Part shown: positions 1-64,000 of the stretch, piece after piece | Numbering within the stretch: the first letter of the stretch is position 1 | Layout of the letters: each line of letters starts with the position of its first letter | Origin: Rhizobiales bacterium IMCC20636 | GTDB lineage: Bacteria; Pseudomonadota; Alphaproteobacteria; Rhizobiales; GCA-2746425 | Assembly: GCA_016865015.1 (NCBI GenBank) | Contig: CP018226.1 | Coordinates: 2,387,001 to 2,451,000, forward strand | DNA length: 64,000 nt | Direction of reading: 5' to 3' | Program-made: the position numbers and the translations under genes | The notes under the pieces: model-generated | Database searches by the model: none | What the model was told of the DNA's origin: nothing | The model's input: the letters and a program-made list of their open reading frames with translations, nothing else

Positions 1-483
1 TGGAAAGCCCTGCTTCAGCACCAGCCGCGCCGCATCGGCGTCATCGAGCGTGGCGAGCCATGCCTTACCTGCCGCAGTAGAGTGAAGCACCGCTTGCCTA
101 CCGATATTGCCGTCATAGCGTAGCCCATCGCGCGCGCCTTGGGCTTCGGCCACCCAAGTCAGACTATCGCCGTCGATCACCGCCAACCGGGCGAGTTCGC
201 CAGTTGCCTTGGCGAGCAGCCTCATGTCCGCATAGCAGACGTCACGGATACCGGTAGCGTTAAGGTGGGCGAAGCCGAGTACCGCAAGCTTGAGAGTTGC
301 GCTGTAGCGTTGGCTTAAGGTGTCTTGTTCGATATAGCCGCGACCGAGCCATACTTGAAGTAGCCGATGGGCGGCCGACTTGGGCATGCTGATTGCTGCC
401 GCTATTTCACCCAACGCCATCGGCCGTTCGGCTTGCTCAATGAGTTCGAGAATGTCGATCGCGCGCTGGAGTTGAACAGACAT
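1..483 (-). CDS. IclR-family transcriptional regulator (partial, C-terminus beyond window)
   Basis: I translated the minus strand from the ATG at 483; the frame stays open to base 1, giving 161 residues with the C-terminus missing. The N-terminus (MSVQLQRAIDILELIEQ, then a helix-turn-helix with MPKSAAHRLLQ) matches the IclR winged-helix domain. The following part, including HSTAAGKAWLA, matches the start of the IclR effector-binding domain. It lies 16 bases downstream of tctA on the same strand, so it is probably the last gene of the pfpI-tctCBA unit and may control it in response to the transported acid or a metabolite of it. The ligand cannot be told from the sequence. Confidence 0.85.
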   Translation of the reverse strand, partial: MSVQLQRAIDILELIEQAERPMALGEIAAAISMPKSAAHRLLQVWLGRGYIEQDTLSQRYSATLKLAVLGFAHLNATGIRDVCYADMRLLAKATGELARLAVIDGDSLTWVAEAQGARDGLRYDGNIGRQAVLHSTAAGKAWLATLDDADAARLVLKQGFP

Positions 484-499
484 GTTATGTTATAGCGCC

Positions 500-1990
500 T
501 TACACTCGTCCGGAGAACAGGCCGAGACGTTTTCCTGGGCGGGCTTTGCCCCCAATGACAATGGCAGCTATGCAGATCATGATCAACAAGAGCGCGATTG
601 GCCGGGTCAGGATATCCATGGGGTCGCGGGCGAACAGCATGAGCCCGCGTCTTAGGTTCTGATCAATCATGCCTCCAAGGATGATGCCAAGGATGAGTGG
701 TGCCATCGGATAGCGCATCATCCGAAGCGCATACCCGAGCAACCCGAACGCCAGCACTACATAGATATCGAAAATACGCTGGGTCAGGGCGTAGGGCCCG
801 AGCACGCACAGCGTGAACACCACCGGTGTCAGAAATTCGCGGGGAATCTTGAGTACATAGAGCAGCGGCCGTGTCAGCATCAGACCCATCACCGCCATGG
901 CAATGCTGCCGAAAATGATGATCCAGAACACGGTCGAAATAAATACCGGATTTTCAATCAGGATCATCGGACCAGGGCGGACGTTGTGAATGAACATCGC
1001 TGCTAACAGCACTGCGGCCGGTGCCGAACCCGGTACAGCCAGTGTTAGCGCCGGTATGATCGCCGCTGGCAACGCCGCACTGTTGGCAGTCTCTGCGGCA
1101 ATCAAGCCGTCACGTGAACCCTTGGTGAATTCCTCTGGATGCTTGCTCAGGCGGCGGGCCGCACCATACGAAATCCACGAGGCGATGTCCTCTCCCACGC
1201 CGGGAATGACTCCCACGACGATGCCGATCACACTGGAACGGACCACCGTTACCCAGTTGCGTATCATGTCCCCCAAAATTGAAAGTAAGCTTGCTGATTT
1301 AACTTTGGCCTTTACCAACTTGGCCTCGCCGGTCCCCAGCGAGAGCAGTAGCTCCGATACTCCGAAGGCACCAACCATGGCTGGGATCAGTCCAATACCA
1401 CCACTCAGATTGAGGTTGCCGAATGCATAGCGCGGATAGGCATGCATCGTCTCCTGCCCAATCATTGCCACAGCTAGCCCCAGGAACCCGGCCAGCCAGC
1501 CCTTCAACGGGTCGTCCGCAGATGTCATTCGACCGGCTACGATCACTCCCATAATTCCGAGGAAGAAGTATTCGAAGGAGCCGAATCCAAGCGCGAGGTC
1601 AGCAAGGGCCGGCGAGATCAATGACAGACTGATGCCGCCAATTAAGCCGCCAGTGAGCGAAGCTACCGTGGCCAGTCCCAGAGCCCGGGCCGCCTCGCCT
1701 CTGAGGGCCATTGGATGGCCCTCCAATCCAGTTGCCGCGTTGGCCGGGGTGCCCGGTATGTTGAGAAGAATTGCGCTACGACTGCCGCCATAGATCGAAC
1801 CAATATAGATGCAGATGAGTACCAAAATCGCTTGGTTTCCCTCCATCGAATAGGTTAGCGACGTCATCAGTGCGAGGCCCATGGTCGCGGTCAGGCCGGG
1901 CAAGGCTCCGATGACGATCCCAGCCAGGGTGGCCCACAGGACGTTGAACAGGGTGTCGAAGGTCAGCAGACCGATCAGTGCATCGATCAT
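500..1990 (-). CDS. tctA: Tripartite tricarboxylate transporter, large membrane subunit TctA
   Basis: TctA is the large integral-membrane subunit of the TTT family, which uses the ion gradient and a periplasmic binding protein to import carboxylates. The start is set at MIDALIGLLTF, because its ATG overlaps the tctB stop codon by one base (TGATG); a longer frame runs upstream inside tctB and is not believed. The 496-residue product is almost entirely hydrophobic. It has typical TctA blocks near the N-terminus (GALPGLTATMGLALMTSLTY; GSRSAILLNIPGTPANAAT) and a related repeat later (GVIPGVGEDIASWISYGAAR), in keeping with the inverted-repeat family fold. Substrate unknown. Confidence 0.9.
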   Translation of the reverse strand: MIDALIGLLTFDTLFNVLWATLAGIVIGALPGLTATMGLALMTSLTYSMEGNQAILVLICIYIGSIYGGSRSAILLNIPGTPANAATGLEGHPMALRGEAARALGLATVASLTGGLIGGISLSLISPALADLALGFGSFEYFFLGIMGVIVAGRMTSADDPLKGWLAGFLGLAVAMIGQETMHAYPRYAFGNLNLSGGIGLIPAMVGAFGVSELLLSLGTGEAKLVKAKVKSASLLSILGDMIRNWVTVVRSSVIGIVVGVIPGVGEDIASWISYGAARRLSKHPEEFTKGSRDGLIAAETANSAALPAAIIPALTLAVPGSAPAAVLLAAMFIHNVRPGPMILIENPVFISTVFWIIIFGSIAMAVMGLMLTRPLLYVLKIPREFLTPVVFTLCVLGPYALTQRIFDIYVVLAFGLLGYALRMMRYPMAPLILGIILGGMIDQNLRRGLMLFARDPMDILTRPIALLLIMICIAAIVIGGKARPGKRLGLFSGRV

Positions 1991-2490
1991 CAGGGTAACC
2001 GCACGAGAAATATGTGCTCGAAGGCGAGCGGGATAAGGGTTGCCGCGATCAGCGTCGTGACCAATGCTGCCGTGAGCCGCCTGATGATCTCGACGCGACT
2101 GCCGCGCCAAGTCACAAAGGCAGCAAAATAGGCAATGCAGAATCCCGCCATGACGACGCCAAACGGTAATTTGCCAATGCCAAGGATCGCGACCGTCATC
2201 AGCACAAGGCCGATAGCAACAGGTCGTAGGTTGAGGGGAGCGTCCTGCTCCTCAGAGGAGGTTGCCCGGGAGCGCAACGACCGCAGCACCAGCACGGCAC
2301 CGAGCAGCATGATCACAGCGGAAACAAATGCGGGAAAAATGCCGGGCGCTGTAAGCGGATCGGCTCCGCGATCAACGAATGTCGGCATGCTGAGCGCCGC
2401 GACAAGGGCGCCAATACCGATGACCAGGAACGCCAGGCCAGCCAAGAGGTCCGCGGCAATGAGCCGCCGACCATAATTGAGTTCGTTCAT
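1990..2490 (-). CDS. tctB: Tripartite tricarboxylate transporter, small membrane subunit TctB
   Basis: A 166-residue membrane protein lying between the TctC and TctA genes. It has about four to five hydrophobic stretches, beginning with LLAGLAFLVIGIGALVAAL, as usual for the poorly conserved small TctB subunit. Its TGA overlaps the tctA ATG by one base, and it starts 14 bases after tctC ends, so the three genes are surely one transcription unit. Family assignment rests on size, topology and position more than on sequence motifs. The exact role of TctB in transport is not settled for the family. Confidence 0.85.
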   Translation of the reverse strand: MNELNYGRRLIAADLLAGLAFLVIGIGALVAALSMPTFVDRGADPLTAPGIFPAFVSAVIMLLGAVLVLRSLRSRATSSEEQDAPLNLRPVAIGLVLMTVAILGIGKLPFGVVMAGFCIAYFAAFVTWRGSRVEIIRRLTAALVTTLIAATLIPLAFEHIFLVRLP

Positions 2491-2504
2491 CTTGACTGCC
2501 TCCG

Positions 2505-3503
2505 TTACGGCCGGTCAATGCCCAGTTCGTCGGGGGACATGGTGGCTTGGCCACGGTCGTAGAGTCCCCATGCCGCCGAGGCAATCGCTGGCGCACCCAC
2601 CGCCATTGCTTCATCGCCGGAGATAGGCTTCACACCACACCCACGGGTGGAGCAGAGCTCGTTGAGTGACTTGGAGGCACTCAAGGTCTGGGTCCAGACC
2701 GTTTGCAGCGTATCCACAACTTCCTGCGGCACATCCGCGGGCAGATAGATTCCTACGAAGTTCTCGGCGGGCGGCAGGTTGGGCAGGTCACTGACTATCG
2801 AGGGGATAGTGATGCTGCCTAGCACAATATCAGTGGTGCCGATGGCTGCCAGAGGTTTCAACCTGCCAGCCCGGATCATCTCCGACTGCTCCAGCCCCAA
2901 TTGGGTTGTGGCTTGCGCCTCGCCAGAGACTGTTGCGATCACCGCCGGGTTGCCGCCATCATAGACGATCTGCTTGGGTGTTATGCCAGCAGCAACACCA
3001 ATAGCCGCGAGAGCTTGACCACCCGACGAAGTCGGTCCGGCAGTTGCGACGAGAAATTTGTCGCCATCAGCCTTCACGCGATCGATGAATTCCTGAACGC
3101 TATTAATCCCACTATCAGGATTGACGGAGAGCACCGATGACATCGAGGCGATGACAAAGGGGTGCCAGTCAGCAATTGTCGTATCGAGAAGACCTGCAAT
3201 TTTGTACGTACCCAGATCCCTGAGCCCGCCAGATAGCCAGGTATAGCCATCCCGTGGCGCATCCATGACCGCCTGTGTGCCAACAGAGCCGTTGGCGCCA
3301 GGTGTATTGACCACGACGAGCTTGGTGCCCAACGCCGGTTCGAGGTCGGCAGCCACTGCGCGGACCGCGAGATCTGTAACGCCACCAGCGGGGTAAGGCA
3401 CGATCACTGTGATGGGTTTGTCCGGCTTCCACTCGGCAAGTGCGGCAGGCACGCTCAACAATGTTGCTGCCGCCATGGCTGTAATCAGGGTTTTTATCTT
3501 CAT
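2505..3503 (-). CDS. tctC: Tripartite tricarboxylate transporter substrate-binding protein (TctC/Bug family)
   Basis: A 332-residue periplasmic binding protein that would capture the substrate for TctAB. The start MKIKTLITAMAAA was chosen because an excellent ribosome-binding site (AGGAGGAG) precedes its ATG. It opens a signal peptide likely cut after AALA near residue 23. The mature protein begins with WKPDKPITVIVPYPAGG, the signature of Bug-type binding proteins. A second hallmark, VVNTPGANGSVG, follows. Bug proteins bind many carboxylates and some amides, so no ligand is named. It is the first of the three transporter genes. Confidence 0.92.
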   Translation of the reverse strand: MKIKTLITAMAAATLLSVPAALAEWKPDKPITVIVPYPAGGVTDLAVRAVAADLEPALGTKLVVVNTPGANGSVGTQAVMDAPRDGYTWLSGGLRDLGTYKIAGLLDTTIADWHPFVIASMSSVLSVNPDSGINSVQEFIDRVKADGDKFLVATAGPTSSGGQALAAIGVAAGITPKQIVYDGGNPAVIATVSGEAQATTQLGLEQSEMIRAGRLKPLAAIGTTDIVLGSITIPSIVSDLPNLPPAENFVGIYLPADVPQEVVDTLQTVWTQTLSASKSLNELCSTRGCGVKPISGDEAMAVGAPAIASAAWGLYDRGQATMSPDELGIDRP

Positions 3504-3532
3504 GATGGGTCTCCTCCTAAAGTATTGAGTTT

Positions 3533-4126
3533 TTATTCTGCCGCAACTGGCACTACCAAGCCGGCGCGCTGGGCCTCGAGCAGTTGGATCCATGGGCCTA
3601 TATAATGGCCGTGGTCGTGAAATGTGCGCCCGGAGACGAGATTACCGTCCACCACGCAGGCAGCGTTGACGTAGGTGCCTCCGCACACTTCTAGATCGAA
3701 CTGACATTTAGCGACGGTTGCCATCCGCCGTCCGCGCACCCGGTCGGCCCTAGCGGGAATTTCTACGCCATGACACACACTGGCAATCGGCTTGTTGGCG
3801 TCAAAAAAGTGCTGCGTCGCGCGGATCAGGTCCGCATCGTCGCGGATATATTCCGGCGCTCGTCCTCCCGAATAGAACACTCCTGCGAACTCTTCTGGGT
3901 CGACGTCAGCAAAGGCCACATCGGCCTCAATCTGGTAGCCTTCCCACTCACGCGTAATTGTCCAACCTGGCCTCACCTCATGCAACACCATCTGGTAGAC
4001 GCGTTTCTCAGGCGCTGCGACCACCGGTTCGAACCCCGCCTCCTGCAAACGATAGAGTGGGTAGAGCGTATCAACAGTTTCGCTCGCGTCCCCTATTGGC
4101 ATCAGGACCTTGTTGCTAATCTTCAT
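3533..4126 (-). CDS. DJ-1/PfpI-family protein (class I glutamine amidotransferase-like)
   Basis: A 197-residue single-domain member of the DJ-1/PfpI superfamily. The nucleophile elbow is visible as SVCHG with Cys118-His119, and a Glu near residue 16 (DASETVD) is placed like the DJ-1 acidic residue that tunes the cysteine. Family members are deglycases, glyoxalases, chaperones, hydratases or amidases, so the reaction cannot be read off. The ATG at 4126 is preferred because MKISNKVLMPIG is the usual N-terminus; the upstream frame carries a repeated hexapeptide (GMVFAF/GMVFKM). It lies 29 bases upstream of tctC on the same strand and probably acts on the compound the transporter imports. Confidence 0.85.
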   Translation of the reverse strand: MKISNKVLMPIGDASETVDTLYPLYRLQEAGFEPVVAAPEKRVYQMVLHEVRPGWTITREWEGYQIEADVAFADVDPEEFAGVFYSGGRAPEYIRDDADLIRATQHFFDANKPIASVCHGVEIPARADRVRGRRMATVAKCQFDLEVCGGTYVNAACVVDGNLVSGRTFHDHGHYIGPWIQLLEAQRAGLVVPVAAE

Positions 4127-4270
4127 TTTGAACACCATTCCAAATGCAAACACCATTCCAATATTAATATCGTTACCAGAGCTCTCTTGCTCACGCAAGC
4201 CCTCCGCCCCAGCAGCGCGGAACTGCGGGATGTACTATCGTCAGTGTGTCGGCCATGTTGAGGCGTTTTG

Positions 4271-4280
4271 ATTGTTCAAT
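4271..4280. promoter_or_regulatory. Small palindrome upstream of the pfpI-tct unit (candidate operator)
   Basis: ATTGTTCAAT is a perfect 10-bp palindrome, flanked by GTTTT on one side and AAAAC on the other, which makes a longer imperfect dyad. It lies about 145 bases upstream of the pfpI start in the long non-coding stretch before the transporter unit. IclR-family dimers bind short palindromes of this kind, so it could be the site of the regulator encoded at the end of the unit. This is inference only. Confidence 0.25.
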
Positions 4281-4324
4281 AAAACAGTGGGCTTTCGACT
4301 GGTTCTGCGTCATGGGGCATTATT

Positions 4325-4456
4325 TCATCTATTGTCTTCCTCGTTTGTACGGATACATTTGACTAGATTTGCGTGTTTGCTGGCAAGGCACAGGCCACTC
4401 GGTGGTGTTCCGGCCTTAAGTGATTTCGTATAAAAGTGTCCGGTAGATGCCTTCAT
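4325..4456 (-). CDS. Possible 43-residue small protein with a strong ribosome-binding site
   Basis: A short frame beginning MKASTGHFYTKSLKAG whose ATG is preceded by AAGGAGGATATGTC, one of the best Shine-Dalgarno sequences in the window. The predicted peptide is basic, has two cysteines and no membrane segment or known motif. It sits in the 550-base gap between pfpI and mazG, in the same direction as the transporter unit. It may be a real small protein, a leader peptide of that unit, or a remnant of a lost gene. Apart from this frame and the palindrome at 4271 I see nothing else in 4127-4676. Not recognised. Confidence 0.3.
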   Translation of the reverse strand: MKASTGHFYTKSLKAGTPPSGLCLASKHANLVKCIRTNEEDNR

Positions 4457-4676
4457 GACATATCCTCCTTGGCTCGCTCTTTTTATAGATGCAATCAGAG
4501 ACTTACCTGACCGATCTTGCTGAGATTGAGTTTCACTGTCTTTCATTGTTGCAAAAATTTTGTTTTTTGCATGTTGGCGAAATTCAACTTGGTAAGGTGT
4601 GCTGGAAAGCCCGCGCGCTTCACGTACAATGTGGGTCAACGACTCGATTTCGAACCTCTGTAAAGGACCTGATGGA

Positions 4677-5507
4677 ATGGAAGCATCGCGTGATATGTCA
4701 CGCCTGATTGAAATCATGGCGCGTCTCAGGGATCCGGAGACTGGCTGTCCCTGGGATGTGGAGCAGGATTTTTCGTCTATCGCTCCCTACACCATTGAGG
4801 AAGCCTATGAAGTGGCAGATGCCATTGAGCGCGATGATATGTTGGATTTGAAGGAAGAGCTTGGCGATCTTCTTCTGCAGCCGGTCTATCATGCACAGTT
4901 GGCGGCTGAAGCAGGACATTTCGATTTCGACGATGTGGTGCTTGGCATCACGCAAAAATTGTTGCGGCGCCACCCCCATGTGTTCGGGGATGATGAGGCA
5001 CGCAAGGCAAAGTCGGCCAAACATGTCTGGGAGCGGATCAAAGCCGAGGAAGCTGCCGAAAAAGCGGTGGCGCGCGAAGCCGCCGGATTGGAAACCAGAA
5101 CAGCAAGTGTCCTGGACAATGTTCCAAAGGCCCTGCCCGCCCTGACGCGTGCCGAAAAGCTGCAAACAAAGGCAGCAAAGGTTGGTTTTGACTGGCCAGA
5201 TTTGCTGCCGGTTATCGAAAAGATAGAAGAGGAATGGGATGAATTGGGCGCAGAGATTGCAAAACTGGATGAGGATGTCCCGGCGCGCATTGCAGAAGAA
5301 TTTGGTGATTTCCTGTTTTCAGTCGTGAATCTTGCCCGCCATCTCGGGATTGATCCTGAGCATGCTCTGCGGCAGACAAATACGAAATTTGTCAGGCGTT
5401 TTGAACATATTGAGGGAACTCTGGCCCAACAAGGCCGCTCGTTGGAAGCGGCCTCTTTGGATGAGATGGAAGCTATTTGGCAAAGTGCAAAAGGGGTGGT
5501 CGGTTAG
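4677..5507 (+). CDS. mazG: Nucleoside triphosphate pyrophosphohydrolase MazG
   Basis: MazG hydrolyses NTPs and dNTPs to the monophosphate and pyrophosphate, cleaning the nucleotide pool. The 276-residue product has the two tandem MazG domains. The first carries the metal-binding EExxE-type motifs TIEEAYEVADAI and DLKEELGDLLLQ after the typical opening LRDPETGCPWD. The second carries EEWDELGAEI and EEFGDFLFSVVN. The ATG at 4677 is chosen because AAAGGA lies a suitable distance upstream and the extra 26 residues of the longer frame do not look like the family. It converges on hflX, with 22 bases between the stops. Confidence 0.92.
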   Translation: MEASRDMSRLIEIMARLRDPETGCPWDVEQDFSSIAPYTIEEAYEVADAIERDDMLDLKEELGDLLLQPVYHAQLAAEAGHFDFDDVVLGITQKLLRRHPHVFGDDEARKAKSAKHVWERIKAEEAAEKAVAREAAGLETRTASVLDNVPKALPALTRAEKLQTKAAKVGFDWPDLLPVIEKIEEEWDELGAEIAKLDEDVPARIAEEFGDFLFSVVNLARHLGIDPEHALRQTNTKFVRRFEHIEGTLAQQGRSLEAASLDEMEAIWQSAKGVVG

Positions 5508-5529
5508 AGCGCTTTTTTGTTCAGCTCCC

Positions 5530-6933
5530 TCAGGCAGCTGTGGTGGCTATATCATCCGGCTCTGTTTGAACAAAGCTGCCAAATCTGTTGCGGAACTCTG
5601 GTCCGTTTTTCGGGTCAACCCGAACAGATACAAGAACCGAACCATCCGTCTCGTTTTCGATGCGGTCAAGCACTTCGGCGTGTTCGTAAAGCCAATAAAG
5701 CTTGCCAAGTTCCTCCATTGGCAGACGAACCGCTAACACGGTGCGTTTTTCCGATATTTTCCGTTCAATATAAGAAATCAGCCCGGGAATGCCCTGGCCA
5801 GTCTGAGCAGAAACCGGAATGCCGGCACCATTTGTTGACTGGACGGGTTCACTCAGGCGCCTTGGATCGTCTTCAGGCAGAAGATCAATCTTGTTCCAGA
5901 CTTCGATAACCCGGGCGCTGTCTTTCGGATCGATCTTCAGATCCATCAGAATATGTTCGACATCTTCAGCCTGTGCGTCACTGTCCTCATGCGCGATATC
6001 CCGCACATGGACAATCAAATCCGCATCAATGACCTCTTCAAGGGTGGCGCGGAAAGCAGCTACGAGATCGTGTGGCAGTTCGGATACGAAACCCACAGTG
6101 TCGGATAGAATAACCGTATCGCCGTGAGGTAACTCAACGGTGCGCAGCGTGGGGTCAAGGGTGGCGAACAGCAGGTCTTCCGCTCTCACATCTGCATGTG
6201 TGATACGGTTGAAGAGCGTTGACTTGCCAGCATTCGTATAGCCGACCAGTGCAATAATCGGATGCGGTTTACGTTTGCGGTTCTTGCGATGCAAGTCACG
6301 GGTTTTCTTGACGTCATCTAGTGCAGATTCAAGATATTTGATCCGTTGCTGCAACATGCGGCGATCGGATTCAATCTGGGTTTCACCGGGACCGCCCATA
6401 AAACCGCCACCGCCGCGCTGACGTTCCAGATGGGTCCAGCTGCGCACCAGTCGGCCTTTCTGGTAGTTCAGATGTGCCAGTTCGACCTGGAGTCTGCCCT
6501 CTTTGGTCTGGGCGCGCTCACCAAAAATTTCCAGAATGATACCGGTTCGATCCAGCACCTTGATCTGAAGGGCTGTTTCAAGATTGCGCTGCTGCACGGG
6601 CGTCAATGCGTGGTCAACGATCAGAAGCTTGATGCCCTGCTCGTCAATCTGTTGCTTCACGTCATCAAGCGCGCCTTGTCCGATGAGTGTTGCCGGGCGG
6701 TATTTTCGCAAGGTGAAGTGGTTGGAATAGACAACTTCCAGATCAGATAATGCATTGGCAAGGCCAACAGCTTCCTCAAGCCGGGCAGCACCGGTGCGCG
6801 GATTCGTCCGGTGCCCGGTATCGGCTCCATAGATAGAGATAACCGGAACAATGACGGCACATTTTGTTTTTTCACGTCCCGTGGAAAAGAGTTCAGTTTT
6901 TCCGTGACCATCCGTATCGGTTGAAGAACTCAA
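5530..6933 (-). CDS. hflX: Ribosome-associated GTPase HflX
   Basis: HflX is a GTPase that splits stalled or heat-damaged 70S ribosomes. The 467-residue product has the N-terminal HflX subdomain, a glycine-rich linker ([16 protein letters not shown], about residues 173-188), the G1 loop GYTNAGKST at 231-239, G3 in DTVGF and G4 in NKID. The start codon is TTG at 6931-6933, overlapping the hfq stop (TTGA); no ATG lies near the N-terminus in this frame, so translational coupling to hfq is likely. The hfq-hflX pairing is conserved in proteobacteria. Confidence 0.93.
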
Positions 6934-7178
6934 TCGGCACCATCCTCATTCTCTGGCTCGAACAGCTGAATCGGCTGAGCCGGCATAATTGTTGAAATGG
7001 CGTGCTTGTAGACAAGCTGGGAGTGTCCATCACGCCGTAAAAGCAGACAGAAATTGTCGAACCAGGTGACAATGCCCTGGAGTTTGACGCCATTAACAAG
7101 AAAGATAGTCAAGGTCGTTTTGTTTTTGCGCACATTGTTCAAAAACGCGTCTTGAAGATTTTGTGTTCGTTCGGCCAT
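6930..7178 (-). CDS. hfq: RNA chaperone Hfq
   Basis: Hfq forms a hexameric ring that pairs small RNAs with messengers and affects RNA stability. The 82-residue protein has both Sm motifs: [20 protein letters not shown] with [10 protein letters not shown], then the YKHAISTI motif. Two ATG codons lie side by side (7181 and 7178); the second gives MAERTQNLQ, the usual alphaproteobacterial N-terminus, and has better spacing from AGGA. The gene overlaps the hflX TTG start. In this group Hfq also influences nitrogen regulation, consistent with the ntr genes nearby. Confidence 0.95.
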
Positions 7179-7205
7179 CATTTATCCTGTGGTCTGGTGG
7201 CTCAT

Positions 7206-8069
7206 TTATGTGTCAGCTATCTCTGCCTGAGTATGAAACAGCGAACGTAGTGTCGTGGCGATGTGACCTGGAGTCCCATTCGCCACGGTCATATCATCAA
7301 TGCTGACAACGGGCATTACAAGAGTTGTTGCTGCGGTAATGAATGCCTCTCTTGCCTGTTGGGCTTCCTGGATCGTAAACGAACGCTCCTCAAATGCCAT
7401 TCCTTCTCTTTCTGCCAATTCCAGAACAATTGTCCGGGTAATGCCTTTCAAGATTCCTTCATTTGCTGGTCGCGTTACTATGGTACCGTCTTTTGTGACA
7501 ATCCACGCATTGGTGGATGAGCCTTCAGTAACATATCCCTCGTCATCCACAAACCATGCCTCATAAGCACCCTGCTCCCTGGCTGCCTGTTTGGCTAGCA
7601 CATTAGGAAGCAGTGAAACGCTCTTGATGTCGACACGGTCCCAACGATTGTCCGGCAGGGAAATCACGGCCACGCCCTGCTCTGCCAATGCTGATGATTT
7701 TGCGACAGATGCGTTGCGCGCAGTCACTACAATACTGGGCGCTGTACCATCAGGCGGGAAAAAATGGTTTCTCGGTGCAACACCACGGGTAACCTGCAGA
7801 TAGACCGAGCCATTGCACACCTTGTTGCGCAGCACGACTTCGCGCAGCACAACACCAAGTGCACGGTCGCTCATCGGATGCGGAATCTGGAGTTCTTCAA
7901 GGGATCGTGAAAGACGTGCCATATGAAGCTTTTCATCGACGAGATGTCCATCCAGAACCTCACACACCTCATAGACGCCATCGGCAAATTGATAGCCTCT
8001 ATCTTCGATGTGAACGGAGGCATGACTATGGGGTAGATATTGTCCGTTTACATATGCAATTCGCGACAT
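7206..8069 (-). CDS. dat: D-amino-acid aminotransferase (class IV PLP enzyme)
   Basis: A fold-type IV pyridoxal-phosphate transaminase of 287 residues, opening with MSRIAYVNGQYLPHSHASVHIEDRG territory typical of D-alanine aminotransferases. Lys149 in the context VDIKSVSLLPN is the Schiff-base lysine. Glu182 in VTEGSSTN matches the glutamate that contacts the cofactor nitrogen. Branched-chain aminotransferases and aminodeoxychorismate lyase share this fold, but the N-terminus and length favour the D-amino-acid enzyme. It lies between trkH and hfq on the same strand, a placement I recall for this gene in rhizobia. Confidence 0.85.
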   Translation of the reverse strand: MSRIAYVNGQYLPHSHASVHIEDRGYQFADGVYEVCEVLDGHLVDEKLHMARLSRSLEELQIPHPMSDRALGVVLREVVLRNKVCNGSVYLQVTRGVAPRNHFFPPDGTAPSIVVTARNASVAKSSALAEQGVAVISLPDNRWDRVDIKSVSLLPNVLAKQAAREQGAYEAWFVDDEGYVTEGSSTNAWIVTKDGTIVTRPANEGILKGITRTIVLELAEREGMAFEERSFTIQEAQQAREAFITAATTLVMPVVSIDDMTVANGTPGHIATTLRSLFHTQAEIADT

Positions 8070-8078
8070 ATAGGGCCT

Positions 8079-9545
8079 TTACCGAGAGTTCCAGTAGGTC
8101 AGATTAAACACGCCGAAGAAAGCCAGAATTTCAATTCGGCCTAGCAGCATGGTGACACCAAGTGCCGATTTCGACAAGGCTGGCATATTAACATATTCTG
8201 GCCATACGCCCATATCATTCCAATCGGGACTGTAAGCGCTTCCCATGCTGGAAAATGCCGCAAGCGAGGCAATGATCGCCGCCTCGAAGGGGATATCATC
8301 CAGGGTCAAGACCGCAGCACAGCCCCATACCAGAAGAACAGCCACAATAAGAAAGCTCCAGATTGCTTTCAGTGTGCCGATTTCCACCTGACTGCCGCCA
8401 AATTGTTCCGATTGAACACTATGGGGGAAAATCAGTCGGTTGAGTTCGTGGAACGACTGCAACAACATGCCCCCGATCCGATAGAATTTGAGTCCACCGG
8501 CTGTGGAAAACGCTCCGCCGCCAACGATTATTATACTGCCGATCGCTATTGGCTGAATATGAACCAGTTGTGAGCCACCCCATTCATAGCCGGTGGTGGT
8601 GATCAGTGAGGCGGCCAGAAACAATCCGTCCAGCAAGGGGGTGAATGCGGAGTTTGGTTGGCCAGGCAGTTTTGGAATCTGCGCAAATACCGATGTCAGC
8701 AATAGGCCCAGCACCACGATGCTGGCGATGATCAGATAGCTTTCCCGGTGCTCGCGCAATAATTGACCGCGCCGAGTGAACAGCATTCGATGCCAAAGGA
8801 TGCTGGTGGCACCGATGATCATGAAGACGAACATGACTGGAAACATCAATGGCGCATTATAGGCGGCCAGGCCTCCATTGACTGGCATGAAGCCGCCGGT
8901 GGAAATGGTGCCAGCAGCAAGGCAAAGACTGTCAAACAGCGATATGCCGGACAGGGCAATTCCAGCTGCACAGACCAGTGTCAAAATTGTATAGATGCTT
9001 CCGACATTCATGCAGGTCTTAAGAATTCTGCCACCACCGCCAATGCCAACTTTTTCCAAGAGGGCAATCTGGCGTTTGGGCAATCCGCCCACGCCAGCGG
9101 GAGCCAGGACGATGACCACTGACAAAAGTGTCAAAAGCCCGCCTAACCATTGCAGTTGAACCCGCCAGAACAGGACTGACCGAGGCAAGTCGTCGACGTT
9201 TTCGAACACTGATGCGTTTGACGTGGTGATGGCTGACACGGTCTCAAAAAGAGCATCTATACCTGACAATTGCGTTGTCAGACCCAGGGGTAAGGCACCG
9301 CTGGTCAAAAGCAGCACCCAGGCCAGCATCAGCAACCCGAATGTTTCGACCCGCTTCAGACCACGCTCCTTGCCGCGCAGTGTGATAAAAATGGCGGAGG
9401 CAAAAAATGCATAGGCTGCGGCGGTGGCACCAAACATTTGAGCAGCCTGAAATTCGTCCATATAAAGGGCGATCAGGAAGGGCACAATCAGCGTGGTGGC
9501 CACACTGCCCAATATCGCTGCCAGTACGATTAACCCCGCTGCCAT
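8079..9545 (-). CDS. trkH: Potassium uptake protein TrkH (membrane subunit)
   Basis: A 488-residue membrane protein of the TrkH/KtrB/HKT superfamily, which forms the potassium path and is gated by TrkA. Four pore-loop/membrane-pair repeats are visible through their selectivity-filter glycines, for example in TTSNASVF, AAGTISTGGFMP, ITTTGYEWGG and AFSSMGSA. A late GGAFSTAGGLKFYR segment resembles the gating loop region. The gene starts two bases after the trkA stop, so the two surely form one unit. Several related TrkH forms exist; the assignment rests on repeats and context. Confidence 0.92.
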   Translation of the reverse strand: MAAGLIVLAAILGSVATTLIVPFLIALYMDEFQAAQMFGATAAAYAFFASAIFITLRGKERGLKRVETFGLLMLAWVLLLTSGALPLGLTTQLSGIDALFETVSAITTSNASVFENVDDLPRSVLFWRVQLQWLGGLLTLLSVVIVLAPAGVGGLPKRQIALLEKVGIGGGGRILKTCMNVGSIYTILTLVCAAGIALSGISLFDSLCLAAGTISTGGFMPVNGGLAAYNAPLMFPVMFVFMIIGATSILWHRMLFTRRGQLLREHRESYLIIASIVVLGLLLTSVFAQIPKLPGQPNSAFTPLLDGLFLAASLITTTGYEWGGSQLVHIQPIAIGSIIIVGGGAFSTAGGLKFYRIGGMLLQSFHELNRLIFPHSVQSEQFGGSQVEIGTLKAIWSFLIVAVLLVWGCAAVLTLDDIPFEAAIIASLAAFSSMGSAYSPDWNDMGVWPEYVNMPALSKSALGVTMLLGRIEILAFFGVFNLTYWNSR

Positions 9546-9547
9546 GT

Positions 9548-10924
9548 TTAAAAGAAATCGAGGCTGACACGAAACATCTGCTCAACCTTGCGCACATATT
9601 CGGCAAGGGCAAAAATGATGACACGATCATGGGCACGAATTTTCATATCGCCATCCGGACGGACATAGACACCATCATGAATGATGGCACCAATGCGAAC
9701 CCCGTCCGGAAGGTCCAGATCGCGCAATGCCTTGCCTACGAGCGGCGACGTTTCCAGGGCTTCGGCCTCAATGACTTCTGCCTTTCCATCTTGAACTGGA
9801 TACACACCGCGTACCCTACCGCGTCTGACATGTTGAAGAATTTTCGACAAGGTCACGACACGTGGATTGATATGTGCATCAATGCCAAGAGACTGGGTGA
9901 AGGTTGGATAGCTGGTGTTGTTGAGGAGGCTCAGCGTGCGGCGACAGCCCATGCGCTTGGCCATGACGCAAGCGAGTACGTTCACTTCATCATTGTTGGT
10001 CAGTGTGACCATCGTATCCACGTCCTGAATCTCGGCTTCACGCAGGATTTCCTGATCAAGTGCATCGCCATGCAGAACGACGGTCCGCTTCAGTTCATCC
10101 GCAATATCGATGGCCCGTTCCCTGGAGCGTTCGATAATCTTGACCTTGGACTTTGAATGGCGCGCCTCCAGATTTTGAGCCACATAAAGGCCAATGTTTC
10201 CGCCACCTGCCAGAATGATGCGCGCGGCTTCCTGTTCTTCATGGCCAAAGATAGACAAAGTTCGTTTGACCCGTTTGGTCTGGGTGACCACATAGACCTG
10301 ATCACCTTGGAGCATGGTATCGTCTGAACGCGGCACAAACAGCGTTCCGTTTCGGTTTATTCCGACGACCACAGCGCTCAAATCGGGAAACAATTCGCTG
10401 AGCTGTTTCAACGGTGTGTCGACAACCGGACAATCATCTTCGCATATGATGCCCAAGGTGGTGACATCACCATTGGCAAACTCCACGGTATCAAACGCGC
10501 CTGGCAATGCCAGACGCCGCAGCACCATTTCACCAACTTCGATTTCTGGTGAAATGATCACGTCAATCGGCATGTGATCGCGGGAGAAAAGATCGGAGTA
10601 GTAGGATTTCAGATAACTCTGCGAGCGGACACGCGCAACTTTGGTCGGAACGTTAAACAATGAGTGCGCAACCTGACAGGCCACCATATTGACTTCGTCA
10701 TACAGGGTGACAGCAATGATCATGTCAGCTTCATCAACGCCGGCCTGAGCCAGCGTATCTGGGTGAGCCCCGTGGCCAACAATACCGCGGACATCAAGAT
10801 GATCCCGCACGGCCTGAACCAGTCTTGGTGAACTGTCTATGACGGAGACATCATTTTGCTCCGAAGACAATCGTTCGGCGATCCCGTAGCCCACCTGGCC
10901 TGCGCCGCAAATGACAACTTTCAT
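9548..10924 (-). CDS. trkA: Trk system potassium regulatory protein TrkA
   Basis: TrkA is the cytoplasmic NAD(H)-binding peripheral subunit that gates TrkH. The 458-residue protein has the usual doubled layout. The first RCK/TrkA-N domain starts with VVICGAGQVGYGIAERL, and the first TrkA-C domain lies near residues 140-225. The second Rossmann domain starts with RIILAGGGNIGLYVAQNL near residue 235, and the last TrkA-C domain closes the protein. Length agrees with the family. It lies downstream of ntrX with 77 bases between them, the conserved arrangement in alphaproteobacteria, and is followed immediately by trkH. Confidence 0.95.
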   Translation of the reverse strand: MKVVICGAGQVGYGIAERLSSEQNDVSVIDSSPRLVQAVRDHLDVRGIVGHGAHPDTLAQAGVDEADMIIAVTLYDEVNMVACQVAHSLFNVPTKVARVRSQSYLKSYYSDLFSRDHMPIDVIISPEIEVGEMVLRRLALPGAFDTVEFANGDVTTLGIICEDDCPVVDTPLKQLSELFPDLSAVVVGINRNGTLFVPRSDDTMLQGDQVYVVTQTKRVKRTLSIFGHEEQEAARIILAGGGNIGLYVAQNLEARHSKSKVKIIERSRERAIDIADELKRTVVLHGDALDQEILREAEIQDVDTMVTLTNNDEVNVLACVMAKRMGCRRTLSLLNNTSYPTFTQSLGIDAHINPRVVTLSKILQHVRRGRVRGVYPVQDGKAEVIEAEALETSPLVGKALRDLDLPDGVRIGAIIHDGVYVRPDGDMKIRAHDRVIIFALAEYVRKVEQMFRVSLDFF

Positions 10925-11001
10925 ATTCGACCGGCCTTAGCGTTTTATTGCGCCCCAGACATACAGTGTTCGTGGTTCAAATCCAAATTCTTTCGGGCCC
11001 G

Positions 11002-12372
11002 TCAGCCGATGTTGAGCGATTTGAGCTTGCGATGCAGGGCTGAGCGTTCCATGCCGACAAATTCTGAGGTTTTGGAAATATTTCCGCCAAATCTGGCGAT
11101 TTGAGCCGACAGATATTCCCTTTCAAACACTTCGCGTGCCTCCCGGAGCGGCATGGACATCAGATGTTCGGCCTCCCGTCCCCCATCAGACGTTGAGGGC
11201 AGCAATTCACCAATTTCCTTGGGCAGCAGATCGGCAGACAACGCCGCATTCTGATCGCCTCTGGTGAGGATCAGAAGCCGTTCCAGATTGTTGCGCAACT
11301 GACGAATATTGCCAGGCCAGGGGTGAGCCTGCAAGACCGCCAGAGCATCGCTTTCCAGTGTTCGGACCGGGATTCCCACCGATGTGGCAATCTGCTCGAT
11401 AAAGTGTTCCACAAGCAAAGGTATGTCATCCCGGCGTTCCGCCAGAGACGGCACCTTGAGTGGCACCACGGCCAGCCGATGGTATAAATCTTCACGGAAG
11501 TTACCTGCAGCTATCTCTTCTTCCAGGTTGCGCGCTGTAGATGACAATATCCTGACATCAACATTGACTTTCTTGGTACCACCGACGCGCTGAAAGCCCT
11601 GCTCCACAAGAACGCGAAGGATCTTGTTTTGGGTCTCGCGCGGCATGTCCGCGACCTCATCCAGATAGAGTGTTCCACCATGGGCCTCTTCAAGCGCGCC
11701 AACGGACCGGCCACTGCCATTTTCCGACTCGGTGCCAAACAGGGCGATCTCCGTCATTTCCGGCGTCAGCGCCGCGGAGTTTACACAAATGAATGGGCCT
11801 TCTTCACGCGCCGAATTTCGATGCAACGTACGGGCCACCAGTTCCTTGCCGCAGCCAGATGGCCCGAAAATCATGACACGGCTGTTGGTTGGTGCAATTT
11901 TTTCGATCGAGCTGCGCAGTTGCGTCATGGCAGCAGATTCGCCGATCAACTCCGCTGCATCGACGCTGCGTTGGCGCAACTCAATGACTTCTTTTTTCAA
12001 CTTGACGTTCTCGAGCGCCCGTTCAGCGATCAGGACTAGCCGATCAGCCTTGAACGGTTTTTCGATGTAATCATAGGCACCGCGCCTGATGGCGGAAACC
12101 GCTGTTTCGATATTGCCATGGCCCGAAATGATGACGACTGCGAGGTCCGGATGCTGTTCCTTGATGACATCCAGCAAGGCAAGACCATCGAGACGGCTGC
12201 CTTGCAGCCAGATGTCCAGAAACACCAGGCTTGGGCGCCGGTCATTTATGACTGCCAGAGCACTGTCACTGTCCTGTGCCGTTCGCACATCGTAGCCATC
12301 ATCTTCAAGGATGCCCGCCACAAGGTCGCGAATGTCTGCTTCATCGTCTACAATCAGTATGTCTGACGCCAT
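11002..12372 (-). CDS. ntrX: Nitrogen/redox response regulator NtrX
   Basis: NtrX is the response regulator of the NtrY sensor and affects nitrogen use, respiration and envelope functions in alphaproteobacteria. The 456-residue protein has a receiver domain with Asp53 (VFLDIW) and the KPF lysine, an AAA+ domain with Walker A GPSGCGKE at 170-177 and Walker B LYLDEV, and a C-terminal Fis-type helix-turn-helix. The sigma-54 contact loop GAFTGA is absent: where NtrC has it, the sequence reads FGTESENGSGRSVG. This is known for alphaproteobacterial NtrX, which does not act as a classic sigma-54 activator. Its ATG overlaps the ntrY stop by one base. Confidence 0.95.
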   Translation of the reverse strand: MASDILIVDDEADIRDLVAGILEDDGYDVRTAQDSDSALAVINDRRPSLVFLDIWLQGSRLDGLALLDVIKEQHPDLAVVIISGHGNIETAVSAIRRGAYDYIEKPFKADRLVLIAERALENVKLKKEVIELRQRSVDAAELIGESAAMTQLRSSIEKIAPTNSRVMIFGPSGCGKELVARTLHRNSAREEGPFICVNSAALTPEMTEIALFGTESENGSGRSVGALEEAHGGTLYLDEVADMPRETQNKILRVLVEQGFQRVGGTKKVNVDVRILSSTARNLEEEIAAGNFREDLYHRLAVVPLKVPSLAERRDDIPLLVEHFIEQIATSVGIPVRTLESDALAVLQAHPWPGNIRQLRNNLERLLILTRGDQNAALSADLLPKEIGELLPSTSDGGREAEHLMSMPLREAREVFEREYLSAQIARFGGNISKTSEFVGMERSALHRKLKSLNIG

Positions 12373-14627
12373 TATACTACTTCTTTTTCTTGCGCATCAA
12401 TTTCAACAGCCGTAACCGGCAAGGTCAATCTGACCATAGCTCCAAATTGCTCCCCATCAGCACTGGCCGGCGCGTCCAGCAGTTCGATTCCTCCGCCATG
12501 CTCTTCAAAAATCTTCCTAACTATGGCGAGACCAAGGCCGGTGCCTTTTTCTCTTGTGGTCATGTAAGGTTCCAGCAGTTTGCTTCTGTTGTGTTTCGGC
12601 AAACCAATCCCATTATCCGTCACGTTGATCGTGAAATGGTCGCCGGTCTGAACGGCATCAACCGTAATCTGCCCAGCACGATTCAGCTCGGCCGGAACGG
12701 CAGAAATCCCTTCGGTTGCATTTTTGACGATGTTGGTGAGTGCCTGGGAGACCAGTCGATGATCAAATTTTCCAATCAGTGCAGAATCCGGCAAATGCAT
12801 TGTAAATTGAATTTCCGGATGGGCGACTTCCTGGAGGAACACAGCTTCCTTGATAGCGTCCGAGAGATTTCGTTCGGCCATCACTGGCTGTGGCATGCGC
12901 GCAAATGAGGAGAATTCATCAACCATGCGCCCGATGTCGCCGACCTGGCGAATGATGGTCTCGGTACATTGATCAAAGACTTCGCGATCCGTCTCAAGTT
13001 TGCGTCCATAGCGTCGCTGGAGGCGTTCAGCCGAGAGTTGAATGGGTGTGAGCGGGTTCTTGATTTCATGCGCAATGCGGCGTGCCACATCTGCCCAGGC
13101 TGAGCGTCTTTGCGCGGCGATCAAATCGGTGATTTCATCGAGCGTGATGACAAAGCGGTGCTTGGCCTCGTCCGACTGCTCCATGGTGATACGGACATTC
13201 AGTGTGCGTTCGTCCCCTTTTCTGCGGATGCTGATTTGATCCTGATGCAGGGGGCGCTGATTTGTAACGGCAGCGGCAACGGTGGATGCAAGTTCCGGTA
13301 TTGCATCTGCAACATTTGCAGAGAGTAACTTGCTTTTGTCGACATCCAGTATCCTCAGGGCGGAGCGGTTGACAAGGCTGATGGTGCCATCCGCCTCAAT
13401 ACCAATAACTCCGGCGGTTACACCGGCCAGAACAGCTTCATTAAAGCGGCGGCGCTCATCAACCTGATCTTTTGCGAGAATAAGATCGTCTCTCTGGCTC
13501 TGCAATTGTTCGGTCATGGTGTTGAAGGTCTGAGAGAGCGTTCCCAGGTCCCCTTCTCTCTTATTCCAAGGCACACGCACACCGAGGTTACCTGACGAAA
13601 TTTCTGTTGCTGCCGTCATCAGACGTCTGATGGGCGACACCAGACTGTTGGCAAAATTGATTCCGATCCAGATGGCAGACAGCAAAACGATCAAAGCTAT
13701 GCCGATATACAGCAAGCCAAAGGCGATCTGGACGCTAAAGCGAGTTTGCTCAAGTTCCTGATATTCATTGGCACGTTCATTAACCAGAAGGACATATTCT
13801 AGGACTTCCGGGTTCAGCGCTCGAACCAGATAGAGATAGGTGGGCTCATCAGTCGATGGCAATTTCATGGCGGCACCAGCGACGTTGGACAAGCCTCTGT
13901 TCTGCAGGGCGACCTCGTCCTCGGTCAGGCTGCTCAGTGCATTGGCGCTTGGAATTGGGAGTTTTTCAGTTTCCGCGCCGCCGCCGCTGCGAACGACGAC
14001 GTTGGCCTTGGCATCCAGAATGAGAATAGCGGTGAGACGTCTCAAGCGTGCCTGTGTGGTCAGATAGCTGCGAAGCCGGTCGGTGTCTGATGACAGAGCT
14101 GTCCCGGCGTTTGTCAGATTAGCTGCAATGTTGATGACATCGTTTGCCAGAACCCGGGTATGTTCCTGAACATAGGCCTGCGCGACTGATCGCGATGTAT
14201 TGACGATTTCCTTGGTTCGCGTATCGAACCAGCGATCAAGGCCCCGGTCCAGTGTAACGCCGGCAACGATGGCCACCAAAATAGCGGGCGTAGCGGCAAC
14301 AATGCTGAAAAGCGCAACGACCCGAACGTGGAGCCGCGCTGCTGCGCGGCGGTTCTTACGCGCCAGCCAGATGCCGACCAGTTCCCAGATGATGGCACCC
14401 ACGAGCACACTGACAAGCAGCCCGTTTATAATGACCGCAATCTGGACCGTGGCCTGATTTGGTTCGATGGAAGTAAAACCCATCAACACCATGAAAGAGA
14501 TGGCAGCGGAAATCAGCGCCAGAATGGCTGCGACGAACCCGATCAGCCTGATGAGACGTGGACGATCATACGTGCCCTTAGAGGACACATTGGTCGTACC
14601 GCCAGAAGTGATCTCCAATTGGGTCAT
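12372..14627 (-). CDS. ntrY: Membrane sensor histidine kinase NtrY
   Basis: NtrY phosphorylates NtrX. The 751-residue product has membrane segments near residues 25-90 and again near 270-320, with a periplasmic region between them. Then follow a HAMP domain, a PAS domain, the phosphoacceptor block ([20 protein letters not shown]) and an ATPase domain with NIVKNATEG, DNGIGLP and GTGLGLAIV. The start MTQLEITSGG at 14627 was preferred to a longer frame that begins 21 residues earlier; its ribosome-binding site is weak, so the start is less sure than the product. It lies 142 bases downstream of ntrC and overlaps ntrX. Confidence 0.94.
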   Translation of the reverse strand: MTQLEITSGGTTNVSSKGTYDRPRLIRLIGFVAAILALISAAISFMVLMGFTSIEPNQATVQIAVIINGLLVSVLVGAIIWELVGIWLARKNRRAAARLHVRVVALFSIVAATPAILVAIVAGVTLDRGLDRWFDTRTKEIVNTSRSVAQAYVQEHTRVLANDVINIAANLTNAGTALSSDTDRLRSYLTTQARLRRLTAILILDAKANVVVRSGGGAETEKLPIPSANALSSLTEDEVALQNRGLSNVAGAAMKLPSTDEPTYLYLVRALNPEVLEYVLLVNERANEYQELEQTRFSVQIAFGLLYIGIALIVLLSAIWIGINFANSLVSPIRRLMTAATEISSGNLGVRVPWNKREGDLGTLSQTFNTMTEQLQSQRDDLILAKDQVDERRRFNEAVLAGVTAGVIGIEADGTISLVNRSALRILDVDKSKLLSANVADAIPELASTVAAAVTNQRPLHQDQISIRRKGDERTLNVRITMEQSDEAKHRFVITLDEITDLIAAQRRSAWADVARRIAHEIKNPLTPIQLSAERLQRRYGRKLETDREVFDQCTETIIRQVGDIGRMVDEFSSFARMPQPVMAERNLSDAIKEAVFLQEVAHPEIQFTMHLPDSALIGKFDHRLVSQALTNIVKNATEGISAVPAELNRAGQITVDAVQTGDHFTINVTDNGIGLPKHNRSKLLEPYMTTREKGTGLGLAIVRKIFEEHGGGIELLDAPASADGEQFGAMVRLTLPVTAVEIDAQEKEVV

Positions 14628-14769
14628 AGAAAGCTGTTTGGGTCCGCACGCGATGTGATGCAAATATACAACAAATGCTTGTATTGGCAAACACGGATAG
14701 TGTGGCTTAATTGTGAAGATTCATCTGAGAGGATGAATCAATTGGTTTCCCGAGTGTCGGGTTGCCATG

Positions 14770-16209
14770 TTAAACCGCTTTCATTATTTTGATATCCAAT
14801 TCTTTGATTTTTTTGCGTAAAGTGTTGCGGTTGAGGCCAAGGATGTCAGCCGCCTTGATTTGGTTGCCACCTGTATGTGCAAGCGTGGTGCTGATCAGCG
14901 GCTTTTCCATTCGATGGAGAATGGTCTGGTATAATTGTTCAGGCGCACCGGATGGTGCTTCCGAAAAAGCCGATTTGACCAGGGATTCAATCAACAGAGA
15001 AATATCCTGTGGTTGTGAGTTGCCGGTATCCTCAATGGTGTTAGAATTCACCTTGCCCAATTCATGATCGACAATCGAATGTGTAATCACGTCTTGCGGA
15101 TACAAGGCAGCCAGGCGCCTGACGACATTCTCAAGTTCACGCACATTGCCTGGCCAGCTGTGTTGGCGCATGCGCGAAAGTGCGTTTCCGTCAATCTGTT
15201 TTGTGCCCAGACCTTCCTGTGCAGCCAGATTGAAGAAATGCCGAACCAGATCGTCGATGTCTTCCAGACGGTCTCTGAGCGACGGCAGGCGAATGGGAAT
15301 CACATTCAAGCGGTAATACAGATCTTCGCGAAAACGTCCCTCTCCAATGAGATGATGAAGGTCCTTGTTGGTGGCGGCGACAATTCGAACATCTGTCTTG
15401 ATGGATTTGCGCCCCCCCACCGTCATGTATTCGCCCTGTTGCAACACGCGCAGAAGGCGCGTCTGAGCGTCCATTGGCATATCACCGATTTCATCCAGAA
15501 ACAGGGTGCCGCCTTCGGCTTGCTCAAAGCGACCACTGCCGCGATTGTTAGCGCCAGTAAACGCCCCCTTTTCGTAGCCAAACAATTCAGCTTCGATCAA
15601 TTCACGGGGAATTGCTGCCATATTGATGGCAACGAAAGGTCCACTCTTGCGCTTGCCATAATCATGAAGCGCGCGGGCAACCAACTCCTTGCCGGTGCCG
15701 GACTCTCCTTCAATCAGCACAGTCAGATCATTCTGCATCAACCGGGCAAGGACCCGATAGATCTCCTGCATGGCAGGTGAACGACCGACCAGCGGGATAT
15801 CCTCGCCGTCTCGTTGGGGCGCTTCTGCGACAACGCCCGCTTTACGTTCCGACAAGGCTCGTTCAACAATCGAAACCAGTTCGCGCAGGTCAAAGGGCTT
15901 TGGCAGATAGTCATAGGCGCCACGTTCAGATGCCGTGATGGCAGTCATGAATGTGTTTTGGGCGCTCATCACCAGAATGGGCAAGCCGGGCCGCAAGTTC
16001 TTGATGCGTGGCAACAGGTTGAAGGCGTTGTCATCCGGCATCACAACATCGGTGATGATCAGATCGCCCTCATTCTGACTGGCCCAGCGCCACAGCGTGC
16101 CGGCAGTTCCTGTCAAACGCACCTGATACCCTGCCCGGGTCAGCGCCTGGTCAAGAATCGTGCGGATTGCAGCATCATCATCGGCAACTAGGATTGTTTC
16201 ACCGGCCAT
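14770..16209 (-). CDS. ntrC: Nitrogen regulation response regulator NtrC
   Basis: NtrC is the sigma-54-dependent activator of nitrogen assimilation genes. The 479-residue protein has a receiver domain with Asp54 ([10 protein letters not shown]), an AAA+ domain with Walker [10 protein letters not shown], the sigma-54 contact loop KGAFTGA and Walker [11 protein letters not shown]. The C-terminal Fis-like helix-turn-helix is in [17 protein letters not shown]. All key residues are present, in contrast to the neighbouring ntrX. Its start lies 11 bases inside the end of ntrB, so the pair is translationally coupled. Confidence 0.96.
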
Positions 16210-17356
16210 TTGCTAGGCCCTCGATTTCAGTCATCAATTTTTGTTCCTTGAATGCCGGCAGCAATATCTTGAAAACAGTGCTGCCCTTTCGACTTTCGCA
16301 ATCGATCACGCCGCCATGATCACGCACGATTTTTGCAACCAATGCGAGACCAAGACCGGTGCCATTGGTTTTTGTCGTGATGAACGGATCAAACAAATGG
16401 GGCAGCAAATCTTCCGGAATTCCGGGGCCATTGTCCTCGACACTGAATTCAAGTGGCAAGCTCATGCGATCACTGGTTCCCGGCAGTGAAAGGCGGATGC
16501 CCGGCCGGAAAGCTGTGCTTAGCGTAATCTGTGGATTGGGTTGTTCATGTAGTGCTTCAGCAGCGTTTTTGACAAGATTGAGAAATATCTGAATCAGCTG
16601 GTCATGATTTGCAAAGACGAAGGGCAATGACGGATCATAGTTTTCGATCATCTTGATGCCACGTCCGAAACTGGATTGAGAAATGGATTTAACACGTTCC
16701 AGAACAACATGAATATTGACTGGTGCGCGCTCTACAGGACGCTCATCAGAAAACACCTCCATCCGATCCACCAACCTGACAATGCGATCAGTCTCGTCGC
16801 AAATGAGGCGTGTCAGCGTGCGGTCGTTCTCATCGGCTGAAGTCTCCAAAAGCTGAGCGGCGCCGCGTATTCCGAACAGGGGGTTTTTGATCTCATGGGC
16901 CAGCATTGCTGCCAGGCCGGTTACCGTTCTGGCAGCGCCCCGATGGGTCAGCTGGCGGTCGAGCTTTTCCGTCATGGTGCGTTCCAGGAACATCAGCACC
17001 AGGCCCTGCGGATCTTCCGAAATGGGAACTGCGTTGATGTCGATGCGTCTTTCTTCGCTTCTGCCGTGGAACCCAACAGCGACACGATACTCAAACACCG
17101 GAACGTTGCGGTCGATGGCTTGTTGCGCAACTTCGATAACGGGACTGCCAAAGGGCAAGAGCGAGGACAGCGGGCGTCCCTTCAAAACTGTGGAACTGCT
17201 TTGAAAGAATGTCTCAGCTTCCTGATTCATCAACTTTATTTCCAGATCGGAATTGAGAAACAGAACGGGGTGCGGCAAAGCATTCAAGATGGAACTTGCC
17301 GATGGTGTATCGCTGCCAATGGCGGCGTTAAGCAATGACCTTGCAAGCCCGCTCAT
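16199..17356 (-). CDS. ntrB: Nitrogen regulation sensor kinase/phosphatase NtrB
   Basis: NtrB is the soluble kinase and phosphatase of NtrC, controlled by PII proteins. The 385-residue protein lacks membrane segments. It has a PAS domain at the N-terminus ([20 protein letters not shown]), the phosphoacceptor block [20 protein letters not shown], the N box NLVKNAAEA and the G boxes DNGPGIPE and GTGLGLALV. Its ATG overlaps the dusB stop by four bases (ATGA) and its end overlaps ntrC, giving a dusB-ntrB-ntrC operon. This order is a hallmark of alphaproteobacteria, where dusB was once called nifR3. Confidence 0.96.
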
Positions 17357-18363
17357 GCTGCAAACTCCAGTTTTTCATCGGTTTCTGGTGCCGTTGCGAA
17401 AGCATCATTGATAGCCTTCAGAACGGTTTGAGGGTTCGTGCCAGTCATGATGGACTTACGCAGTTCAGTGTTGCTTATGTTGGCGTCGTCCAGATACCAG
17501 CCGAGATGTTTGCGGGCGGCGCGGATGCCGACCCTGATGCCGTAGTGAGACAGAATTGCCTCATAATGCTCGGCTGCCAGCGCCTGTTTTTCATGGCGGC
17601 TAGGTTCCGGACGGGGGGCAGGATTTACAGAAAGCCGACTGGTCACATAGCCTGGAAACCACGGCTTGCCATAGGCGCCACGACCAATCATGACACCGTC
17701 TGCACCCGACAGTTCCAACACGGTCTCTATCTGGTCCAAGGCGACAATATCGCCATTGGCAATGACCGGAATGGAGACGCTGTCAGATACGCTCCGAATG
17801 GCAGACCAATCTGCCTTGCCCTTGTAGAATTGATTTCTGGTGCGGCCGTGGATTGTAACCAATTGGATTCCTGCGCTTTCTGCGCGCTGGGCAATTTCAG
17901 CTGCATTCAGGCTGTTTTCATCCCATCCCAGGCGCATTTTCAGACAGACCGGCAAATCCGTTGCCGCAACAGTCGCTTCAATGAGGCGCAGTGCATGGTC
18001 CGGGTTCTGCATCAGCGCTGAACCGGAATAGCCATGCGTGACCTTGCGGGCAGGACAGCCCATATTGATATCCAGAATATCGGCGCCACTGTCAGCGGCG
18101 ATTCTGGCACCCTCTGCCATCCATTTTTCTTCACGGCCGGCCAACTGTACGACGTGGATGCCGACACCCTCGCCCTGGGCACGTGTCGCCATTTCGCGGC
18201 TTTTGTTGGCCAGTGCTTCGCACGCAACCATTTCTGATACGACAAGACCGGCACCGTGCCGCCAGGCGAGGCGACGAAATGGCAAATCCGAGACACCGGA
18301 CATTGGGGCGAGATACACAGGACACTCAATTTTATGGCGTCCGATGGAAATGGGCGTTATCAT
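17353..18363 (-). CDS. dusB: tRNA-dihydrouridine synthase DusB (NifR3)
   Basis: DusB is a flavin enzyme that reduces uridines in tRNA to dihydrouridine. The 336-residue TIM-barrel protein shows the FMN-binding opening [12 protein letters not shown], the active-site motif [11 protein letters not shown] with catalytic Cys103, and the phosphate-binding [13 protein letters not shown]. It is the first gene of the leftward ntr unit and diverges from ispDF across 129 bases, which therefore must hold both promoters. The gene was historically named nifR3 because of its cotranscription with ntrBC. Confidence 0.95.
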
Positions 18364-18391
18364 GGAAATGAAGACTCTGACTATATTTTAA

Positions 18392-18408
18392 GCAGTTTAT
18401 AGCACTGC
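18392..18408. promoter_or_regulatory. 17-bp dyad between dusB and ispDF (candidate operator)
   Basis: GCAGT and ACTGC are inverted around seven bases, giving a 17-bp dyad 29-45 bases upstream of the dusB ATG. The size recalls NtrC sites (also 17-bp dyads), and the unit contains ntrBC, so autoregulation is conceivable. However, the arms do not match the NtrC consensus well. Reported only as a candidate. Confidence 0.22.
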
Positions 18409-18492
18409 ATGGATTTTAGGCAAACGTAATTTGTCGAAACGGAGAAAAATGGCTCAGGCGATGCTCTCCAGCTAAAACAGGACCACGCAGGT

Positions 18493-19731
18493 ATGACTGA
18501 TCAACAACCACCTCGGGTGGCTGTCCTGATTGTTGGGGCGGGCAAGGGAAGCCGTGCTTACGATACAACGGCCAATATTCCAAAACAGTTCTACCCGATT
18601 GCCGGAAAAACACTTTTCCAATGGACCGTCGATGCGTTTTGTTCGCTTCCGGCTGTGTTGCATATCGCTTGCGTGGTTCCTGAGGAAACGCAAGGCGACT
18701 GGCTTCCTTCCGTGGCACCAGGCGTGAATTTCCCAGCCTTTTCCTTCGTTGTCGGTGGGGCGTCCCGACAGATGTCGGTGTTGAGTGGTCTGCAACATCT
18801 GGGCGCGCTTTCAGACAATTGGGATGTGGTTCTGGTTCATGATGCGGCCCGGCCGTTTGTCTCACAAGACGTCATCACGTCTGTCATCAATCTGGCCATG
18901 ACGCATGGTGGGTGTATTGCGGCTGTGCCAGTAATTGACAGTCTCAAACAAGCCGATAGAACTTCCGACGAGGATATAATCAGCATTTCGGCGTCGATTC
19001 GTCGTAATGGGATTTATCAGGCTCAAACCCCTCAAGGATTTCATTTCAAGCAGATTCTTGATGCCCACACACAGGCTTTTGAGGACGGGCATCTGGATTT
19101 TTCAGATGATTCCGTGATCTATGAGACATATTGCGGAGCAGTGGTGATTGCCGTTGGAGACCGCAGCAACTGGAAAGTCACCGAACCGGATGATTTCGAA
19201 ACAGCGAGACGGTTGATGAGCGCAACACAGGCGCCTGTTTCAATGCCGGATGTTCGGGTTGGTCACGGCTATGATGTGCACGCTTTTGAAGCTGGTACCG
19301 AGGTGATCCTGTGTGGTGTCACCCTGCCCCATGAGCGCGCCCTTAAAGGCCACTCCGATGCGGATGTAGGTTTGCATGCACTGACGGATGCCGTGCTGGG
19401 CGCCTTGGCTGACGGGGATATCGGCGCGCATTTTCCGCCATCCGATCCTGAGTGGAAGTCTGCATCTTCGGATCAGTTTCTCGCCTTTGCCGTGGGGTTG
19501 GCCGACAAACGACAGGCCAGGATTACCCATCTGGATGTGACACTGGTTTGTGAAGCGCCGAAAATCGGACCACATCGTGATGTCATGCGTGCGCGCATTG
19601 CCGAGATCACAGGGCTGGACCGTGACCGCATCAGCGTCAAGGCCACCACATCAGAGCGGCTCGGTTTTACAGGTCGCAAGGAAGGCATCAGTGCATTTGC
19701 AACTGCCACATTGGTGTTTCCGGGAACCTGA
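18493..19731 (+). CDS. ispDF: Bifunctional IspD/IspF enzyme of the MEP isoprenoid pathway
   Basis: This fused enzyme carries out two steps of the methylerythritol phosphate pathway: cytidylyl transfer to MEP (IspD) and formation of 2-C-methylerythritol 2,4-cyclodiphosphate (IspF). In the 412-residue product, IspD spans about 1-240 with the nucleotide loop GAGKGSRA (slightly divergent), PKQF, VLVHDAARPFV and the AQTPQGF block. IspF spans about 252-412 with RVGHGYDVHAF (metal ligands Asp261 and His263) and GHSDADVGLHALTDA. The fusion is usual in alphaproteobacteria. cinA follows after three bases on the same strand. Confidence 0.96.
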   Translation: MTDQQPPRVAVLIVGAGKGSRAYDTTANIPKQFYPIAGKTLFQWTVDAFCSLPAVLHIACVVPEETQGDWLPSVAPGVNFPAFSFVVGGASRQMSVLSGLQHLGALSDNWDVVLVHDAARPFVSQDVITSVINLAMTHGGCIAAVPVIDSLKQADRTSDEDIISISASIRRNGIYQAQTPQGFHFKQILDAHTQAFEDGHLDFSDDSVIYETYCGAVVIAVGDRSNWKVTEPDDFETARRLMSATQAPVSMPDVRVGHGYDVHAFEAGTEVILCGVTLPHERALKGHSDADVGLHALTDAVLGALADGDIGAHFPPSDPEWKSASSDQFLAFAVGLADKRQARITHLDVTLVCEAPKIGPHRDVMRARIAEITGLDRDRISVKATTSERLGFTGRKEGISAFATATLVFPGT

Positions 19732-19734
19732 ATC

Positions 19735-20238
19735 ATGACAGATACACGTCTCATTGAAGCTGCTAACGCAACACTAGAAGCCTGCAAGGCCACCAGCAAA
19801 ATGTTGGCAACTGTGGAGTCCTGCACGGGCGGTCTGATTGCTGCGAGCCTGACAGAGATTGCTGGCTCTTCAACTGTCGTGGAAGCAGGCTTTGTGACCT
19901 ATTCCAATGCTGCCAAAACCCGACTTGTCGGCGTCCCGGCACATCTCATCAATCAATATGGAGCCGTCAGCAAGGAAGTAGCGATTGCAATGGCTGAAGG
20001 TGGTCTGGCGCATTGCGCTGCGGACATCGCGGTCTCAGTGACCGGTATTGCCGGTCCTGGCGGCGGGTCAGATGAAAAGCCTGTTGGAACTGTCCATATG
20101 GCCTGTTCCATGCGTGGTGGTGCGACCCGACATGTGTTGCAAAACTATGGTGATACCGGGCGTTCCGATATCCGAATTCAAACCGTCCTGGATGCCTTGA
20201 AGCTTGTCCAGGTGTGTTTGTCTGAAGACGGGCATTGA
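19735..20238 (+). CDS. CinA C-terminal domain protein (nicotinamide-nucleotide amidase-like)
   Basis: A 167-residue stand-alone CinA C-terminal domain (the PncC fold), which in characterised members deamidates nicotinamide mononucleotide for NAD recycling. Typical blocks are ATVESCTGGLIAASLTEIAGSS, FVTYSNAAK and AVSVTGIAGPGGGSDEKPVGTV. The N-terminal molybdopterin-binding-like domain of full CinA is absent, as is common in alphaproteobacteria. It starts three bases after ispDF ends, so the two are cotranscribed. Whether it is active as an amidase was not tested by any sequence feature beyond the conserved serine and lysine region. Confidence 0.9.
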   Translation: MTDTRLIEAANATLEACKATSKMLATVESCTGGLIAASLTEIAGSSTVVEAGFVTYSNAAKTRLVGVPAHLINQYGAVSKEVAIAMAEGGLAHCAADIAVSVTGIAGPGGGSDEKPVGTVHMACSMRGGATRHVLQNYGDTGRSDIRIQTVLDALKLVQVCLSEDGH

Positions 20239-20263
20239 GAGTCAAAAGTTTTGTATTGCCGGA

Positions 20264-20284
20264 CACCGCGCGGCAAGCGCGGTG
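20264..20284. terminator. Hairpin between the convergent cinA and RND pump genes
   Basis: CACCGCGC and GCGCGGTG form a perfect 8-bp stem around the loop GGCAA, in the 97-base gap between two converging genes. There is no clear run of T on either side, so a classic intrinsic terminator is not proven. It may still stop transcription from either direction. Confidence 0.4.
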
Positions 20285-20335
20285 CCAAAGTTGAGGTTGC
20301 AGGTTACCAGCGTTGGATGGCGCGCACTACCGGTA

Positions 20336-23300
20336 TCATGTCTTGAACAGCCGGTAGATCGCTGGAATCACGAGGACTGTCAGCGCGGTCGAGGACACCA
20401 ACCCAAACAAAAGCGAGATCGCCAGCCCCTGGAAGATCGGGTCCGCCAGAATGACAGCTGCACCAATCATGGCTGCGAGCGCGGTCAACAGGATTGGCTT
20501 GAAGCGCGTCGCGCCAGCTTCGATCAAGATGTCTATTGTCACCCGTCCCTCCGGATCTGCGTGGCGGATGAAATCCACGAGCAGGATCGAGTTCCGCACG
20601 ATGATGCCGGCCAGCGCTATGAAGCCGATCATCGAAGTGGCTGAAAACGGAGCGTCGAACAGCCAATGTCCGCCCATGATCCCAAGGAAGGTCAGTGGCA
20701 CTGGTGTCAGAATGACCAGTGGCAGGCGGAACGAACCGAACTGCGCCACGACCAGGATGTAGATTCCCAAAAGCGCTATACCAAAGGCCGCGCCCATATC
20801 GCGGAAGGTAATCCAGGTAACCTCCCATTCGCCGTCCCAGAGGACAATCGGGTGATCGGTGTCTTCTGGTTGACCATTCAACCGGATTTCGGGCTTTTCA
20901 ATGCCTTCCTCCGAGGCCATCCGGTCAAGTTCCTTGGCAACAGCCAGCATGCCATAGAGCGGGGCTTCAAACGCGCCAGCAAGTTCACCTGTCACCATCA
21001 CGACGTTATAGTTGTTGTGTCGGAAGATCGGATATGAGGCGCGTTCCTCGGTTATCGTGATTATGTCGCCAAGCTCTACCACGCCGCGTGCACCAGGGAT
21101 GGTGTTGGCCGGAACTGGAATCGAGAGGGCACGCTCGTCCATGGTCCGATCACCACGGGCTCTTGCGATGACGATGGGGATCGGTCGGCGTCCCTCACCG
21201 CGGTGAGAATAGCCCACGGTCGTTGAACTGTTGAGAAGGCGGAGCGTTTCCAGCGCGTCGCTTTCCTGCACCTTGTAGAAGTCCAGATCGCTCGCCGACA
21301 GTTCGGCGCGCAAACGACGCGGGCGCTCGCCAAGACCGTCATCAACATCGACCACGAAGGGCACAGCCTCGAAGGCGGCACGCACATTGGCTGCGGTCTC
21401 GCGCCTTGTATCGGCATCGGGGCCGTAGATTTCGGCGAGAAGCGTTGAGATCACCGGTGGTCCGGGTGGCGGCTCGACGACCTTCACCACAGTGCCTTCA
21501 GGCAAATCCAGTTCCGTCAGTTGCGCGCGCAGGTCCAGCGCAATCTCGTGGCTGGACCGTTCGCGCTGATCCTTGGCGCTGAGGTTTAGTTGCACTTCGC
21601 CCACCTCGGGGTTCTGGCGCAGGAAGTAATGCCGCACGAGGCCGTTGAAGTTGAAAGCGGCGGCCGTTCCGGCATGGGTCTGGGCGGACCGAACCTCTGG
21701 CAGATTCAGCGCAACATGCGCTGCAGCACTGGCGACTGCGTCAGTCGCCTCAGATGAGGCGCCTTCGGGTAGGTCGATGATGATGGCAAGCTCGGATTTG
21801 TTGTCGAAGGGCAGAAGCTTGACCGTGACATCCTTTGTGTAGAGCGCAGTGAGAGAGCCGAAGGACAGGACCACGACAATCAGAAGGAACAATGCGCTGC
21901 CGGATTTGGTGCGCAATAATGGGCGCGCAACCGCGGCATAGGCACGGCCAAGCAGGCCGCCGGGTGTGCTGTGTGAGTCATTGGCATGTTGGGCGTGAGA
22001 TCGCCCGGCGATCTTCAGCATCAGCCAGGGGGTGATCATGACCGCAACAAAAAACGAGATGATCATCGCTGCCGAGGCGTTGGCGGGGATCGGGCTCATA
22101 TAGGGACCCATCAGGCCGGAGACGAACAGCATGGGCAGCAGAGCCACGACCACGGTCAGCGTTGCCACAATGGTCGGGTTACCAACTTCGTCCACAGCTG
22201 CGATCGCAGCGTTGCGCGGATTGCGTCCGCCGATCTTGCCCGCCCAATGCCGGGCGATATTCTCGATCACCACGATGGCGTCGTCGACCAGAATGCCGAT
22301 TGAAAATATCAGAGCAAAAAGCGACACCCGGTTCAGCGTGTACCCCATGAGCCAGGCGGCAAAGAGTGTCAACAGGATGGTGACCGGGATGACGATGGCC
22401 ACGACAAGGGCCTCGCGCCAGCCAATCGCAAGCAGCACCAGTGCGACGATGGAAATGGTGGCGAGCCCCAGATGGAACAACAGCTCATTGGCCTTTTCAT
22501 CCGCCGATTCGCCATAGTCGCGGGTGATTTCGATTTCGACGCTGTCAGGGATCAACCCGCCTTCCATCGCCTCTACGCGGTGGAGGATTTCTTCAGCTAC
22601 TGTGACGGCATTTGCACCTGCCCGCTTGGCTAGCGCAAGCGTCACGGCGGGACGGCGTGTGACCTTGCCGGATTCGTCCTTGTGGAACGTCGCCACATGG
22701 TGCTCATCAATATCCGAGACAAACGCGACCTCGGCCACGTCTCGAACATAGACGGTACGCCCATCACGTGTCGTCAATTCGAGATTGCCAATTTCTTCCG
22801 GGGTTGAAAGCGTTTTGCCAATCAACAGTCCGACCTGCTCTCCCTGATCGCGGAGCTGGCCGGCAGGTGCGGCTCTGTTCGCGCCTGAAACCTTGGCGGC
22901 AAGTTGCTGCAATGTAACCCCGTAAAGCGCCAGACGCTCAGGGTCTGGGACAACGCGCAAAGCCTCATCTGTCTCGCCCACCAGATAGGTCAGTCCGACA
23001 TCGTCAATCTTGGCCAATGTCACCTGCACTTCCCGGACAATGCGCGTCAGGTCGGCAGCTGTGATATCGTCTTCGCCCGGCGCTGGTGCGAAAGTCAGCG
23101 ATATGATCGCAACGTCGTTGATACCGCGCCCGACAACAAGCGGCTCGGGAATGCCCACCGGGATTCGATCGAGATTGGCCAATATTTTGTCACGCACCCG
23201 CAAGATCGCGGTATCCGCTGAAACTCCCACAAGAAAGCGTGCGGTCACCATCACCTGGTCGTCACGCGTATCGGAATAAACATGCTCGACGTCATCGATG

Positions 23301-23560
23301 CTCTTGATGATGGTTTCCAGCGGTTCGGTGACCAGCTTCACTGCATCTTCGGCCTTCAAACCATCGGCCCGGACATGGATATCCACCAAAGGTACTGATA
23401 TCTGTGGCTCTTCCTCGCGCGGCAGGCTCACCAGCGCAATCATGCCGACTGCCAAGGACGCCAGCAGAAACAGAGGTGTCAGCGGCGAGGCGATGAAAGC
23501 GCGCGTCAAACGCCCCGCTATACCCAGAACGTCGCCTTTGGTTGAGTTGTCGTCACTCAT
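20336..23560 (-). CDS. RND efflux transporter permease (AcrB/MmpL-like HAE family)
   Basis: A 1074-residue inner-membrane pump of the resistance-nodulation-division superfamily, driven by the proton gradient. One membrane span near residues 30-50 is followed by a large periplasmic region, a block of spans at about 350-510 with the proton-relay pair GILVDDAIVVIENI, and the same arrangement repeated in the second half (FIALAGIIVRNSILLVDFIR). The opening ALVSLPREEEPQISVP is typical of a less studied RND subgroup in proteobacteria. It overlaps the membrane fusion gene by eight bases. No outer-membrane channel gene is adjacent. Substrate unknown. Base composition looks richer in GC than the neighbours. 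Confidence 0.93.
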   Translation of the reverse strand: MSDDNSTKGDVLGIAGRLTRAFIASPLTPLFLLASLAVGMIALVSLPREEEPQISVPLVDIHVRADGLKAEDAVKLVTEPLETIIKSIDDVEHVYSDTRDDQVMVTARFLVGVSADTAILRVRDKILANLDRIPVGIPEPLVVGRGINDVAIISLTFAPAPGEDDITAADLTRIVREVQVTLAKIDDVGLTYLVGETDEALRVVPDPERLALYGVTLQQLAAKVSGANRAAPAGQLRDQGEQVGLLIGKTLSTPEEIGNLELTTRDGRTVYVRDVAEVAFVSDIDEHHVATFHKDESGKVTRRPAVTLALAKRAGANAVTVAEEILHRVEAMEGGLIPDSVEIEITRDYGESADEKANELLFHLGLATISIVALVLLAIGWREALVVAIVIPVTILLTLFAAWLMGYTLNRVSLFALIFSIGILVDDAIVVIENIARHWAGKIGGRNPRNAAIAAVDEVGNPTIVATLTVVVALLPMLFVSGLMGPYMSPIPANASAAMIISFFVAVMITPWLMLKIAGRSHAQHANDSHSTPGGLLGRAYAAVARPLLRTKSGSALFLLIVVVLSFGSLTALYTKDVTVKLLPFDNKSELAIIIDLPEGASSEATDAVASAAAHVALNLPEVRSAQTHAGTAAAFNFNGLVRHYFLRQNPEVGEVQLNLSAKDQRERSSHEIALDLRAQLTELDLPEGTVVKVVEPPPGPPVISTLLAEIYGPDADTRRETAANVRAAFEAVPFVVDVDDGLGERPRRLRAELSASDLDFYKVQESDALETLRLLNSSTTVGYSHRGEGRRPIPIVIARARGDRTMDERALSIPVPANTIPGARGVVELGDIITITEERASYPIFRHNNYNVVMVTGELAGAFEAPLYGMLAVAKELDRMASEEGIEKPEIRLNGQPEDTDHPIVLWDGEWEVTWITFRDMGAAFGIALLGIYILVVAQFGSFRLPLVILTPVPLTFLGIMGGHWLFDAPFSATSMIGFIALAGIIVRNSILLVDFIRHADPEGRVTIDILIEAGATRFKPILLTALAAMIGAAVILADPIFQGLAISLLFGLVSSTALTVLVIPAIYRLFKT

Positions 23561-24554
23561 CGCCGATCACCACCCGTTCGCCGGGCACAAGTCCAGTCAG
23601 TATCTCACGCCAGATTTCATCGTTACGCAGGATAGTACCGCCGGGAACCACGACACGGTTACGCGCCTCACCCTGCGTTGACTCAACGACTACAAAATCG
23701 AGCCCGCCCGTTTGCATGAGTGCATTTTCAGGAACCAGAATCGCCGTGCGCTTGCCAACGGGTAGGCGCACGGGTACGCGCCGACCAACAAAGCGTCCAT
23801 CAAGGTTCTCGACCTCGACATCGGCTTGCACGCGACCATCCTCAATCAACGGATATAGCTTTGCGAGGCGCCCGGATTGGAAGTTTCCAGCTTCAGTTCC
23901 GGTGCCGACTTCGATTTCGCTGCCTTCCACAAGATCACTGGCATGACGTTCAGGCACAGCAAGGCGGAGAAAGACGCCGCCACCGGCTATGACTGCAGCG
24001 ACCTCGCCGGGAGCGACTACGGAGCCTCGCGAGATTGGAACCGTGAGGACAATGCCTGCGTCCGGTGACAGGACCTCCCCTTCGGCGATCTGTTGTTGAA
24101 TCAGAAATTTTTGCGAATCCAGACTGCGAATTTCGCCCTGGATGACATCAACGCCGGTCTGCAACTGTTCGACACGTTGCGCAGTTATAACGCCGCGTTC
24201 GATCAATTGCTGGCCGCGCTCAAGCTCTGATTTTGCGGTCTGTAGCTGCGCATCAAGCGATTCGAGTCTGGCATCGATCGAATCGATCTGAAACTGCAGC
24301 TTGTCATCTTCCACTCTGGCTATGATTTGGCCGGCGACGACGCTATCTCCTTCGGTCACGTTCAGCATCACCACGGTTCCACCGATCCGCATGCGTGCCG
24401 GAACTCGGTCCCGGGACTCTACTTCCCCATAGACCGACTTCCATTCCACGATTTCGCTTTCGCTGACGGTCAACGTCTCGGCCACCGCCTTGCCAAATGG
24501 CAGTGCTGCAGCAAAGATCGTGAGCAGGATCATTGCATTCCGTTTCATCATCAT
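23553..24554 (-). CDS. RND efflux membrane fusion protein (periplasmic adaptor)
   Basis: The periplasmic adaptor linking the pump to an outer-membrane channel. The frame is open further upstream, but MMMKRNAMILLTIFAAALPFG begins a signal peptide and GGAA precedes it, so the ATG at 24554 (first of three in a row) is used. The 333-residue product has the split lipoyl-like domain (VVMLNVTEGDSVVAGQIIARV and GEVLSPDAGIVLTV), a coiled coil of Gln, Leu and Glu at about 90-150, and a beta-barrel region. Its end overlaps the pump start by eight bases. The 220-base gap upstream to ratA holds its promoter and no gene that I can see. Confidence 0.9.
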   Translation of the reverse strand: MMMKRNAMILLTIFAAALPFGKAVAETLTVSESEIVEWKSVYGEVESRDRVPARMRIGGTVVMLNVTEGDSVVAGQIIARVEDDKLQFQIDSIDARLESLDAQLQTAKSELERGQQLIERGVITAQRVEQLQTGVDVIQGEIRSLDSQKFLIQQQIAEGEVLSPDAGIVLTVPISRGSVVAPGEVAAVIAGGGVFLRLAVPERHASDLVEGSEIEVGTGTEAGNFQSGRLAKLYPLIEDGRVQADVEVENLDGRFVGRRVPVRLPVGKRTAILVPENALMQTGGLDFVVVESTQGEARNRVVVPGGTILRNDEIWREILTGLVPGERVVIGDE

Positions 24555-24773
24555 CACCGTTCCATCACGTGTCACCGTAGAGAGACTTGTTGCATCATTG
24601 AAACAGATTGCGCGTTGACCTTGATCAATTGCAAGTGTCACCGGGGGTGGGAAGATTGAATGTGTTGTTGCAGGTCATCCGGTATGACGGAATCACAGTT
24701 GGTGAAACTCCTGCTCCAGACTTGAAGTGCACGCGCAAACAGCTCGCGAAAAAAAGTTGCGTGGTTGGCTGTT

Positions 24774-25241
24774 TTACGACGTGCGATAAACCGCATCAGC
24801 CCGCGCTTCGAAGGCCTCTGCAAACTTGCGAAATGCTCTGTCAAACATGGATCCCATCAACATGCTCAGGGTTCGTGACTTGAATTGATAGTCAATTTTG
24901 AAATGGACGACGGAGGTGTTGCCGGCCTCCCCGGCTTCCTGATTTGAAAACCGCCATTGATTATCCAAGTGGGAAAATGGCCCGTCCAGATACGTCGCCT
25001 CGATCATCAGGTTGGCCGGATCCAGCACAACTCGGGTCACAAAGGTTTCATTGACCGGCCCATAGGCGACCGACATGTCGGCGATCAGGATTTCAGTGCC
25101 GTCATGCTGCTTTTCACGTCCACGAACAGACAGGCGCTGACACAGCGGCACAAATTGTGGATAGTTTTCCACATCGGCCACAAGAGCAAACATTTGTTCG
25201 GCCGAATGGCCGACAATCCGGGTGGTCTCGAACTTTGGCAA
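24774..25241 (-). CDS. RatA/Coq10-family START-like lipid-binding protein
   Basis: A 155-residue SRPBCC-fold protein of the Coq10/RatA family. Members bind ubiquinone or its precursors and help respiration; the E. coli name RatA comes from a reported effect on ribosome subunit association. The conserved opening (FETTRIVGHSAEQMFALVAD) and the ENYPQFVPLC motif are clear. The start codon is TTG at 25241, because this gives MPKFETT, the usual N-terminus, and no ATG lies close; no Shine-Dalgarno sequence is seen. It starts 11 bases after the lipA stop, so coupled translation is likely. Confidence 0.88.
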   Translation of the reverse strand: MPKFETTRIVGHSAEQMFALVADVENYPQFVPLCQRLSVRGREKQHDGTEILIADMSVAYGPVNETFVTRVVLDPANLMIEATYLDGPFSHLDNQWRFSNQEAGEAGNTSVVHFKIDYQFKSRTLSMLMGSMFDRAFRKFAEAFEARADAVYRTS

Positions 25242-25252
25242 GGAGGCGTTCT

Positions 25253-26263
25253 CTAGGCCGCGTTGGTCAGCTTGGATGCACGGGCCTTTTGCAATTGTGC
25301 AAAATCCTCGCCCGCATGATGCGATGAGCGGGTCAGCGGGCTTGAAGACACCATCAGGAACCCTTTTGAATAGGCAACGGTTGCATAGGCTTCAAACTCA
25401 TCCGGTGTTACAAATTTGACGATCCGGTGATGCTTGCGTGTCGGTTGCAAATATTGGCCAATCGTAATGAAATCCACATCTGCCGACCGCAAATCGTCCA
25501 TCAGTTGCAGCACTTCATTGCGCTCTTCTCCAAGACCCACCATGATTCCGGATTTGGTGAACATGGTCGGGTCCAGTTCCTTGACCCGCTGCAGCAAGCG
25601 GATGGAATGGAAGTAGCGTGCGCCCGGACGCACTGTCAGGTAATTGGAGGCGACTGTTTCCAGATTGTGATTGAATACGTCTGGTTTGGCATCAACCACA
25701 ATTTCCAATGCCCCGTCTTTCCGGAGAAAATCGGGCGTCAGAATTTCGATTGTGGTGTTCGGGCTTCGTTGCCGGATGGCCTTGATGACATCAGCAAAAT
25801 GTTGCGCGCCGCCATCATCCAGATCATCCCGGTCTACCGAGGTAATGACAACATGGTTGAGGCCAAGTTTTTCAACAGCTTCGGCGACATTGGCTGGTTC
25901 ATTGGGGTCCAATGCCTGAGGGATGCCGGTGCGGACGTTGCAGAACGCACAGGCCCGTGTGCAGGTATCTCCCATGATCATCATGGTTGCATGTTTCTTG
26001 GACCAGCATTCACCAATATTCGGACAGCCTGCCTCCTGACAGACTGTGACGAGGTTATTGGCGCTGACAATTGCCTTGGTTTCCTTGTAAACCTCGGCAC
26101 CCAGACCTGTTCCTGGCGCTTTTACGCGAATCCAGTCCGGTTTTCTCAAAATCTCAGAATCCGGCTTATGGGCTTTTTCCGGGTGGCGCTGTTTGGCAGC
26201 TTGTCCGGACGGTGCCGCGTTTCCAGAAGACTGTTCTGGGGATTTGTCTATCAGATTAATCAT
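25253..26263 (-). CDS. lipA: Lipoyl synthase LipA (radical SAM)
   Basis: LipA inserts two sulfur atoms into octanoyl groups attached to the lipoyl domains of 2-oxoacid dehydrogenases, here presumably those of the PDH encoded upstream. The 336-residue protein has both iron-sulfur motifs: Cys75/80/86 ([13 protein letters not shown]) for the auxiliary cluster and the radical-SAM CxxxCxxC at Cys101/105/108 (CTRACAFC). The C-terminal RSSHHA has the serine that ligates the auxiliary cluster. The ATG at 26263 begins [11 protein letters not shown]; a longer frame overlaps the lost end of lpdA and is rejected. The first 40 residues are polar and poorly conserved. Confidence 0.95.
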
Positions 26264-26300
26264 ACTGTCCCGGCCTGTTGAGTTCCCGATTGGAAATGTT

Positions 26301-27739
26301 CTAGCTGTGGATTGCGCGCCCGTAAGCGTCCAGCACACTTTCATGCATCGTTTCTGACAATGTAGGGTGCGGGAAGACAGTATGCATCAACTCTTCTTCT
26401 GTTGTCTCAAGATTCATGGCAACGACATAGCCCGAATGAGTTCTGTCACTTCGGCGCCAACCATGTGGGCACCAAGCAATTGACCGGTTTTCTCATCAAA
26501 TATGGTTTTCACCAGCCCGTCCGGTTCGCCGAGCGCGATGGCTTTACCATTTCCGACGAAGGGAAAGCGGCCGACCTTGACCTTGTATCCAGCTTCTTTC
26601 GCCTTGGCTTCGGTCAGTCCGACGGAGGCCACCTGAGGATTGCAATAGGTGCAGCTCGGGATCATGGCTTTATCCATTGGGTGTGGATTCTTGCCAGCTA
26701 TGGCCTCAACGCAGATGACGCCTTCATGTTCGGCTTTATGAGCCAGCATGGGCGGTCCGGCGACATCACCAATGGCATAGATGCCCGGAACATTGGTTTT
26801 GCCGAAACCATCGATGACAACGCAGCCCCGATCAGTCTTGATACCAAGCTTTTCCAGGCCCAATCCTTCGATATTGCCTTGCACGCCAACTGCTGAAATC
26901 AGCTTTTCAGCCGTGATTTCCTGGGTTTTGCCGTCTTTCGTTTCGACTGTGGCCGTTATCGAGCCTTTGCCTTTAGTCACCTTTGTGACTTTGGCTTCGG
27001 TGATTATCTTCATGCCCTGCTTTTCGAACCGTTTTCGCGCAAGCGCCGAAATCTCGGCATCTTCAACCGGCATGACCTGCGGCATCATTTCAACCACGGT
27101 AACCTCAGCGCCCATTGTGCGGTAGAAAGAAGCAAATTCGATGCCAATTGCGCCTGATCCCATGACAACAAGGGATTTTGGCATTGTTGGTGGCACCATG
27201 GCTTCGAAATAGGTCCAGATCAAATCGCCATCCGGCTCGATGCCCGGCAAAGAGCGTGGCCGTGCGCCTGTGGAGACGATGATGTGTTTTGCGGAATAGG
27301 TCCCCTCGCCCAAAGTTCCCTTTGGTGTGGGATGTTGAGGCTCCATCGCCTTCTTTTTGGGTTTTGCGACCTTCACTTCGCCGGGTTTGGTGATTTCGGC
27401 CTCACCCCAGATCACATCTACCTTGTTTTTCTTGAGCAAAAATCCGACGCCACCATTAAGCTGCCCGGAAACGCCACGGGAGCGCTTGACTATGGCGGCC
27501 ATATCGAAGCCGAACTTATCAGCGGTCAGGCCATAATCCTTGGCGTGTTCCATGTAGTGGTAGACTTCAGCAGAGCGCAAAAGCGCCTTGGTTGGTATGC
27601 AGCCCCAATTCAGGCAGATACCACCCAGATGCTCGCGCTCCACGACTGCTGTCTTCAAGCCCAGTTGGCTTGCGCGAATGGCGGCAACGTACCCACCGGG
27701 GCCGCCGCCAATCACGATTATATCATAGGAATTTGCCAC
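26301..27739 (-). CDS. lpdA: Dihydrolipoyl dehydrogenase (PDH E3), apparently frameshifted near its 3' end
   Basis: E3 reoxidises the lipoyl groups of pyruvate dehydrogenase with NAD. The FAD motif [11 protein letters not shown], redox pair [15 protein letters not shown] and NAD motif [12 protein letters not shown] are intact. The open frame stops at 26414 after only 441 residues. Reading on in another frame from about 26430 gives [20 protein letters not shown], then [15 protein letters not shown] and a stop at 26301-26303, exactly the family C-terminus. One missing G in a G run (CGGGC where CGGGGC is expected) explains this; the restored protein would have 479 residues. The lost part holds the catalytic His of HPTxxE. 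A sequencing or assembly error is as likely as a real mutation. Confidence 0.9.
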
Positions 27740-27796
27740 TTTGCCATCTCCTTCATGAACGCTGTTATTTTCACAACGCCGGGATGGCTGGGTTTC

Positions 27797-28033
27797 TTAG
27801 GCGCTCAGCATCCCATAAATTTCATCTTTCAACCGCAAGCGTTGCTTTCGCATTTCTTCCATATGGAAGTCATCGGTTGGTTCAACATCTGTCTCAGCTC
27901 GGTGAATTGACCGATTTACCTCGTGGTATTCGTCAAACAAACGCGCGAAATGTGCATCATTCATTTTCATGTCGCGAATTTTATCAACGTGTTCCGGAAA
28001 CTCTTCCGCCAGTTCGTGCGGTGTATTGGTCAT
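27797..28033 (-). CDS. YdcH-family (DUF465) small protein
   Basis: A 78-residue protein of the DUF465/YdcH family, recognisable from HFARLFDEYHEVNRSIHRAE and the closing KQRLRLKDEIYGML. It is predicted to be a two-helix coiled-coil hairpin. The biochemical function is unknown. It sits between pdhC and lpdA on the same strand, with 106 bases upstream and 57 downstream, so it is probably cotranscribed with the PDH genes. Confidence 0.85.
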   Translation of the reverse strand: MTNTPHELAEEFPEHVDKIRDMKMNDAHFARLFDEYHEVNRSIHRAETDVEPTDDFHMEEMRKQRLRLKDEIYGMLSA

Positions 28034-28139
28034 GGGGTTATCCTGTTCCTTGTGACTTCCCTAAAACTCTATGCGCCGCCTATTCAATTCTCCTTGATCT
28101 GCGTCAATTCCGGCTCTGTATTTCGTGAAGCAGGCTGCG

Positions 28140-29468
28140 TTAAACCAGCATGCTCATTGGATTCTCAATGAAGCCCTTGAAGGCCTGCATCAGCTCAGCA
28201 CCCAAAGCGCCATCCACTGCCCTGTGATCGGTTGAGAGTGTCACCGACATGATGGTTGCGGCTGCAACAGCACCGTCCTTGATGACTGCCCGCTGCGTTC
28301 CTGCACCGACTGCCAAAATCGACCCGTGTGGTGGATTTACAATCGCGGCAAAGTCCTTGACGCCGAACATGCCAAGGTTGGACACCGCCGATGTTCCGCC
28401 CTGATATTCCTTTGGCTGCAGCTTGCGATCTCTGGCGCGTTTTGCCAGATCCTTCATTTCACTGGAAATTGTCGACAGCGATTTTTCTTCCGCCCGCGTG
28501 ATGATCGGGGTAATCAGACCGCCGGGAATGGAAACGGCTACACCGATGTCTGAATGCTTGTGCTTCAGCATTCCGCCTGCACTCCACGACACATTCGCAT
28601 CCGGCACGGCGCGCAATGCCAGGGCATGTGCCTTGATCACCATATCGTTGACGGAAATCTTGTAGGCAGGTTTGCCATCAGAATCCGTTTTGGCAGCGGC
28701 ATTGAGCTGGCTGCGCAATGCAAGCAATGCATCCAGATCGCAATCAATTGTCAGGTAGAAATGCGGGATGGTCTGCTTGGCTTCCGTCAAACGGGCTGCA
28801 ATTGTCTTGCGCATGCCATCATGCGGGATCAACTCATAGGAGTCGTCGGCATACAGTTTCAGAATTGCATCATCGGACATGCCCGATTGCGCTGCAGCTG
28901 GTGCCGCGGCTGCTTTTGCAGCGGGTTCAGCCTTGGCGGAGGCTGCGCCAACACCACCGGCCATCGCTTCTTCAACGTCTCGCTTGATCACGCGGTTTCT
29001 CGGGCCAGACCCTTTGAGAGTGGTAATATCGATCCCGTTTTCTTTTGCTATCCGTCGGGCCAGCGGTGATGAGAACATTCGGCCTTCACCACTGCCTGTA
29101 GCTGATGCTGTGGTCGCAGGTGCAGGAGCCGCTTCAGACTTGGCCGGAGCAGATTTTTCGGCCTCAGGTGCCTTTGCCGGAGCTTCAGCAGGGGCTGCTT
29201 GATCCGAAATTGCAGATGCGTCCTCGCCCTCTTCCAGAATGACGGCAATGCGGGCATTGACTTTTACGCCTTCAGTGCCTTCTTCGACAAAAATCTTGCC
29301 GATGACACCTTCATCAATGGATTCAACTTCCATCGTGGCCTTGTCAGTTTCAATTTCAGCCAGAACATCGCCTGAAGAGACTTTATCGCCTTCCTTGACG
29401 AGCCATTTTGCCAGATTGCCTTCCTCCATGGTTGGAGACAGCGCCGGCATCAAAATATCAATTGGCAT
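28140..29468 (-). CDS. pdhC: Pyruvate dehydrogenase E2, dihydrolipoamide acetyltransferase
   Basis: E2 forms the core of the PDH complex and transfers the acetyl group from lipoamide to CoA. The 442-residue protein has one N-terminal lipoyl domain with Lys43 in [10 protein letters not shown], an Ala/Pro/Glu-rich linker, the E1/E3-binding domain at about 148-182 (SPLARRIAKENGID), a second linker and the catalytic domain ending in DHRAVDGALG with the active-site His near 415. [12 protein letters not shown] is the conserved start, so the 16 extra upstream residues were dropped. It follows pdhB by 13 bases. Confidence 0.95.
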   Translation of the reverse strand: MPIDILMPALSPTMEEGNLAKWLVKEGDKVSSGDVLAEIETDKATMEVESIDEGVIGKIFVEEGTEGVKVNARIAVILEEGEDASAISDQAAPAEAPAKAPEAEKSAPAKSEAAPAPATTASATGSGEGRMFSSPLARRIAKENGIDITTLKGSGPRNRVIKRDVEEAMAGGVGAASAKAEPAAKAAAAPAAAQSGMSDDAILKLYADDSYELIPHDGMRKTIAARLTEAKQTIPHFYLTIDCDLDALLALRSQLNAAAKTDSDGKPAYKISVNDMVIKAHALALRAVPDANVSWSAGGMLKHKHSDIGVAVSIPGGLITPIITRAEEKSLSTISSEMKDLAKRARDRKLQPKEYQGGTSAVSNLGMFGVKDFAAIVNPPHGSILAVGAGTQRAVIKDGAVAAATIMSVTLSTDHRAVDGALGAELMQAFKGFIENPMSMLV

Positions 29469-29481
29469 CTTTTTTCTCCAA

Positions 29482-30873
29482 TCAGTCGGTGTAGGTGACG
29501 GCTTTGACCGCCTCAATCACTTCGCCGACATTCGGCAGAGCAAGTTTTTCCAGATTTGCCGCATATGGCATTGGGACATCCTTGCCACAAATGCGCAGAG
29601 CTGGTGCATCAAGGAAATCGAACGCTTTTTCCATCACTTGAGCCACAATTTCTGCGCCAACGCCCGATTGCGGGAAGCCCTCTTCAATGGCAACACACCG
29701 GCCCGTCTTCATGACTGACTTGATGATGGTGTCAACATCCATCGGGCGAATGGTGCGCAAATCCACGACTTCCGCCTCAATACCCATTGCGGACAATTCG
29801 TCTGCAGCTTTGAGGGCATAAGTCATGCCAATCCCAAATGATACAAGCGTTACATCGGTGCCGCTCCGGGCGATGCGCGCCTTGCCGATTGGCAAGACCA
29901 GATCTTCAATATCAGGGACATCAAAGGATTGACCGTAAAGGATTTCGTTTTCCAGAAAGATGATCGGGTTTGGATCGCGAATGGCTGCTTTCAACAGGCC
30001 TTTTGCATCAGCTGCCGAATACGGCATCACAACTTTGAGGCCGGGCACATTGGAATACCAGGCTGCATAATCATGACTGTGTTGAGCGCCGACCCGAGAC
30101 GCAGCGCCGTTGGGACCACGGAACACAATCGGCGCTCCCATCTGACCACCCGACATATAAAGCGTCTTCGCGGCAGAGTTGATGATCTGATCAATCGCCT
30201 GCATGGCAAAGTTGAAAGTCATGAACTCTACAATAGGGCGCAATCCTGACATCGCAGCGCCGACCCCGAGACCGGCAAAACCATGTTCGGTAATTGGGGT
30301 GTCTATCACCCGGTCTGCACCAAATTCCTGCAACAGGCCCTGTGTGATCTTGTAGGCACCCTGATATTCGGCGACTTCCTCGCCCATGACGAAGACATCT
30401 CCGTCCCGTCGCATTTCCTCGGCCATTGCATCGCGCAATGCTTCGCGCACTGTCGTGGACACCATGGGCGTTCCGGCAGGAATTTCAGGATCAGCCGGTG
30501 CTGAGGCTTCTTTCGGCTGCGCGGCCACAGGAGCGGATGCCTGATCTGTATCAGCAGGCTGCTCTGTATCGGCTTCACTGGTTGCAGAAGCATTTGAAGA
30601 GGCTGCATCAGAAATTGAATCTGCGCTTTCCCCATCTTCAAGAATGACGGCAATCCGGGAATTCACTTTCACATTTTCGGTGCCTTCTTCGACAAAAATC
30701 TTGCCGATGACACCTTCATCAATGGATTCAACCTCCATTGTCGCTTTGTCAGTTTCAATCTCGGCAATGACGTCACCAGAGGAAACGGAATCTCCCTCTT
30801 TCTTGAGCCACTTTGAAAGTGTGCCTTCCTCCATCGTCGGGGAAAGCGCGGGCATCAGAATATCAATAGGCAT
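29482..30873 (-). CDS. pdhB: Pyruvate dehydrogenase E1 beta subunit with N-terminal lipoyl domain
   Basis: The beta subunit of the thiamine-diphosphate enzyme that decarboxylates pyruvate. The 463-residue protein is longer than most E1-beta chains because it begins with its own lipoyl domain (residues 1-80, [10 protein letters not shown]) and an Ala/Gln/Pro linker. The E1-beta part starts near residue 137 ([13 protein letters not shown]) and includes [13 protein letters not shown] and [12 protein letters not shown]. This arrangement is known in alphaproteobacteria. A 53-base stretch of the lipoyl-domain DNA is identical to that in pdhC. It begins 14 bases after pdhA ends. Confidence 0.95.
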
Positions 30874-30887
30874 ATGTCTCGCTCCCC

Positions 30888-31973
30888 TTAGCGGTAAATG
30901 TCGGTCCAAAGCTCAGATGCATCCGGTTCCGGGCTGGCTTGGGCATATTCTGCAGATTCAGCAACAATTGACCGGACTTCCTTGTCGTATTCCTTCAACT
31001 CGTCCTCCTTGGCCCAGTCTTTTTCCAGCAGTCTTTTACGAACCTGCTCGATCGGGTCCTGCTCGTCGCGCATTTTCTGCACTTCTTCTTTGGTTCTGTA
31101 TTTTGCGGGGTCTGACATGGAGTGACCACGGTAGCGATAAGTCAGCATTTCAAGGATCATCGGACCCTTGCCAGCACGACACCAGGTGACAGCTTCGTCT
31201 CCCAGTGCCTTCACAGAGCGCACATCCATGCCATCGACCTGCTTGCCGGGCACGCCGAAGCTTTCTCCGCGCCGGTAAAAATCAGGTTGTGATGACGAGC
31301 GCGCCACTGACGTACCCATGGCATACCGATTGTTTTCAATGATATAGATACAGGGCAGCTTCCAGAGTTCAGCCATGTTCAGGCTTTCATAGACCTGACC
31401 CTGATTGGCCGCGCCATCACCAAAATAGGTCAACGCCACGCGATCATTCTTGCGGTAATGATTTGAAAAGGCGAGCCCGGTTCCCAAGGAAACCTGTCCT
31501 GCCACAATGCCGTGGCCGCCGTAAAAATTCTTCTCCTTGGAGAACATATGCATCGACCCGCCCTTGCCGCGGGAGTATCCGCCAATGCGACCAGTCAACT
31601 CTGCCATGACGCCCTTCGGGTCCATTCCGCAGGCCAGCATGTGACCATGATCACGATAGCCGGTGATAACCTGATCACCTTCATCAATGGCCATCTGCAT
31701 TCCGACGACGACGGCCTCCTGGCCGATATAGAGATGGCAGAAACCACCAATCAGACCCATGCCGTATAATTGGCCAGCCTTTTCTTCAAATCGACGAATG
31801 AGAAGCATGTCCCGGAAAGCTTTGACTTCCTGATCCTTGGTAAAATCTGCCACTGCAGGCTTTGTGGATTTGCTTCTGGTCTTGCGCTGCGTGGATGTCC
31901 CGGCAGCACGAGAAGTCGCTGCCTTGGCAGCGGATGTCTTTACGCGCGTCGTCGATTGTTTAGCGGCAGCCAT
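30888..31973 (-). CDS. pdhA: Pyruvate dehydrogenase E1 alpha subunit
   Basis: The alpha subunit of the thiamine-diphosphate-dependent pyruvate decarboxylase part of PDH. The 361-residue protein has the TPP motif beginning [15 protein letters not shown] and ending in [10 protein letters not shown], plus the phosphorylation-loop-like [11 protein letters not shown]. The first 40 residues are rich in Lys, Arg, Ser, Thr and Ala and look disordered, as often in rhizobial PdhA. The ATG at 31973 has a strong ribosome-binding site (AGGGGAGG). pdhA, pdhB and pdhC follow one another with 14- and 13-base gaps. Confidence 0.95.
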
Positions 31974-32135
31974 ACGTATGAACCTCCCCTTTGAGTAACT
32001 GGTCGATATCATTCATATAGAACTATTGTCAGAAAATCAAAGGTCAATTGGATGCATTCTGCAGACCCAACCAATTGATTTAACTGCTAAAAATTGAGTT
32101 AACTGAATTTTGATTAATTGGTGCAGGGCAGCATT

Positions 32136-32450
32136 TTAGCGATCAAAGTAGATCAGCAATTCATCCGAGCGGACATAACCCAAAAGTTGGCGGGCGCGCT
32201 CATCCAGCAAGTCCGGATCTATCGCGGCAAGCTTCAGCATGCCTGCACGTTCTCGCATCATCTTGCGTTCGTCAAGCAAGTTTTTGCGTTGCTCTTTCAG
32301 CTCAATAACACGGGCTTGTTGGGTTTGCATGGCGCTGTAACCATAGCGTCCATTGACTGCATGGAAGGTGAAATAGGTCAGCACAAGCAGCGTCAGAGCT
32401 GGTAAAAACAGCCGACCGTAAAAGCTTTGTTTTTTATATCGAGTTGGCAT
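32136..32450 (-). CDS. ftsB: Septum formation initiator FtsB/DivIC family protein
   Basis: A 104-residue bitopic membrane protein of the divisome. One membrane span (LFLPALTLLVLTYFTFHAV, about residues 14-32) is followed by a coiled coil with Gln, Glu, Lys and Arg heptads and the family ending AARQLLGYVR-like segment (ERARQLLGYVRSDELLIY). FtsB proteins bridge FtsL and FtsQ. The ATG at 32450 is used; a TTG two codons upstream is also possible. The position between eno and pdhA is the usual one in this order. Confidence 0.88.
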   Translation of the reverse strand: MPTRYKKQSFYGRLFLPALTLLVLTYFTFHAVNGRYGYSAMQTQQARVIELKEQRKNLLDERKMMRERAGMLKLAAIDPDLLDERARQLLGYVRSDELLIYFDR

Positions 32451-32582
32451 TGGCAATACGCGCCTAAACTATCGAGCGGTACGCAGAACTTGAAGCCGCC
32501 CTCAAGATGGACATTATGCAATGAGGGTTAAAAAAAACTTTCAGGAATCCATTTGGCTGCACAAAGAGCGAGAAAGATCTTG

Positions 32583-32613
32583 ATAAAAAAAGGCCCGGCA
32601 ATGCGCCGGGCCT
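32583..32613 (-). terminator. Rho-independent terminator downstream of eno
   Basis: On the minus strand AGGCCCGGC and GCCGGGCCT form a perfect 9-bp GC-rich stem with a 5-base loop, followed directly by seven T residues. It begins 21 bases after the eno stop codon. This is a textbook intrinsic terminator, the clearest in the window, and it separates eno from ftsB-pdhABC. Confidence 0.93.
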
Positions 32614-32634
32614 AACGTTTGTATATTTTTGATC

Positions 32635-34080
<1,446 letters not shown>

Positions 34081-34120
34081 TCAGGGGTTATATAAGGGGT
34101 TCAAAGAAAGGTCGGATATT

Positions 34121-34498
34121 ATGGCTCAAGCCAATACCACAGGAAATTCCTCGACAAAGCGATACGCACCGACCGGTCGGGCAGCAAAGTTCAGCATTGG
34201 TGATGTTGTGAAACATCGCATCTATGCGTTTCGTGGCGTGATTTTTGACGTTGATCCCGAATTCTCGAATACCGATGAATGGTGGGATTCAATTCCGGAA
34301 GATGTCAGACCCAAGAAAGATCAGCCTTTCTATCATCTGTTTGCGGAAAATGATGAAACTGAATATGTGGCCTATGTATCGGAGCAAAATCTTCTGCCTG
34401 ATACAAGCGGTGATCCTGTGCGCCATCCACAGGTTGCTGAAGTTTTCGAGAACATCAAAGACGGTCGCTATCAGCCTTATGATATCTTGAAGCATTGA
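34121..34498 (+). CDS. hspQ: Heat shock protein HspQ
   Basis: HspQ (YccV-like, once called a hemimethylated-DNA-binding protein) is a specificity factor of the Lon protease in enterobacteria. The 124-residue product has the family block AAKFSIGDVVKHRIYAFRGVIFDVDPEF, then DEWWDSIPEDVRPKKDQPFYHL and YVSEQNLLPDTSGDPVRHP. MAQANTTGN at 34121 is the natural start and is preceded by an AAAGGT-type site; the longer frame is not supported. In this species its client is unknown. Confidence 0.92.
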   Translation: MAQANTTGNSSTKRYAPTGRAAKFSIGDVVKHRIYAFRGVIFDVDPEFSNTDEWWDSIPEDVRPKKDQPFYHLFAENDETEYVAYVSEQNLLPDTSGDPVRHPQVAEVFENIKDGRYQPYDILKH

Positions 34499-34535
34499 TG
34501 GAAGCAGTATGATTTTCGATCAATACTGCGCACTG

Positions 34536-34567
34536 TTTCGGCGGCAAATGCCGCCGAAATCTTGTTT
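34536..34567 (+). terminator. Terminator downstream of hspQ
   Basis: TTTCGGCGGC and GCCGCCGAAA form a perfect 10-bp stem with the loop AAAT, followed on the plus strand by TCTTGTTT. It begins 37 bases after the hspQ stop and lies 16 bases before the end of the converging IalB-like gene, so it may protect both. Confidence 0.8.
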
Positions 34568-34582
34568 CCAAGAAGACAGGTT

Positions 34583-35209
34583 CTAGTTCTTGGTGGCTTC
34601 TTCCTGCTGCTTGATCAGGTTTTCTCTGGCCAAACGAGACTTTTCAGCCGCATCTTTTTGGGCCTGTTCACGCTGAGCCTTGATCGTTGCCGGATCAAGT
34701 GGCGGGCCATCATAGGTGGCTGTGAAGCCGGCGAGTGTCAACTCAAAGCCAATCGCCTTGGCTTGTTGAGTGTATGTGGTGACGGTGAGATTGTTGCCAC
34801 CCTTCATCTCGTCAATTACGTTTTTCTTGATCGCGAGTTCCGAATAGCAATATTTCTCAAAGCAAATTCCGTATTTCACTGCGCGCGGTTCATTGTCGTC
34901 AACCTTGAAGCTGATGCCAGGTTGCAACAACATGCCTGGCGGAACCGAGATCAGGAGTGCACCATCTTCATTGCCGGTAATTTCGCGAATAGCCACGGAT
35001 GCCAGAAATTGTCCACTTTCGGATCTGATTTCCTGAGAAATCAGACAAATCTCTTTTTTGGTCTTCTTGTTTTCCGTGCAGATTTTGGTCCATGGCGTTG
35101 GGCCCTCCGCAGCGTCTTGCGCACTGGATGCGCCGGGCGTCAGAACCAGAAGAAGCGGAGCCAAAACCGGCAGCACACGGGTGAATGTCTGTTTCTTTAG
35201 AAAAGTCAT
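34583..35209 (-). CDS. Invasion-associated locus B (IalB)-family periplasmic protein, copy 1
   Basis: A 208-residue secreted protein of the IalB family, named after Bartonella, where IalB promotes red-cell entry; in free-living relatives the role is unknown. The signal peptide starts MTFLKKQTFTRVLPVLAPLL and probably ends at SSAQ. The domain shows WTKICTENKKTKKEICLISQ, SGQFLASVAIREI and YGICFEKYCYSEL, with the usual paired cysteines. The tail is a charged Gln/Glu/Lys/Ala helix. It lies 50 bases downstream of a close paralogue. Confidence 0.87.
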   Translation of the reverse strand: MTFLKKQTFTRVLPVLAPLLLVLTPGASSAQDAAEGPTPWTKICTENKKTKKEICLISQEIRSESGQFLASVAIREITGNEDGALLISVPPGMLLQPGISFKVDDNEPRAVKYGICFEKYCYSELAIKKNVIDEMKGGNNLTVTTYTQQAKAIGFELTLAGFTATYDGPPLDPATIKAQREQAQKDAAEKSRLARENLIKQQEEATKN

Positions 35210-35259
35210 TAGATTCTCAGACTTCCTTATTGTTATCGTCAAACTCAAACTGTTGGGCG

Positions 35260-35880
35260 CTAGTTGCCAGCCGCATTTTGTTGCTGCTCGATCAGGCGCT
35301 TGCGTGCGGATTCAGCTTTCTGCTGTAATTCGTCGCGAAGCGTTTCCTGCTGCGCTTTCAACTGCGCGGGATCAATTGGATCACCATCATAGCTCGCTGT
35401 GAAGCCGACCAGCGTCAATTTGAAATTGATTGCCTTCGCCTGCTGATTCAGTGTGGTCAGGACCAGATTATTGCCGCGTTTCATTTCCGCAACAACGGAC
35501 GGATCGATTGGCAGCTCGGCATAACAGGCATTGGGGAAGCAAATACCGTATTTGATCTCCTTCTGCTTGTTCTTGTCGATCTGAAGTCGCAGACCCGGCT
35601 GAACCAGCATTCCGGTTGGAACGGCAATGACCAGGCTTTGTTTTTCTTCGCCACCGATTTCACGCACAGCAATTGATGCCAGGAACTGCCCGGAATCTGC
35701 TCTGATCTCCTGCGTGGTCAGGCAAACATCCTTTTTGGTATTGGGATCCTGATTGCACACTTTCACCCACGGTGCCTGAGCAGCAGCGGCTTGCTGCGCT
35801 TGTCCTATGCCAATCGAGCCTGCGAATACAGCTGTAGCGATTGTCGTGACGGCTAAGATTTTTCGTTTCAGAGGGATCAT
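35260..35880 (-). CDS. IalB-family periplasmic protein, copy 2
   Basis: A 206-residue paralogue of the next gene, with the same layout: signal peptide starting MIPLKRKILAVTTIATAV, then WVKVCNQDPNTKKDVCLTTQ, SGQFLASIAVREIGG and YGICFPNACYAEL, and a charged C-terminal helix. The many identical blocks show a tandem duplication. The start is set at the ATG at 35880, where a signal peptide begins; the upstream frame is ignored. It diverges from the solute-binding gene at 36207 across 326 bases, in which I see no gene and no clear hairpin. Confidence 0.87.
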   Translation of the reverse strand: MIPLKRKILAVTTIATAVFAGSIGIGQAQQAAAAQAPWVKVCNQDPNTKKDVCLTTQEIRADSGQFLASIAVREIGGEEKQSLVIAVPTGMLVQPGLRLQIDKNKQKEIKYGICFPNACYAELPIDPSVVAEMKRGNNLVLTTLNQQAKAINFKLTLVGFTASYDGDPIDPAQLKAQQETLRDELQQKAESARKRLIEQQQNAAGN

Positions 35881-36206
35881 GTTGATTGCTCTTCGTTTTA
35901 TCAGGGCTCTTGTTTTCCGAATGTCGGTTGTCATCCGGCGTATTTGTCCAAACCGACAAGTATTATGTTGTGTTTCGCAAATTTGCGCCGAGGTCGCAAA
36001 TTGTAATTTTGTCATGTTGGACAAACAATGGCTGAAACAGTGGTTGGGCAACAATTAAGGCAATAAATTGGCCCGTCGGCATATGAGAGCCATGTGAATG
36101 ATGATTTTTGGTCTGCATTGCAAGCTACTTCTTGGATGCGCCATACTCATAGGCTAGAGCACGGGTTGATTCGCGAAAGAGCGATTTTGTACTTCTGGAG
36201 GATGTT

Positions 36207-38105
36207 GTGATTTCCGCTGATATGTCTGTTTGTTCAAGAACAAAGTGTTTTCCGGTCTTGATGGCCCTGTTTGCATGCCTGCTGATTTCCTTTGCTGGCA
36301 GTGGCGCAATTGCCGCAGACCGCGCGCAGGACGCACCGGTCGGCGCCGCATACACCGGAGAAGTTGCCAACCCGCCTCATGGGTTGGCGATGCATGGCCT
36401 ACCGGCTCTGCCATCTGATTTCTCTAGTTTTTCGTATGCAAATCCCGATGCGCCGCAAGGTGGTCTCATCACCTATGGTTTCAATGGCTCGTTCGACAGC
36501 ATGAACCAGTTCATCGTCAGGGGCGTCGCGCCACGGGGCCTGTCCGACGGGGTGCTGGGTTCGAATGTCTATGAAGGCCTGATGCAACGGAACCGGGATG
36601 AAGCCTTCACCATGTATGGCTTGATTGCGGATACGATCAAGACCGATCCTGAGCGCACCTTCCTTGAAGTTACAATACACCCGGATGCCCGGTTCTCCGA
36701 TGGGGAGCCGATCACGGTGGATGATGTACTTTTCACCATTGATCTGTTCCGTGAGAAAGGCCGCCCGCCCTATAGTCGCTGGATGCAGGCCATTGAAAGC
36801 GTTGAGAGGATTGGTGATCGTGGCGTTCGGATGAATCTGGGTTCGGGCAAAAACCGCGAATTGCCGCTTCTGCTGGGAATCATTCCCATTCTGCCCAAAC
36901 ACGCCATTGATTTTGATACCTTCGACCGGTCAAGTCTGACGCCTATTATCGGCTCAGGTCCGTATGTTGTCGCTGATGTAAATCCAGGCACACGGGTCGT
37001 TTTGAAGAGGAATCCGGATTATTGGGGCAATGACCTTCCGGTGCGTGCTGGCTTTGATAATTTTGATGAAATACACATCGACTATTATCGGGAGGAAAGC
37101 TCGAGATTTGAAGCCTTCCGAAAAGGCCTGTTCGACACCAATCCGGAAGACAGCCCGGCGCGCTGGGCCAATGACTATGATTTTCCAGCCGTTCGCAATG
37201 GCGAAATCGTTCTGGATACCTATGAAACGGGCACGCCAACGGGCATGCGTGGCATGATTTTCAACACCCGACAGGAAAAGTTTGCTGACAAGCGTATTCG
37301 CGAAGCTTTTACCTATCTGTTCGACTTTGAATGGGTGAATGAAAATCTGTTTTCAGGTGCTTATGAGCGCACTGCCAGCCTGTTTCACAATTCAGAACTG
37401 TCATCCCATCAGCGGCCGGTCGATGATGCAGAGAAAGCGCTGTTGGGGAGCAGTATCGACCAGATATCGACCAACATTCTTGATGGGACATATGCGCCGC
37501 CAAAGAGTGATGGCAGCGGCAGCGATCGAAAAAATCTGCGCAAGGCTGTCGAATTGTTCCGTGATGCCGGGTATGTGCTCAAGGGTGGCAAAATGGTCCA
37601 TGGCGAAACCGGCGTCCCGTTTTCGTTTGAATTCATGGCCGATTCACAGCCTCAGGAGCGCCTCGCTCTGGCGTTGCAGCGCAATGTTGAGCGGATTGGC
37701 GTTGAGATGATCATCCGCACCGTTGATTCAGCCCAATACTGGGAACGCTGGAAGCGTTTTGACTATGACATGCTTCAATACATTTTTACTGCATCGCTGT
37801 CTCCCGGATCTGAGCAATATGGCAGATGGGGCCAAGTTGCTGCCAACACAGAAGGCAGCCTCAATCTGTCCGGTGCAAGCAATCCAGCAATTGATGCTCT
37901 GATTGACAAACTGGTCGCCGCCCGCGACCGGGAAGATTTCGTCACCGCAGTGAGGGCCTTTGATCGGATGGTTCTATCGGGTGTCTATTTCATTCCGCTG
38001 TTCCATACGCCAGGGCAATGGCTGGCCAGAAGAACTCGAATTTCCGTGCCGGAAAATACATCCATTTATGGCTATCAACCTGCAACCTGGTGGGCGACCC
38101 AATAG
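36207..38105 (+). CDS. ABC transporter solute-binding protein, family 5 (YejA-like)
   Basis: A 632-residue periplasmic binding protein of the peptide/nickel family (SBP_bac_5), most like the YejA branch. GTG at 36207 follows GGAGG by six bases; an ATG five codons on is an alternative. A long hydrophobic stretch (FPVLMALFACLLISFAGSG) is the signal peptide. Family blocks include ITYGFNGSFDSMNQF, the cluster-5 pattern around RFSDGEPITVDDVLFTID, and the GSGPYVV and NPDYWG motifs. No permease or ATPase genes are adjacent, so it is an orphan here. YejA transports peptides in relatives; the ligand is unknown. Confidence 0.9.
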   Translation: MISADMSVCSRTKCFPVLMALFACLLISFAGSGAIAADRAQDAPVGAAYTGEVANPPHGLAMHGLPALPSDFSSFSYANPDAPQGGLITYGFNGSFDSMNQFIVRGVAPRGLSDGVLGSNVYEGLMQRNRDEAFTMYGLIADTIKTDPERTFLEVTIHPDARFSDGEPITVDDVLFTIDLFREKGRPPYSRWMQAIESVERIGDRGVRMNLGSGKNRELPLLLGIIPILPKHAIDFDTFDRSSLTPIIGSGPYVVADVNPGTRVVLKRNPDYWGNDLPVRAGFDNFDEIHIDYYREESSRFEAFRKGLFDTNPEDSPARWANDYDFPAVRNGEIVLDTYETGTPTGMRGMIFNTRQEKFADKRIREAFTYLFDFEWVNENLFSGAYERTASLFHNSELSSHQRPVDDAEKALLGSSIDQISTNILDGTYAPPKSDGSGSDRKNLRKAVELFRDAGYVLKGGKMVHGETGVPFSFEFMADSQPQERLALALQRNVERIGVEMIIRTVDSAQYWERWKRFDYDMLQYIFTASLSPGSEQYGRWGQVAANTEGSLNLSGASNPAIDALIDKLVAARDREDFVTAVRAFDRMVLSGVYFIPLFHTPGQWLARRTRISVPENTSIYGYQPATWWATQ

Positions 38106-38147
38106 GTTTTCCGCTACTGTCCTGTGCCTCTAACGAAAGTAGATTTC

Positions 38148-38801
38148 ATGCATACTGTCCGCGTTGATATTGTATCCGATGTCATGTGTCCCTGGTGCTA
38201 TATCGGCAAGAAGCGCCTCGAAATCGCCAGTCATCTACTGGAAGATATCGAGTTGGATGTGCATTGGATGCCGTTTCAACTCGACGGTACGCTGCCCAAA
38301 ACCGGCAAGCCAAGAGGTGACTATCTGTCCGAGAAATTTGGCGGCAAGGAGCGTGCGCAGACGGCCTATTCTCAGATTGAAGAGACCGGTGCCGCTTTAG
38401 ACATTCCCTTTGCATTCGATCTGATTGAATATTCGTCCAATACGCTGGATGCACATCGGTTGATTCACTGGGCCGAACAGGAAGAACTGCAGAACCAAAT
38501 GGCGGAACGCCTGTTTCAGGCCTATTTCCTGGAAGGCCAGAACATTGGCGATGATGATGTGTTGGCAGGTTTGTCAGGCGACATTGGCATGGATGACGAT
38601 GAGATTCTTGACAAGCTTCATACGGATCTGGCGAAAGATATCGTAAAGAAGCAGATTTCCGAGGCCCAGAAAATCGGCGTTACCGGTGTCCCCTGTTTCA
38701 TCCTTGGACAGAAATATGCAATTATGGGTGCGCAGGAACCTGAAACGCTTGCCGAAGCTATTACCCGCACTGCAACCGAGGCAGATCAGGCATCTTCCTG
38801 A
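38148..38801 (+). CDS. FrnE/DsbA-family thioredoxin-fold oxidoreductase
   Basis: A 217-residue member of the DsbA superfamily, FrnE branch, predicted cytoplasmic since no signal peptide is seen. The active-site CPWC motif (Cys14, Cys17 in DVMCPWCYIGKKR) is present, as is the cis-proline loop GVTGVPCFIL, here with an extra cysteine. FrnE-like proteins are disulfide isomerases or glutathione-dependent polyketide isomerases. The ATG at 38148 is preferred to a GTG eight codons earlier. Its last 16 bases overlap the end of mfd on the other strand. Confidence 0.87.
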   Translation: MHTVRVDIVSDVMCPWCYIGKKRLEIASHLLEDIELDVHWMPFQLDGTLPKTGKPRGDYLSEKFGGKERAQTAYSQIEETGAALDIPFAFDLIEYSSNTLDAHRLIHWAEQEELQNQMAERLFQAYFLEGQNIGDDDVLAGLSGDIGMDDDEILDKLHTDLAKDIVKKQISEAQKIGVTGVPCFILGQKYAIMGAQEPETLAEAITRTATEADQASS

Positions 38802-41800
38802 TCAGCCTCGCTGGCAATCTTTGCCAATTGAGCCAACGCAACCGCGGCCCCCTTCAGACGTTGAACAGGCTTTGGCCAGTCGCGGATCAGAACGATCTTC
38901 TGATCCGGTCTGATTTTGGCGAGCGTTCCCTGTTCGGAGATGTATTGGATCAGACCTGGCGGGTTTGGATAGGTTCCCTTGCGCAACGTGAACACCATGC
39001 CTTTCGGACCTGCATCGACCTTTTCGATATTGCAGCGGCGGCACAATTGCTTGACGAAAACCAGTTTTAGCAAGTGATCGACTTCCTCGGGAAGCGGACC
39101 GAAACGGTCGATCAACTCAGCGCCAAAGTCGTCGATTTCCTGGGCTGTATCCAGTGATGACAGGCGTTTGTAGAGGGACAGGCGCAACTGCAGATCCGGT
39201 ACGTAGGATTCCGGGATCATGACGGCGAGACCCAATGTGATCTGCGGTGACCATTGATCTTCCATTTCGGCCTCCAGGTCACCAGCCTTCATGCTGGCGA
39301 CCGCTTCCTCCAGCATTTGCTGATAAAGCTCGAAACCGACTTCTCGGACATGGCCGGATTGTTCTTCGCCAAGCAGATTGCCAGCGCCACGGATATCCAT
39401 GTCATGACTGGCGAGTTCAAATCCTGCACCCAGACTGTTGAGGGATTGAAGCACGCGGAGACGTCGATCCGCAGTGGCTGTCAGTTTCATGTTGGTGGGC
39501 ACTGTAAACAGCGCATAAGCACGGGTTTTGGAGCGCCCGACTCGGCCGCGCAACTGGTACATTTGTGCCAGACCGAACATGTGGGCCCGATGGATGATCA
39601 GTGTGTTGGCGGTGGGAATATCAAGCCCGGATTCCACAATTGTGGTCGACAGGAGCACATCAAACTGTCCGTCATAAAACGCATTCATCACATCGTCGAG
39701 TTCACTCGGTGGCATTTGACCATGGGCAACCACGGTTTTGATTTCCGGGACATGTTGCTCCAGGAACGCTTTTCGTTCCGTGAGGTCGGACACACGAGGA
39801 CACACGTAAAAGCTCTGACCGCCACGAAAATGTTCGCGCAGCAATGCTTCCCGTATGGTCACCGGATCGACCGGTGATACGAATGTACGGACCGCCAGGC
39901 GATCTACAGGCGGCGTTCTGATCAGGGAAAGTTCCCGCACTCCGGTCAATGCCAGTTGTAGTGTGCGCGGTATTGGTGTTGCGGTCAGGGTTAGAACATG
40001 GACGTCGGATTTGAGCTCTTTCAGACGTTCTTTGTGACGCACGCCAAAATGCTGTTCCTCATCGATGATCAAAAGGCCAAGATCGCGGAATTTTATGGAT
40101 TTCCCCAGCAGGGCATGGGTGCCGACAACAATGTCGACCTCCCCGGTTTCAATGCCGGTTTTGGTTTCAGCCAGTTCCTTTGCAGGCACCAATCTGGAGG
40201 CATGACGCACCTTGACCGGAAGGCCCGCAAAGCGTTCTGCAAAGGTCTTGAAATGCTGGCGCGCCAGCAATGTGGTCGGCACGACGATGGCAACCTGCCT
40301 GCCGGCCATTGCGGCGACAAAGGCGGCGCGTAACGCAACCTCGGTCTTGCCGAACCCGACATCACCGCAAACCAGCCGGTCCATCGGCCGCCCAGAGGCC
40401 AGATCATCGGTGATGGCGTCAATCGCGCCCAACTGGTCATCGGTTTCATCATACGGAAAACGAGCGGCGAATTCATCATAGACGCCATCATCAAGCGTCA
40501 GCGGGGTCGCCGTTTTCAGGGCTCTGGCCGCTGCGACCTTGATGAGTGCCTCCGCCATATCGCGAATGCGTTTCTTCAGCCGTGACTTGCGCGCCTGCCA
40601 GGCCACGCCACCAAGCTTGTCCAGCGTGGTTTCGCTGCCTTCGGAGCCATAGCGCGTCAGCAGTTCGATATTCTCGACCGGCAGGAACAGTTTGTCGCCA
40701 CCGGAATAGATGAGTTCCAGACAATCATGAGGCGCACCAGCGGCCATTATGGTGTTCAGACCGGCAAATTGCGCAATTCCGTGTTCAACGTGAACAACGA
40801 AATCCCCCTCGTTCAGACTTGCTGCCTCAGTCAGAACGTCAGCATCACGCCGTTTGCGCTTGCCTTTGCGAACCAGTCGGTCGCCAAGCACATCCTGTTC
40901 CCCGATCAGCGCGAAGCCATCAAAGGTAAATCCGTTCTCAAGTTCGAGAACAGACAGTCCGACCGTGCCATTCTGCAGGCCTTTGGCGTCGGTCCAGGAA
41001 TTGATCAGGCGTTGCTTGACCAGACCATGATCCTGAAGGACCTGTGCCAATCGATCGCGCGCGCCTTCACTCCACGCAGCAATCAGGACGCGGGTTTTGT
41101 CTTTGACCAGACCGTCAACATGGGCGATCAGGGCATCGAACACATTCTGGTCAGTGGCGGCCCGCTCTGCTGCAAACGTCCTGCTTTGACGTCCACCCAT
41201 CAAAATCACTTTGCCAGCGTGGGTTTCCTGAATAACGTCAAAGGGTGTTGTCGAAACAATGCGGCGCTGCTGCAACAAGTCCTTCCAGCTTTGGGTATTC
41301 AAATACAGCAGGTCGGGTTCCGAAGGGCGATAGATTGCGCCCTCGCCGCTGTGCTCCAACCGGGTCTGGTAATGATCCTCGATCTGGCTGGCGCGATCCT
41401 CCAATGCATCGTCAAGCAGATGATCCAGAACCACGGGTGCCTCTGGTGAAAAGCTCAATACCGGCACCAGTTCTGGCTCCAGGTAGCCAAGCCAGTGCTC
41501 CAGTCCGGGATAGCGGCGGCCTTCGCTGACAGCTTCGTAGAGCGGATCGTCTTTTGTAATGGTGCCGTTGGCAGCACGGTAGTTTTGCCGAAATCGCTGA
41601 ATACGGTCTTCATCGAGAATGGCTTCACTTGCCGGCACCAGATCGAGTTGCTGCAGCGTATCTGTGGTGCGCTGCGTTTCCGGGTCAAAACGGCGCAGTG
41701 ATTCCAGTGTGTCACCAAAGAAATCAAGGCGGATCGGCTCTTCATCTCCGGGCGCAAACAGATCGACAATGCCACCACGCACCGCGTATTCGCTGGTCTC

Positions 41801-42292
41801 CCGTACCGTTGGCACGCGCAAAAATCCGTTGCTTTCGAGCCACGCGATGAGATCCGTCATCGAAACGACGCTGCCGGGTTTTGCCCGCCACACGCGTGTG
41901 GGGATAATGGATGGCGGGAGTGATTTCTGCAGTGCCGCATTTGCAGTCATCAGGATGATGCGCTGGCTGCCCTTGGCCGGGGCAATCTGCAACTGAGCCA
42001 GCGCCATCATACGCTGGGCGCTGATCTGGGCTGTTGGGGACACCCGGTCATAAGGCAGGCAATCCCAGGCTGGCACGAAAACCAATTCTGCTCGCGGCGC
42101 AAAGAAACTCAGCGACTGACGTAGCAATTCTGCTCTTCGGCTATCACGCGCGACGTAATACCATTCTGGAATGGTTGGATTGTTGGCCAGCATTTCCGCA
42201 AGGACATAGCCCTCCGCTCCATCCGCGACGCCACTCAAGGTGACGTGTTCGGTGATTTGAAACAGGTTTTTCAGTTTGAGTCGCATTGACAT
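38786..42292 (-). CDS. mfd: Transcription-repair coupling factor Mfd
   Basis: Mfd removes RNA polymerase stalled at DNA lesions and recruits UvrA. The 1168-residue protein has the UvrB-like N-terminal part ([21 protein letters not shown]), the RNA polymerase-interacting CarD-like domain ([17 protein letters not shown]), the RecG-like translocase with Walker [12 protein letters not shown] and the DEEQ box ([10 protein letters not shown]), helicase motif VI (QLRGRVGRS), and the TRCF C-terminal domain. Length fits the family. It is 23 bases downstream of sdhE and overlaps the converging frnE-like gene by 16 bases. Confidence 0.96.
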
Positions 42293-42315
42293 GGTCTGGT
42301 GTCAGCTTTCGCCTG

Positions 42316-42624
42316 TTACAAGATGTGTTGGGTTTTTGACTTCTCGGCGTGATAGGCAACCCAGCGCTGAAACAGCGGCGTGTTATAATTGTCTGGAACG
42401 GGCAAGGTCCCGGTCACCCATTTGTAAATATCCCAATCGGGCGCTTCCATGAGATCTTCAAGATTATCCATCTCGGCGTCGGAAAAACTGTGTATCTCGT
42501 ATTCCACAAAGCTCCCCAGCAAAATATCCATTTCCCGGGTCCCACGATGCGTGGCGCGGAAAATTGCCTGCCGTTTGCGAGCACTCAATCCACTGTGATC
42601 CGGTTTGGGTGTTGAGTTGGTCAT
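42316..42624 (-). CDS. sdhE: FAD assembly factor SdhE (succinate dehydrogenase assembly factor 2)
   Basis: SdhE promotes covalent attachment of FAD to succinate dehydrogenase. The 102-residue protein shows the hallmark RGxxE in ATHRGTREMDILLGSF and the conserved later part DAEMDNLEDLMEAPDWDIYKWV. The ATG at 42624 (MTNSTPKPDHSG) gives the usual length; the longer frame runs back into the recG upstream region. It sits between recG, which diverges from it, and mfd, an arrangement I recall from other Rhizobiales. Confidence 0.92.
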   Translation of the reverse strand: MTNSTPKPDHSGLSARKRQAIFRATHRGTREMDILLGSFVEYEIHSFSDAEMDNLEDLMEAPDWDIYKWVTGTLPVPDNYNTPLFQRWVAYHAEKSKTQHIL

Positions 42625-42762
42625 ATTGCGCCTCTGCATGGGTTCCGGATTGCTATACCCAAGCCACCAGAGTTTGTCAGCCCATTGACAGGGAATTACG
42701 TTGTTGAGTGGAATGTGCAGAGGCGGCTTGCGGGACGTGTGGAAAAACGGCATTTAAGGATT

Positions 42763-44868
42763 ATGCGCCCTGAGATTCTGACACCTCTTTATCAATCTGT
42801 TCAAGTGTTGCCCAAAATCGGTCCTAAACTGGCTGTTTTGCTGGGAAAACTGACACGTGGGACCGAGAATGAAGATGCGCGCGTCATCGATCTGCTGTTT
42901 CACCGACCACACAATATCATTGACCGGCAAAAACAACCGGGCGCAGCGCATGCCCAGGATGGCGAAATTGCTACGATAAAGCTTCAAATCGATCAGCATG
43001 TGCCGCCTCCGCGCGGCAACAAACGTGCGCCTTATAGGGTGACCGGCCATGACGACAGCGGCGAGTTGGATCTTGTGTTCTTTCACGCCCATGCCAGCTA
43101 TCTGGAAAAAGCACTGCCAATTGGGGAAACCCGGTATGTCAGTGGGACGGTGGAGTGGTTTCGCAATGTGGCCCAGATGGTGCATCCTGATCACATCGTA
43201 ACTGCCGAGGACTTTTCCACCATGCCGTTGGTGGAACCGGTTTACGCAATGACAGGCGGCCTCTCACGCAAGGTGTTCGGCCGGGCTGTCAGTGCAGCTG
43301 TTGAAATGGTGCCTCTTTTACCCGAATGGCATGACCCGACCATTTTGGGGCCGAGAGGCTGGCCGGATTTCCAGCAGGCATTGCTGCAGTTGCACGCCCC
43401 ACAAAAAACATCTGATCTGGATCCGCAAAGTCCGCATCAAAGCCGCCTTGCTTATGATGAATTGCTGGCAACACAGCTTGCATTGTCGATCACACGGCAG
43501 AAAATGAAAAAGCAAAAAGGTGTTTCGAGAGGTTTTTCAGGCGCGACCAGCGAAGCGATAAAATCTGCCCTGCCGTTTTCTCTAACCGGATCGCAGCAAT
43601 CTGCGATCGATCAGATTGAAATTGATTTGCGCAAGCCGGAACGGATGCTGCGATTGCTGCAAGGTGATGTGGGATCGGGCAAAACCCTGGTCGGCCTGAT
43701 TGCGATGGCCGATGTGGTGGAAGCAGGCTCTCAGGCTGGCTTCATGGCGCCGACGGAACTGCTGGCTCGGCAACATTTTCAGACCATGGAGCCACTGTGT
43801 GCGGCTGCCGGGTTGCGCATCGCCATCTTGACCGGCAAAGACAAACAATCTCACCGCAAGGCGGTGCTTGCGGATCTGAAAGATGGCCAGATCGATATTC
43901 TGGTTGGTACCCATGCTCTGTTTCAGGAAAGTGTCGCTTTCCGCGATCTCGGCATTATCATTGTCGACGAACAACACAGATTTGGCGTGCATCAACGTCT
44001 GGCGCTCTCGTCGAAAGGCGTTGCCGTTGACGTTCTGGTCATGACGGCAACACCCATTCCGCGTACACTGGTGCTGACCTATTTCGGTGACATGGATGTG
44101 TCCAAGCTGACCGAGAAACCGGCTGGTCGACAGCCGATAGACACCAGATCGGTCTCGCAAGACCGGCTGGATGATGTGATTTCGGGGCTGCAGCGTGCGC
44201 TTGCAAAGGGCAGCAAGGCCTATTGGGTCTGCCCTTTGGTTGAGGATGCCGAAGTGCTGGATCTGACCTCTGCCGAAGAGCGTCACGCAACGTTGCAATC
44301 GGTGTTCGGCAATCAGGTTGGCCTGGTGCACGGGCGCATGACACCAGCTGAAAAAGACGCAGCCATGATGTCGTTCAAATCCGGAGAAACCAGAATTCTG
44401 GTGGCAACCACGGTGATCGAGGTCGGCGTGGATGTGCCAGACGCAACCATCATGGTGATTGAACATGCAGAGCGTTTCGGTCTCTCGCAGCTCCATCAGT
44501 TGCGCGGACGCGTTGGCCGAGGCGCTGATAAATCATCGTGTATTCTGCTTTACAAGGGACCTTTGGGAGAGACGGCGAAGGCGCGACTGAACATCTTAAG
44601 GGACACTGAAGATGGATTCCGCATTGCCGAGGAGGATTTGAAGCTGCGCGGAGAAGGCGAAGTTCTGGGTGTTCGGCAAAGCGGCGTACCCACGTTTCGC
44701 ATTGCCGACTTACAGGCCCATGGGGACTTGCTTGAAATGGCCCGAAAGGAATCCCGTCTCATTCTGGAGCGTGATGGCGACATGCAGAATGAACGCGGCG
44801 AAAAGCTGCGTGTGCTCTTGTATCTGTTCGGATTGGATGAAGCTATTCGTTATCTGAAAGCCGGATAG
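42763..44868 (+). CDS. recG: ATP-dependent DNA helicase RecG
   Basis: RecG remodels stalled replication forks and branched DNA. The 701-residue protein has the N-terminal wedge/OB domain, Walker A GDVGSGKTLVGL, motif II VDEQHRFGVHQR, motif [14 protein letters not shown] and motif [17 protein letters not shown]. The ATG at 42763 (MRPEILTPLYQSV) follows TAAGGA at good spacing; the frame is open 26 codons further but without family similarity. It diverges from sdhE and ends two bases before the converging DUF502 gene. Confidence 0.96.
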   Translation: MRPEILTPLYQSVQVLPKIGPKLAVLLGKLTRGTENEDARVIDLLFHRPHNIIDRQKQPGAAHAQDGEIATIKLQIDQHVPPPRGNKRAPYRVTGHDDSGELDLVFFHAHASYLEKALPIGETRYVSGTVEWFRNVAQMVHPDHIVTAEDFSTMPLVEPVYAMTGGLSRKVFGRAVSAAVEMVPLLPEWHDPTILGPRGWPDFQQALLQLHAPQKTSDLDPQSPHQSRLAYDELLATQLALSITRQKMKKQKGVSRGFSGATSEAIKSALPFSLTGSQQSAIDQIEIDLRKPERMLRLLQGDVGSGKTLVGLIAMADVVEAGSQAGFMAPTELLARQHFQTMEPLCAAAGLRIAILTGKDKQSHRKAVLADLKDGQIDILVGTHALFQESVAFRDLGIIIVDEQHRFGVHQRLALSSKGVAVDVLVMTATPIPRTLVLTYFGDMDVSKLTEKPAGRQPIDTRSVSQDRLDDVISGLQRALAKGSKAYWVCPLVEDAEVLDLTSAEERHATLQSVFGNQVGLVHGRMTPAEKDAAMMSFKSGETRILVATTVIEVGVDVPDATIMVIEHAERFGLSQLHQLRGRVGRGADKSSCILLYKGPLGETAKARLNILRDTEDGFRIAEEDLKLRGEGEVLGVRQSGVPTFRIADLQAHGDLLEMARKESRLILERDGDMQNERGEKLRVLLYLFGLDEAIRYLKAG

Positions 44869-44870
44869 AA

Positions 44871-45653
44871 CTACTCGGCAGGTTCAACTTCACGGGCTGC
44901 TTTTTCAAGCATTTCCTTGGCTTTTGCTGCATCATCGACTTTGACGCTGACCACCTTATCCGGACTGGTGACAACGCTGCCGCGTTCCTTGTCAGGATTC
45001 ACAAGTCCGGCAGAAATTACCAGCTTGGCTGCCTGTTCGACCGACATATCGAGGGGTATCAGATCTTTGCTGGGAACAAACAACAGAAAGCCGGATGTCG
45101 GGTTTGGTGTTGTCGGCAGAAAGATGGAGACCATGCTGTCATCCACCACTTCGCCCAGTTTCACCCGCACTTCACCCTTTGTTTCGGTCGAGATGAACAC
45201 GATCGCCCAGAGGCCACGGCGAGGATATTCCAGAAGGGCTGCTGTCTGGAACGACTTGGAACTGTCAGACAAAACCGTTTCAAAAATCTGTTTCAGGCCC
45301 TGATAGAGGTTCCTGATGAACGGCATGCGTCCAAGCAGCGTTTCGCCGTAGCGGATGATCGTTTTGCCAACGATGCCGGCGGTGAAGAAGCCGAGCAGCG
45401 TGATCGATAGAAAGGCGAATAGAAGCCCGCCACCGGGAACCGAAAACGGCAGATAAGTATCGGGATTGTAGACGGACGGGATCAACGGCTTCACCCAACT
45501 GTCGATCCACTGAATGAAGGTCCAGGTCAGATAAATGGTGATGCTGACAGGGGCTGCAATGACAAGGCCGGTCAGAAAATAGTTGCGCAGTCGCAGCCCC
45601 GGGCTGAGGCGTCTACGTATTTCTTTAGCTGTTTTAGGTTTTTTGGGGGCCAT
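44871..45653 (-). CDS. DUF502-family membrane protein
   Basis: A 260-residue inner-membrane protein of the DUF502 family, whose biochemical role is unknown. Two membrane spans near residues 25-45 (YFLTGLVIAAPVSITIYLTW) and 75-95 are followed by a soluble domain with the conserved blocks IPFIRNLYQGLKQI-like (RMPFIRNLYQGLKQIFE), LEYPRRGLWAIVFIS and the LPTTPNPTSGFLLFVP motif. It is convergent with recG and upstream of no obvious partner; glmS precedes it on the same strand with 113 bases between. Confidence 0.88.
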   Translation of the reverse strand: MAPKKPKTAKEIRRRLSPGLRLRNYFLTGLVIAAPVSITIYLTWTFIQWIDSWVKPLIPSVYNPDTYLPFSVPGGGLLFAFLSITLLGFFTAGIVGKTIIRYGETLLGRMPFIRNLYQGLKQIFETVLSDSSKSFQTAALLEYPRRGLWAIVFISTETKGEVRVKLGEVVDDSMVSIFLPTTPNPTSGFLLFVPSKDLIPLDMSVEQAAKLVISAGLVNPDKERGSVVTSPDKVVSVKVDDAAKAKEMLEKAAREVEPAE

Positions 45654-45766
45654 GTTTGTCCATCAAGTTGCCGCAAGCCACTGCCTGTGACATCTGGTCA
45701 ACATAATTCTCAATTGTGAAAGCGCAATGGCAGGAAGTGCTTTCTATCCAGATTTTCCGTTTAATA

Positions 45767-47593
45767 TCACTCGACTGTGACAGATTTAGCGAGATTTCGC
45801 GGCTGGTCGACGTCAGTGCCCATGAAAACCGCTGTGTGGTAGGCCAGAAGCTGGATCGGTATGGTGTAAATCAATGGTGCAATGTCGGGATGGACATCCG
45901 GTAACACGATTGTTTTCAATGTCTTCACTTCGGCTTTTGCCGCGCCGGCTGCATTGGTGAACAGGATGATCTGTCCACCTCTGGCCGCGACTTCCTGCAT
46001 GTTCGATACAGTCTTTTCGAACACATTGTCATGGGGCGCGATAACCACAACCGGCATGTCTTCATCGACCAGAGCAATGGGGCCGTGCTTCAATTCACCT
46101 GCAGCGTAGCCTTCAGCGTGGATATAGGAAATTTCCTTAAGTTTCAGAGCGCCTTCCAGAGCCAGGGGGAAGTTCGTTCCCCGTCCCAGATAGAGCGCAT
46201 GTTTGGCTTTCGACAAATCACGCGCCAGGCTTTCAATGTCATCTTCCAGCGCCAACGCCATGGACGTCAGCCTTGGCACTGCGGACAGTGCGGACACAAT
46301 GTCTTTTTCAGCTTTCGGATCAATGAAGCCGCGCGCAACACCTGCGCGGACAGCCAATGATGCCAGAACTGACAATTGACAGGTGAACGCTTTTGTTGAC
46401 GCCACACCGATTTCCGGGCCTGCCAGTGTTGGAAATACAATATCGGATTCTCGGGCAATCGTACTCTCTGAGACATTGACAATGCTGGCAATTGTCTGGC
46501 CATTTTGCTTGCAATACCGCAATGAAGCCAGCGTATCTGCCGTCTCACCGGATTGGGAAATGAACAGGGACAGACCATCCTTGTCGAGCGGTGCTTCGCG
46601 ATAGCGAAACTCCGATGCAACATCAATATCGACTGGCAGGCGCGCCAGTTTCTCAAACCAGTATTTCGCGATCAATCCAGCTATATTGGCGGTTCCGCAG
46701 GCTGTTATGCTGATGCGGCTCAGATTGGCAAAATCAAACGGCAAGTCCGGTTCCTGGCTGGCCTTGCCTGCCGCAAAATCCAGATAATGGCTTAGAGTGT
46801 GGCTGATAACTTCAGGCTGTTCATAAATCTCTTTCAGCATGAAGTGCTTGTAATTACCCTTATCCACCATCAAAGCGCTCGAACTGGAGCGCTGCATTGG
46901 GCGCGCAACTGGCTTTCCGGCACTGTCCATGATCTCAAGGCTGTTGCGTGTAATTGTGGCCCAATCGCCATCATCGAGATAGGTGATGCGATCAGTAAAG
47001 GGGGACAGCGCAATAGCGTCAGAGCCGACATACATTTCTCCGTCGCCATGTCCAATTGCGATCGGGCTGCCGCGACGTGCTGCGATCAGAAGATCGTCAT
47101 CACTCTTGAACAGGACGGCAAGCGCAAAAGCTCCCTGTAATTTGTTCAGCGTGTTGCAGACTGCATCCTTGGGTGTCAGGCCCTTGTCCATTTCGTGGGA
47201 GATGAGGTGAGCAACCACTTCTGTGTCGGTGTCTGACTCAAACTCGGCACCTTGTGCCAGCAAATCCTCCCGCAATGCGCTGAAGTTCTCGATGATGCCG
47301 TTGTGGACAACTGACACATCATCCGTTGCATGCGGGTGCGCATTTCGAACCGATGGTACGCCGTGTGTTGCCCATCTTGTATGGCCAATTCCAGTCAGAC
47401 CACCAAGTGGCATCTCTGAAATATGCTGTTCCAGATTGACCAATTTGCCCTGGGCGCGCCGTCGGTCGAGAATGCCGTCATGAACTGTAGCAATGCCAGC
47501 AGAATCGTAACCGCGATACTCAAGCCTTTTCAGCGCATCCACCAGAAGCGGCGCCACTGGCCTGGTTCCAAGAATACCTACGATTCCACACAT
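45767..47593 (-). CDS. glmS: Glutamine-fructose-6-phosphate aminotransferase GlmS
   Basis: GlmS makes glucosamine 6-phosphate for peptidoglycan and lipopolysaccharide. The 608-residue protein begins MCGIVGILG, so Cys2 becomes the N-terminal nucleophile after Met removal; six upstream residues of open frame were dropped for this reason. The glutaminase domain (GHTRWATHG; HPHAT) is followed by two sugar isomerase domains (ISQSGETADTL; STKAFTCQ) and the closing AKSVTVE. The usual partner glmU is not adjacent. No glmS ribozyme is seen upstream, as expected outside Gram-positives. Confidence 0.96.
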   Translation of the reverse strand: MCGIVGILGTRPVAPLLVDALKRLEYRGYDSAGIATVHDGILDRRRAQGKLVNLEQHISEMPLGGLTGIGHTRWATHGVPSVRNAHPHATDDVSVVHNGIIENFSALREDLLAQGAEFESDTDTEVVAHLISHEMDKGLTPKDAVCNTLNKLQGAFALAVLFKSDDDLLIAARRGSPIAIGHGDGEMYVGSDAIALSPFTDRITYLDDGDWATITRNSLEIMDSAGKPVARPMQRSSSSALMVDKGNYKHFMLKEIYEQPEVISHTLSHYLDFAAGKASQEPDLPFDFANLSRISITACGTANIAGLIAKYWFEKLARLPVDIDVASEFRYREAPLDKDGLSLFISQSGETADTLASLRYCKQNGQTIASIVNVSESTIARESDIVFPTLAGPEIGVASTKAFTCQLSVLASLAVRAGVARGFIDPKAEKDIVSALSAVPRLTSMALALEDDIESLARDLSKAKHALYLGRGTNFPLALEGALKLKEISYIHAEGYAAGELKHGPIALVDEDMPVVVIAPHDNVFEKTVSNMQEVAARGGQIILFTNAAGAAKAEVKTLKTIVLPDVHPDIAPLIYTIPIQLLAYHTAVFMGTDVDQPRNLAKSVTVE

Positions 47594-47796
47594 ATTGCTG
47601 ATGCTCCCCAACGAACACGAGTAAACAAATAATCAAATTTCATTGCCGGTGATGTGCCAAAAAGCTCTGCAATAGCCAAATCAAGTCATGTATCTATATA
47701 TTGCTATTGAGCCCTGAAATCAGACCTGAATTTGTAGTGCCAAGAAATAGTCTAAGAACGGGTTAAATCCGATTTTCTGTACGCGGTGATGCTTCA

Positions 47797-47811
47797 CAGA
47801 TTCTGAATCTG
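47797..47811. promoter_or_regulatory. 15-base palindrome between glmS and the methyltransferase cluster
   Basis: CAGATTC-T-GAATCTG is a perfect odd-length palindrome in the 365-base gap between glmS and the bmt-like gene. It may be an operator for either divergent gene. No T-run follows, so it is not a terminator. The regulator is unknown. Confidence 0.3.
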
Positions 47812-47870
47812 GCTTCATTGCATTGCTAAAATCATTAGCGCATTTGATCCAAAATCAGGCCGTAATAGGC

Positions 47871-47886
47871 ATAAAGAAGTCTTTAT
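47871..47886. promoter_or_regulatory. Palindrome ATAAAGA-AG-TCTTTAT upstream of the cluster (copy 1)
   Basis: A perfect 16-bp palindrome (18 bp if the flanking C and G are counted) 73 bases before the bmt-like ATG. Almost the same palindrome recurs at 53540-53555 within the same gene cluster and, by eye, nowhere else in the window. Its form suits a dimeric ArsR-type repressor. SahR, an ArsR-family regulator of the methionine cycle in proteobacteria, is a candidate, but I am working from memory on its motif. Confidence 0.6.
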
Positions 47887-47890
47887 GTCG

Positions 47891-47903
47891 ATGAATGATT
47901 CAT
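47891..47903. promoter_or_regulatory. 13-base palindrome just upstream of the bmt-like gene
   Basis: ATGAAT-G-ATTCAT is a perfect odd-length palindrome starting five bases after copy 1 of the repeated palindrome and ending next to TTGACT, a possible -35 element. It may belong to a second regulator or extend the same operator region. Nothing else supports it. Confidence 0.3.
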
Positions 47904-47958
47904 TGACTTTTGACTGTCATGGCGCGATTGCACACGAAACATCCATTGGAAATTTGCC

Positions 47959-48966
47959 ATGACCGCGACGACACTTGCCAGCCTTCTCGACCAAAAACCC
48001 GTTCTTCTGGCCGATGGGGCCACCGGTACAAACTTTTTTGAACAGGGCCTCGGGCCAGGTGATCCACCAGAATTCTGGAATCTGGATGCGCCTGAAAAGG
48101 TGACCGAGTTGCATCAGGCATTTGTTGATGCAGGCTCCGACATCATTCTCACCAACACTTTTGGCTCGAATGCACCGCGGCTGAAACTGCACAAGGCTCA
48201 GGATCGGGTTTTCGAATATAATTCCGCCGGCGCAAAACTGGCGCGTGCCGTGGCTGACGCTGCAGATCGGCCAGTGGTTGTTGCCGGCTCTGTCGGTCCA
48301 ACTGGCGAGTTGTTCGAGCCTCTGGGGGCCATGACTTATGATGATGCCGTCAAAGCCTTTGTGGACCAGATGGAAGGTTTGAAGGACGGTGGTGCGGATG
48401 TGGCCTGGATTGAAACCATGTCTGCCAAGGAAGAAATGAAGGCGGCAGCTGACGCGGCAAATATTTGTGGCCTCCCCTATGTGGTGACGGCCAGTTTCGA
48501 TACTGCCGGTATGACCATGATGGGATTACCGCCATCCGCTATGCCACATCTGCTGGATAGTCTGGAAAAACGCCCGATGGCCGTTGGGGCCAATTGTGGT
48601 GTCGGTGCGTCTGATCTTTTGATGTCAGTCCTGTCGATGTCGGAACAACCGGGCGATATGGTCATCGTTGCCAAAGCCAATTGTGGCATTCCGCAGGTGA
48701 AGGGCGATCAGGTTGAATATACCGGGACACCGGATTTGATGGCAGACTACATCCGTCTGGCTGTTGATTCCGGGGCGCGTATCATCGGTGGCTGCTGTGG
48801 CACGTCACCAGTTCATCTGGCCGCCATGCGTTCAGCACTGGATGCACATGAAAAAGGTGCCCGGCCGGATGAAGCCAAGATTGTCGAAACCATCGGCGCT
48901 ATCGTCAACCCGGTTTCATCCGGTGCCAACAAACCGCCACGTCGTTCCCGACGTCGCGACCGTTAA
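47959..48966 (+). CDS. Homocysteine S-methyltransferase family protein (betaine-homocysteine methyltransferase-like)
   Basis: A zinc-dependent methyltransferase of 335 residues that would make methionine from homocysteine. The barrel opens LLADGATGTNFFEQGL. The zinc ligands are Cys213 (GANCGVG) and Cys279-Cys280 (GGCCGTSP), all present. A betaine-homocysteine methyltransferase (Bmt) is known in Sinorhizobium meliloti, so glycine betaine is a fair guess for the donor, though S-methylmethionine or the corrinoid protein cannot be excluded. The last ten residues (PPRRSRRRDR) are a basic tail outside the usual domain. It is preceded by a palindrome at 47871 and converges on the MttB-like gene with six bases between. 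Confidence 0.85.
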   Translation: MTATTLASLLDQKPVLLADGATGTNFFEQGLGPGDPPEFWNLDAPEKVTELHQAFVDAGSDIILTNTFGSNAPRLKLHKAQDRVFEYNSAGAKLARAVADAADRPVVVAGSVGPTGELFEPLGAMTYDDAVKAFVDQMEGLKDGGADVAWIETMSAKEEMKAAADAANICGLPYVVTASFDTAGMTMMGLPPSAMPHLLDSLEKRPMAVGANCGVGASDLLMSVLSMSEQPGDMVIVAKANCGIPQVKGDQVEYTGTPDLMADYIRLAVDSGARIIGGCCGTSPVHLAAMRSALDAHEKGARPDEAKIVETIGAIVNPVSSGANKPPRRSRRRDR

Positions 48967-48972
48967 GCGGAA

Positions 48973-50637
48973 TTATTTGCTTTTACCGCCATTCAGGCCA
49001 AACGATTCCTGCATGGCGGTACTGCGAATTTTCATTGAGCGCGCCATGGCATCCTTCTTGGGATCCTTGGGCGCGAATGCATCTTCGACACTGTCTTTTT
49101 TCCGCGCAATGAAGGCGTTCAGGGCTTCTTCAATGTCCGGGTCCAGGGGCGGTGCTTCGTAGTCCTGCAACATTTTTTTCCATAATGTATTGGCGCGCTG
49201 TTCTGCTGACTGCTCACCATCTGCGAGCCACTGCTCATAAGAATTGTTGTCGGCAATGGGCGAGCGATAAAAGGCCGTCTCAAAATTTGCCTGTGTGTGT
49301 TCACAGCCCAGATAATGGCTGCCGGGCCCGACTTCGCGGATAGCGTCCATTGCCTGTCCCTTTTCAGACAAGTCCACGCCTTGAGCTACGCGCTGCATCA
49401 TGGCCAATTGATCGCAATCCATGACAAATTTTTCATAGGAAGAAACCAAACCGCCTTCCAGCCAACCGGCCGCGTGCAAGGCAAAATTCACACCGCCCAT
49501 CAGGGTTGGCGTCAGGGTTTGTGCGCTCTCATAAGCGGATTGCGCGTCACAGACCTTGGAGCCGCATAGCGATCCGCCGGAACGGAACGGAATACCAAGA
49601 CGTCTGGCCAGTTGGCCTGCGCCGTACAAGACCAGTGTCGGTTCCGGCGTGCCAAAGGTCGGCGCGCCTGATTGCATGGAGATTGAACTTGCAAATGTAC
49701 CGAAGACTACGGGTGCGCCGGGTCTACACAGCTGAGAAAAGGCTGCTCCGGCGAGGACTTCTGCCAGAATCTGGGTGAGCGTTCCTGCCACAGTGACGGG
49801 TGACATCGCACCGGCAAGAATGAATGGTGACACGATTGTCGCCTGCCCTGCCTTGGCATAGACCTTGAGCGCGCCCAACATGGTGGAATCGAAGACCATC
49901 GGTGAATTTGCGTTGATCAAATTGATCAGGACACAATTCTCATCTACGAATTCATCGCCAAACAACAATTTTGCCATCGCGACAGAATCTTCGGCCCGCT
50001 CCGGATGGGTCACGGAGCCCATAAAGGGTTTGTCCGAGTATTTGATATGCGCCATCACCATATCCAGATGGCGTTTGTTAACCGGCACATCGACTGGTTC
50101 GCATACGGTTCCGCCAGAATGGTGAATTGCCGGTGCCATATAGGCAAGCTTCACAAAATTATGAAAATCCTCAAGGGTTGCGTAGCGGCGCCCACCATCC
50201 AGATCACGCACAAAAGGCGGGCCGTATACCGGCGCAAAAACTGTTGTGTTCCCGCCGATCTGGACAGAGCGCTCCGGATTTCGTGCATGCTGCGTGAACT
50301 CACGCGGGGCGGTCTCTATCAGTTTGCGGCATAGGCCTTTCGGGAATCGGACCCGTTCACCTTGCACATCCGCGCCAGCATCGCGCCACATTTGCAGCGC
50401 TTCCGGGTCTTCGCGGAATTCAATACCGATTTCCTGCAGGACGATATCAGCATTGGCTTCAATCAGGGCCAGACCTTCTTCGTCCAGAATCTCAACGGTT
50501 GGAATTTTGCGCAAAATCGCGGGCAATTGCGGATCGCGACGGTTGGCACGTAACGCCCTGCGGCCATCCATGCCGCCACCACGTTTGCGGCGTGCAGGTT
50601 TGGCAGCGTCTACATTATCCTGATGACTGTCGCTCAT
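48973..50637 (-). CDS. MttB-family (non-pyrrolysine) corrinoid methyltransferase
   Basis: A 554-residue member of the trimethylamine methyltransferase (MttB) superfamily, whose TIM-barrel enzymes move a methyl group from an amine to a corrinoid protein. Blocks include VLQEIGIEFREDPEAL, NTTVFAPVYGPPFVRD and the C-terminal GPGSHYLGCEHTQANF. There is no in-frame UAG, so it is a non-pyrrolysine member. Characterised ones use quaternary amines such as glycine betaine, proline betaine or carnitine. The ATG at 50637 is chosen; 59 upstream codons are non-family. The N-terminus is strongly basic (KPARRKRGGG, GRRALRANRR). It diverges from the corrinoid-protein gene and may share its control region. Confidence 0.88.
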   Translation of the reverse strand: MSDSHQDNVDAAKPARRKRGGGMDGRRALRANRRDPQLPAILRKIPTVEILDEEGLALIEANADIVLQEIGIEFREDPEALQMWRDAGADVQGERVRFPKGLCRKLIETAPREFTQHARNPERSVQIGGNTTVFAPVYGPPFVRDLDGGRRYATLEDFHNFVKLAYMAPAIHHSGGTVCEPVDVPVNKRHLDMVMAHIKYSDKPFMGSVTHPERAEDSVAMAKLLFGDEFVDENCVLINLINANSPMVFDSTMLGALKVYAKAGQATIVSPFILAGAMSPVTVAGTLTQILAEVLAGAAFSQLCRPGAPVVFGTFASSISMQSGAPTFGTPEPTLVLYGAGQLARRLGIPFRSGGSLCGSKVCDAQSAYESAQTLTPTLMGGVNFALHAAGWLEGGLVSSYEKFVMDCDQLAMMQRVAQGVDLSEKGQAMDAIREVGPGSHYLGCEHTQANFETAFYRSPIADNNSYEQWLADGEQSAEQRANTLWKKMLQDYEAPPLDPDIEEALNAFIARKKDSVEDAFAPKDPKKDAMARSMKIRSTAMQESFGLNGGKSK

Positions 50638-50900
50638 GGTAATTGCCCTCAAAAATTGACATAGACAAACATGCCGTATGGCAATGGGATGATGCGTTCT
50701 TATTACGTCATACAGTAGATGCTTTCGCGACAGCCAACCAGCGCAGACTGTTTGGTCAAGGCAAAATTGGTCGCTTTTATTCTCCGCCAAGTCGTTTTCA
50801 GTTGCACCAAACATTAAACAAATGCGGAATACTCTTGCAATTCAGTGCGTGGTATCGCAGTGGAATACCTAATACGTCAAAGTCCGAGAGTGAGCTGGTT

Positions 50901-51602
50901 ATGTCCGACGATGATGACATCATTCTATCCGAATTGGATGACGAAGAACTTGTTCTTCAAATGCATGATGATTTGTATGACGGTCTGAAAGAGGAAATCG
51001 CTGAAGCAGTGAATATTCTGCTGGCGCGAGCCTGGACGCCGTATGATATTCTGACCAAAGCTCTGGTTGAGGGTATGCGGATCGTCGGGATAGATTTTCG
51101 CGACGGAATTCTGTTCGTTCCCGAAGTGCTTCTGGCTGCCGGAGCAATGAAGGAAGGCATGGGCATTCTGCGCCCGCTGTTGACTGAGACCGGCGCGCCC
51201 AAAGTCGGCACAATGGTTGTCGGCACCGTCAAGGGCGATATTCACGACATCGGCAAGAACCTCGTCGGCATGATGATGGAAGGTGCTGGCTTTGATGTAA
51301 TCGATCTGGGCATCAACACCCCGGTTGAAGATTATCTGGCCGCCATAGAAGAACACAAACCTGATATTCTGGGTATGTCTGCCCTGCTCACGACAACGAT
51401 GCCCTATATGAAGGTGGTGATCGACACCATGAAAGAGATGGGCATTCGCGACAAGCACATTGTCCTTGTCGGCGGTGCGCCCTTGAATGAGGAATTTGGC
51501 ATGGCGATTGGCGCCGATGCCTATTGCCGTGACGCTGCTGTGGCTGTGGAAACAGCAAAAGAGTGGATGGCACGCAAACACAACCAGAAGACCAGCGCGT
51601 AA
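50901..51602 (+). CDS. Corrinoid (B12-binding) methyl-shuttle protein
   Basis: A 233-residue two-domain corrinoid protein of the MtaC/MtbC/MttC type, which carries the methyl group between methyltransferases. After an acidic N-terminus (MSDDDDIILSELDDEE) comes the four-helix cap domain (LYDGLKEEIAEAVNILLARA, VPEVLLAAGAM). The Rossmann-like B12 domain has the base-off ligand motif DIHDIG with Asp113, His115 and Gly118. The ATG at 50901 fixes this N-terminus; an 86-codon extension upstream is not family-like. It heads a rightward unit ending with the activator gene. Confidence 0.92.
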   Translation: MSDDDDIILSELDDEELVLQMHDDLYDGLKEEIAEAVNILLARAWTPYDILTKALVEGMRIVGIDFRDGILFVPEVLLAAGAMKEGMGILRPLLTETGAPKVGTMVVGTVKGDIHDIGKNLVGMMMEGAGFDVIDLGINTPVEDYLAAIEEHKPDILGMSALLTTTMPYMKVVIDTMKEMGIRDKHIVLVGGAPLNEEFGMAIGADAYCRDAAVAVETAKEWMARKHNQKTSA

Positions 51603-51646
51603 ACCCGCGACGGGAGTGTTTCCAGCTCCGGTATTGGAGCTACAAG

Positions 51647-52306
51647 ATGTCTCTACCAACTGATGATATTCTCACTGAACAGGGATTTGGCGATTCCGAG
51701 ACAGGGTCCGTTCTTCTAATCGGTTGCGGCGCGTTGGCACGCGAAATACTGGCGTTGAAGGCAGCTAATTCCTGGGATTACATGGTTTTGCGCTGTCTGC
51801 CTGCAAACCTGCATCTGTATCCAGACAAGATCACCCCCGCCGTTCGAGACGCCATTCACAAAGGTCGGGAGGATGGCTTTGGCACCATCTACATCCTCTA
51901 CGCTGATTGCGGAACCGGCGGACATCTTGATGCGATGTGCGAACAGGAAAACGTTGAACGGATTGCCGGTCCGCATTGCTATTCCTTCTTCGACGGCAAT
52001 GCGGCTTTTGCCGCACGTGGCGATGATGAAATGCGGGCTTTTTATCTGACAGACTTTCTGGTCAAGCAATTTGACGCTTTCGTCTGGAAACCCATGGGCC
52101 TTGATCGACACCCTGAATTACGAGACATGTATTTCGGGAATTATGAAAAGCTGATCTATCTGGCTCAGACGAATAATTCCGAACTGGATATCAAGGCTGA
52201 AGCCTGCGCAGACCGCCTTGGTCTGGTCTATGAACGCAGGTCAACAGGTTATGGTGATCTGGAAACATCGATGAAAACCCTTGCCGCGGACAGATCCAGC
52301 ACTTAA
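51647..52306 (+). CDS. DUF1638-domain protein of the corrinoid cluster
   Basis: A 219-residue protein that I assign to DUF1638, a family found beside MttB-type methyltransferases and corrinoid proteins in bacteria and archaea. Its function is unknown. It begins with a Rossmann-like stretch (GSVLLIGCGALAREILALKA) and has conserved-looking cysteines at 27, 50, 88 (LYADCGTGG), 98 and 111 (GPHCYSFFDG), which could bind a metal or cofactor. It lies 44 bases after the corrinoid-protein gene. A role in cofactor loading, repair or as an electron carrier is possible but unproven. Confidence 0.8.
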   Translation: MSLPTDDILTEQGFGDSETGSVLLIGCGALAREILALKAANSWDYMVLRCLPANLHLYPDKITPAVRDAIHKGREDGFGTIYILYADCGTGGHLDAMCEQENVERIAGPHCYSFFDGNAAFAARGDDEMRAFYLTDFLVKQFDAFVWKPMGLDRHPELRDMYFGNYEKLIYLAQTNNSELDIKAEACADRLGLVYERRSTGYGDLETSMKTLAADRSST

Positions 52307-52398
52307 ATCGCGTTCGCAGTCGCATTCCCACCAAGTCATGTCGCTGGTAATGCAGCACCAGACTGACATGAACCACATTCTTGCATCAGGAGCAGTAA

Positions 52399-52713
52399 AT
52401 GGCACAGAAGACCATCGTCTATTGGAAAGACATTCCGACCCAGATCATCGTGAAGGCAGGACGCAAGGCTGCCAAACGTGAATTGCCGGAATATTTCATT
52501 CAATCGGTGGATCAATGTGCCATGCGGCTTGGGGCCAAGGACAGTGATGCCTATCTTGAAGAATGGCGGCGTGGTTCGCCAGAAGAGGTGTCTGGAGATT
52601 TGGAAGCGGAAGCAGATCAGGCCTTGGAGGCCATGATTGCTGCTTACCCCAAAACGCGGCTCAAGGCTTTGATTGATGCTGGAGGCGTTGACCATGGAAC
52701 TCGCGATACCTAG
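52399..52713 (+). CDS. Small 'virulence factor' domain protein (PF13769-like)
   Basis: A 104-residue acidic protein resembling the family labelled 'virulence factor' in Pfam. That label comes from a screen and does not describe a mechanism. The conserved-looking start is TIVYWKDIPTQIIVKAG, followed by RELPEYFIQSVDQCAMRLG. There are no membrane segments and a single cysteine. Its last 20 bases overlap the start of the MetF-like gene, implying coupled translation and perhaps a physical partnership, by analogy with the small MetV partner of MetF in acetogens. That analogy is inference. Confidence 0.72.
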   Translation: MAQKTIVYWKDIPTQIIVKAGRKAAKRELPEYFIQSVDQCAMRLGAKDSDAYLEEWRRGSPEEVSGDLEAEADQALEAMIAAYPKTRLKALIDAGGVDHGTRDT

Positions 52714-53578
52714 ACGACCACTTACTGCATCTATTGAAGCCTCTTCGAAACAGGTCCTGTCCACCGATGGGCTGGGTTCTCTGTTTCCATCCGGCACATG
52801 GGTTTACCTGACAGACGTCGGTGTTGACCCGCTGGACACCATTGTGGCTGCAGCAGCAAAATTACGGGCGTGCGGCCATGTTCCAGTGCCTCACATACCG
52901 GCTCGACGCATCAAAAGCCGGAACGCGCTGGAGTTGCGGGTCGTCCGCCTGACACAAGAAGCTGGAGTGGATAATGTTCTGGTCATCGCCGGTGAAGCAA
53001 ATGATCAGATGGGTCCCTATTCAGCCTCCATCGATATCCTGCACAGCGATATTCTGAACAAACACGGCATCACGAAGATCGGTGTGGCTGGCCATCCGGA
53101 AGGCAACACGGCTATTCCAGCGGAAAATGTGAATTCAATTCTCCTGGAAAAGGCAGCCTATGCCGCCAGGACGGATGCAGAGATGCGGATCGTGACGCAA
53201 TTCGGGTTTGATGCGGACGGTTTCATATCCTGGGCAGACAGTCTTCCTGAGCAAGGCATCGGGCTTCCTGTCCATATGGGCATGGCCGGCCCGGCCAAGA
53301 TGACAACCCTCATAAAATATGCCGCTATTTGTGGCGTAGGTGCCTCCATGAGCTTCCTGATGAAGCGGAGTTCGGCCCTTGCAGCGCTTGCAATGGGCTT
53401 TGATCCGGATCCGATTCTTTTGGCAATGGAGGATCATGTGGCTCGAAATCCATTTTCTCCGATAAAAGCCGCGCATGTTTTTCCCTTTGGCGGGTTGAAA
53501 AAAACTGCGAATTGGCTTGACGAGAGAGGCAGTTGGGACATAAAGAAATCTTTATATCTTGATGCAAATGTGATTTAA
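52694..53578 (+). CDS. Methylenetetrahydrofolate reductase (MetF)-like protein
   Basis: A 294-residue TIM-barrel flavoprotein of the MetF family, which interconverts methyl- and methylene-tetrahydrofolate. Recognisable parts are LTASIEAS near the N-terminus, with the glutamate placed like the catalytic one, VPHIPARRI, LVIAGEANDQMGPY and GVAGHPEGN. The sequence is divergent from housekeeping MetF. In this setting it may run towards methylene-tetrahydrofolate, so that methyl groups removed from amines can be oxidised. The ATG at 52694 follows GGAGG. Copy 2 of the repeated palindrome lies over its last codons. Confidence 0.82.
   Translation: MELAIPRRPLTASIEASSKQVLSTDGLGSLFPSGTWVYLTDVGVDPLDTIVAAAAKLRACGHVPVPHIPARRIKSRNALELRVVRLTQEAGVDNVLVIAGEANDQMGPYSASIDILHSDILNKHGITKIGVAGHPEGNTAIPAENVNSILLEKAAYAARTDAEMRIVTQFGFDADGFISWADSLPEQGIGLPVHMGMAGPAKMTTLIKYAAICGVGASMSFLMKRSSALAALAMGFDPDPILLAMEDHVARNPFSPIKAAHVFPFGGLKKTANWLDERGSWDIKKSLYLDANVI
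53540..53555. promoter_or_regulatory. Palindrome ATAAAGA-AA-TCTTTAT upstream of the MtrH-like gene (copy 2)
   Basis: A perfect-arm 16-bp palindrome that differs from copy 1 (47871-47886) only in the two central bases. It overlaps the last codons of the MetF-like gene and lies 59 bases before the MtrH-like start, where an internal promoter could be. Recurrence in the same cluster argues for a shared repressor. Confidence 0.55.
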
Positions 53579-53613
53579 GCACATTGTAACTGCTAACATA
53601 TTGGAATTTTCCC

Positions 53614-54564
53614 ATGACACAGACTGTTGTCGCGTCTGAAACGCGCACGGCCCTTATCGGCTTCGATCAACCATTCTGCGTGATTGGCGAACGCATCAAT
53701 CCGACCGGCCGCAAAAAGCTGGCGGCGGAAATGCTTGCAGGCAATTTTGACACTGTAACAGCGGATGCGCTTGCTCAGGTTGCCGCGGGTGCGACCATGC
53801 TGGACGTTAATGCAGGCGTTACGAGCATTGATCCCAATGTCAGCGAACCACCACTGCTCGCGGCCACTGTGGAACTGGTTCAGTCTCTTGTCGACGTGCC
53901 TTTGTGCATCGATTCTTCGGTTCCTGCAGCGCTTGCGGCCGCTTTGGCAGTTTGCAAGGGCCGACCATTGGTGAACTCTGTGACTGGTGAAGTGGACCGC
54001 CTCGAACTGGTGCTGCCACTTTGCAAGAAATACGATGTACCAGTGATCGCGATTTCCAATGATGAGACCGGCATCTCCGAAGACCCGGATGTGCGGTTTG
54101 CAGTTGCCAAGAAGATCGTCGAACACGCCATGGATTACGGCATCAAGCCGCACGATATTGTGGTTGATCCGCTGGTGATGCCAATTGGCGCGATGGGGAC
54201 AGCTGGTCTGCAGGTTTTTGCACTGGTGCGTCGCCTGCGTGAAGAATTGAAGGTCAACACCAGTTGCGGTGCCTCGAACATTTCCTTTGGCATTCCACAT
54301 CGTCACGGCATCAATGCCGCCTTTCTCCCGATGGCCATTGCTTCCGGCATGACGTCTGCAATCATGAATCCATGCCGCCCTGCCGAAATGGAAGCCGTTC
54401 ATGCCGCCAATGTTCTGATGGGAACGGACGCCAATTGCCAGACATGGATTTCGACCTATCGGGATCACAAACCCGGCAATGCTGTTGCACCTACTGCCGA
54501 TGCAGGTAGCGGGGGCCGCCGCAGAGGCGGTCGCGGTGCGCGTCTCGCCAGGGAAGCCAAGTAG
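53614..54564 (+). CDS. Methyltetrahydrofolate:corrinoid methyltransferase (MtrH/AcsE-like pterin-binding enzyme)
   Basis: A 316-residue pterin-binding TIM barrel of the MeTr/MtrH/dihydropteroate-synthase superfamily, which exchanges a methyl group between tetrahydrofolate and a corrinoid protein. Blocks are FCVIGERINPTGRKKL, MLDVNAG (Asp64), CIDSSVPAAL, VNSVTGE, VVDPLVMPIG and the SNISFGIPHR motif with the conserved Asn. Dihydropteroate synthase is unlikely given these and the context. After residue 298 a basic tail follows (GGRRRGGRGARLAREAK), outside the normal fold. It is 16 bases from the activator gene. Confidence 0.86.
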   Translation: MTQTVVASETRTALIGFDQPFCVIGERINPTGRKKLAAEMLAGNFDTVTADALAQVAAGATMLDVNAGVTSIDPNVSEPPLLAATVELVQSLVDVPLCIDSSVPAALAAALAVCKGRPLVNSVTGEVDRLELVLPLCKKYDVPVIAISNDETGISEDPDVRFAVAKKIVEHAMDYGIKPHDIVVDPLVMPIGAMGTAGLQVFALVRRLREELKVNTSCGASNISFGIPHRHGINAAFLPMAIASGMTSAIMNPCRPAEMEAVHAANVLMGTDANCQTWISTYRDHKPGNAVAPTADAGSGGRRRGGRGARLAREAK

Positions 54565-54579
54565 ATCGGAGCGGCTCGG

Positions 54580-56655
54580 TTGAGCGATCAAACCAAATCA
54601 GTTGTGGATGACCAATCCGGCGCGGCCAAGGACGCGCTGGTACTGTTCATGCCATCAGGACGACGTGGCAACTTCCCTGTCGGAACGCCTGTGCTTGATG
54701 CTGCACGCTCATTGGGCGTTTATATCGAGTCAGTTTGTGGCGGACGCGGCATTTGCGGCCGATGTCAGGTCACAGTGGCAGAAGGTCAGTTCGCCAAGCA
54801 CGGTATCACGAGTTCTGCAGACCATCTGGCCGCGATCACTGATACTGAAGCAAGGTACCGTTCCAAACGCAGTCTGGCAGATGACCGGCGCTTGTCCTGT
54901 TCTGCAAAAGTCATCGGCGATATTGTCATCGACATTCCCCAGGATGTTCAGATGCAGCGCCAGGTCGTGCGCAAACGCGCCGAGAACAAACGCATTGAAC
55001 GCGACCCGGCCATCCGTCTGCATTTCGTTCAGGTGGAACAGCCTGACATGGAACAGCCCTTGGGCGATCTGGATCGTTTGCTGACCGCGCTGAAGAGCGA
55101 ATGGGAGCTAGAGCATCTGCAGATCGAAAGCTACCTCTATCCGAAGGTTCAGTCCGTTCTCAGAGAGGGCAAATGGGAGGTGACCGCAGCGGTGCATACG
55201 CGCGACGGCATCTCGACACTGATTGGCTTGTGGCCGGGCTTTCATGACAAGTTCTATGGGGTGGCGTTTGATATTGGCTCGACAACGATTGCCTGCCATC
55301 TGTCCGATATGATGAGTGGCAGGACGATTGCGTCATCCGGTACATCCAATCCGCAAATCCGGTTTGGCGAAGACCTGATGTCCCGGGTTTCCTTTGTGAT
55401 GATGAATCCCGGCGGTGAGGAACAACTGACAAAATGCGTGCGTGATGCTGTTCGCAGCCTGATTGAAAAGGTCTGCTCGGAAGCTGGCATAGACCGGCAT
55501 GCGATTCTCGATTCCGTGTTTGTCGGCAATCCGGTCATGCATCATCTGTTTCTCGGAATTGATCCGACTGAATTGGGCGGTGCACCCTTCGCTCTGGCAG
55601 TCTCCGGTGCTCTGGATTTTCCGGCGCGAGATCTTTCTCTCGACCTTCATCCCGGTGCGAGAACCTATATTCTGCCATGTATTGCAGGCCATGTTGGCGC
55701 TGATGCAGCTGCCGCAACTCTGGCGGAAGCACCCCATAAGGAAGACGAGTACACATTGCTGGTTGATGTCGGGACCAATGCTGAAATCATTCTCGGCAAC
55801 AAGGACCGGGTGGTCGCAGCCTCTTCACCAACTGGCCCGGCTTTTGAGGGCGCAGAAATCTCATGTGGTCAGAGAGCCGCTCCGGGCGCTATCGAACGCG
55901 TTCGGATTGATCCTGAATCGCTGGAATCGCGGATCAAGGTGGTTGGCGTTGATGAATGGTCCGATGACCCCAGTTTTGCAGAACAGGTCGAAGCCGTTGG
56001 CATTACTGGTGTGTGCGGATCTGGCATCATTGAAGTGCTGGGCGAGATGTTTCTTGCTGGCCTGATTGACGAAGATGGTGTCATTCAAGGCGACATGGCC
56101 GCAAAGTCAGACCGCGTCATCGCTGATGGCCGGACGTTCAGCTACATCCTGTGGCGTGGCAAGATTGAACTTAAAATCACACAGACAGATATCCGCGCCA
56201 TCCAGTTGGCGAAAGCTGCGCTTTATGCCGGGGTGAAGCTGTTGATGGACAAGCTGGAAATCACCGAGATACGCAAGGTCAAACTTGCTGGTGCGTTTGG
56301 CAGTTACATAGATCCGAAATACGCCATTCTCATAGGGTTGATCCCGGATTGTGATCTGAGCAAGGTTTCCGGTGTCGGCAATGCTGCTGGTACTGGGGCT
56401 CGCATGGCGTTGCTTAATCGGGGGCATCGTCTGGAAATTGAAGCGCTTGTTCGCCGGATCGAAAAGATTGAGACTGCGCTGGAGCCAAAGTTTCAAGAGC
56501 ATTTCGTCAACGCGATGGCGTTCCCGAACAAGGTTGATGCTTTTCCCAATCTGGCTGAAAAAGTTAAGCTGCCTGAACGCAAACAGAATTCCTCATCAGC
56601 GGATGGTTCCACAGGTGGCCGTCGGCGCCGTCGGTCTCGTCGTTCAGTTGAATGA
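54580..56655 (+). CDS. Corrinoid activation protein (RACo-like ferredoxin/ASKHA ATPase)
   Basis: A 691-residue reductive activator that would use ATP to bring oxidised cob(II)alamin of the shuttle protein back to cob(I)alamin. Residues 18-112 form a [2Fe-2S] ferredoxin with Cys53, Cys59, Cys62 and Cys107. A linker and middle domain follow, and then the ASKHA ATPase domain with AFDIGSTTIACHL, FVGNPVMHH, LLVDVGTNAEIIL and LAGAFGSYID. The start is TTG at 54580, preceded by CGGAG; no nearby ATG fits. The tail is basic (GGRRRRRSRRSVE). It is the last gene of the rightward unit. Confidence 0.9.
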   Translation: MSDQTKSVVDDQSGAAKDALVLFMPSGRRGNFPVGTPVLDAARSLGVYIESVCGGRGICGRCQVTVAEGQFAKHGITSSADHLAAITDTEARYRSKRSLADDRRLSCSAKVIGDIVIDIPQDVQMQRQVVRKRAENKRIERDPAIRLHFVQVEQPDMEQPLGDLDRLLTALKSEWELEHLQIESYLYPKVQSVLREGKWEVTAAVHTRDGISTLIGLWPGFHDKFYGVAFDIGSTTIACHLSDMMSGRTIASSGTSNPQIRFGEDLMSRVSFVMMNPGGEEQLTKCVRDAVRSLIEKVCSEAGIDRHAILDSVFVGNPVMHHLFLGIDPTELGGAPFALAVSGALDFPARDLSLDLHPGARTYILPCIAGHVGADAAAATLAEAPHKEDEYTLLVDVGTNAEIILGNKDRVVAASSPTGPAFEGAEISCGQRAAPGAIERVRIDPESLESRIKVVGVDEWSDDPSFAEQVEAVGITGVCGSGIIEVLGEMFLAGLIDEDGVIQGDMAAKSDRVIADGRTFSYILWRGKIELKITQTDIRAIQLAKAALYAGVKLLMDKLEITEIRKVKLAGAFGSYIDPKYAILIGLIPDCDLSKVSGVGNAAGTGARMALLNRGHRLEIEALVRRIEKIETALEPKFQEHFVNAMAFPNKVDAFPNLAEKVKLPERKQNSSSADGSTGGRRRRRSRRSVE

Positions 56656-56690
56656 GAAATGTGCGTCACAAGACGCGAAGAAATTCGGGA

Positions 56691-57692
56691 TCAGTTGCCG
56701 GATGCGTCAGCAACACCTGAGTTCAGGCCCTGTGTCAAGGCAGCACTGATTGGCTGCAGTGGCTCCAAAGGCGCGACAACCACTGCCGCCGATGCTTCGT
56801 CACCAATGACATCTGGCAAGGCGTCAGAACTGGCTGCAACCGGCGCCGAAATGGTGGCGTCCAGTGGAGGATTTTTCTTGAGCCACTTTTCAGCAAGCCG
56901 CAAACCGGTACGGCGCTCTTTTTCAGAAGCCTGAATGAAAGCAGCTTCATGGATCAGGCGTACAGTCTCGGAATTCGGACCTCTGACCCGATCAAGTGCA
57001 ATCGTGATCCATTTTAGTCCACGCGTGCGCCGTTGAGAGACACCGTCGCCATTGAACAGCATTCGTCCAAGTTCGGCTTGTCCAAGTACATGGCCTTTTT
57101 CGGCAGCCAGTTTCAGCCAGCGGGCAGCCTGACGGCTGTTCTGGTCACCGCCCTCACCTTCCAGAAACATTTTCGCGAGAAGGTATTGTGCGTTCGGGTC
57201 GCCAAAGTAAGAGGCCGCATAGCCATATATCTGGCGCGCCTGATACGGGTTCTTGCCGACATAGGTCCCGTTGATGCCGGTCATGAAGAATCCGCCCAAC
57301 TCGACGAATGCATTTGCCACGAAAGGTGCTTCGGGGCTGTTTGGACTGTCTTCCGCATGGGCATTGGCAATGTCGCGGAAAAACTCGAAGGCGCGGAGCG
57401 GACTGGTTTCGACGCCGTCACCGGAGGCATACATACGTCCCAGTTTCCACTGCGCCATGGCGTTGCCCTGGTTTGCGGCAAATTGCAGCGCATTTACAGC
57501 AGTCTGCTTGTCTCCGGCGCGATAAGCATTGAAACCAAAGCGAAACGCTTCCATTGGTGAAGCGCTTTCCTCGACAAGAGGTTTGGCTCCATCAAAGGCA
57601 AATGCGGGAATTGTTGGTAATGCTGCCAGACCGGAGCCCAGCAACATGTACGCAACGAATTTGACATGGAAAATTCCGTCAAATATCCGCAT
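56691..57692 (-). CDS. Sel1-repeat (TPR-like) exported protein
   Basis: A 333-residue protein with a probable signal peptide ([23 protein letters not shown]) and several Sel1-like repeats: [20 protein letters not shown] with [13 protein letters not shown], then [16 protein letters not shown] and [17 protein letters not shown]. Sel1 proteins are scaffolds; in relatives such as exopolysaccharide regulator ExoR-like proteins they control signalling, but the assignment here goes no further. The ATG at 57692 lies inside the end of ilvD (14-base overlap), with AGAAG upstream, so translation is likely coupled. Confidence 0.82.
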
Positions 57693-59403
57693 AGGTCTTC
57701 TTTCCAGCTTCTCCACCTGGATGCGTTACCGCACCAAATCGGGCTGATCCGACGGTCTGGGCATATTTCCATATGGCACCACTTGTCGTATCTGTTTCAC
57801 GAGGCTGCCATTTCGCTTTTCGATCAGACAGTTCCTTGTCGCTCAGTTGAACCGCCAGCACGCCCTCTACAGCGTCAATTGCAATGATGTCGCCATCCTG
57901 CAGCAATCCAATGGGCCCGCCCACCGCAGCCTCGGGACCGACATGGCCGATGCAGAAGCCGCGCGTCGCGCCGGAAAAACGACCATCGGTGATAAGAGCA
58001 ACCTTGTCTCCCATGCCCTGTCCGTAAAGCAAGGACGTCGTCGACAACATTTCACGCATGCCAGGGCCGCCTTTTGGTCCTTCGTAGCGAATGACCAGAA
58101 CGTCGCCTTCTTTGTAGGCCTTGTTCTCGACAGCTTCAAAACAGGCTTCCTCGGAGTCAAAACAGCGGGCTGGGCCTGTGAATTTCTGATTGACCATCCC
58201 TGCCACTTTTACAATGGCGCCTTCTGGCGCGAGATTGCCTTTCAGGCCAACCACACCACCAGTGACGGTGATTGGGTTGTTGGCGGGCCGCACAACATCC
58301 TGAGCATCATTCCAGGCCACTTTTGACATGTTCTCTGCAATCGTCCGGCCGCTGACAGTCATACACTCGCCATGAAGGAAACCCTGATCCAACAGGGTTT
58401 TCATCAGCAGTGGAATACCACCCGCTTCAAACATGTCTTTTGCAACATATTTGCCGCCTGGTTTCAGATCCGCGATGTATGGAGTGCGTTTGAATATTTC
58501 GGCAACATCAAACAGATCAAACTTGATGCCGCATTCATGGGCAATGGCTGGCAGATGCAAGGCAGCATTGGTCGAGCCGCCTGAGGCTGCAACCACAGTG
58601 GCAGCATTCTCAAGCGCTTTTCTGGTTACGATGTCGCGCGGGCGAATATTGTCACGAATGAGTTCCATGATCTTTTCGCCGGCGGCAAAACAGAACCGGT
58701 CACGCATTTCGTAAGGTGCAGGTGCACCAGCAGAATATGGCAATGCAAGACCGATCGCTTCTGACACAGTGGCCATCGTGTTTGCGGTAAACTGAGCGCC
58801 GCAGGCACCCGCTGACGGACAGGCGACTTGCTCAAGTTCAGTCAAATCAGCATCGGACATGTTACCGACCGAATGCTGGCCAACAGCTTCGAATACATCT
58901 TGAACCGTGACCTGCTTGCCACGAAAAGTACCGGGCAGGATCGATCCGCCATAGATGAAAACAGACGGCACATTGAGGCGAACCATTGCCATCATCATGC
59001 CTGGGAGTGATTTGTCGCAGCCTGCAAGACCAACAATCGCATCGTAGCAATGGCCGCGCATGGTCAGCTCAACAGAATCTGCAATCACGTCCCGAGACAC
59101 CAGAGAGGCTTTCATGCCTTGATGGCCCATTGCGATGCCATCAGTCACTGTGATCGTCGTGAATTCGCGTGGTGTTCCGTGGTTGGATGCAACACCCTTT
59201 TTAACGACCTGCGCCTGACGCATCAGGGATATGTTGCAAGGAGCGGCCTCATTCCAGCATGTTGCCACACCTACGAAGGGTTGGTGAATCTCGGTATCCG
59301 ACAAACCCATTGCATAATAATATGACCGATGCGGCGCCCGTGATGGCCCTTCGGTGACATGCCGACTTGGCAGTTTAGATTTGTCGATTACGCGTGTGTC
59401 CAT
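57679..59403 (-). CDS. ilvD: Dihydroxy-acid dehydratase IlvD
   Basis: IlvD makes the 2-oxo acids of the valine, leucine and isoleucine pathways. The 574-residue protein has the iron-sulfur and active-site motifs [16 protein letters not shown] and [36 protein letters not shown], and [19 protein letters not shown] near the C-terminus. The ATG at 59403 ([15 protein letters not shown]) gives the usual N-terminus. The 349 bases between ilvD and valS hold an inverted repeat at 59468 and the valS terminator but no gene. Confidence 0.96.
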
Positions 59404-59467
59404 GCTTAAGAACCTAGCTTTCTGTTTTGCCTCAAATGTGTTGAATGTGCCCTGCTGCTCGTCACAT

Positions 59468-59488
59468 TTTGTGTCTTGTCGACACAAA
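59468..59488. promoter_or_regulatory. Inverted repeat upstream of ilvD (candidate operator)
   Basis: TTTGTGTC and GACACAAA are perfect 8-base arms around TTGTC, 65-85 bases before the ilvD ATG, with the smaller palindrome TGTCGACA nested inside. The position suits an operator or a leader hairpin. No peptide leader rich in branched-chain residues was found, so classical attenuation is not supported. Confidence 0.4.
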
Positions 59489-59689
59489 CAGTAACACCCC
59501 AATCCAAGGCACCCTTTCACCCCAAAAACTCAAACCAGCAACCGGACTCAACGCCGGATTTATGAATGAGAATGTTGTCTGATACAGCTTTTGTGGCAGT
59601 ATCGGGGCAAAAGGTTCTGAATTGTTTGTAGCCTAGATGTTACATTATGGCTGTTGCCAAAACGCCACAGAATGACACATGCAAACGCA

Positions 59690-59727
59690 AATCAGGCCGG
59701 ACCCATCGCAATGGAACCGGCCTGATT
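59690..59727 (-). terminator. Terminator hairpin downstream of valS
   Basis: AATCAGGCCGG and CCGGCCTGATT form a perfect 11-bp stem around a 16-base loop, beginning 25 bases after the valS stop. On the minus strand it is followed by TTTGCGTTTG, which is T-rich but not a clean run, so termination is likely yet not textbook. Confidence 0.7.
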
Positions 59728-59752
59728 GACTCAAATTTGAATGTTTCGAACG

Positions 59753-62467
59753 TTACTCAGCAGCGTCAAGACGCTGGATGGCGCTCTTGAGTACGTCTCG
59801 TTTTTCATTGGCTTCCTGCAGGCGGGCCCGTTCCTGGGCAACCACATCATCAGGTGCACGGGCAACGAATTTTTCATTGCCAAGCTTGCCATTGATCTTT
59901 GCGATATCCTGTTCGACTTTGCCAATATCTTTGGTCAATCGTTGCTTTTCTGCATCAATATCGATGACACCCTTTAGCGGCATGCAGGCAATTGCCTCGC
60001 CGATGATGATCTGGGCACTGCCCTCAGGGGCAGTCTCCTCGAAGCTGACAGCATTGAGGCGGGCCATGCGTTTCAGTGCGGACAGGTTTTCTGTAGCTCT
60101 GCGTTGCGTTTCCGCATTGGCTCCAACCATGACAATATCGGCTTTGGCACCTGCAGGTACATTCATTTCCGTGCGAACGGAGCGAATGGATGAGATGGTC
60201 TCAATCAGCCAGTTCACGTCATCGGCAGCTTGCTGGTCTTGCAGTACAGCGGACGGCCATTGCGTGGTGACCAACATGCCCTGCCTTGCACCCTCGCCGG
60301 TTACTTCCCAGAGTTCTTCTGTGATGAATGGCATGAAGGGATGCAGCATCTTGAGGATTTCATCACGAGTCCAGGCCACAACAGCCTGTGCTTCAGCCTT
60401 GTCAGCTGCGTTGTCTCCCATCAATGCAGGCTTTGACAGTTCGATGAACCAATCAGCAAATTTGTGCCAGACAAACTGATAGGCAGCGTTTGCAGCATCG
60501 TTGAAACGATAGCCCTTGAGCGCGGCATTTATGGCATCGATGGTCTGACCACACTCTGTAATGATCCAGCGATTTATTGGATTTTTGACCGCTTCAGGTG
60601 AGAAATTATCCGGAATCGCGCATTCATTCATTTCGGCAAAACGCGCAACATTCCAGAGTTTTGTCGCAAAATTGCGATAACCCTCTACCCGGCTTTTTGC
60701 CAGCCGGATGTCCCTGCCCGCAGCCGCCATGGCACACAGCGTGAATCGCAATGCGTCGGCACCATATTCATCAATCAATTCAAGCGGGTTGACGACATTG
60801 CCCTTGGACTTGGACATTTTCGCACCATGCTCATCGCGCACCAGGGCATGGATGTAGACAGTGTGAAATGGTTCTTCATCCATAAAATGAAGACCCATCA
60901 TCATCATGCGGGCAACCCAGAAGAAGATGATGTCAAACCCTGTGATCAGAACATCTGTCTGATAATAGGTTTTCAGCTCTTCTGTCTGGTCCGGCCAGCC
61001 CAATGTCGAAAATGGCCACAAGGCGGACGAGAACCATGTGTCCAGAACGTCTTCATCCCGCGTCAATTCCACGGTTTCGCCATAATGGCTCTTCGCTTTT
61101 GTGGCGGCTTCTGCCTCTGATTTGGCAACAAATACCTGACCATCCGGCCCATACCATGCGGGTATCTGATGTCCCCACCACAGCTGGCGTGAGATGCACC
61201 AGGGTTGAATGTTTTCCATCCAGTCGTAATAGGTCTTGTCCCAGTTTTTCGGAACAAATTCAGTGCGTCCTTCACGAACCGACGCAATTGCCGGTTGGGC
61301 CAGAGTTTTGGCGTCGACATACCACTGATCGGTGAGGAATGGCTCAATGGGGACGCCGCCGCGATCGCCATGAGGAACCACGTGACTGTGGTCTTCAATC
61401 TTGTCGAGCAAGCCCAATTCGTCCATGGCAGCAACAATCTGCTTGCGTGCTTCAAACCGGTCGAGATTGTCATAGGCCTGAATGGCAGCTTCCATCATCG
61501 GCAGGTTCTGTTCTGGAATGCCAATGCGAAAATCCTCATTGTCTTTCAGAGCAATGGAGGCATCGATCGCCATGATGTTGATTGCCGGCAGATCATTGCG
61601 CTTACCAACTTCAAAATCGTTGAAATCATGCGCAGGCGTGATCTTGACCGCGCCGGAGCCCGCTTCTGGATCGGCATATTCATCGGCGACAATAGGAATG
61701 TGTCGACCAACCAAGGGAAGCTGAACGAATTTTCCGATGAGATGGGCATAGCGTTCATCATCTGGATGAACCGCTATTCCGGTATCACCGAGCATGGTTT
61801 CAGGCCGCGTCGTGGCGACCGTAATGAATACGCCCTCTTCTCCAACAAGCGGGTATTTGAAATGCCACAGATTGCCGTTGATTTCGTGCTGTTCAACCTC
61901 GAGGTCCGAAATAGCTGTCAGAAGCTTCGGATCCCAATTGACCAGACGCTTGTCCTTGTAAATGAGGCCTTCATCATAAAGCCGGACAAAGACTTCAAGA
62001 ACAGCCTTAGAGAGGCCTTCATCCATTGTGAAGCGCTCTCTGGACCAGTCACATGAAGCGCCCAGCCTTTTGAGCTGCTGGAGAATGGTACCGCCGGACT
62101 CGTCCTTCCATTCCCAGACACGCTCAATGAACTTTTCACGCCCCATCTCGCGCCGACCGGGCTGCTGAAGTTCCATCAACTGACGTTCAACGACCATTTG
62201 CGTTGCAATTCCGGCGTGATCCATCCCTGGTTGCCACAGTACGTTATGACCAAGCATTCTGTTCCAACGAACAAGAATATCCTGCAACGTATTGTTCAGA
62301 GCATGCCCCATATGCAGTGAGCCGGTCACATTGGGCGGGGGAATGACGATGCAAAAGCTGTCTTCGCCTGGTTTGGCTCCGGACCCAGCAGCAAATGCAT
62401 TCGCGGCTTCCCAGCCCGAATATACGCGCGGTTCGACTTCGTTAGGCTGATAGGTTTTTTCCAACAT
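59753..62467 (-). CDS. valS: Valyl-tRNA synthetase
   Basis: ValS charges tRNA-Val and edits mischarged threonine. The 904-residue class I synthetase has the HIGH motif in PNVTGSLHMGHALN, the editing CP1 domain (ATTRPETMLGDTGIAVHP), the KMSKS motif in GAKMSKSKGNVVNP, and the C-terminal coiled coil (KQRLTKDIGKVEQDIAKING). The ATG at 62467 starts MLEKTYQPNEVEP, the family N-terminus; 22 upstream codons were dropped. A terminator hairpin follows the stop. Confidence 0.97.
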   Translation of the reverse strand: MLEKTYQPNEVEPRVYSGWEAANAFAAGSGAKPGEDSFCIVIPPPNVTGSLHMGHALNNTLQDILVRWNRMLGHNVLWQPGMDHAGIATQMVVERQLMELQQPGRREMGREKFIERVWEWKDESGGTILQQLKRLGASCDWSRERFTMDEGLSKAVLEVFVRLYDEGLIYKDKRLVNWDPKLLTAISDLEVEQHEINGNLWHFKYPLVGEEGVFITVATTRPETMLGDTGIAVHPDDERYAHLIGKFVQLPLVGRHIPIVADEYADPEAGSGAVKITPAHDFNDFEVGKRNDLPAINIMAIDASIALKDNEDFRIGIPEQNLPMMEAAIQAYDNLDRFEARKQIVAAMDELGLLDKIEDHSHVVPHGDRGGVPIEPFLTDQWYVDAKTLAQPAIASVREGRTEFVPKNWDKTYYDWMENIQPWCISRQLWWGHQIPAWYGPDGQVFVAKSEAEAATKAKSHYGETVELTRDEDVLDTWFSSALWPFSTLGWPDQTEELKTYYQTDVLITGFDIIFFWVARMMMMGLHFMDEEPFHTVYIHALVRDEHGAKMSKSKGNVVNPLELIDEYGADALRFTLCAMAAAGRDIRLAKSRVEGYRNFATKLWNVARFAEMNECAIPDNFSPEAVKNPINRWIITECGQTIDAINAALKGYRFNDAANAAYQFVWHKFADWFIELSKPALMGDNAADKAEAQAVVAWTRDEILKMLHPFMPFITEELWEVTGEGARQGMLVTTQWPSAVLQDQQAADDVNWLIETISSIRSVRTEMNVPAGAKADIVMVGANAETQRRATENLSALKRMARLNAVSFEETAPEGSAQIIIGEAIACMPLKGVIDIDAEKQRLTKDIGKVEQDIAKINGKLGNEKFVARAPDDVVAQERARLQEANEKRDVLKSAIQRLDAAE

Positions 62468-62850
62468 TGGGCTCTCGGATATCCAGTATGCTAATTTGTC
62501 TGGTGGGTTATGCCCTGCATGGATAAGTGTCAACCATTCGGGGGCAAACTGAGGCTTCGGGATCGGTTTCGGTTAATTCTGCAAGGCAAGTTGCAAATGG
62601 TCAAACACAGAAGTATGTGCCGCAGTTTTCTTGAACCCAATCCCGATTACGTTTGACAGTGCGTGCGATTGATCTGACGGAACAGAATGTGGACCAATGA
62701 AGATTTTGGTTCGCCGCCAGCATTCTGATGGGCAAGGCATGCTGACTCATTCGATCTCCTGGGTGGCCACCGATATTTGGTTTGGAACAAAACACGTTGA
62801 GCGACGTTGTGCTTTCGATTGCAGGTTCTTGAACGGAAGGAATAGTGGCC

Positions 62851-62997
62851 ATGAACGAGAAAATAGCTGAAAAAGATGCCAAGCAAGGTCGGAACGACAA
62901 ACGGGTCCTGACTGTCTTGGTTGCCGGAATTGCACTTTGCCTTATCGCCTTCGGTATGATCGAATTTTTCCAAGGCACTGTAGACACAACTTCCTGA
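62851..62997 (+). CDS. Small single-span membrane protein (48 residues)
   Basis: A short gene read directly from the sequence: MNEKIAEKDAKQGRNDKRV, one membrane span (LTVLVAGIALCLIAFGMIEF, about residues 20-39), then a short polar end. AAGGA lies at good distance before the ATG, and a GC-rich hairpin follows the stop. It sits alone between valS and the FecR-domain gene. The family is not recognised; the charged N-terminus and single span resemble small stress or respiratory-chain accessory proteins, but nothing specific can be said. The 383 bases between valS and this gene show no other gene. Confidence 0.6.
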   Translation: MNEKIAEKDAKQGRNDKRVLTVLVAGIALCLIAFGMIEFFQGTVDTTS

Positions 62998-63014
62998 AAC
63001 CATTGATTTTGTGG

Positions 63015-63044
63015 CGCCGCGCCTGAAATCCCACTCGCGCGGCG
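63015..63044 (+). terminator. GC-rich hairpin after the small membrane protein gene
   Basis: CGCCGCGC and GCGCGGCG are perfect 8-base arms around a 14-base loop, beginning 17 bases after the stop codon. The following TTCACGCTTTTG is only mildly T-rich, so it is a probable but unproven terminator. The rest of 62998-63398 shows no gene. Confidence 0.4.
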
Positions 63045-63398
63045 TTCACGCTTTTGAACCGATAGATCGCTAAACATAAGCCTCTAATGTCTCATATACT
63101 CAGGGCTGCAGCAGAAGGCTATGCCAATTGTTTTTCGCAGACACAGACTATTCTTCATAACAACTGCGAACCTGACCTGTTATCCTGTGGGTGGGTCACG
63201 TCGAATTTCCGCAGATCAAATAGTCGTCTGATGGTTTGAGAAACTTTCACTTATGAATGATGTGCCGATCCAGGTTTTTTACGCTCTGTAAACGATAGAA
63301 CACCGTATTCCGGGGCTGCTCTGATTTCAAATACACAATTCATGAAATCGTAAACCTAAGAACTGTTATTGGAGGTTCGCTTTTTTAAAGGTCCCTCC

Positions 63399-64000
63399 AT
63401 GTTCAGAAAATTTCGTTCGATACCTGTTTTCATTTTTGTCCTGATTGGGATGTCATTCCAAGCCTTCGCTGAAGAGTGGCACGTCGTTCGTGCCAGCCAA
63501 CCCGCCGAAATTTCGGGAAATGGCAAGATTTGGGAACCCCTTAGAAAAGGAATGATCCTTGGCCCGAAGGTCTGGATCCGAACCGGGATTCGTGGTCGCG
63601 CCATGCTTCGCCGCGACAAAGAGACGATCCTGTATCGGCCGAATACACAGGCCAGGCTGGTTCAGAACAATCGATCCAGTCGCATGACCGAGTTGTTTCA
63701 AACCACTGGGCGGTTGCTGGTTGATGTCGAGACCCGCAAATACAAACATACAACAGTGAAGACCCCCTATCTTTCTGTGGCGGTCAAAGGCACGCGATTT
63801 CAGGTTTTTGTTGGTAGTGGCAGGTCAAAAGTGACCGTCGAGCGGGGTCTTGTAGAAGTGACTGACACGAGACGCAGCGAACGGGTTGACGTTTCACGGG
63901 GGCAAAACGTGACTTTGACCCAACGAGGCAATCAACGCCTTATACTGCGCGGTCGTGGAAAGAAAGCACCCATTGTAAATGTACGCACCGGAAAACCAAT
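63399..64000 (+). CDS. FecR-domain exported protein (partial, cut by the window end)
   Basis: The ATG at 63399 opens a frame that continues to the last base, at least 200 codons. A signal peptide (SIPVFIFVLIGMSFQAFA) is followed by a FecR-type domain: a poorly conserved start, GMILGPKVWIRTGIRGRAML, and the hallmark TPYLSVAVKGTRFQVFVG with VERGLVEVTD. Such domains occur in periplasmic sensors, adhesin-like proteins and membrane cyclases. The part beyond the window decides which, so no narrower call is possible. AAAGG precedes the start. Confidence 0.8.
   Translation, partial: MFRKFRSIPVFIFVLIGMSFQAFAEEWHVVRASQPAEISGNGKIWEPLRKGMILGPKVWIRTGIRGRAMLRRDKETILYRPNTQARLVQNNRSSRMTELFQTTGRLLVDVETRKYKHTTVKTPYLSVAVKGTRFQVFVGSGRSKVTVERGLVEVTDTRRSERVDVSRGQNVTLTQRGNQRLILRGRGKKAPIVNVRTGKP

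Follow-up and report, generated by a model that had tools for sequence, protein, structure and literature searches.

A stretch of 64,000 nucleotides from Rhizobiales bacterium IMCC20636 (the window) carries the same 16-bp palindrome in front of two genes of one corrinoid-dependent cluster, raising the question of whether a single dimeric regulator governs both genes, and which. The cluster encodes a split methionine synthase/glycine-betaine methyltransferase (mtgE, mtgB, mtgC, DUF1638, VirF, metF2, mtgD and ramA). Its features are listed below; SahR, a repressor known from bacteria that responds to a by-product of methylation, is the proposed regulator.

47871-47886, no strand: predicted SahR operator 1, ATAAAGAAGTCTTTAT, 72 bp before the mtgE start codon
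47959-48966, plus strand: mtgE, homocysteine S-methyltransferase module (PF02574; NF005718 above cut-off)
48973-50637, minus strand: mtgB-like methyltransferase, MTTB family (PF06253; TIGR02369 below cut-off)
50901-51602, plus strand: mtgC, corrinoid protein (PF02310 and PF02607)
51647-52306, plus strand: DUF1638 protein (PF07796)
52399-52713, plus strand: small PF13769 (VirF) protein
52694-53578, plus strand: metF2, divergent MTHFR-like gene hosting operator 2 (PF02219 at 21.5 bits, below the cut-off of 24; start ATG picked by eye)
53517-53522, plus strand: -35 element TTGACG of an internal mtgD promoter, presumed from the sequence
53540-53555, no strand: predicted SahR operator 2, ATAAAGAAATCTTTAT, within the coding 3' end of metF2; the mtgD start codon follows after 58 bp
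53614-54564, plus strand: mtgD, methyltetrahydrofolate:corrinoid methyltransferase module, MtrH-like (PF00809; NF005719 above cut-off)
54580-56655, plus strand: ramA-like corrinoid reactivase (PF14574, PF17651, PF17650 and PF00111)

The mtgE product is annotated as betaine-homocysteine S-methyltransferase (bhmT), and mtgE homologues bear the same label. Because its TIGR02369 score is below cut-off, the mtgB-like protein is not the pyrrolysine enzyme. The DUF1638 protein is tied to B12 reactivation in Phaeobacter (PMC5764234), and ramA, 15 bp behind mtgD, is presumably co-transcribed with it. Note that the family name of PF13769, 'Virulence factor', is uninformative as to a role in the cluster. 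Genome searches found neither the MetH reactivation domain nor MetE, leaving the split enzyme as the only methionine synthase by both searches. The combination expected of MtgBCDE is present: separate homocysteine, B12 and pterin modules, RamA-like and DUF1638 proteins, and no MetH.

An earlier note on this DNA had described two palindromes with identical arms; both are exactly in place and match the pattern ATAAAGANNTCTTTAT with 0 mismatches. They are the sole matches in the window even when 3 mismatches are allowed, a tolerance at which shuffled sequences average 1.04. The note had seen no third copy, which holds within the window, but the 4.79-Mb genome contains a third perfect copy before ahcY. 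A genome-wide motif search gave 11 places in total, 3 perfect, 0 with 1 mismatch and 8 with 2 mismatches. The reversed pattern, used as a control on the same genome, matched 4 places at a tolerance of 2 mismatches and 1 place at a tolerance of 1. Five of the 11 precede methionine/SAM-cycle genes (mtgE, mtgD, ahcY, sahR-metF and metK), in support of the methionine-cycle control for which the note had suggested such a search. The ahcY and metK sites lie 100 bp and 104 bp before their genes, and the sahR and metK sites each carry 2 mismatches. The remaining places overlap open frames (4) or are intergenic beside unrelated genes (2). Conservation in close relatives, another check the note had named, was also found, both cluster sites being kept in 5/5 congeners with at most 1 mismatch: site 2 is identical in all five, and site 1 has 0-1 mismatch whereas the flank upstream of it has diverged.

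The note had guessed at an ArsR-type regulator of the SahR kind while observing, correctly, that the cluster contains no regulator gene. A gene of this kind exists 838 kb away, with the canonical metF behind it and, 16 bp upstream of its start codon, a site with 2 mismatches; the guess is well supported. SahR joins an ArsR-type HTH and a C-terminal SAM-methyltransferase-like domain in one protein. The candidate, encoded by 1023 bp, has 340 residues, with PF01022 at 23-66 and PF08241 at 160-256. Upstream of sahR orthologues the palindrome was present in 57/59 Hyphomicrobiales genomes (29/30 relatives' genomes and 29/30 named loci, one genome being in both sets; relative G004 was counted through the 5' fragment L173), and only 1 of 600 shuffles gave a match within 2 mismatches. 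The motif was absent altogether from 4/7 genomes without sahR compared with 1/54 genomes with it (Fisher 3e-4). Exceptions among the relatives are G026, with no site at sahR, and G032, which has sahR and no motif within 1 mismatch; a sahR match was missing in 2/28 site-bearing genomes (L121 and L148, both metagenome-assembled). The SahR core targets ahcY, metF (behind sahR), metK and methionine synthase (here the modules mtgE and mtgD) are each preceded by a site. Sinorhizobium kostiense (L266) and S. americanum (L262) carry the palindrome before sahR with 0 mismatches; they are congeners of a species with a published sahR site, a comparison made at the level of the genus.

We then have the distribution of sites across 80 mtgD loci (1.54 Mb, including L083, a duplicate of G004), searched with at most 2 mismatches. 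Over the full 1.54 Mb the pattern matched 42 places compared with 1 for its reverse. In the 250 bp upstream of genes, sites preceded mtgE in 11/13 cases and mtgD in 28/78, with shuffles giving 0.1 or less, and in the same interval none was found before mtgB (0/68), mtgC (0/73), DUF1638 (0/74), VirF (0/77), metF2 (0/22) or ramA (0/78). The mtgD site is patchy, occurring in the 28/78 named genomes and in 8/30 relatives. A chance origin of the palindromes is rejected by the window, genome, control-pattern and related-loci counts. A terminator reading was likewise rejected, since no terminator-like site overlaps either palindrome; one stem, at 47887-47907, starts right after operator 1. No Rfam match reached the gathering score in the window or the ahcY, sahR and metK stretches (87,330 bases), and an RNA-element reading was rejected on this ground.

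The note had placed a second promoter inside the rightward unit. This fits and can be made more precise, both site 2 and a -35-like TTGACG lying within metF2 coding sequence: TTGACG (53517-53522) is followed by a 17-nt spacer and ATAAAG (53540-53545), which is the left arm of operator 2. Site 2 may therefore overlap the -10 element of an internal mtgD promoter, with ATAAAG as the presumed -10. At 24/35 mtgD sites and 14/29 sahR sites, TTG[AC] occupies -25 to -20 relative to the motif. Note that the -35 argument rests on this motif-offset count, because a consensus sigma-70 scan found no promoter overlapping either site.

The note had taken both sites to be intergenic, which needs correcting for site 2: it falls within the final codons of the metF-like gene, whose end is at 53578. 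Being wholly within the metF2 frame, and with flanks also conserved in the genus (0.77 invariant), site 2 could be a stretch of coding sequence with an accidental palindrome, what is conserved being the peptide IKKSLY. We consider this barely credible, the least probable of the alternatives. The peptide dictated by the site at the metF2 C-terminal coding end, IK[K/T/N/I]SLY, is present in 11/11 metF2 proteins from genes with the site and in 0/17 from genes without it. Among the congeners, a 28-bp run over site 2 is the only invariant run of at least 12 bases in the 882-column metF2 alignment; all third positions within it are invariant, compared with only 56/294 (19%) across the gene. Moreover, where a locus has no adjacent metF2, the palindrome occurs 17-27 bp upstream of mtgD in sequence other than metF2. 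A purely coding origin was rejected on the peptide distribution and the third-position invariance.

SahR might also bind the palindromes and yet activate mtgE, or loop between the two sites. At mtgE in 5/5 congeners the best conserved -35-like element, TTGAC[AT] (TTGACA or TTGACT), is 16 bp downstream of the site, placing operator 1 upstream of such a promoter, which is unusual for a simple repressor; and a loop could span the 5.67 kb between the two sites. At the mtgE sites of other loci, however, 9/15 cases, none from the five congeners, have a TTG 10 bp upstream of the motif, so that the -10 would fall within the operator's right arm. Other loci with an mtgD site often have mtgE elsewhere, and looping is thus not general. 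In Ensifer and Desulfovibrio, moreover, SahR is reported to act as a repressor (PMC8877191), and we regard activation or looping as unlikely. Far less probable still is that the palindromes serve another ArsR-type or an unrelated dimeric regulator, for which the genome, with its 12 HTH_5 matches, would offer candidates: the palindrome precedes the orthologues of the ArsR-methyltransferase fusion gene itself in those 57/59 genomes, as is usual for a regulator that controls its own gene, and the remaining targets, ahcY, metK, metF and bhmT, are known for SahR from PMC4239095 and PMC8877191.

The palindromes are thus very probably docking sites for SahR, putting two parts of the split methionine synthase under its control. 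What was observed is the sites and how they are conserved, together with the gene for the regulator and the site in front of that gene; from these we infer binding, S-adenosylhomocysteine (SAH) as ligand, repression and the promoter positions. Dimeric SahR, encoded before the canonical metF, would occupy both palindromes, cover the promoter -10 region from the left arm and centre, and hold mtgE and mtgD-ramA low. Rising SAH would bind the C-terminal methyltransferase-like domain, SahR would leave the DNA, and metF, mtgD-ramA, mtgE, metK and ahcY, the whole SAM cycle, would go up together. Site 2 would provide a separate start for mtgD-ramA within the mtgC-DUF1638-VirF-metF2 unit, and the folate and homocysteine modules would follow SAH, while mtgB and mtgC carry no site. 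To this overall model, SahR operators with SAH-relieved repression of mtgE and mtgD-ramA, we assign a probability of roughly 0.9.

The patchy mtgD site may be linked to loss of MetH. After one duplicate genome was dropped, the pooled data showed the site in 31/42 genomes without full-length MetH compared with 5/65 with it (duplicate rows dropped: L083, equal to relative G004, and L094, equal to G052). Among the first 50 named genomes the counts were 14/16 without and 3/33 with MetH (L091, with 65 bp upstream only, was left unscored); among 29 held-out genomes whose outcome was predicted beforehand, 9/9 and 2/20; and among the relatives, 8/17 and 0/13. On a five-protein tree, with 8 MetH changes and 10 site changes, 6 independent pairs gave 4.1 in the same and 1.0 in the opposite direction (median p 0.375); an mtgD-only tree gave 3.0 versus 0.2 in 5 pairs (p 0.25). 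Because rows share descent and the tree-aware test is not significant, the link is suggestive, not proved.

Methionine synthesis and the breakdown of glycine betaine, a route of major importance for carbon and nitrogen in the sea, both draw on MtgC and MtgD (PMC12478193), and how cells separate the two uses is not addressed in the Results of that paper. If mtgE and mtgD-ramA start under SAH control, as proposed, and mtgB and mtgC do not, this would be a concrete and testable answer. In a broader form, SahR would cut MtgBCDE into a SAH-responsive methionine half (mtgE, mtgD-ramA) and a non-responsive betaine half (mtgB, mtgC-DUF1638-VirF-metF2), and lineages lacking MetH would acquire or keep the mtgD operator, which, in the genus of this bacterium and in no fewer than 5 further genomes, would sit in the metF2 coding tail and dictate its last residues; we give this combined proposal even odds. 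The mtgD operator would fill a gap in the SahR regulon of genomes without MetH, and site 2 would illustrate cleanly how an operator and promoter can be housed in the end of a protein-coding gene.

Finally, we compared the locus with known systems. SAH and SAM-SAH riboswitches provide other SAH-based control of SAM-cycle genes; the stretches searched here gave no Rfam match at gathering score. MtgBCDE (Mausz et al. 2025, PMC12478193; Price et al. 2018, PMC5764234) is alike in its modules, reactivation proteins and metF paralogue, and is described as needed for methionine synthesis and growth on glycine betaine in Ruegeria/Phaeobacter. The main text of the PNAS paper (PMC12478193) contains neither the word SahR nor the word promoter, and PMC4239095 describes SahR as largely missing from Rhodobacterales, where MtgBCDE was studied, and reports MetR there. 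Searches of an open-access library, the supplement of PMC4239095 aside, turned up no report of mtgD as a SahR target, of the embedded operator or of the MetH link; the target 'metH2' of that paper may or may not cover mtgD. SahR (original paper: Novichkov 2014) and its bhmT (mtgE) target are already in print. The alphaproteobacterial SahR regulon is alike in its ArsR-family regulator, its palindromic site (given as 20 bp by Leyn et al. 2014, PMC4239095) and its published targets sahR, metF, ahcY, metK and bhmT (PMC4239095, PMC8877191), and sahR of Ensifer aridi (PMC8877191) is equal in length, 1023 bp, to the gene of this genome. In contrast to the published regulon, this genome lacks metH, and mtgD-ramA stands in its place, with the predicted operator inside the end of metF2.

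An earlier note placed two copies of one 16-bp palindrome in front of genes of the corrinoid cluster, and both positions were confirmed exactly. The elements concerned are as follows:

47871-47886, operator 1, before mtgE
47887-47907, inverted repeat GTCGATGAAT-G-ATTCATTGAC right behind operator 1, flagged as terminator-like
52399-52713, gene of the PF13769 protein (VirF)
52694-53578, metF2, a metF paralogue, its start overlapped by about 20 bp by the PF13769 gene
53517-53522, TTGACG
53540-53555, operator 2, before mtgD

The two palindromes are the sole matches in the window, even when three mismatches are allowed. The genome-wide motif search proposed in the note, run on the single contig of 4,790,321 bases, returned three exact matches and eight copies with two mismatches, but no copy with a single mismatch; five of these 11 places precede methionine/SAM-cycle genes. 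The third exact match lies upstream of ahcY (S-adenosylhomocysteine hydrolase), its end 100 bp from the gene. Two-mismatch copies end 16 bp ahead of an ArsR-methyltransferase gene (sahR), directly followed by the canonical metF, and 104 bp ahead of metK. Of the other six copies at this tolerance, four overlap open frames; the remaining two fall between genes, one next to a nucleotidyl transferase/transglycosylase pair and one next to a YkuD protein.

The regulator has 340 residues and combines an ArsR HTH (PF01022) with a methyltransferase domain (PF08241); 54 of the 61 genomes searched from the order have an orthologue. The palindrome (≤2 mismatches) lies upstream of its gene in 29/30 relatives (the exception is G026; G004 was scored through a 5' fragment, L173) and at 29/30 named loci, giving 57/59 genomes when pooled, as the two sets share one genome. 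Only 1 of 600 shuffled draws reached two mismatches. Across the 61 genomes, the motif (≤1 mismatch) was absent from 4/7 without the regulator, compared to 1/54 with it. In four congeners (L178 to L181) the left arm of the sahR operator is whole, the right arm has decayed, and an additional half-site TAAAGATATAAAGAT overlaps the operator; this may mean weaker self-control. At L121 and L148 the mtgD site is present and no sahR match was found; both assemblies are metagenome-derived and may therefore lack the gene.

We surveyed 80 named loci around mtgD (1,537,158 bases; L083 is the same genome as congener G004). They hold 42 places within two mismatches, against one with the reversed pattern. 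A site occurs within 250 bp upstream of mtgE at 11/13 loci and of mtgD at 28/78, and was not found in that interval before mtgB (0/68), mtgC (0/73), DUF1638 (0/74), VirF (0/77), metF2 (0/22) or ramA (0/78); shuffle means were 0.1 or less. The last two places are close to none of the cluster genes. The comparison of related genomes suggested earlier bore out conservation, both sites being kept in all five congeners, with one mismatch in site 1 in two of them. Among 30 mtgD-bearing relatives, eight carry a site near mtgD (the congeners, G033, G046 and G011). In two more, G026 (L046) and G040 (L049), a SahR-like site lies 1.07 and 1.40 kb upstream; these represent two families without MetH.

Neither a MetH reactivation domain nor MetE was found in the genome studied here. 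The mtgD site is present in 31/42 genomes without the reactivation domain versus 5/65 with it, and in a second batch, with the outcome predicted before the search, in 9/9 versus 2/20, although a tree-aware pair test gave no significance because lineages are shared. G013 and G043, among the exceptions lacking both MetH and the site, are also without sahR.

Site 2 sits within the final codons of metF2, and in 11 genomes a site in this same frame encodes IK[K/T/N/I]SLY, the variable residue matching the free centre of the palindrome; this peptide is absent from all 17 metF2 proteins without an in-frame site (L083 counted once). In the alignment of the five congeners (882 columns), the only invariant run of at least 12 bases is 28 bp covering the operator, although just 56/294 third positions of metF2 are invariant.

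TTGACG, within codons of the conserved WLDERG, stands 17 bp ahead of the left arm ATAAAG. TTG[AC] occurs 20-25 bp ahead of the motif at 24/35 mtgD and 14/29 sahR sites, compared to 0-8 and 0-4 in same-width control windows. With this spacing the operator would cover the -10 element of an internal promoter, as a repressor should. The arrangement at mtgE is less clear than at mtgD: TTG lies 10 bp upstream at 9/15 sites, and in the window's genus a conserved TTGAC[AT] lies 16 bp downstream. The inverted repeat behind operator 1 is not kept in congeners and is thus probably due to chance.

The best reading is that SahR would repress sahR-metF, ahcY, metK, mtgE and mtgD-ramA and be released by S-adenosylhomocysteine. 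The analysis establishes the sites, their conservation, the regulator and the site before its own gene, whereas we infer binding as well as the ligand, the sign of control and where the promoters lie. In an enzyme that works both ways, the modules that make methionine would then track the cell's methylation state; mtgB and the mtgC unit have no such site. Our searches of an open-access literature library turned up no account of mtgD-ramA as a target, of an operator inside metF2 or of the MetH link; the 'metH2' of PMC4239095 might overlap mtgD.

Earlier work had already described the regulator, this type of motif and bhmT (mtgE) as a target. The cluster comprises mtgE, an MTTB-family mtgB, mtgC, DUF1638, the PF13769 protein, metF2 (its reaction uncertain, since it scores below the Pfam MTHFR cut-off), mtgD and a ramA-like reactivase. 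These modules are those of the split methionine synthase described from Phaeobacter (PMC5764234); in Ruegeria this enzyme has been shown also to serve glycine-betaine demethylation (PMC12478193).
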